From IMG/VR virus record IMGVR_UViG_3300021165_002854, positions 1 to 21,499 of that record: DNA of 21,499 nt; one strand, written 5' to 3'. Below the pieces are notes generated by a model, which had not been told where the DNA came from, did not search any database, and saw only the letters and a program-made list of their open reading frames with translations. Position 1 is the stretch's first letter; every line of letters starts with the position of its first letter. Origin of the DNA: a virus. Positions 1 through 21,499 of this stretch are shown here, one piece after another. The position numbers and the translations under genes are program-made.

Positions 1-3000
1 AAAATAACCAATGCTAAAATAGATGATAAGGCAATTGACTTAAGTGATTCAAGAATTTGGGATATGTCAGGAGAGTATTTAGAATCTGCTAAAGATGCAA
101 TAATTGCTCCAATTACTACGGTATATAATTTTTTAAATTATACTTATCAACTTATAAATCCATTTAATGATGGAGAAAATCAACCTACTGAACTACAAAA
201 AAATAATGATACAGCTAACACAACTATAGGATATTCATCTTATAATGGACTTAACTATGAAATATCAATAAAAAGAAATCTATGGGCTTATTCAAATCAA
301 AAAAATATAGTAAGCTCTTACGGTAGTATTGCTAATGTGGGATTCCTAACGTATACTAATGCAGCTTATGAGTACGTAGAAACAGCAGATTTTACAAGAA
401 TGCTTATAAGTTGTTTAAATAATCTTGATAATGAATATGATATAATTAATATAAAAGTAAGACCGCTAGACACAAAAACTAGTATACAACTTAATGTTCC
501 TATTATAAAAACCGTAAAAGTAACTATAGATGAAAAGATAGAAGTCATAGCTGGAACAAAAGTTATCGTAGACGCAAAAATAATTGATCAAAATGTTGAA
601 TTTATTATTCCGGTTACACTAACTTTTAATGATAGTGATTTTATAAAAAGTTTTTCAGTTCCAGAAACAGTAAAACAACCTATAGATTTTATAGGAGACA
701 CTACTAAACAAGGCTTTGTTAAACCTCCCGAACCAGAAACACCTCCAACTCCAGCAGAACCCGCTATAAATTTAGAAGAAGTTCAAACAAGCGAAACTGA
801 AAAATATAAATCAGCTTTTGAAGTATTAGTTAGGACTATACAATTATATTCTTTAGATAATGCGATAGGACAAAATATCGAGATAGATAAAAAAAATATA
901 GAAGTAAATCTATTTAGCGACGCTATTTATTCAGAATTTACAAAAGATCTTTTTTCTGTAGGATTGTTCTCTACTATGTTAGATGTATTTAGAACTCTTA
1001 AAGACGAAAATAAGAACGGAAAGCCTAGTACTCAAATTAATATTGGAACAGAATCTATTAGTTTACAGAAACTATGTGAAGACTATGACGCTGATATGGC
1101 AAGTAAAGGTACTTTAGAAGATAATGATAAAATGCTATTAATTAGAGCTATTTTTGGATTTCATTTCGGACTTCTAGGAAATGTTACTACCGCTTCAAGT
1201 TTATTACAGTATGATGCAGTCGTAGATTATAATAGTTTAATGAAAACTTATGTAGTTCCATATCAATTTAATTCAGGAGTATTAGAAGGAACACAGCTAA
1301 ATCATCCAGTATATCTTCAATTAGGACTAGTAGTTATGATACTAAATCATATTTGTACTCTATATGATAGTAATAATCATGGAAAAATAAATAGACCTAT
1401 TGTTTATTTTGATTATAACAATAAAACTAATCTATGTTTATCTACTCCTAAACATTTATCGACTAATCCTTATGATATATTAATTCCTTTTCAAGGAACT
1501 AATGATGATTTTGCTGATATAATAGAACCATCAACAATAACTACTGGTAAAAATGAAAATGAACCAGAAAGTAGAAGAAGAAAAGTAATAAGACCGCTAA
1601 AAGAAGAAGTATCTGGCTCTTTTTCTAATGTATTTACTCCTAGCAATCCTGATGATTCTGAGGAAGCCGTAAAAGATCGTGTTTCTTTAGGATTGCCGCT
1701 ATTTAAAGTAGGAAATGATCCTAAAGTAGAATCTCATCGTGGAAGAACTATGAATATTCTAGTAAGTGCTGATTATTTATTAAAAATAGTTGGTAGCTAC
1801 ACTAAAAATAATGGATCTGGGGATGTATATGTTCAACAATTTTTAGAGCAAATCTTATATGATATAAATAAGACTTTAGGAGATTTTAACGTATTTAGAT
1901 TAGCTTATGACGATATCGGAAATGCTGCTCGCATAGTAGATGATCAGCTAACTCCAAATATAGAGAAAAATCATATTACTGAAACTAATAAAACTCAATT
2001 ACCTCTTTTTGGACTAGGATCTATAGCTAAAAGCATAGAAATTAGAACCGAAGTTTCAAGTAAGTTATCAAATATGATAGCTATATCTGCTAATGCAGAT
2101 TATAAAAATCAAGCAAATCTATCTAAAAATGCAGATAGCTATGGATTTTATAATTTTGCGTATAGAGATAGGTATCTTCCAAATAGAACAGAATATACTA
2201 GTAGTGTAAATCTTCCAACAGATACTATGATTAGATCTGCTCAACAATTTAATAATGCTATTACTACTTTTTATAGTAATGCTACTCCTTCTAGCACTGC
2301 TGTTGGTCATGCTACAAACTATTACATAGAGAGAATGTCAAAAATAAAAAATGAGTCTCCAGCTACAAGATCATCAGTAATGATTCCTGTAAGTCTTAAT
2401 TTTAGTATTGATGGAATGTCAGGATTTGGAATGGGACATAGTTTTACAGTGTCTGAGCAATTTCTACCTTATACTTATAATCTTAGTTTAACAGATCCAT
2501 ATGGAAATAAAGATCAAGTAAATACAGTAGGATTTGCGATGGTTGGATTAGATCACACTATAGAAAATAATCAATGGTCCACCGCAGTTAGAGCAAATAT
2601 GATCTATTTAAAAAAGAGAAGTGATTTTGAAGCTGAACCACCGAGAGTATTAGAAGCTCCTAGTGCTTTACAAGTTAGAGATGATACTACTACTTCTACG
2701 ACTAACACAAGCACTGAAGCTAAATCTAGTAATTGTGACTCTTGTGAAACTTTTAAGAGTAGATATGATAAGGATAAAGAAGGTGTTAAGGCGAGACAGC
2801 AAGGAACTCAAGTTCCAGCATATAGCTATAACGCATTTAAAACCGTAACTTATAAAGAAAATAACACTATATCAAGTCCTAATAAAAATGTAGGAGGAAT
2901 GAAAAGTATTCTTGGAGTAGTAATTCATCATTCAGCTGGAAATCTACAATCAGACATATCAGTTATGAAAACTGGTAATTCAAATGGTAAAGTTTCTTAT

Positions 3001-3402
3001 CATACATTAGTAGCAAAAGATGGAACTAGATATAATTTTGTTTCTGAAAATGATCAAGCTTGGCACGCTGGATGTTCTTATTTTGAGCATAAAGACTTGC
3101 CTAATGGTTTTGTATGTAATGATGTTAATTCTTATTTTTTAGGAATTGCAGTTGAAGGAGCTCCTAATTATGTAGGAACAGGTGGAACTAGCACTATTAC
3201 AGCGATAGAAATAGATTCTGTTGCTAAATGGATAGTAGAAAAAATTAAAAAATATAATATGCCTGATGATCTGTCTACTATAATTACTCATGGAACTGTT
3301 TCATGTTTTAGAACTACAAACACAAAAGATGATGTAGTTAAGAGTGTAGAAAAAGCAATAAAAGCTAGAATTAGACAGTTATTACCGCCAAAGAAAAAGT
3401 AA
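1..3402 (+). CDS. Large virion protein with C-terminal N-acetylmuramoyl-L-alanine amidase domain (5' end outside window)
   Basis: The frame is open from base 1, so the gene probably starts upstream; the first in-window ATG is at 64, and the numbering below counts from it. At least 1,112 residues. Residues about 1-930 match no family I recognise; they include a Pro-rich linker (about 220-234) and are rich in Asn, Thr and Ser, as in tail or baseplate proteins. Residues about 945-1095 look like an Amidase_2/PGRP domain related to T7 lysozyme: IHHSAG with H955 (counterpart of T7 H17), SYH with Y979, WHAG at 1000-1003, and THGTVSC giving H1076 and C1081 as the other zinc ligands. The family cleaves the amide bond between MurNAc and L-Ala in peptidoglycan. 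Fusion to a very large protein beside another virion-type gene suggests a virion-borne hydrolase used at entry rather than a free endolysin. The amidase call is firm; the structural role is inferred. The tail is basic (PPKKK). Confidence 0.82.
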   Translation, partial: KITNAKIDDKAIDLSDSRIWDMSGEYLESAKDAIIAPITTVYNFLNYTYQLINPFNDGENQPTELQKNNDTANTTIGYSSYNGLNYEISIKRNLWAYSNQKNIVSSYGSIANVGFLTYTNAAYEYVETADFTRMLISCLNNLDNEYDIINIKVRPLDTKTSIQLNVPIIKTVKVTIDEKIEVIAGTKVIVDAKIIDQNVEFIIPVTLTFNDSDFIKSFSVPETVKQPIDFIGDTTKQGFVKPPEPETPPTPAEPAINLEEVQTSETEKYKSAFEVLVRTIQLYSLDNAIGQNIEIDKKNIEVNLFSDAIYSEFTKDLFSVGLFSTMLDVFRTLKDENKNGKPSTQINIGTESISLQKLCEDYDADMASKGTLEDNDKMLLIRAIFGFHFGLLGNVTTASSLLQYDAVVDYNSLMKTYVVPYQFNSGVLEGTQLNHPVYLQLGLVVMILNHICTLYDSNNHGKINRPIVYFDYNNKTNLCLSTPKHLSTNPYDILIPFQGTNDDFADIIEPSTITTGKNENEPESRRRKVIRPLKEEVSGSFSNVFTPSNPDDSEEAVKDRVSLGLPLFKVGNDPKVESHRGRTMNILVSADYLLKIVGSYTKNNGSGDVYVQQFLEQILYDINKTLGDFNVFRLAYDDIGNAARIVDDQLTPNIEKNHITETNKTQLPLFGLGSIAKSIEIRTEVSSKLSNMIAISANADYKNQANLSKNADSYGFYNFAYRDRYLPNRTEYTSSVNLPTDTMIRSAQQFNNAITTFYSNATPSSTAVGHATNYYIERMSKIKNESPATRSSVMIPVSLNFSIDGMSGFGMGHSFTVSEQFLPYTYNLSLTDPYGNKDQVNTVGFAMVGLDHTIENNQWSTAVRANMIYLKKRSDFEAEPPRVLEAPSALQVRDDTTTSTTNTSTEAKSSNCDSCETFKSRYDKDKEGVKARQQGTQVPAYSYNAFKTVTYKENNTISSPNKNVGGMKSILGVVIHHSAGNLQSDISVMKTGNSNGKVSYHTLVAKDGTRYNFVSENDQAWHAGCSYFEHKDLPNGFVCNDVNSYFLGIAVEGAPNYVGTGGTSTITAIEIDSVAKWIVEKIKKYNMPDDLSTIITHGTVSCFRTTNTKDDVVKSVEKAIKARIRQLLPPKKK

Positions 3403-3428
3403 TAAAAGCTAGAATTAAACAATTATTA
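3357..3428 (+). repeat. 28-bp imperfect direct repeat across the stop codon of the amidase gene
   Basis: Bases 3357-3384 (last codons of the amidase gene) and 3401-3428 (starting inside its stop codon) match at 26 of 28 positions, 44 bases apart. The second copy is out of frame and non-coding. It looks like a short tandem duplication that displaced the following gene. Confidence 0.85.
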
Positions 3429-3435
3429 TAATGCT

Positions 3436-4083
3436 ATGTTAAGATATTATCCTTCATTTAGAGTAAAAACAAATCTTACTACTAATGGTAATGAATACAA
3501 AAATTCTTCTGGTCCTTACAAAGGAAAGTATTATATTACTTATAACGGCAAAGCTTTTACTGGTTCTAATCCAATAATTGGACCTAATGAAGAATTAAGT
3601 CGAATAGTAAAAAATGAAACTAGCGATCTACAATCTAATGAAGGATTAGTTGTTTCTAATAATAATTTAAATTTAAATTCTATACCTTTACAATTAAGAA
3701 ATAATATTGCTAAAAATACCAGATCTGGAGCGCCAGTTTCTTATTTTCCTTTTGCAATAGAATCTGATTATAAAAAAGGATATCTGCTAAGATCATTTAT
3801 AAAAAGAGTAAATGATAAAGGATTTGTAATTGAGATCTCAAATCAAGAATATGATAATTTTAGTAATGGTACCGTAAACTACGATGTATCAGATTATTTA
3901 ATTCTTCAGATTTTATGGAAAATCACAGGTCCATTAAATACTATAAGAATAGATCAATATAATACTAGAGTTGGCATAATAGACACTAATAAAAGATTAG
4001 TCGAAAATGGTAATAAAACTTTTTTAGGAATCACTGATTTTATTGGCGGAGAATACACAAAATTTGCTAGACCAACACTTTAA
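3436..4083 (+). CDS. Hypothetical protein, probably virion-associated
   Basis: 215 aa, no family recognised with confidence. The N-terminal third contains a short segment around residues 27-50 with the pattern PYKGKYYITYNGKAFTG followed by NP and GPNEEL. I associate this kind of segment with structural proteins of large phages; that is memory of similar sequences, not a search result. No signal peptide or membrane segment is visible, and there are no Cys residues. The gene follows the amidase-bearing virion gene after 33 bases. The ATG at 3436 was chosen because the earlier ATG at 3431 reaches a stop after three codons. No Shine-Dalgarno sequence is present. Confidence 0.7.
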   Translation: MLRYYPSFRVKTNLTTNGNEYKNSSGPYKGKYYITYNGKAFTGSNPIIGPNEELSRIVKNETSDLQSNEGLVVSNNNLNLNSIPLQLRNNIAKNTRSGAPVSYFPFAIESDYKKGYLLRSFIKRVNDKGFVIEISNQEYDNFSNGTVNYDVSDYLILQILWKITGPLNTIRIDQYNTRVGIIDTNKRLVENGNKTFLGITDFIGGEYTKFARPTL

Positions 4084-4114
4084 ATATATATAATGATATG
4101 TAAATAAATTGATA

Positions 4115-4122
4115 TATATTTG
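4115..4122 (+). promoter_or_regulatory. Possible promoter -7 element TATATTTG
   Basis: TATATTTG fits the Bacteroidetes -7 consensus TAnnTTTG and lies 18 bases before the ATG of the small polymerase gene, in a 57-base gap. No convincing -33 TTTG/TTG is seen at the usual spacing, and the region is so AT-rich that chance matches are likely. Confidence 0.35.
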
Positions 4123-4140
4123 TTTTAATAAAGGTTGTAA

Positions 4141-5442
4141 ATGTACTATATAATAGAAAAACAAGAACAGTTAGAAAAACTGCAGTGTAGTGACTCTGCA
4201 TTTATTCATTTGATTACTTCTAATCCAAGTTATCATCCTAAATTGGCTAGACCAAGTTTAGTGTATTATAATAATGGAGATAAAGGTTATATATTTGCTA
4301 TAGAACATTGCGAAAGCTTCTCATTAGGCATACAATACATAGAAGACTTTTTAAATAAACACACTAAGATCTATTTACTAGATAAAAAAAGTCATTCTTA
4401 TCATCTTAATCTGCCAAAAGCGATAGATTTAAACTTAGTATCTATAGATTCTACAAATACAGTAAAAGAGTTTAATTGTGATACTCAATTTCATAAGTCA
4501 TTTTATCAAAATAAATTAAATTTATCTAATATAGATTGCATAATTCCTATTGCAAAACATTATGAAAAATGTGAATGTCTATATGATCAAGTAAAATATC
4601 TTATAGGATTAGAAAAAGATACAATATCACAAGAGGACAGCATCCTAAACGCATATAAGACTGTTGAGCAGAGCGGAATTAAAGTAAAAGAAGAATACAT
4701 AAGAGAAGTATATGGCTTGCAAAACAGCGCGGGTGTGATTGATAATGGCATTATTTATTCAAATTACAATCTTTATAATACTACGGCAAGACCAACAAAT
4801 TCATTTAAAGGAATTAATTTTTTAGCAATACCTAAAGAAGGAGATTATAGAAAATGTTTTATTCCAAAAAATGATTATTTTGTAGAGTTTGACTTTGATT
4901 CTTATCACTTAAGACTAATTTCTAAACTTATTGGATTTGAAGATCAACAAGAGTCTTTACATCGATATTTAGGAAGACTTTATTATGATAAACAAGAATT
5001 AACTGATGAAGAATACAAGCAATCAAAAATAATAACATTTAGACAGCTTTATGGCGGAGTAGAAGATCAGTATAAGCACATAGATTATTTTTCTAAAATA
5101 GAAGATTATGCTAATTTACAATGGAAAAAATATAAAGCAGATCAATCATATATACTTCCTACTGGAAGAATCTTAAATAAGCATAGTTCTATTACTAAAT
5201 ACAAGCTATTTAATTATATTTTACAGAATTTAGAGACTAAAACAAATGTTCAAAAGATATTAAGACTAAATCAATATTTATCAAACAAAAAAACAAAGCT
5301 AGTCTTAATCACTTATGATGCTTTTTTAATAGATTTCTCTATATCAGATGATAAACAGACTTTAATTGACATAAAAAGCTTACTACAAGAAGATGGATTT
5401 CCAGTAAATCATAAATACGGTACAGATTACTCATTTTCTTAA
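4141..5442 (+). CDS. Small divergent family A DNA polymerase-like protein (second PolA homologue)
   Basis: 433 aa. The C-terminal half carries the polymerase motifs of family A in order. Residues 214-231 (TTAR...NFLAIP) parallel the TGRLSS...LQNIP region of E. coli Pol I, with R217 equivalent to R668. Motif A is DFDSYHLRL at 251-259: D251 matches D705, R258 matches R712, but H256 replaces E710. Motif B is K296...F300...Y304-G305, matching K758, F762, Y766 and G767. Motif C is TYDA at 391-394: D393 matches D882, and Ala replaces E883. Both metal-binding aspartates are thus kept. The N-terminal 190 residues show no clear 3'-5' exonuclease motifs, and the protein is much shorter than Pol I (928 aa) or the other polymerase here (767 aa). 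It sits between virion genes and an unknown gene, away from the replication cassette. It could be a specialised gap-filling or primer-extending polymerase; activity and role are unknown. Confidence 0.78.
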   Translation: MYYIIEKQEQLEKLQCSDSAFIHLITSNPSYHPKLARPSLVYYNNGDKGYIFAIEHCESFSLGIQYIEDFLNKHTKIYLLDKKSHSYHLNLPKAIDLNLVSIDSTNTVKEFNCDTQFHKSFYQNKLNLSNIDCIIPIAKHYEKCECLYDQVKYLIGLEKDTISQEDSILNAYKTVEQSGIKVKEEYIREVYGLQNSAGVIDNGIIYSNYNLYNTTARPTNSFKGINFLAIPKEGDYRKCFIPKNDYFVEFDFDSYHLRLISKLIGFEDQQESLHRYLGRLYYDKQELTDEEYKQSKIITFRQLYGGVEDQYKHIDYFSKIEDYANLQWKKYKADQSYILPTGRILNKHSSITKYKLFNYILQNLETKTNVQKILRLNQYLSNKKTKLVLITYDAFLIDFSISDDKQTLIDIKSLLQEDGFPVNHKYGTDYSFS

Positions 5443-5450
5443 TATTACAA

Positions 5451-5460
5451 ATATTTATAA
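5451..5460 (+). promoter_or_regulatory. Possible promoter motif ATATTTATAA
   Basis: An ATATTTAT-type motif 18 bases before the ATG at 5478. Similar motifs precede the genes at 10727, 16593 and 19267 at short distances. Evidence is recurrence only, in an AT-rich background. Confidence 0.3.
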
Positions 5461-5477
5461 CTACAAAAATATAGGTT

Positions 5478-5906
5478 ATGGAAGATCAAAAAATAATTAA
5501 ATTAACACAAGACTCTCTAATGAATCGACTATTTTGTAGTTTTTCGAGTAAAGAAGGGTTGGACGACAGATTAAACGAAATAATTAGGGAATATAAGATA
5601 CTCTATAATAAAATATTTGTTTTATCTTCCCCAGAATCTGAAGAATATCTATGTACTTATAATATAGAAGTAGAAGGACCAACCACTAAGATATTAAACA
5701 ATACAATACTTTTACACCGTAAAAAAGAAACTAATACACTTTACACTATTAATGCATTAAATTGTGTAATAAAATCTAAAAATAATGGTGTATTAGATAA
5801 TTCTTATCCAATAGATTGGATTGAGTATAAAAACTCAGTATTACTCACTCAAGGCGATAGTTTAAGAAAACTAAACACTATGATTCACAAAATAGTGAAC
5901 TTGTAA
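5478..5906 (+). CDS. Hypothetical protein
   Basis: 142 aa, not recognised. Mixed alpha/beta composition with no membrane segment. The C-terminal half has a block around residues 80-115 (HRKKETNTLYTINALN, later DWIEYKN) that looks conserved-domain-like. It was compared by eye with the T4 RegA translational repressor, and no convincing match was found. The start context is 'ataggttATG', without a Shine-Dalgarno sequence. It follows the small polymerase gene by 35 bases and precedes the leader-bearing 103-aa gene by 18 bases, so the three are probably co-transcribed. Confidence 0.7.
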   Translation: MEDQKIIKLTQDSLMNRLFCSFSSKEGLDDRLNEIIREYKILYNKIFVLSSPESEEYLCTYNIEVEGPTTKILNNTILLHRKKETNTLYTINALNCVIKSKNNGVLDNSYPIDWIEYKNSVLLTQGDSLRKLNTMIHKIVNL

Positions 5907-5924
5907 TAATTATAATAAAAAAAA

Positions 5925-6236
5925 ATGAAAAGACAATTAAATGAAGTAAAAAAGCTACAGAAGATAGCTGGATTATTAAAAGAAGAAGAAAATCTTGAAT
6001 CAAGTAGAATAGAATCAAAACTAATGTCAACAATAAAAGGTCAATCTAATGATATGTCCTTTTTAAGAGGAGTAAGCGATCAAGAGTTTGTAGCCGCTCT
6101 AGAAAAGTTAGGAGAAGATTATGAAGTAGAAGACAGCGATATGGGCACACAATACTATATAGGAGAAGAAGGCGATGGTATTATTTTTGTAAATGACGAA
6201 GGAAATTGGCGCGCTGGTGATTGGCATGTAGCTTAA
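5925..6236 (+). CDS. Small acidic protein with shared N-terminal leader (putative packaged protein)
   Basis: 103 aa. Residues 4-18 (QLNEVKKLQKIAGLL) are identical except at one position to residues 4-18 of the 330-aa protein at 19267. Both proteins continue x-E, giving an L-x-E site ending at residue 20. The rest is acidic and unrelated to the other protein. In T4, internal head proteins carry a short N-terminal capsid-targeting sequence that the gp21 protease removes after (L/I)-x-E, so a similar role is a reasonable inference. The remainder (residues about 45-103) ends in short beta-like stretches and a Trp-rich tail (GNWRAGDWHVA). It is the last gene before the terminator at 6256. No known domain recognised. 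Confidence 0.75.
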   Translation: MKRQLNEVKKLQKIAGLLKEEENLESSRIESKLMSTIKGQSNDMSFLRGVSDQEFVAALEKLGEDYEVEDSDMGTQYYIGEEGDGIIFVNDEGNWRAGDWHVA

Positions 6237-6255
6237 ATTTATAAAAAATAAAAGG

Positions 6256-6278
6256 CCCTCAATTATGAGGGTTTTTTT
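6256..6278 (+). terminator. Rho-independent terminator
   Basis: A stem CCCTC/GAGGG (6256-6260 with 6267-6271) and a 6-base loop are followed by seven T's. It closes the transcription unit ending with the 103-aa gene. The stem and flanks closely resemble the terminator at 19215. Confidence 0.85.
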
Positions 6279-6280
6279 AT

Positions 6281-6332
6281 CTCACTTGTAAAATAAATTT
6301 TTATATTTCGCAAAAGTTAGTTATATTTGATA
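6281..6332 (+). promoter_or_regulatory. Putative promoter/regulatory block upstream of the SSB gene (shared element, copy 1)
   Basis: It begins with a 20-base element of the form TCACTnnnAAnnTAAATTT that also occurs at 16511 and 20313. It continues with a stretch that stays similar to the block before hsp20: 18 identical bases at 6291-6308 and about 40 of 54 positions overall. It ends with TATATTTG at 6322-6329, an exact fit to the Bacteroidetes TAnnTTTG -7 consensus, 16 bases before the ATG. It lies directly after a terminator, where a new transcript would start. Confidence 0.65.
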
Positions 6333-6345
6333 GATAAAACAGTTT

Positions 6346-7167
6346 ATGATGGATATATCACAGTTGAAACAGAGACTGGCCTCTCTACAGAACCCCAAAG
6401 GCCAGAGTAAAGAAAGATCACAGACTATTTGGCGACCAGGCATCGGTAAACATTCTATTAGGATTGTTCCTTCGGCCTATGACAAGTCTAACCCATTTAA
6501 AGAAATGTATGTGTATTACGAGATTTCAAATCGTATGATGCCAGCATTATCTAACTATGGTGAAGCAGATCCCATTCTTGAGTTTACAAAAAAGCTTAGG
6601 CAATCTTCTGAAAAAGAAAATTGGCAATTAGCTAAAAAGCTTGAACCAAAGATGAGAGTATTTGTTCCTGTCATTGTTCGAGGAGAAGAAGACAAAGGCG
6701 TTCGTCTTTGGGAATTTGGTAAGCAAGTTTACATGGATCTTCTTGCAATCGCAGAAGATGAAGACGTAGGAGATTTTACAGATCCAATTGAAGGACGTGA
6801 TCTTACAGTTGAGACTCAAGGTAAAGAAACCACAGGTCTTATGTATAACACTTCTACTGTAAGGATCAGAACAAAGATCACTCCGCTTACTGATGATGCT
6901 AATAAAGCAAAACTTTGGTTGACTACACAGCCTGATCCTATGACTTTGTTTAAGAAGTTCTCTTATGAGGAAATGAAATCAGCCTTGCTGACTTATTTAA
7001 ACCCAGAAGAAGAAATTAAAGAGAATGCTGATTCAGTAGAAAGCAAAGCACCAGAATCAGATCTTCCTTGGGACAAACCGCAAGAAAAACCAGCTCATAA
7101 CAGTTTTACATTGAGCACTAAGAAGTCAGACTTAGAATCAAAAATTGACGATCTATTCTCTTTATAG
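6346..7167 (+). CDS. 32: gp32-like single-stranded DNA-binding protein
   Basis: 273 aa, close to T4 gp32 (301 aa). A short basic N-terminus is followed by the OB-fold core pattern: KHSIRIVP and NPF at about 35-50, then the DPILEF segment, then PKMRVFVPVIVRGEE and VRLWEFGKQVY at about 100-130. The tail is acidic, with DLPWD and a final DDLFSL, the usual partner-binding tail of phage SSBs. There are no cysteines, so the zinc-finger of T4 gp32 is absent. It coats ssDNA during replication and recombination and works with the adjacent UvsX and helicase. Two adjacent ATGs (6346, 6349) are possible starts. A GC-rich hairpin lies early in the coding region (6376-6405). The first part of the gene uses more GC and more CGN Arg codons than most neighbours, which may reflect high expression. 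Confidence 0.88.
   Translation: MMDISQLKQRLASLQNPKGQSKERSQTIWRPGIGKHSIRIVPSAYDKSNPFKEMYVYYEISNRMMPALSNYGEADPILEFTKKLRQSSEKENWQLAKKLEPKMRVFVPVIVRGEEDKGVRLWEFGKQVYMDLLAIAEDEDVGDFTDPIEGRDLTVETQGKETTGLMYNTSTVRIRTKITPLTDDANKAKLWLTTQPDPMTLFKKFSYEEMKSALLTYLNPEEEIKENADSVESKAPESDLPWDKPQEKPAHNSFTLSTKKSDLESKIDDLFSL
6376..6405 (+). other. GC-rich hairpin in the 5' coding region of the SSB gene
   Basis: CTGGCC at 6376-6381 pairs perfectly with GGCCAG at 6400-6405 around an 18-base loop, 30 bases after the start codon. T4 gp32 represses its own mRNA by binding structured leader RNA, so an autoregulatory role is conceivable but unproven. Confidence 0.4.
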
Positions 7168-7186
7168 TCATTAAAAAAGTTACGAA

Positions 7187-8260
7187 ATGCCAAAAGCAAA
7201 CGAAAGTTTAAACGCAAAGCTGTCTACTGCGATTAATTCAAATTTTAATCTAGACAACTTTAAAAAGTCAAAGAATCTATCTACGACTTCTATTAAGTTC
7301 AAAGATCCTAAATGGATCCCACTTTCAGATGCTTTTAGTGATGGCTTACAAGTACCTGGTATTCCTATTGGACATATCACATTACTTAGAGGTCACTCTG
7401 ACACGGGTAAAACTACGGCCTTACTCGAGGCCGCAGTTTCCTGTCAAAAGATGGGAATTTTACCAGTGTTTATTATCACTGAGATGAAATGGAGTTGGGA
7501 ACATGCAAGACAAATGGGACTTCATTATGAAGAAGTAGCTGATTCTGATGGAGTAGTTCATGATTTTAAAGGTAATTTTATCTTTATTGATCGAGAAAAG
7601 TTAAATTGCATAGAAGACGTATCTGCATTTATAGCTGATATTTTAGATGAGCAGAAAAAAGGAAATCTGCCTTATGATCTTTGTTTCTTTTGGGACTCAG
7701 TAGGATCTATTCCATGTAGAATGAGTATTGAAAAGTCTAGTAATAACAATGAGTGGAACGCTGGAGCTATGTCTCAACAGTTTGGTAATTTTATCAATCA
7801 GCGAATAATCATGTCCAGAAAAGAAAGCCAACCTTATACTAATACTTTAGTTGCAATTAATAAAGTTTGGGTAGCAAAACCTGAAACTATTATGAGTCAA
7901 CCTAAGCTAAACAACAAAGGCGGTAACACAATGTACTTTGATGCTTCTATGGTTATTACATTCGGAAATATTGTTAGTGCTGGAACAAATAAGATTAAGG
8001 CTACTAAAAATGGCAAAGAAGTAGAGTTCGCTAAAAGAACAAAGATTAGTTGTGATAAAAATCATATCACAGGAGTAACTGCTGTAAGCAAGCTTATTAT
8101 GACTGTTCATGGATTTATTAAAGATACTCCAAATGAATTAGAAAAATACAAAAAAGCTCACAGCAGCGAATGGAGTAAAATTTTAGGTAGTGCAACATTT
8201 GATGTAGTTGAAGTAGAAGACTCTACCTCTAACGCAGACATTTTCGACAAAGAAGATTAA
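7187..8260 (+). CDS. uvsX: UvsX/RecA-type recombinase
   Basis: 357 aa. The RecA core has a Walker A loop GHSDTGKTT at 69-77 (K75, T76) and a Walker B strand ending in D170 (CFFWDS). An N-terminal helical region precedes the core, and an acidic tail (VEVEDS...DKED) ends the protein. RecA-family proteins form ATP-dependent filaments on ssDNA and catalyse strand exchange; in T4-like phages UvsX starts recombination-dependent replication on gp32-coated DNA. It lies 19 bases after the SSB gene and one base before the 5' nuclease gene, so co-transcription and coupled translation are likely. The length is close to T4 UvsX (about 390 aa). A short GC-rich hairpin (CGGCC/GGCCG) sits just past the Walker A codons. 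No Shine-Dalgarno sequence. Confidence 0.85.
   Translation: MPKANESLNAKLSTAINSNFNLDNFKKSKNLSTTSIKFKDPKWIPLSDAFSDGLQVPGIPIGHITLLRGHSDTGKTTALLEAAVSCQKMGILPVFIITEMKWSWEHARQMGLHYEEVADSDGVVHDFKGNFIFIDREKLNCIEDVSAFIADILDEQKKGNLPYDLCFFWDSVGSIPCRMSIEKSSNNNEWNAGAMSQQFGNFINQRIIMSRKESQPYTNTLVAINKVWVAKPETIMSQPKLNNKGGNTMYFDASMVITFGNIVSAGTNKIKATKNGKEVEFAKRTKISCDKNHITGVTAVSKLIMTVHGFIKDTPNELEKYKKAHSSEWSKILGSATFDVVEVEDSTSNADIFDKED
7416..7433 (+). other. Short GC-rich hairpin inside uvsX
   Basis: CGGCC at 7416-7420 pairs with GGCCG at 7429-7433 around an 8-base loop, just after the Walker A codons. It is unusual for base composition in this AT-rich window; function unknown. Confidence 0.35.
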
Positions 8261-8261
8261 T

Positions 8262-9299
8262 ATGACACCAGAACAGAAAAAACTGTTTGATTCTTTAGAT
8301 ATTAAAGAGTCAACAAAGGAAGTTGTGCAAGAAAAAGAGCTAAGCGTAAATGATCGAGTGTTAATAGTAGATTCATTGAATAGCTTTCTAAGGTCTTTTG
8401 CTGTTATTCGTCATCTTAATCCTTCGGGTAATCATATAGGTGGGCTAGTTGGATTTTTAAGATCATTATCTTATACTATAAATCTAGTTAGACCCACCAG
8501 GGTTATCTTAGTCTTTGACGGCAAAGGAGGATCTACAAATAAAAGATATCTTTATCCAGAATACAAAGCTAATAGAGGAATAAGAAGAATAACTAATTGG
8601 GATCTTTTTGATGATCAACAACAAGAATCAGAAGCTATTACAAATCAACTAACTAGACTGGTACACTATCTAAAGTGCTTACCTGTAGATCTAATTTCAG
8701 TTGATAAAATAGAAGCAGATGATGTTATAGGTTATATAGCTACTAAATTACAAGGAAATGTTACTATAGTATCTAGCGACCGAGACTATTTACAATTAGT
8801 ATCTGAAAAAATTTCTGTATATTCGCCTATAAAGAAAAAGTTTTATGATGAAAAGACTATAATAAAAGAATATGATTCTTCACCGAATAACTTCTTAATG
8901 CAAAAAGTATTACTTGGAGACACTGGAGATAATGTACCTGGAGTTAAAGGAATTGGTCAAAAGACTTTAGCAAAAATGTATCCTGAATTAAGAGATGATC
9001 AAATTATTACTTTAGATGAGATACTTGATAAAGCTAAAAAAACTGAAGGTAAGAACTATATTAATATAAGAAACTTTGAGTATCAACTAAGAATAAATGA
9101 AAAATTAATGGATTTAAGAAATCCAAATATACCAGAAGATTCTTTAGTTGAAATTCATAATATGATAGAAAGTCCTACTAAAACTTTAGACTCTAAAGAG
9201 TTTATTAGGATGTATGAAGAAGATCAATTAGGAGGCGCTATAAATAATTTACAAAATTGGATATTCTCTAATTTTCATAGTTTAGCAAAATATAAATAA
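8262..9299 (+). CDS. 5'-3' exonuclease / flap nuclease (T4 RNase H-like, FEN family)
   Basis: 345 aa. The PIN/FEN-type nuclease core has its acidic metal ligands in order: D37 (IVDSLN), D86 (VFDGKGG), E151, D153 and D154 (EADDVIG), D173 and D175 (SSDRDY), D220 and D223 (GDTGDN). The last pair is followed by the helix-hairpin-helix segment VPGVKGIGQKTL that grips DNA. The family removes RNA primers and 5' flaps, as T4 Rnh and the Pol I N-terminal domain do. This fits well here because the large polymerase has no 5' nuclease domain of its own. The start ATG is one base after the uvsX stop. The first 25 residues are a charged extension that is probably disordered. Confidence 0.87.
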   Translation: MTPEQKKLFDSLDIKESTKEVVQEKELSVNDRVLIVDSLNSFLRSFAVIRHLNPSGNHIGGLVGFLRSLSYTINLVRPTRVILVFDGKGGSTNKRYLYPEYKANRGIRRITNWDLFDDQQQESEAITNQLTRLVHYLKCLPVDLISVDKIEADDVIGYIATKLQGNVTIVSSDRDYLQLVSEKISVYSPIKKKFYDEKTIIKEYDSSPNNFLMQKVLLGDTGDNVPGVKGIGQKTLAKMYPELRDDQIITLDEILDKAKKTEGKNYINIRNFEYQLRINEKLMDLRNPNIPEDSLVEIHNMIESPTKTLDSKEFIRMYEEDQLGGAINNLQNWIFSNFHSLAKYK

Positions 9300-9310
9300 A
9301 ATAAATAGTT

Positions 9311-10684
9311 ATGAGTGTACTAGGAACATTAAATAGTTACGGAAACGGTTTTCAAATTAAAGTTATCTCTAGTTTATTAAAACATAAAGAGTTTTTGCAA
9401 AACATTGTTGATGTACTAGAGCCAGAAGAATTTGATAATCCAAGTCATCAATGGATTATTAAACAGACCATAGGATATTTTCATAAGTATCATACTAATC
9501 CAACTCCAGAGTATCTATCTATTGAAGTAAAAAAGATGGATAATGATGTTTTAAAAGTTAGTGTAGTTGAACAGCTTAAAGAAGCTTTAAAAAATGCTAA
9601 TGATGATAGGCAATATGTAGAAGAAGAGTTTAGTAATTTCTGTAAAAATCAACAGTTAAAAAAAGCTTTACTTACTTCAGTAGATCTTCTAGGACGAAGT
9701 CAATATGATGATATTAGAAATATAATTGATAAAGCTTTAAAAGCTGGACAAGATAAACTAATAGGACTAGAGTATGAAAAAGATGTAGAAAGCAGATACA
9801 GAAATGAAGACAGAAAACCTATTGCAACTTCTTGGCCTCATATAAATGATCTTTTAATGGGAGGTCTTGGAATGGGAGATTTTGGAATTGTATTTGGAAG
9901 TCCTGGAGCTGGAAAATCATGGATTCTTATTAGCTTAGGAGCTGAAGCAGTTAAACTTGGCTTTAATGTTAACCATTACACCTTAGAGCTTTCTCAAGAA
10001 TATGTAGGAAAGCGATATGATTCTATTTTTACAGGAATTGACTTTCAACAAATTCATCTTCATAGACCTGAAATAGAATCAGCAATTGAAAAGCTTCCAG
10101 GAAAACTAACCGTAAAAGAATTTCCTATGGGTAAAACTACTATATCAACTATAGAGTCTCATATTCAAAAATGTATAGCCTTAGGAAAAACTCCTGATTT
10201 AGTTATCATAGATTATGTTGATCTATTAAAATCAAAAAGTAGATCTTCAGAAAGAAGAGATGAAATAGATGATGTGTATACTGCTACAAAAGGAATGGCT
10301 AGACAATTTAAAACTCCAATTTGGACAGTATCTCAAGTAAACAGAGCAGGAGCAAATGATGATGTAGTAGAAGGAGATAAGGCCGCAGGATCTTATGGTA
10401 AGATAATGATCGCCGATTTTATTATGTCTCTATCAAGAAAAAGACAAGACAAAGTAAATGGAACAGGCAGAATGCACATCATTAAAAACAGATTTGGGAG
10501 TGATGGGATGACATATGGAGCTAAAATAAATACTTCTAATGGTACTATAATCATTGAACCAAATGAGCTAGGAGAAGAAGAATTTACGACCTCTTCGCCT
10601 CAGTCAAAGTCTATATCTAAGTCAAATTTTTCTACTGATGAAAAACAATATTTAAAAAGCAAATTTTTTGAATTAGGAATTTAA
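9311..10684 (+). CDS. dnaB: Replicative DNA helicase, DnaB/T4 gp41 type
   Basis: 457 aa. A helical N-terminal domain (about 1-150) precedes a RecA-like ATPase core. Walker A is GSPGAGKS at 196-203 (K202); Walker B is VIIDYVDLL with D301; the sensor/Q-like segment is TVSQVNR; and the H4-type KNRFGSDG lies near residue 395. These match hexameric replicative helicases that unwind DNA 5' to 3' ahead of the fork. No separate primase gene or TOPRIM domain is seen in the window. It starts 11 bases after the nuclease gene with the context 'aaatagttATG'. The C-terminal 40 residues are Ser-rich and may be a flexible partner-binding tail. Confidence 0.9.
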   Translation: MSVLGTLNSYGNGFQIKVISSLLKHKEFLQNIVDVLEPEEFDNPSHQWIIKQTIGYFHKYHTNPTPEYLSIEVKKMDNDVLKVSVVEQLKEALKNANDDRQYVEEEFSNFCKNQQLKKALLTSVDLLGRSQYDDIRNIIDKALKAGQDKLIGLEYEKDVESRYRNEDRKPIATSWPHINDLLMGGLGMGDFGIVFGSPGAGKSWILISLGAEAVKLGFNVNHYTLELSQEYVGKRYDSIFTGIDFQQIHLHRPEIESAIEKLPGKLTVKEFPMGKTTISTIESHIQKCIALGKTPDLVIIDYVDLLKSKSRSSERRDEIDDVYTATKGMARQFKTPIWTVSQVNRAGANDDVVEGDKAAGSYGKIMIADFIMSLSRKRQDKVNGTGRMHIIKNRFGSDGMTYGAKINTSNGTIIIEPNELGEEEFTTSSPQSKSISKSNFSTDEKQYLKSKFFELGI

Positions 10685-10700
10685 AAATAGAAATAATTAG

Positions 10701-10710
10701 ATATTTATTG
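10701..10710 (+). promoter_or_regulatory. Possible promoter motif ATATTTATTG
   Basis: The same ATATTTAT-type motif as at 5451 and 19242, 16 bases before the ATG at 10727. Recurrence is the only evidence. Confidence 0.28.
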
Positions 10711-10726
10711 ATACAAAAGCAGTATT

Positions 10727-10945
10727 ATGAAATTTTTGTTAAATTTATTTAAAATATCGCCTAAAGGTGATAACTATAGAGCTATTGATTCTCCAGAAAA
10801 ATACGCAGATAATATTGCGGCTTTAAATAGTGCGGGAAATACTAAAAAACCGAGCAATACTCAAAGCTTAAGCAAAGCTAGTAAAAATAAAAATGCTCTT
10901 TCCCAAACCAGCACAGGTAATTCAATACCTCCAGGAGTTCGCTAG
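10727..10945 (+). CDS. Small hypothetical protein, Ser/Asn/Lys-rich
   Basis: 72 aa, not recognised. A short N-terminal segment (MKFLLNLFKI) is mildly hydrophobic but too short for a membrane span. From about residue 35 the protein is low-complexity, rich in Ser, Asn, Thr and Lys, and likely disordered, ending PPGVR. It lies between the helicase gene (42 bases upstream) and nrdB (82 bases downstream). Codon use matches its neighbours. It is probably a real gene because the frame is clean and the spacing is ordinary, but coding status rests on that alone. Confidence 0.55.
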   Translation: MKFLLNLFKISPKGDNYRAIDSPEKYADNIAALNSAGNTKKPSNTQSLSKASKNKNALSQTSTGNSIPPGVR

Positions 10946-10975
10946 TATCATTTAATCTTATTAATTGAAGTATTC

Positions 10976-10996
10976 ATGAAATTTAAAACATTTCAT
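10976..10996 (+). other. Short hairpin upstream of nrdB
   Basis: ATGAAAT at 10976-10982 pairs with ATTTCAT at 10990-10996 (7 bp, 7-base loop) in the 82-base gap before nrdB. It may be a regulator site or chance AT-rich symmetry. No T-tract follows, so it is not a typical terminator. No NrdR box was seen. Confidence 0.3.
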
Positions 10997-11027
10997 AGGA
11001 TACATTATTTTGTAAAAAAACTAAAAA

Positions 11028-12002
11028 ATGAGTATTTTTAAGAAAAGAGTTAACTTTAAACCTTTCGAATATCCCGAAGTTTTAGATTATGTTGATGCTA
11101 TTAATCACAGCTATTGGATTCATACAGAGTGGAATTTTCAAAGCGATATTCAAGATTTTCATACTAAACTTAATGATTCAGAGAAAAACGCAGTAAAAAA
11201 TACTTTACTTGCAATATCTCAAATTGAAGTAAGTGTAAAAGCTTTTTGGGGTAAGCTTTATGATAGATTTCCAAAACCAGAGTTTAATGCAGTAGGCGCA
11301 ACTTTTGCAGAATCAGAAGTAAGACATGAAAGAGCTTATTCTCACTTGCTAGAAGTATTAGACTTAAATGGAGATTTTGAATTACTTTTACAAGAACCAG
11401 TAATTCAAGGTCGTGTAGACTATTTAACGAAGTATTTAAAAGGAGCTTCTGAAAATTCTAATGAAAATTACACTTTAACTTTAGCTCTATTTTCTTTATT
11501 TATAGAAAATGTAAGTTTGTTTAGTCAATTTGCTGTTATAAAAGCTTTTAACAAACATAAAAATGTTCTTAAAGACATTGACAATGTAGTTCAAGCAACT
11601 CAAAAAGAAGAAGCAATTCATGCATTACTTGGATCTTATATAATTAATCAAGTAAAAAAAGAGCATCCTGAATGGTTTAACGAAGATTTTTATAATAAAA
11701 TTTATAGAGCCTGTAGAAAAGCATACGAATCAGAAAGCAATATTATTGATTGGATATTTGAAAAAGGAGAAATAGATTTTATAAAAAAAGATGTAATTAA
11801 AGAATACATTAAAACAAGATTTAATGCTTCTTTAGAAATGATTGGAGGAGAAAAAATATTTGATATAGATCAAGAACTAATCAAAGAACTTAGATGGTTT
11901 GAAGAAGAAATTTATGCTGAAGTTAATACTGACTTCTTTAATAAAAAACCAGTAGCTTATTCAAAGAAAACAAAATCAATTACATCAGACGATTTATTTT
12001 AA
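11028..12002 (+). CDS. nrdB: Ribonucleotide reductase class I, small (beta) subunit
   Basis: 324 aa, slightly short for the family (E. coli 376). It holds the di-iron site that makes the radical for ribonucleotide reduction. Visible ligands are E67 (in place of the usual Asp), E97 and H100 (EVRH), E160 (FIENVS), and E195 and H198 (EEAIH). Y104, four residues after H100, matches the radical tyrosine Y122 of E. coli, so the Tyr-radical subclass is likely. The C-terminus ends in TSDDLF, fitting the flexible tail that docks onto the alpha subunit. It is followed after three bases by nrdA, the order beta then alpha. It supplies dNTPs for phage replication in the cytoplasm. Confidence 0.92.
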   Translation: MSIFKKRVNFKPFEYPEVLDYVDAINHSYWIHTEWNFQSDIQDFHTKLNDSEKNAVKNTLLAISQIEVSVKAFWGKLYDRFPKPEFNAVGATFAESEVRHERAYSHLLEVLDLNGDFELLLQEPVIQGRVDYLTKYLKGASENSNENYTLTLALFSLFIENVSLFSQFAVIKAFNKHKNVLKDIDNVVQATQKEEAIHALLGSYIINQVKKEHPEWFNEDFYNKIYRACRKAYESESNIIDWIFEKGEIDFIKKDVIKEYIKTRFNASLEMIGGEKIFDIDQELIKELRWFEEEIYAEVNTDFFNKKPVAYSKKTKSITSDDLF

Positions 12003-12005
12003 TAT

Positions 12006-13655
12006 ATGCAAAACAAATATAGGTGGTTAACTCCAGAAAGTCAGACTTTTTTAGAAAGAGATTATCTTCTTCCAAATCAAACTTTAGATCAAAGAGTAGA
12101 TATAATATGTGCAGAAGCTGAGAGAAGACTTGGTATTTCTGATTTTGGTAAAAAGTTTAAAGAAAATATCGAAAAAGGCTGGTACAGTCTATCTACTCCA
12201 GTTTGGACTAATTATGCGACTAATCGAGGACTTCCTATATCTTGTTTTGGATCTTTTGTAGATGATAATATGGAAAGCATACTACATAGTATTGCTGAAG
12301 TAGGAATGATGACTAAACTAGGTGGAGGAACTTCTGCTTATTTCGGAAAACTAAGACCTCGTGGATCTGAAATAAAAGACAATGGACAATCAGCAGGATC
12401 AGTTCATCAGATGCAATTATTTGATAAACTTATAACCGTAGTAAGTCAAGGAAAAACAAGACGTGGTAATTTTGCCGCTTATCTTGATATTGATCATGCC
12501 GATATCATGGAGTTTTTAACTATTAGAGGTGAAGGAAGTTCAATACAAGATCTTTCTTTCGGAGTTTGTGTTCCAAGTCAATGGTTAAAAGAGATGAAAG
12601 AAGGAGACGCGCAAAAAAGAAAAGTATGGGCTAAAGTACTACAGATAAGATCTGAATTTGGATATCCTTACATTCAATTTACCGATAACGCTAATAACAA
12701 TACTGTAGACGTATACAAAGATAAGAACAAAAAGATATATGCTTCTAATCTTTGTTCAGAGATTATGTTACCGTCTAACGAAGAAGAGTCTTTTGTGTGT
12801 TGTTTATCTTCTATGAACTTATTACATTTTGATGAGTGGCATAATACAGACGCTGTAAAAATGATGGTGTATTTCTTAGATACGGTAATGGAAGAATTTA
12901 TAGAAAAAGCTTCTAAGATTAAGTTTATGGAAAGAGCTGTAAATTTTGCTAAAAATCATAGAGCTCTTGGACTAGGAAGACTAGGATGGCATAGTTACTT
13001 ACAAAGTAAAATGATTCCTTTTGAATCATTAGCAGCAAAATTTCAAAATGTAGTTATTGCTAAATATATAAAAGAAGAGTCTTATAAAGCCTCAGCAGAA
13101 TTAGCAGAAATGTTTGGAGAACCAGAAATGCTAAAAGGATATGGTAGAAGAAATACTACTTTAAATGCAGATGCTCCTACAAAATCATCAGCTTTTATCT
13201 TAGGTCAAGTTTCTGAATCAAATGAACCCGCAAAAGCAAATTATTATATAAAAGATCTTGCCAAAATTAAATTTACAGTAAAAAATCCTTATTTAGAGAA
13301 ACTATTAATAGAAAAAGATCAAAATACTCAAGAAGTTTGGAATAGTATTCTTATGAATGGAGGAAGTGTTCAGCATTTAGAGTTTTTAGATGAAAATGAA
13401 AAATTGGTATTTAAAACTTTTGCTGAAATTTCTCCAAGAGAGGTTATCATACAAGCTTCTCAAAGACAGAAATTTATTGATCAAGGTCAGTCTTTAAATT
13501 TAATGATCCATCCTTCAATTCCTACTAAAGATGTAAACGCTCTTATGCTAGAAGCTGAAGAACTAGGAATTAAAGCTTTATATTATCAGTATTCAGTAAA
13601 TGCGGCACAAGCTTTTACTAGAGATATTCTTAACTGCGTAAGTTGTGAAGCATGA
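12006..13655 (+). CDS. nrdA: Ribonucleotide reductase class I, large (alpha) subunit, lacking the ATP-cone
   Basis: 549 aa versus 761 in E. coli. All catalytic residues are present: C80 (like C225), N248-C250-E252 in NLCSE (like N437, C439, E441), C265/C266 (like C462), Y526-Y527 (the radical relay) and a C-terminal C544xxC547 pair that would be re-reduced by thioredoxin or glutaredoxin. The protein starts straight at the alpha-helical RNR domain; the N-terminal ATP-cone that senses dATP is absent, so overall activity is probably not shut off by dATP. It reduces ribonucleoside diphosphates together with NrdB. The last codons overlap the start of the next gene (ATGA at 13652). No redoxin gene is seen in the window. 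Confidence 0.92.
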   Translation: MQNKYRWLTPESQTFLERDYLLPNQTLDQRVDIICAEAERRLGISDFGKKFKENIEKGWYSLSTPVWTNYATNRGLPISCFGSFVDDNMESILHSIAEVGMMTKLGGGTSAYFGKLRPRGSEIKDNGQSAGSVHQMQLFDKLITVVSQGKTRRGNFAAYLDIDHADIMEFLTIRGEGSSIQDLSFGVCVPSQWLKEMKEGDAQKRKVWAKVLQIRSEFGYPYIQFTDNANNNTVDVYKDKNKKIYASNLCSEIMLPSNEEESFVCCLSSMNLLHFDEWHNTDAVKMMVYFLDTVMEEFIEKASKIKFMERAVNFAKNHRALGLGRLGWHSYLQSKMIPFESLAAKFQNVVIAKYIKEESYKASAELAEMFGEPEMLKGYGRRNTTLNADAPTKSSAFILGQVSESNEPAKANYYIKDLAKIKFTVKNPYLEKLLIEKDQNTQEVWNSILMNGGSVQHLEFLDENEKLVFKTFAEISPREVIIQASQRQKFIDQGQSLNLMIHPSIPTKDVNALMLEAEELGIKALYYQYSVNAAQAFTRDILNCVSCEA

Positions 13656-13831
13656 CAGGACCACTAATAAAAGAAGTTCATTATTATTTAGATAATGGTA
13701 AAGTTATCTACACTGAAGTTTATCATAAAAGTCGTGGTTATTGTTGTGGAAAAGACTGTAGACACTGTCCTTATGATCTACCACGTACAGAGCATACCAT
13801 AAAATTAAAAGAAAAACAATCAGAAGATTAG
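13652..13831 (+). CDS. Small Cys-rich protein resembling DUF5522
   Basis: 59 aa. The start overlaps the nrdA stop as ATGA, so translation is probably coupled. The core YHKSRGYCCGKDCRHCPYD (24-42) holds four cysteines, C31, C32, C36 and C39, with a neighbouring H38. It resembles the CCGxxCRHCPY signature I associate with the bacterial DUF5522 family; that assignment is from memory. The pattern suggests metal binding. Function is unknown in the family. Its position directly behind nrdA invites the idea of a thiol or metal accessory for RNR, which is inference only. Codon use is normal for the window. Confidence 0.78.
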   Translation: MTGPLIKEVHYYLDNGKVIYTEVYHKSRGYCCGKDCRHCPYDLPRTEHTIKLKEKQSED

Positions 13832-13833
13832 TT

Positions 13834-13841
13834 TATATTTA
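13834..13841 (+). promoter_or_regulatory. Possible promoter -7 element TATATTTA
   Basis: A TAnnTTT-type element 17 bases before the ATG at 13859, in the only gap (27 bases) between the small genes. Weak evidence. Confidence 0.25.
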
Positions 13842-13858
13842 CTTAAAAGGTTACATAT

Positions 13859-14059
13859 ATGACAGTTACACTTTCACCAGAGCAGTTTTATTTAGCGGTA
13901 ATAGCTTTATTAATGTTAGTGCAAATTTTTCAATGGAGAGCCATTTATAAATTAAAAGATCAAATAGATCAGATATGGACTCAAGCAGCCATATTAGTAG
14001 GAACTTTTGGTAAAGAGATAAAAAAACTAGAAGAAAAAATAAACGATGTCAACAAGTAA
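13859..14059 (+). CDS. Small single-pass membrane protein with C-terminal coiled coil
   Basis: 66 aa, no family recognised. Residues about 10-27 (FYLAVIALLMLVQIFQW) form one clear transmembrane segment. The rest is charged and heptad-like (LKDQIDQIW, then IKKLEEKIND), suggesting a short coiled coil, probably on the cytoplasmic side given the Lys-rich tail. The size and shape would fit a spanin-like or holin-accessory protein, but no lysis gene lies next to it, so this is a guess. Its 3' end overlaps the following 54-aa gene by 14 bases in another frame. Confidence 0.68.
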   Translation: MTVTLSPEQFYLAVIALLMLVQIFQWRAIYKLKDQIDQIWTQAAILVGTFGKEIKKLEEKINDVNK

Positions 14060-14210
14060 TGGATTAGGTGACACGATTGCTAAGATCACTCACTTCTTTG
14101 GTATAGATATATTAGCTAAAAAAATAGCTAAATTATTCGGAAAAGAAGACTGTGGATGTGAACGTAGAAGAGATAAGCTAAATAAAATAGTTTCTTACAA
14201 AAAAAAGTAG
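14046..14210 (+). CDS. Small CGC-motif protein
   Basis: 54 aa, overlapping the end of the membrane-protein gene by 14 bases and ending four bases before polA. The sequence GLGDTIAKITHFFGID is followed by a Lys/Ala-rich helix and then DCGCERRRDKLNKIVSY. The first segment looks amphipathic. The CGC plus ERRRDKLN pattern recalls small conserved proteins of Bacteroidetes and marine phages; this is recollection, not a search. Function unknown. The tight overlap and clean frame support a real gene. Confidence 0.68.
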   Translation: MSTSNGLGDTIAKITHFFGIDILAKKIAKLFGKEDCGCERRRDKLNKIVSYKKK

Positions 14211-14214
14211 TTAT

Positions 14215-16518
14215 ATGCAAAAAAGTTATGTGTTAGTCGATTCTATCGACAAGTTAAAAGCTATGATTAATCATATATCTGAAAAAGAAATTGTAGCTTT
14301 TGATATTGAAACGAATAGTTTAAATTCTAGAAAAGGATCTGTAATAGGCTTTTCAGTCTCTGCAGAAGTTGGAGAAGGTTATTATCTTCCAACTATGATT
14401 CATAAAGATGGTAATTTAGTTGATTCTACTATAGAAAATATAAGTAGTCATGATTTAGCTAAAAAGTATTTAACTTTATTAACTAAGAAAAAAATTATTG
14501 CTCATAATTTTGCGTTTGATGGACCTTTCATTAAAAATTTCTATGGAATAGATTTATTGCCTAGTTTATATGCCGATACAATGTTACTTGTGCACACTGT
14601 TCAAGAAGAAGGCGCAGGTTTTGGATCTGGTAAACCTTTTGGTCTTAAAGAATTAGCAAAATCAATTCAAAAAGAAATAGGACTTGATGTAGAAAAAGAC
14701 GCTAATGAAGAGCAATTAGAATTAAAAACTTCTATTAAAGCTAATGGAGGATCAATAACTAGAGAGAACTATGAAATTTGGAAAGCTGATATAGAAATCT
14801 TAGGAAAATACGCAGCAGCAGATACTGATTTAACTTTAAGACTTTATAATCACTTTGTAAAAAAACTTTATGAAGAGCAATTAGATAAATTATTTTTCGA
14901 AGATGAAGTTATGCCTTTATATAGAGAAGTAACTATTCCTATGGAGCAAGTAGGAGTAAAATTAGATCTTGATCTTGTAAATAAGACTAATGAAGAGATT
15001 CAATTAGATATGCAAAAATACTTAAGCGAAGTAACTAGCAATCTAATGGCTAAACAAGAAGTCAAGATGTGGATAGTAGTTAAAGCTAAAGAGAATTTCC
15101 CAGTTAATAATAGAGGATCTTTTGCTCAAAGATATGTAAAAGCTTTAGGAGTAGACTTTCCTAAATCAGAAAAATCTGGAAAGCTTGCTATTATAGACGC
15201 AAATATAAGATCAATGCCTGAATGTGATCTAAAGAACTTTCTAGCTACTGGAGATACTCAATTCTTAGATGATACAGTAGCAACTAAGGTAAGTCTTGAA
15301 ATGTGGAAAGAACAGAATGATGGATCTTATTTTAATATCCAATCTAAAGATCAAATGGGCGAAATAGCTTTTGCTGCTCTAGGAATTAAACCAATATCTG
15401 AAACTAAAAAAGGAAAGCCTCAATTTGATGATGATTTAATTCAAAGCATATCTGCTAAACATACTTGGGCTAAAAATCTAAGAATTTATAATAAGCTACT
15501 AAAAATCAAATCAACTTACGTAGATAGGTTTTTAAATAATCAAGAAGAAGGTCGATACTATCCTTATTATAAACAACATGCTACTGTTTCAGGTAGATAT
15601 GGATCTGACATGCAACAGTTGCCTAGACCTAAAGAAGACGGAGATGATGATCCAATAGTAATTGAATATAATAATAGAGTTAGAGCATTTTTTGTACCAG
15701 ATAATGAAAATATATTTGTAGACTGTGATTATGAATCACTTGAGCCTAAAGTGTTTTCTCATGTTTCAGGAGATGATGGACTTAAAGAAATCTTTAAAAA
15801 CAATTGGGATTTTTATTCTACTATTGCGATTAAAACTGAAAAACTACAAGGATACTCAGCTGATAAAAAAGCTGATAACTTCTTAAAGAAAATAGCTCCA
15901 GCTCTTAGAAATAAAGCTAAAGCTTATTCTCTAGGTATTCCTTATGGAATGGGAGCTTATGCTCTTGGAAAAAATATTAATGTCTCTACAAAAGAAGCTA
16001 AAATTCTTGTAGATGGTTATTTAAATGGATTTCCAGAACTTAAAAAATGGATGGAACAGTCTAAAGAGCACGCTAAATCATTTGGATTTGTAAAAAATCA
16101 AGTTGGAAGAGTTAGACATCTGCCAAAAGTAAAAAAGCTATATGATATTTTTGGAGATAATCTTTTAGATTTTAATTACAAACGTGAACTTGAGATGGAA
16201 CACGGAAAAGAAAAAGTAAAAGTAATTGCTAGAGATTATACAAATGGAATTAATAACTCTTTAAACTTTCAAATTCAATCATTAGCAGCATCAATAGTAA
16301 ATAGAGCAGCAATAGCCATAAATAGAAAGTTTAAAGAACTAAATATAAAAGGTTGGGTATGCGCTCAAATTCATGATCAGCTAGTTATGGAAGTAGAAAA
16401 ATCAAGATCAGAAGAAGCCTCTAAAATTGTACAACACTTAATGGAAAACACAACTAAACTTAGTATTGAGTTAGTTGCGCCACCATCATTAGCTGTAAAT
16501 CTTAGAGATGGTCACTAA
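14215..16518 (+). CDS. polA: Family A DNA polymerase with 3'-5' exonuclease (replicase, Leu762 type)
   Basis: 767 aa. N-terminal proofreading exonuclease: Exo I D30 and E32 (FDIET), Exo II D102 (HNFAFD), Exo III Y199 and D203 (YAAAD). The polymerase follows: SGR with R461 (like R668); motif A DYESLEPK with D505 and E510, K512 replacing R712; motif B with K569, L573, Y577 and G578; motif C HDQ at 720-722 with catalytic D721. L573 aligns with F762 of E. coli Pol I. Variation at this position affects dideoxynucleotide discrimination and is used to group virioplankton polymerases; Leu is common there. No 5' nuclease domain is present, and the separate gene at 8262 may supply it. This is the likely main replicase, working with the DnaB helicase and SSB. 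The start ATG follows 'gtagttat'. Confidence 0.93.
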   Translation: MQKSYVLVDSIDKLKAMINHISEKEIVAFDIETNSLNSRKGSVIGFSVSAEVGEGYYLPTMIHKDGNLVDSTIENISSHDLAKKYLTLLTKKKIIAHNFAFDGPFIKNFYGIDLLPSLYADTMLLVHTVQEEGAGFGSGKPFGLKELAKSIQKEIGLDVEKDANEEQLELKTSIKANGGSITRENYEIWKADIEILGKYAAADTDLTLRLYNHFVKKLYEEQLDKLFFEDEVMPLYREVTIPMEQVGVKLDLDLVNKTNEEIQLDMQKYLSEVTSNLMAKQEVKMWIVVKAKENFPVNNRGSFAQRYVKALGVDFPKSEKSGKLAIIDANIRSMPECDLKNFLATGDTQFLDDTVATKVSLEMWKEQNDGSYFNIQSKDQMGEIAFAALGIKPISETKKGKPQFDDDLIQSISAKHTWAKNLRIYNKLLKIKSTYVDRFLNNQEEGRYYPYYKQHATVSGRYGSDMQQLPRPKEDGDDDPIVIEYNNRVRAFFVPDNENIFVDCDYESLEPKVFSHVSGDDGLKEIFKNNWDFYSTIAIKTEKLQGYSADKKADNFLKKIAPALRNKAKAYSLGIPYGMGAYALGKNINVSTKEAKILVDGYLNGFPELKKWMEQSKEHAKSFGFVKNQVGRVRHLPKVKKLYDIFGDNLLDFNYKRELEMEHGKEKVKVIARDYTNGINNSLNFQIQSLAASIVNRAAIAINRKFKELNIKGWVCAQIHDQLVMEVEKSRSEEASKIVQHLMENTTKLSIELVAPPSLAVNLRDGH

Positions 16519-16562
16519 AAAAATAAATTTTTATATTTTCTAAAAATTATATATATTTATAA
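16511..16562 (+). promoter_or_regulatory. Putative promoter/regulatory block upstream of hsp20 (shared element, copy 2)
   Basis: It begins inside the last codons of polA with TCACT. It shares the AAATAAATTTTTATATTT stretch (16521-16538) exactly with 6291-6308 and ends with TATATTTATAA at 16552-16562. It is the likely start of the chaperone transcript, 31 bases before the ATG. Confidence 0.62.
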
Positions 16563-16567
16563 TAAAC

Positions 16568-16586
16568 AAGCACGCAGGTACGGCTT
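16568..16586 (+). repeat. GC-rich hairpin/inverted repeat, left copy, in the hsp20 leader
   Basis: CGCAGGTACG at 16573-16582 is the exact reverse complement of 17070-17079 behind hsp20. Locally AAGC (16568-16571) pairs with GCTT (16583-16586), placing CAGGTA in the loop. It sits just before the start codon of hsp20 and is strongly GC-rich compared with its surroundings. Confidence 0.7.
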
Positions 16587-16592
16587 AAAGTT

Positions 16593-17063
16593 ATGAAAAA
16601 AGAAACATTTACAAACCGCTCACCAATAGGGAGCACAAAACATGAAACTATGACGTTCATTAGACCAACTTTAGACCTCGATCAATTTGACTTATTGTGG
16701 AAAGACTTTTTTAACTCCACCCCTCATTTTTCTGATATCACTCAGAAAATATCTCACCCCACAGACATTTATGAAACCTCTGAAGGCATTGAAATTCATG
16801 TTGCCGCAGTAGGCTTAGAAAAATCTGACGTAGAAATTTCTACTGAAGGAGACGTATTAAGAATTAAGTATCAAAAACCTCAAGAAAAAGACATAAACGA
16901 AGTTCTTTATAAAGGAATTAAGAAAAGCTCTTTTGATCTTGCGCTTAAGATTTCTCCTAAGTTTGAATTACCTTTAGTGACAGCAGCAATGGATAAAGGA
17001 CTACTAGTCTTGAGTATTCCATACGCAGAGTCACAAGCTCCAAAGAAAATACAAATTAAATAA
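16593..17063 (+). CDS. Small heat-shock protein (Hsp20 / alpha-crystallin family)
   Basis: 156 aa. A variable N-terminal arm (1-55) is followed by an alpha-crystallin domain (about 56-147) with PTDIYETSEGIEIHVAAVG, the segment DVLRIKYQK, and the hallmark AAMDKGLLVLSIP near 130-142. The C-terminal tail ends in IQIK, giving the I-x-I motif that docks between dimers. The family holds unfolding proteins in ATP-independent oligomers for refolding by other chaperones, consistent with GroES/GroEL downstream. A later ATG at codon 20 is possible, but 16593 keeps the complete N-terminal arm. The early part of the gene is somewhat GC-richer than its neighbours. GC-rich inverted repeats lie on both sides of the gene. 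Confidence 0.9.
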   Translation: MKKETFTNRSPIGSTKHETMTFIRPTLDLDQFDLLWKDFFNSTPHFSDITQKISHPTDIYETSEGIEIHVAAVGLEKSDVEISTEGDVLRIKYQKPQEKDINEVLYKGIKKSSFDLALKISPKFELPLVTAAMDKGLLVLSIPYAESQAPKKIQIK

Positions 17064-17067
17064 AAAA

Positions 17068-17081
17068 AGCGTACCTGCGCT
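17068..17081 (+). repeat. GC-rich hairpin/inverted repeat, right copy, behind hsp20
   Basis: CGTACCTGCG (17070-17079) is the exact reverse complement of 16573-16582. Locally AGCG (17068-17071) pairs with CGCT (17078-17081), leaving TACCTG in the loop, complementary to CAGGTA in the left loop. No T-tract follows, so it is unlikely to be a terminator. Confidence 0.7.
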
Positions 17082-17090
17082 GCTTTAGTT

Positions 17091-17279
17091 ATGTTTACAT
17101 TATCAAAAAACTTCATTATAGTTAATGATGGACTATTTCAAGTAATAAGATCTTATCCAGAAGATAAGGTTATAAATGTTGATATGGTTAAAGAATGGCT
17201 TAATGTTGAAATTATCTTTAGAAAAGACGGAAATTTGTATTTCTGCAATACAATACAAGAATTAGAAATTTTAAATTAA
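17091..17279 (+). CDS. Small hypothetical protein in the chaperone operon
   Basis: 62 aa, not recognised. It looks compact and mainly beta (NFIIVNDGLFQVI, then VEIIFRKDGNLYFC), without a membrane segment. It lies between hsp20 (27 bases upstream) and groES (5 bases downstream), so it is almost certainly co-transcribed with them. The start context 'gctttagttATG' is nearly the same as that of hsp20 ('gcttaaagttATG'). A role with the chaperones is possible from position only. Confidence 0.65.
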   Translation: MFTLSKNFIIVNDGLFQVIRSYPEDKVINVDMVKEWLNVEIIFRKDGNLYFCNTIQELEILN

Positions 17280-17284
17280 AAAAA

Positions 17285-17578
17285 ATGAGTAAAATCAAAC
17301 CGTTAAATGGGATCGTTGTGCTTAAAAAGTTCGAAGAAGACGAACAAACTTATGGTAATATCGTAATTCCTGATATGGGAAAAGAGAAGCCTGAAATTGG
17401 AATTGTAGTAGAAACTTCTGACACTTATAATTGGCATAGAGGAGATTATTATGAATCTAAAGTTAAAGTAGGAGATAAGGTAGTAATTCCTAAAATGGGA
17501 TCTATGACTATTTCTCAAGAAAATGAAGATTACATTTTAATTAAAGAAACTGAAATATTGGCAATATTAACAAAATAA
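17285..17578 (+). CDS. groS: GroES co-chaperonin (Hsp10)
   Basis: 97 aa, the same length as E. coli GroES. The family pattern is clear: PLNGIVVLKKFEEDEQTYGNIVIPD covers the N-terminal strand and the mobile loop that binds GroEL (about residues 6-30), then EKPEIGIVVE, then VKVGDKVVIPKMG, and a C-terminal ILIKETEILAIL matching the usual RE-x-DILA ending. The first strand has N8 where DR is usual. Seven subunits are expected to form the lid of the GroEL chamber. It is separated from groEL by five bases. Similarity to the host gene cannot be judged here. Confidence 0.9.
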   Translation: MSKIKPLNGIVVLKKFEEDEQTYGNIVIPDMGKEKPEIGIVVETSDTYNWHRGDYYESKVKVGDKVVIPKMGSMTISQENEDYILIKETEILAILTK

Positions 17579-17583
17579 AAAGT

Positions 17584-19206
17584 ATGAGTACAACAAAAAA
17601 TGTTTTTGGACAAGAATTAAAAGAAAAGTTGCTATCTGGAATTGAAAAACTAAATGCTTCAGTTTCATCAACTTTAGGACCCGGCGGAAGAACTGTTCTT
17701 ATCAGAGAAGCTAACGGAGAAGTGAAAGTTACAAAAGACGGAGTTTCAGTTGCAAAAGCTTTTACTAAATTAGAAAATGATATAGAAGATATCGGAGCTC
17801 AATTAGTAAAATCAGTAAGTATAAAATCTGCAAACGAAGCTGGAGATGGAACTACTACTTCAACTCTTATTGCTACTGAAATGATTAAAGCTGGACTTAA
17901 AGAGATTCGCCAAGGATCAAACGCAGTAGCTATAAAAAATGAGATAGATAGAATCATCACTGACATAATTCATGAAATTCGCGAAATGGCAATCGAAGTT
18001 TCTTCTGAAGATCAGATTAAACAAGTAGCTACTATATCAGGCAATAATGATCCTGAAATTGGAAATCTTATTGCTTCTGCAATTGAAAAAGTTGGACGTG
18101 AAGGAGTAATAACAATTGAAGAATCTAAAACCGGAGAAACTTCTCTAGAAGTAGTTGAAGGAATGCAATTTGATCGTGGATATAAGTCTCCTTACTTTGT
18201 TACAAATAATACAACAATGCAAGCTGGACTTGAAAATCCATACATCTTAATCTATGATGGTAGAATTTCAACAGCACAAGAGTTACTAAATGTATTAACA
18301 AAAGCAAATTCTGAGAATAGATCACTTTTGATTATTTCTGAAGATATTGGAGATGAAGCTTTAGCTACTCTTATCGTAAATAAAATGAGAGGTATTGTTC
18401 AAGTATGTGCAGTAAAAGCTCCTGATTTTGGCGAAAGAAAAACTTTGATTTTAGAAGACATCGCTATTCTTACTGGAGGTCAAGTAATTTCAAAAGATAA
18501 AGGACATAAACTTGATAAAATTACTACTCAACAGCTAACTGAGTTTTTAGGATCTGCTAGAATTGCTACAGTTTCTAAAGACGAGACTACTATTGTTGAT
18601 GGTAAAGGATTAGAAGATTCAATTGAAACAAGAGCCTTAGAAATCAAAGAACAAATTGATAGCGCAACTTCTTTTTACGAGAAAGAAAAACTACAAGAAA
18701 GACTTGGAAAACTTATCGGAGGAGTAGCTATTATTAATGTTGGAGGTAATTCTGATATTGAAATCAAAGAAAAGAAAGACAGAGTAGAAGACGCTCTTTT
18801 CGCTACTAAAGCTGCTTTATCAGATGGTATTGTTCCTGGTGGTGGAACTGCTCTATATAGAATAGGTCTTAATCATCGAGATGAAAGTAACATTGAAGTT
18901 TCTATAGCAAGAGATATTGTAAGACAAGCTATACAAGCTCCATTTATTAAAATCTTAGCTAATGCAGGCATAGAAGAGTGGTGGTTCCATTCTCCTACTG
19001 ATTCTCCAAATGAAGTTTATGATGCTAAGAATCATAAAAAAGTTGATGCTTTTGAAGCTGGTATTATTGATCCAGCAAAAGTAGTTATCACAGCTCTTAA
19101 AAACGCAGCTTCAGTAGCTGGAACTATTCTAACTACAGAATCAGTTATTTTTGAAAAGAAAGATAAAGATGAAAAGACTCCTGATCCAATGACAGGAATG
19201 TATTAA
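17584..19206 (+). CDS. groL: GroEL chaperonin (Hsp60)
   Basis: 540 aa, full length (E. coli 548). Equatorial ATP-site motifs [17 protein letters not shown] and GDGTTT (87-92) are intact, as is D403, equivalent to the hydrolytic D398 ([12 protein letters not shown]). The apical domain keeps the substrate/GroES-binding residues RGYKSPYF and ELLNVL. So an active ATPase ring that uses a GroES lid is expected. The C-terminus ends DPMTGMY and lacks the GGM repeat tail of E. coli. Chaperonins are known in a few phages (for example EL and OBP), where they help fold phage proteins. Here a complete hsp20-groES-groEL set is present. Codon use matches the phage genes around it, suggesting long residence in the phage. 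Confidence 0.95.
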
Positions 19207-19214
19207 AATAAAAG

Positions 19215-19238
19215 CCCCTCTTAATTGAGGGGTTTTTT
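19215..19238 (+). terminator. Rho-independent terminator after groEL
   Basis: CCCCTC (19215-19220) pairs with GAGGGG (19227-19232), with A's on the left and a T-tract on the right. The stem and flanks match the terminator at 6256 (28 of 35 positions over 19206-19240). Confidence 0.87.
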
Positions 19239-19241
19239 ATG

Positions 19242-19251
19242 ATATTTATTA
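19242..19251 (+). promoter_or_regulatory. Possible promoter motif ATATTTATTA
   Basis: It lies between the groEL terminator and the ATG at 19267, 15 bases before the start. A new transcript is expected here because of the terminator just upstream. The motif recurs at 5451 and 10701. Confidence 0.38.
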
Positions 19252-19266
19252 TTATAAAAAAAATAA

Positions 19267-20259
19267 ATGGGATCACAATTAAATGAAGTACAAAAACTTC
19301 AAAAAATAGCCGGTTTGCTGAATGAATCTGATTTAAATGAGTTGTCTCCTCAACTTAGAAATGCATCTGCAAAAAAAGCAGCAGATAAATATAGATTTTC
19401 AAATGCTCTTACTGCTCCAATTAAAAATAGGCAATACAATAAATTTAAAGAAATGCCGCCAGCGCTTAAAGCAATAGGAGAAAAACTTGGAGAAGAGATT
19501 GCTTTAGAAAATCAATATTCTTATGATGGAATATCGCTTGTAAAAGCTATCCACGATACTAAAGGCAATGCTATGGGTCAAGATGACTTTATTAGATATA
19601 AAGTTTTCTTAGGAAAAGGCTCAAGATTTTTTGAAGTAATAGTTGATGCAGATGCTGAAGAGCCAATACCTACTGAAGGTAGTGTAAGACTTAGTGCTGA
19701 ATTAGCTAGAAAAGTTCTTAACTTTATAAAAAAGCTTAAACCAGAAATAGCTGGTAGTAAGCCTAGTGCCTCATCAAATGAATTGGAAGAAGGAAAAGTA
19801 GGACCTGTAGATGTTAGTGGAGTTAAAAAAGCCATGAAAAAACCTGAAGTAAAAAAAATGGCTAGCGCTTTAAAAGGTAATAAAGAAGCAATTAAAAAAT
19901 TATCTGCGGCGTTATCTAATCCCGAAGCTTTAGCAATACTTTCTAAAAATTCTATTTCTGAAGATGAAAAAAAATACTCAAATAAAGAAAGAATAGCTAG
20001 ATTTCTTAAATATTCTGGACTAGGTAGTATTGCCGGATCTATATTAGGACCATTAGCCTTAATGACCGTAGGAATTACCGATCATCAAATGTTAATTAAT
20101 GTTGTCGCATCAGCTATAACTGGAGCCTTAGTTGCTGCTGTAGCAGGAGCTGCATCTACTGATGGATATACAAGATCAAATGTAGTAACTAACGAATCAG
20201 AAGATCAAGATTTAGAATCTCAAATAGCTAAAGTATTAGCTTTAGGAAAAAATAATTAA
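19267..20259 (+). CDS. Leader-bearing protein with C-terminal membrane hairpin (putative packaged protein)
   Basis: 330 aa, no known family. Residues 4-18 (QLNEVQKLQKIAGLL) match the leader of the 103-aa protein at 5925 in 14 of 15 positions, again followed by an L-x-E site ending at residue 20. A mixed alpha/beta region (about 60-160) follows, then a Lys-rich, probably helical region (about 175-240). Two hydrophobic Gly/Ala-rich segments (about 251-270 and 275-297) could form a membrane hairpin, and the tail is acidic. If the leader is a head-targeting signal, this would be a protein carried in the capsid and possibly delivered to the host with the DNA. That is inference. It stands alone between two terminators. 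Confidence 0.78.
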   Translation: MGSQLNEVQKLQKIAGLLNESDLNELSPQLRNASAKKAADKYRFSNALTAPIKNRQYNKFKEMPPALKAIGEKLGEEIALENQYSYDGISLVKAIHDTKGNAMGQDDFIRYKVFLGKGSRFFEVIVDADAEEPIPTEGSVRLSAELARKVLNFIKKLKPEIAGSKPSASSNELEEGKVGPVDVSGVKKAMKKPEVKKMASALKGNKEAIKKLSAALSNPEALAILSKNSISEDEKKYSNKERIARFLKYSGLGSIAGSILGPLALMTVGITDHQMLINVVASAITGALVAAVAGAASTDGYTRSNVVTNESEDQDLESQIAKVLALGKNN

Positions 20260-20284
20260 AAATAATTCCCAAAATAAGTGAAAT

Positions 20285-20312
20285 AGCCCCTATAATCAAG
20301 GGGCTTTTTTTT
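20285..20312 (+). terminator. Rho-independent terminator
   Basis: AGCCCCT (20285-20291) pairs with AGGGGCT (20299-20305), followed by a run of T's to 20312. It closes the single-gene cassette at 19267. Confidence 0.9.
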
Positions 20313-20366
20313 GTCACTTCTAATTTAAATTTCTCAAAGTCCTAGAAGTTTATTACTTTTATAGAA
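20313..20366 (+). promoter_or_regulatory. Putative promoter/regulatory block (shared element, copy 3)
   Basis: The first 20 bases (20313-20332) match the element at 6281-6300 in 16 of 19 aligned positions from TCACTT onward. The rest diverges, ending with a weak TACTTTTA-type -7 candidate. It follows a terminator and precedes the gene at 20376. Confidence 0.5.
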
Positions 20367-20375
20367 AATAAAGTT

Positions 20376-21305
20376 ATGCCAAAATACGCACTAGTAAGTA
20401 TGATGGGAAATGTAGGTTCTACCACTAATTCCCAAGGCGGAGGCTATGGTCTTATCGCCACAAAAATGATTAAAGATTTTTTTCCTGAAGATCAAGTAGA
20501 CGTAAATGTAAGTCCTGAAACTTGGCATGATTATGATGCTTTGTTTATTTGCGAAGGAGTTAATTTTGTTCCTGGATCGTTTAATGTTCCTGGTGGTCCA
20601 CAACCAATACATTATGAAAAGATGAAAGCAGTAGGAAATTATAAAGGTATTGTAAAGTTTATTAATAATGAGTTCGACTTTGAGGGATTTAATAAGAGAC
20701 TTAAGATAGAAAATCTAAACTTCCCAGTAGGCAACTTTGTAGATTTATTTAATTGGTATGGAAATAAAACAAGAAAGTGTGTAATTGGAGATTCTCATGC
20801 CTTATCAGTATGGAAACCAAAATTTGCTTTAAACTTTACTCCAGGAAGAACTTTACATGGATTTTTAAAAAGAAATACTCCTGAACAAATCAATGAAAAA
20901 TATGATGAAGTAGTTCTTTATTTTAGTAACATTGATCTTAGATTTCATCTAATGAGACAGCAAGATCCAAAATCAGCCACTATAGATTTATTTACTAGAT
21001 ATGTAGATTTTGCTAAAAAATTAAATAAAGTTACTTTAGTAGAACCATTACCAATTGAGCATGAATCTAGAAAAATTCCCGGAACTGGATTATATAAAAA
21101 ACAACCTTTCTTTGGAACCAGATCAGAAAGAATGGAAATAAGAGACATAGCAATTCAAGTTTTAAGAAATTCAGGACTTAACTTAATTAGTTGGCCAGAA
21201 GAGTGGATTGATTCTGATGGAACTAAAATGTTAGACATTCTAGAAATGAAGCAGTCAGTGCATTTAAAACCAAAAAATTATCCATTCCTAAACGAAATAC
21301 TATAA
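20376..21305 (+). CDS. SGNH/GDSL-hydrolase-like protein
   Basis: 309 aa. VIGDSHALS with S140 in a GDSH motif matches block I of SGNH hydrolases (nucleophile Ser). SNIDLRFH at 184-191 fits the GEIDxRxH-like block III seen in some members, with N185 as a candidate oxyanion Asn. SVHLKP with H296 resembles the final catalytic His block, but the Asp usually three residues before it is Gln here (Q293), so the triad may be altered. An N-terminal domain (1-130) of unknown fold precedes it. Such enzymes remove acyl groups from glycans or lipids; in a phage this could act on surface polysaccharide. Whether it is catalytically active is uncertain. The start context is 'aaagttATG'. Confidence 0.6.
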   Translation: MPKYALVSMMGNVGSTTNSQGGGYGLIATKMIKDFFPEDQVDVNVSPETWHDYDALFICEGVNFVPGSFNVPGGPQPIHYEKMKAVGNYKGIVKFINNEFDFEGFNKRLKIENLNFPVGNFVDLFNWYGNKTRKCVIGDSHALSVWKPKFALNFTPGRTLHGFLKRNTPEQINEKYDEVVLYFSNIDLRFHLMRQQDPKSATIDLFTRYVDFAKKLNKVTLVEPLPIEHESRKIPGTGLYKKQPFFGTRSERMEIRDIAIQVLRNSGLNLISWPEEWIDSDGTKMLDILEMKQSVHLKPKNYPFLNEIL

Positions 21306-21306
21306 C

Positions 21307-21499
21307 ATGTACTTAAACAAAACAAAAGGAGACTCTAATCTTGATCTTGCAAACGGTAGAAATTTACAGTATTACTTGGATCTTACAAAAGATTATAAGC
21401 ATGACTTTACTTTTACAATCAAAGACATCGATGGATTTAAAGTTATTGATGATGGAGAGTTTTTGTATGGTACTAAAGCGAAAATGGCTGATTTCTTTA
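21307..21499 (+). CDS. Partial gene, N-terminal fragment (3' end outside window)
   Basis: 64 codons are visible and still open at the window edge; the ATG is one base after the previous stop. It includes FKVIDDGEFLYGTKAKMADFF. The DD-x(4)-GTK pattern faintly recalls the N-terminal part of PLP-dependent lyase/deaminase-like proteins (binding segment DD...G-T/N-K), but the fragment is too short to decide. No membrane segment or signal peptide. The close spacing suggests co-transcription with the SGNH-like gene. Confidence 0.6.
   Translation, partial: MYLNKTKGDSNLDLANGRNLQYYLDLTKDYKHDFTFTIKDIDGFKVIDDGEFLYGTKAKMADFF

Follow-up and report, generated by a model that had tools for sequence, protein, structure and literature searches.

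Analysis of the window, by which we mean the whole stretch of 21,499 nucleotides from the IMG/VR record IMGVR_UViG_3300021165_002854, reveals that the 433-residue protein encoded upstream of p142 (Table 1) is a new member of the already described divPolA1 family, a small family A DNA polymerase that occurs beside a regular one. The initial annotation knew of no named example of this small form; one exists, since the family was named by Yutin et al. (2024, Virol J 21:200, PMC11348598). The passages of that article drawn on here report divPolA1 in 14 phages, including Flavobacterium phage immuto, and describe a protein with conserved palm residues, a truncated thumb and a dead exonuclease, with replication genes downstream. 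According to the same passages, divPolA1 comes in addition to a regular PolA, PolB or PolC, the regular DNA polymerases (DNAPs) lie in variable neighbourhoods and are adjoined by GroEL/ES, and divPolA1 is suggested to take part in replication. The protein of the window (hereafter mini-pol) shows the same traits: it is homologous to the immuto protein, its thumb is truncated, the palm is kept and the exonuclease site is lost, replication genes follow downstream and the regular DNAP lies beside GroEL/GroES. A literature search under the name divPolA1 returned only Yutin et al. and its preprint, and a free-term search on phages with two polymerases gave nothing direct.

Table 1. Features of the window and layout of mini-pol (positions in nucleotides unless given as residues)
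Feature	Position	Strand	Basis
Long tail-type protein with C-terminal amidase domain (PF01510), upstream of p215 and the replication cassette	64-3402		
p215, conserved gene upstream of mini-pol in the lineage of the window	3436..4083	+	
divPolA1 mini-polymerase (mini-pol), 433 aa	4141..5442	+	ORF list, profile, model, residue conservation
mini-pol, exo-like N-terminal domain	residues ~1-155		
mini-pol, truncated thumb	residues ~156-205		
mini-pol, palm/fingers	residues ~206-433		
mini-pol, motif A	D251/H256/R258		
mini-pol, O-helix	K296/F300/Y304		
mini-pol, further active-site residues	N358/Q362		
mini-pol, motif C	D393		
p142, 142 aa	5478..5906	+	immuto gp002 homologue
Single-strand DNA-binding protein (SSB)	6346..7167	+	phrog_1192
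RecA/UvsX-type recombinase	7187..8260	+	homology to immuto gp005, annotated recombinase
5'-3' exonuclease / flap endonuclease (FEN)	8262..9299	+	homology to immuto gp006
DnaB-type replicative helicase	9311..10684	+	homology to immuto gp007
Regular PolA (767 aa) carrying a 3'-5' exonuclease domain (PF01612) together with PF00476	14215..16518	+	

Family assignment and active site

Taken as a single query, the window mini-pol has no Pfam or PHROG match of note. PF00476 is matched individually by 43 of the 62 homologues collected, and the profile built from these 62 sequences matches Klenow with an E-value of 9e-9, its residues falling on the Pol I motifs, as well as Taq and further Pol I chains, with a weak match to Pol theta. 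A comparison by hhalign with a shallow alignment of regular PolA sequences gave an E-value of 0.2 with the motifs lined up, and nothing for the N-terminal domain. R217, D251, R258, K296, F300, Y304, G305, D393, H256 and A394, on which the initial annotation was based, are all found at the positions claimed and align with the Pol I motifs. Invariant among the 62 homologues are D251 (D705 of Pol I), K296 (K758), F300 (F762), Y304 (Y766), Q362 (Q849) and D393 (D882), so that the check proposed for the two aspartates came out in favour of a polymerase. R217 is kept in 61 of 62, and N358, which like Q362 was absent from the initial annotation, is the counterpart of N845 and is conserved in 60. Thus profile, conserved residues, AlphaFold2 model and structure matches (see below) uphold the proposal that the genome has a second family A polymerase of minimal form, lacking the exonuclease and intact in its palm/fingers site. 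Judged from sequence and model, mini-pol is plausible as a catalytically active family A DNA polymerase. That the ORF is not a chance one follows from its relatives in at least 587 IMG/VR stretches and from purifying selection (dN 0.26, dS 1.87 against the homologue L149).

Two positions of the active site deviate from Pol I. That of E883 carries Ser or Ala in the mini-pol family, and that of E710 carries His (H256) in 147/147 true divPolA1 members examined. The Glu of the latter position is the steric gate of family A polymerases, and apPol in which it is mutated to Ala incorporates GTP (PMC12529929); activity or sugar selectivity of mini-pol could therefore be altered by these replacements. 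The published text of PMC11348598 is silent on the steric gate, and His in every true member examined is an addition to that account. In a wider search, Glu at this position occurred in two rows only, namely L018 and the regular polymerase of Roseobacter phage CRP-3. The former (L018:3885-5108) is a distant small polymerase outlier with SSB- and RecA-like genes nearby and is possibly a sister type.

Predicted structure

The AlphaFold2 model obtained from the 62 sequences (pLDDT 93.5, pTM 0.90) has the palm/fingers fold that had been anticipated. Its top PDB matches in Foldseek and VIA-align 2 are all of Pol I type, with VIA Z-scores of 26 over approximately 403-412 residues; for Bst Pol I, VIA-align 2 gives Z 26.3 and an rmsd of 4.0 over 409 residues, mini-pol 1-433 aligning to Bst 300-876. 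Fold and motifs A, B and C are common to mini-pol and the Klenow, Bst and apicoplast family A polymerases, whereas mini-pol lacks the exonuclease site and carries His for E710 and Ser/Ala for E883. It also has some 85-95 thumb residues fewer, as profile positions 193 to 203 span Klenow chain positions 234 to 328. In the model, the thumb is a stub whose region contains one short helix only (184-191), and its loss could leave mini-pol unable to hold DNA alone.

None of the acidic residues between positions 1 and 155 is invariant among the 62 homologues, and only E6, E58 and D96 reach conservation of at least 90%. Mini-pol has thus lost the exonuclease site that four carboxylates form in family A, in agreement with the earlier remark that the N-terminal region has no clear exonuclease motif. 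The domain nevertheless still aligns in fold to the exonuclease-domain region of Pol I, as seen from the aligned range only. The divPolA2 protein of the barbavirus family, as described in the passages of PMC11348598 drawn on here, is likewise a second, thumb-poor and exonuclease-less polymerase beside a regular DNAP. It is set apart by this description, having an unrelated N-terminal globular domain and a variable neighbourhood, whereas mini-pol has an exonuclease-type fold and a fixed neighbourhood.

Relatives and distribution

Searches by tblastn recovered full-length homologues in two phages, immuto (37.6% identity over 99%, E 4e-81; gp001, whose annotation reads 'DNA polymerase family A') and an uncultured phage of 484 kb. 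A third homologue, in Microcystis phage Mel-JY01, covers most of the length of mini-pol. In IMG/VR, a first search yielded 18 loci and a profile scan at least 587 confirmed stretches encoding mini-pol relatives, compared with the 14 genomes given in the consulted passages of PMC11348598. Seven contigs assigned to bacterial or archaeal MAGs also carry mini-pol; these are probably phage contigs within the bins. Many large phages carry divPolA1, and their hosts are probably marine and freshwater bacteria.

Gene neighbourhood and the coupled partner p142

The initial annotation placed mini-pol away from the replication cassette. On the contrary, it is the first gene of the SSB-RecA-FEN-helicase cassette in approximately 100 loci, in which the genes run from tail genes through a p215-like gene to mini-pol, p142, SSB, RecA, FEN and helicase. 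Phage immuto has the same gene order, a full-length mini-pol homologue and a regular PolA, and differs from the window in that another small gene, gp003, takes the place of p103 between p142 and SSB. A virion-linked role, also put forward at first, gained no support: nothing in the sequence speaks for it beyond the tail genes upstream, and downstream order and homology point to replication. The Bacteroidetes-type promoter TANNTTTG was sought in the 75 bases before mini-pol and found in 2/34 cases against 4% in the control, that is, nothing. In the window, two otherwise different proteins (5925-6236 and 19267-20259) have in common the N-terminal tag QLNEVxKLQKIAGLLxE, and L128 has a start resembling it, YQLQKLAGLLKE; a targeting or propeptide function is possible.

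The gene p142 is strictly coupled to divPolA1. Scanning IMG/VR with a p142 profile, without use of mini-pol, yielded 66 further loci, several of them on contigs also reached via mini-pol. Mini-pol lies directly upstream of p142 in all 65 readable loci, with gaps of -28 to +37 bases, the 66th locus being cut at its start. Among 50,697 phage records, p142 is confined to the six in which mini-pol is encoded. The protein changes less rapidly than mini-pol (dN against L149 of 0.10, compared with 0.26 for mini-pol) and is modelled as a small alpha/beta fold (pLDDT 88). It has no match in PHROG and a best E-value of 0.14 against the sequences of solved structures. The best VIA Z-scores of the model, 5.7 for polyomavirus T-antigen origin-binding domains and 5.5 for ACT domains, are below trust, and its viral matches in Foldseek are noise apart from one uncharacterised phage homologue. 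No gene resembling p142 appears in the passages of PMC11348598 drawn on here.

The regular polymerase of the same genomes

The PolA noted at 14215 by the initial annotation was confirmed as a full enzyme with an exonuclease domain, having PF01612 and PF00476 matches. It is followed by HSP20, GroES (17285) and GroEL (17584), the last two recognised from their translations and immuto counterparts. In the window as in immuto, it is the regular PolA and not mini-pol that stands apart from the replication cassette, near GroES/GroEL. The immuto enzyme (gp199) is 53% identical to that of the window. In the latter, the 762 position is occupied by Leu (AKAYSLGIPYG) and the motif C Asp is followed by Gln (IHDQ); mini-pol differs in both respects.

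A large PolA does not always accompany the homologues, as a survey proposed with the initial annotation shows. Long records with mini-pol encode either a regular PolA (immuto, G008, G010-G013, G020, G021, G023) or a PolB (Mel-JY01, LR756508, G018, G019); in L079 (G009), a 110,998-base record that is possibly a fragment, divPolA1 is present and no PolA, PolB or PolC was found. Since mini-pol is retained irrespective of the family of the main polymerase, it probably has a task distinct from bulk replication.

Proposed role and alternatives

With a probability of about one half, mini-pol is an accessory, non-proofreading, low-processivity polymerase that fills gaps or extends D-loops, a role suggested by its context of FEN, SSB, RecA and helicase. 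Built of palm and fingers, an inactivated exonuclease-fold domain and a stub thumb, it would most likely retain addition of nucleotides to a primer, as its intact active site suggests, and would synthesise without proofreading and with a weak grip on DNA, hence presumably with low processivity. As the leading gene of the SSB-RecA-FEN-DnaB cassette and as an extra beside the regular polymerase, mini-pol most likely serves short-patch synthesis in replication or recombination: it may fill gaps left after primer removal by FEN, or extend D-loops made by RecA. The p142 protein probably acts together with mini-pol, presumably in contact with it. A stronger version, in which the two form an obligate two-component enzyme, p142 supplying the DNA grip of the missing thumb and the His gate admitting ribonucleotides so that mixed RNA/DNA primers are made for the fork or for D-loops, appears distinctly improbable.

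It is also quite unlikely that divPolA1 is the main replicative polymerase and that the regular PolA, PolB or PolC serves repair or another task. The position of divPolA1 as the polymerase of the conserved replication cassette, with the regular DNAPs in variable neighbourhoods (as also stated in the consulted part of PMC11348598), would agree with such an exchange of roles, as would G009 (111 kb) with no other DNAP found. However, an enzyme that lacks a proofreading site and nearly all of its thumb fits poorly with the copying of approximately 160 kb, the exonuclease domain of the regular polymerase is intact, and a regular DNAP is present in the other long records, G009 being perhaps incomplete. 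The lack of proofreading, the reduced thumb and the adjoining RecA and SSB would suit a translesion or repair polymerase that deals with damaged phage DNA and has no part in normal replication, but helicase and FEN are located in the same cassette and the gene is kept by very many phages, which makes this function unlikely.

Synthesis or extension of RNA-containing primers has a similarly low probability. The His that replaces the steric-gate Glu throughout the family may, judging from the sequence, admit ribonucleotides, as the GTP incorporation by the apPol mutant would suggest, and helicase and SSB are encoded in the same cassette. The bulky His may, however, still exclude the 2'-OH, and F300 (F762) is kept. 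Moreover, the priming role suggested by the initial annotation is weakened by the separate DnaG-type primase (gp091) that immuto encodes, visible there because the genome is complete; for the same reason mini-pol was rejected as a primase replacement. A search for zinc-ribbon primases gave sub-threshold matches in immuto and G009, the latter providing a primase candidate, and a very weak one in LR756508, with none in Mel-JY01 and G008. Finally, the replacement of E883 and E710 and a sequence that changes faster than those of p142 and RecA might indicate a catalytically dead scaffold, its fold being kept for binding partners or DNA; conservation in 62/62 homologues of both metal-binding Asp and of the K758, F762, Y766 and Q849 equivalents renders this highly improbable.

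The accessory gap-filling or D-loop-extending polymerase is therefore the explanation that we retain. A widespread group of large phages keeps a second polymerase without full thumb or proofreading, whatever main polymerase they use, and knowing the function of divPolA1 would show how small a part of the Pol I hand suffices and why one polymerase is not enough for a phage.
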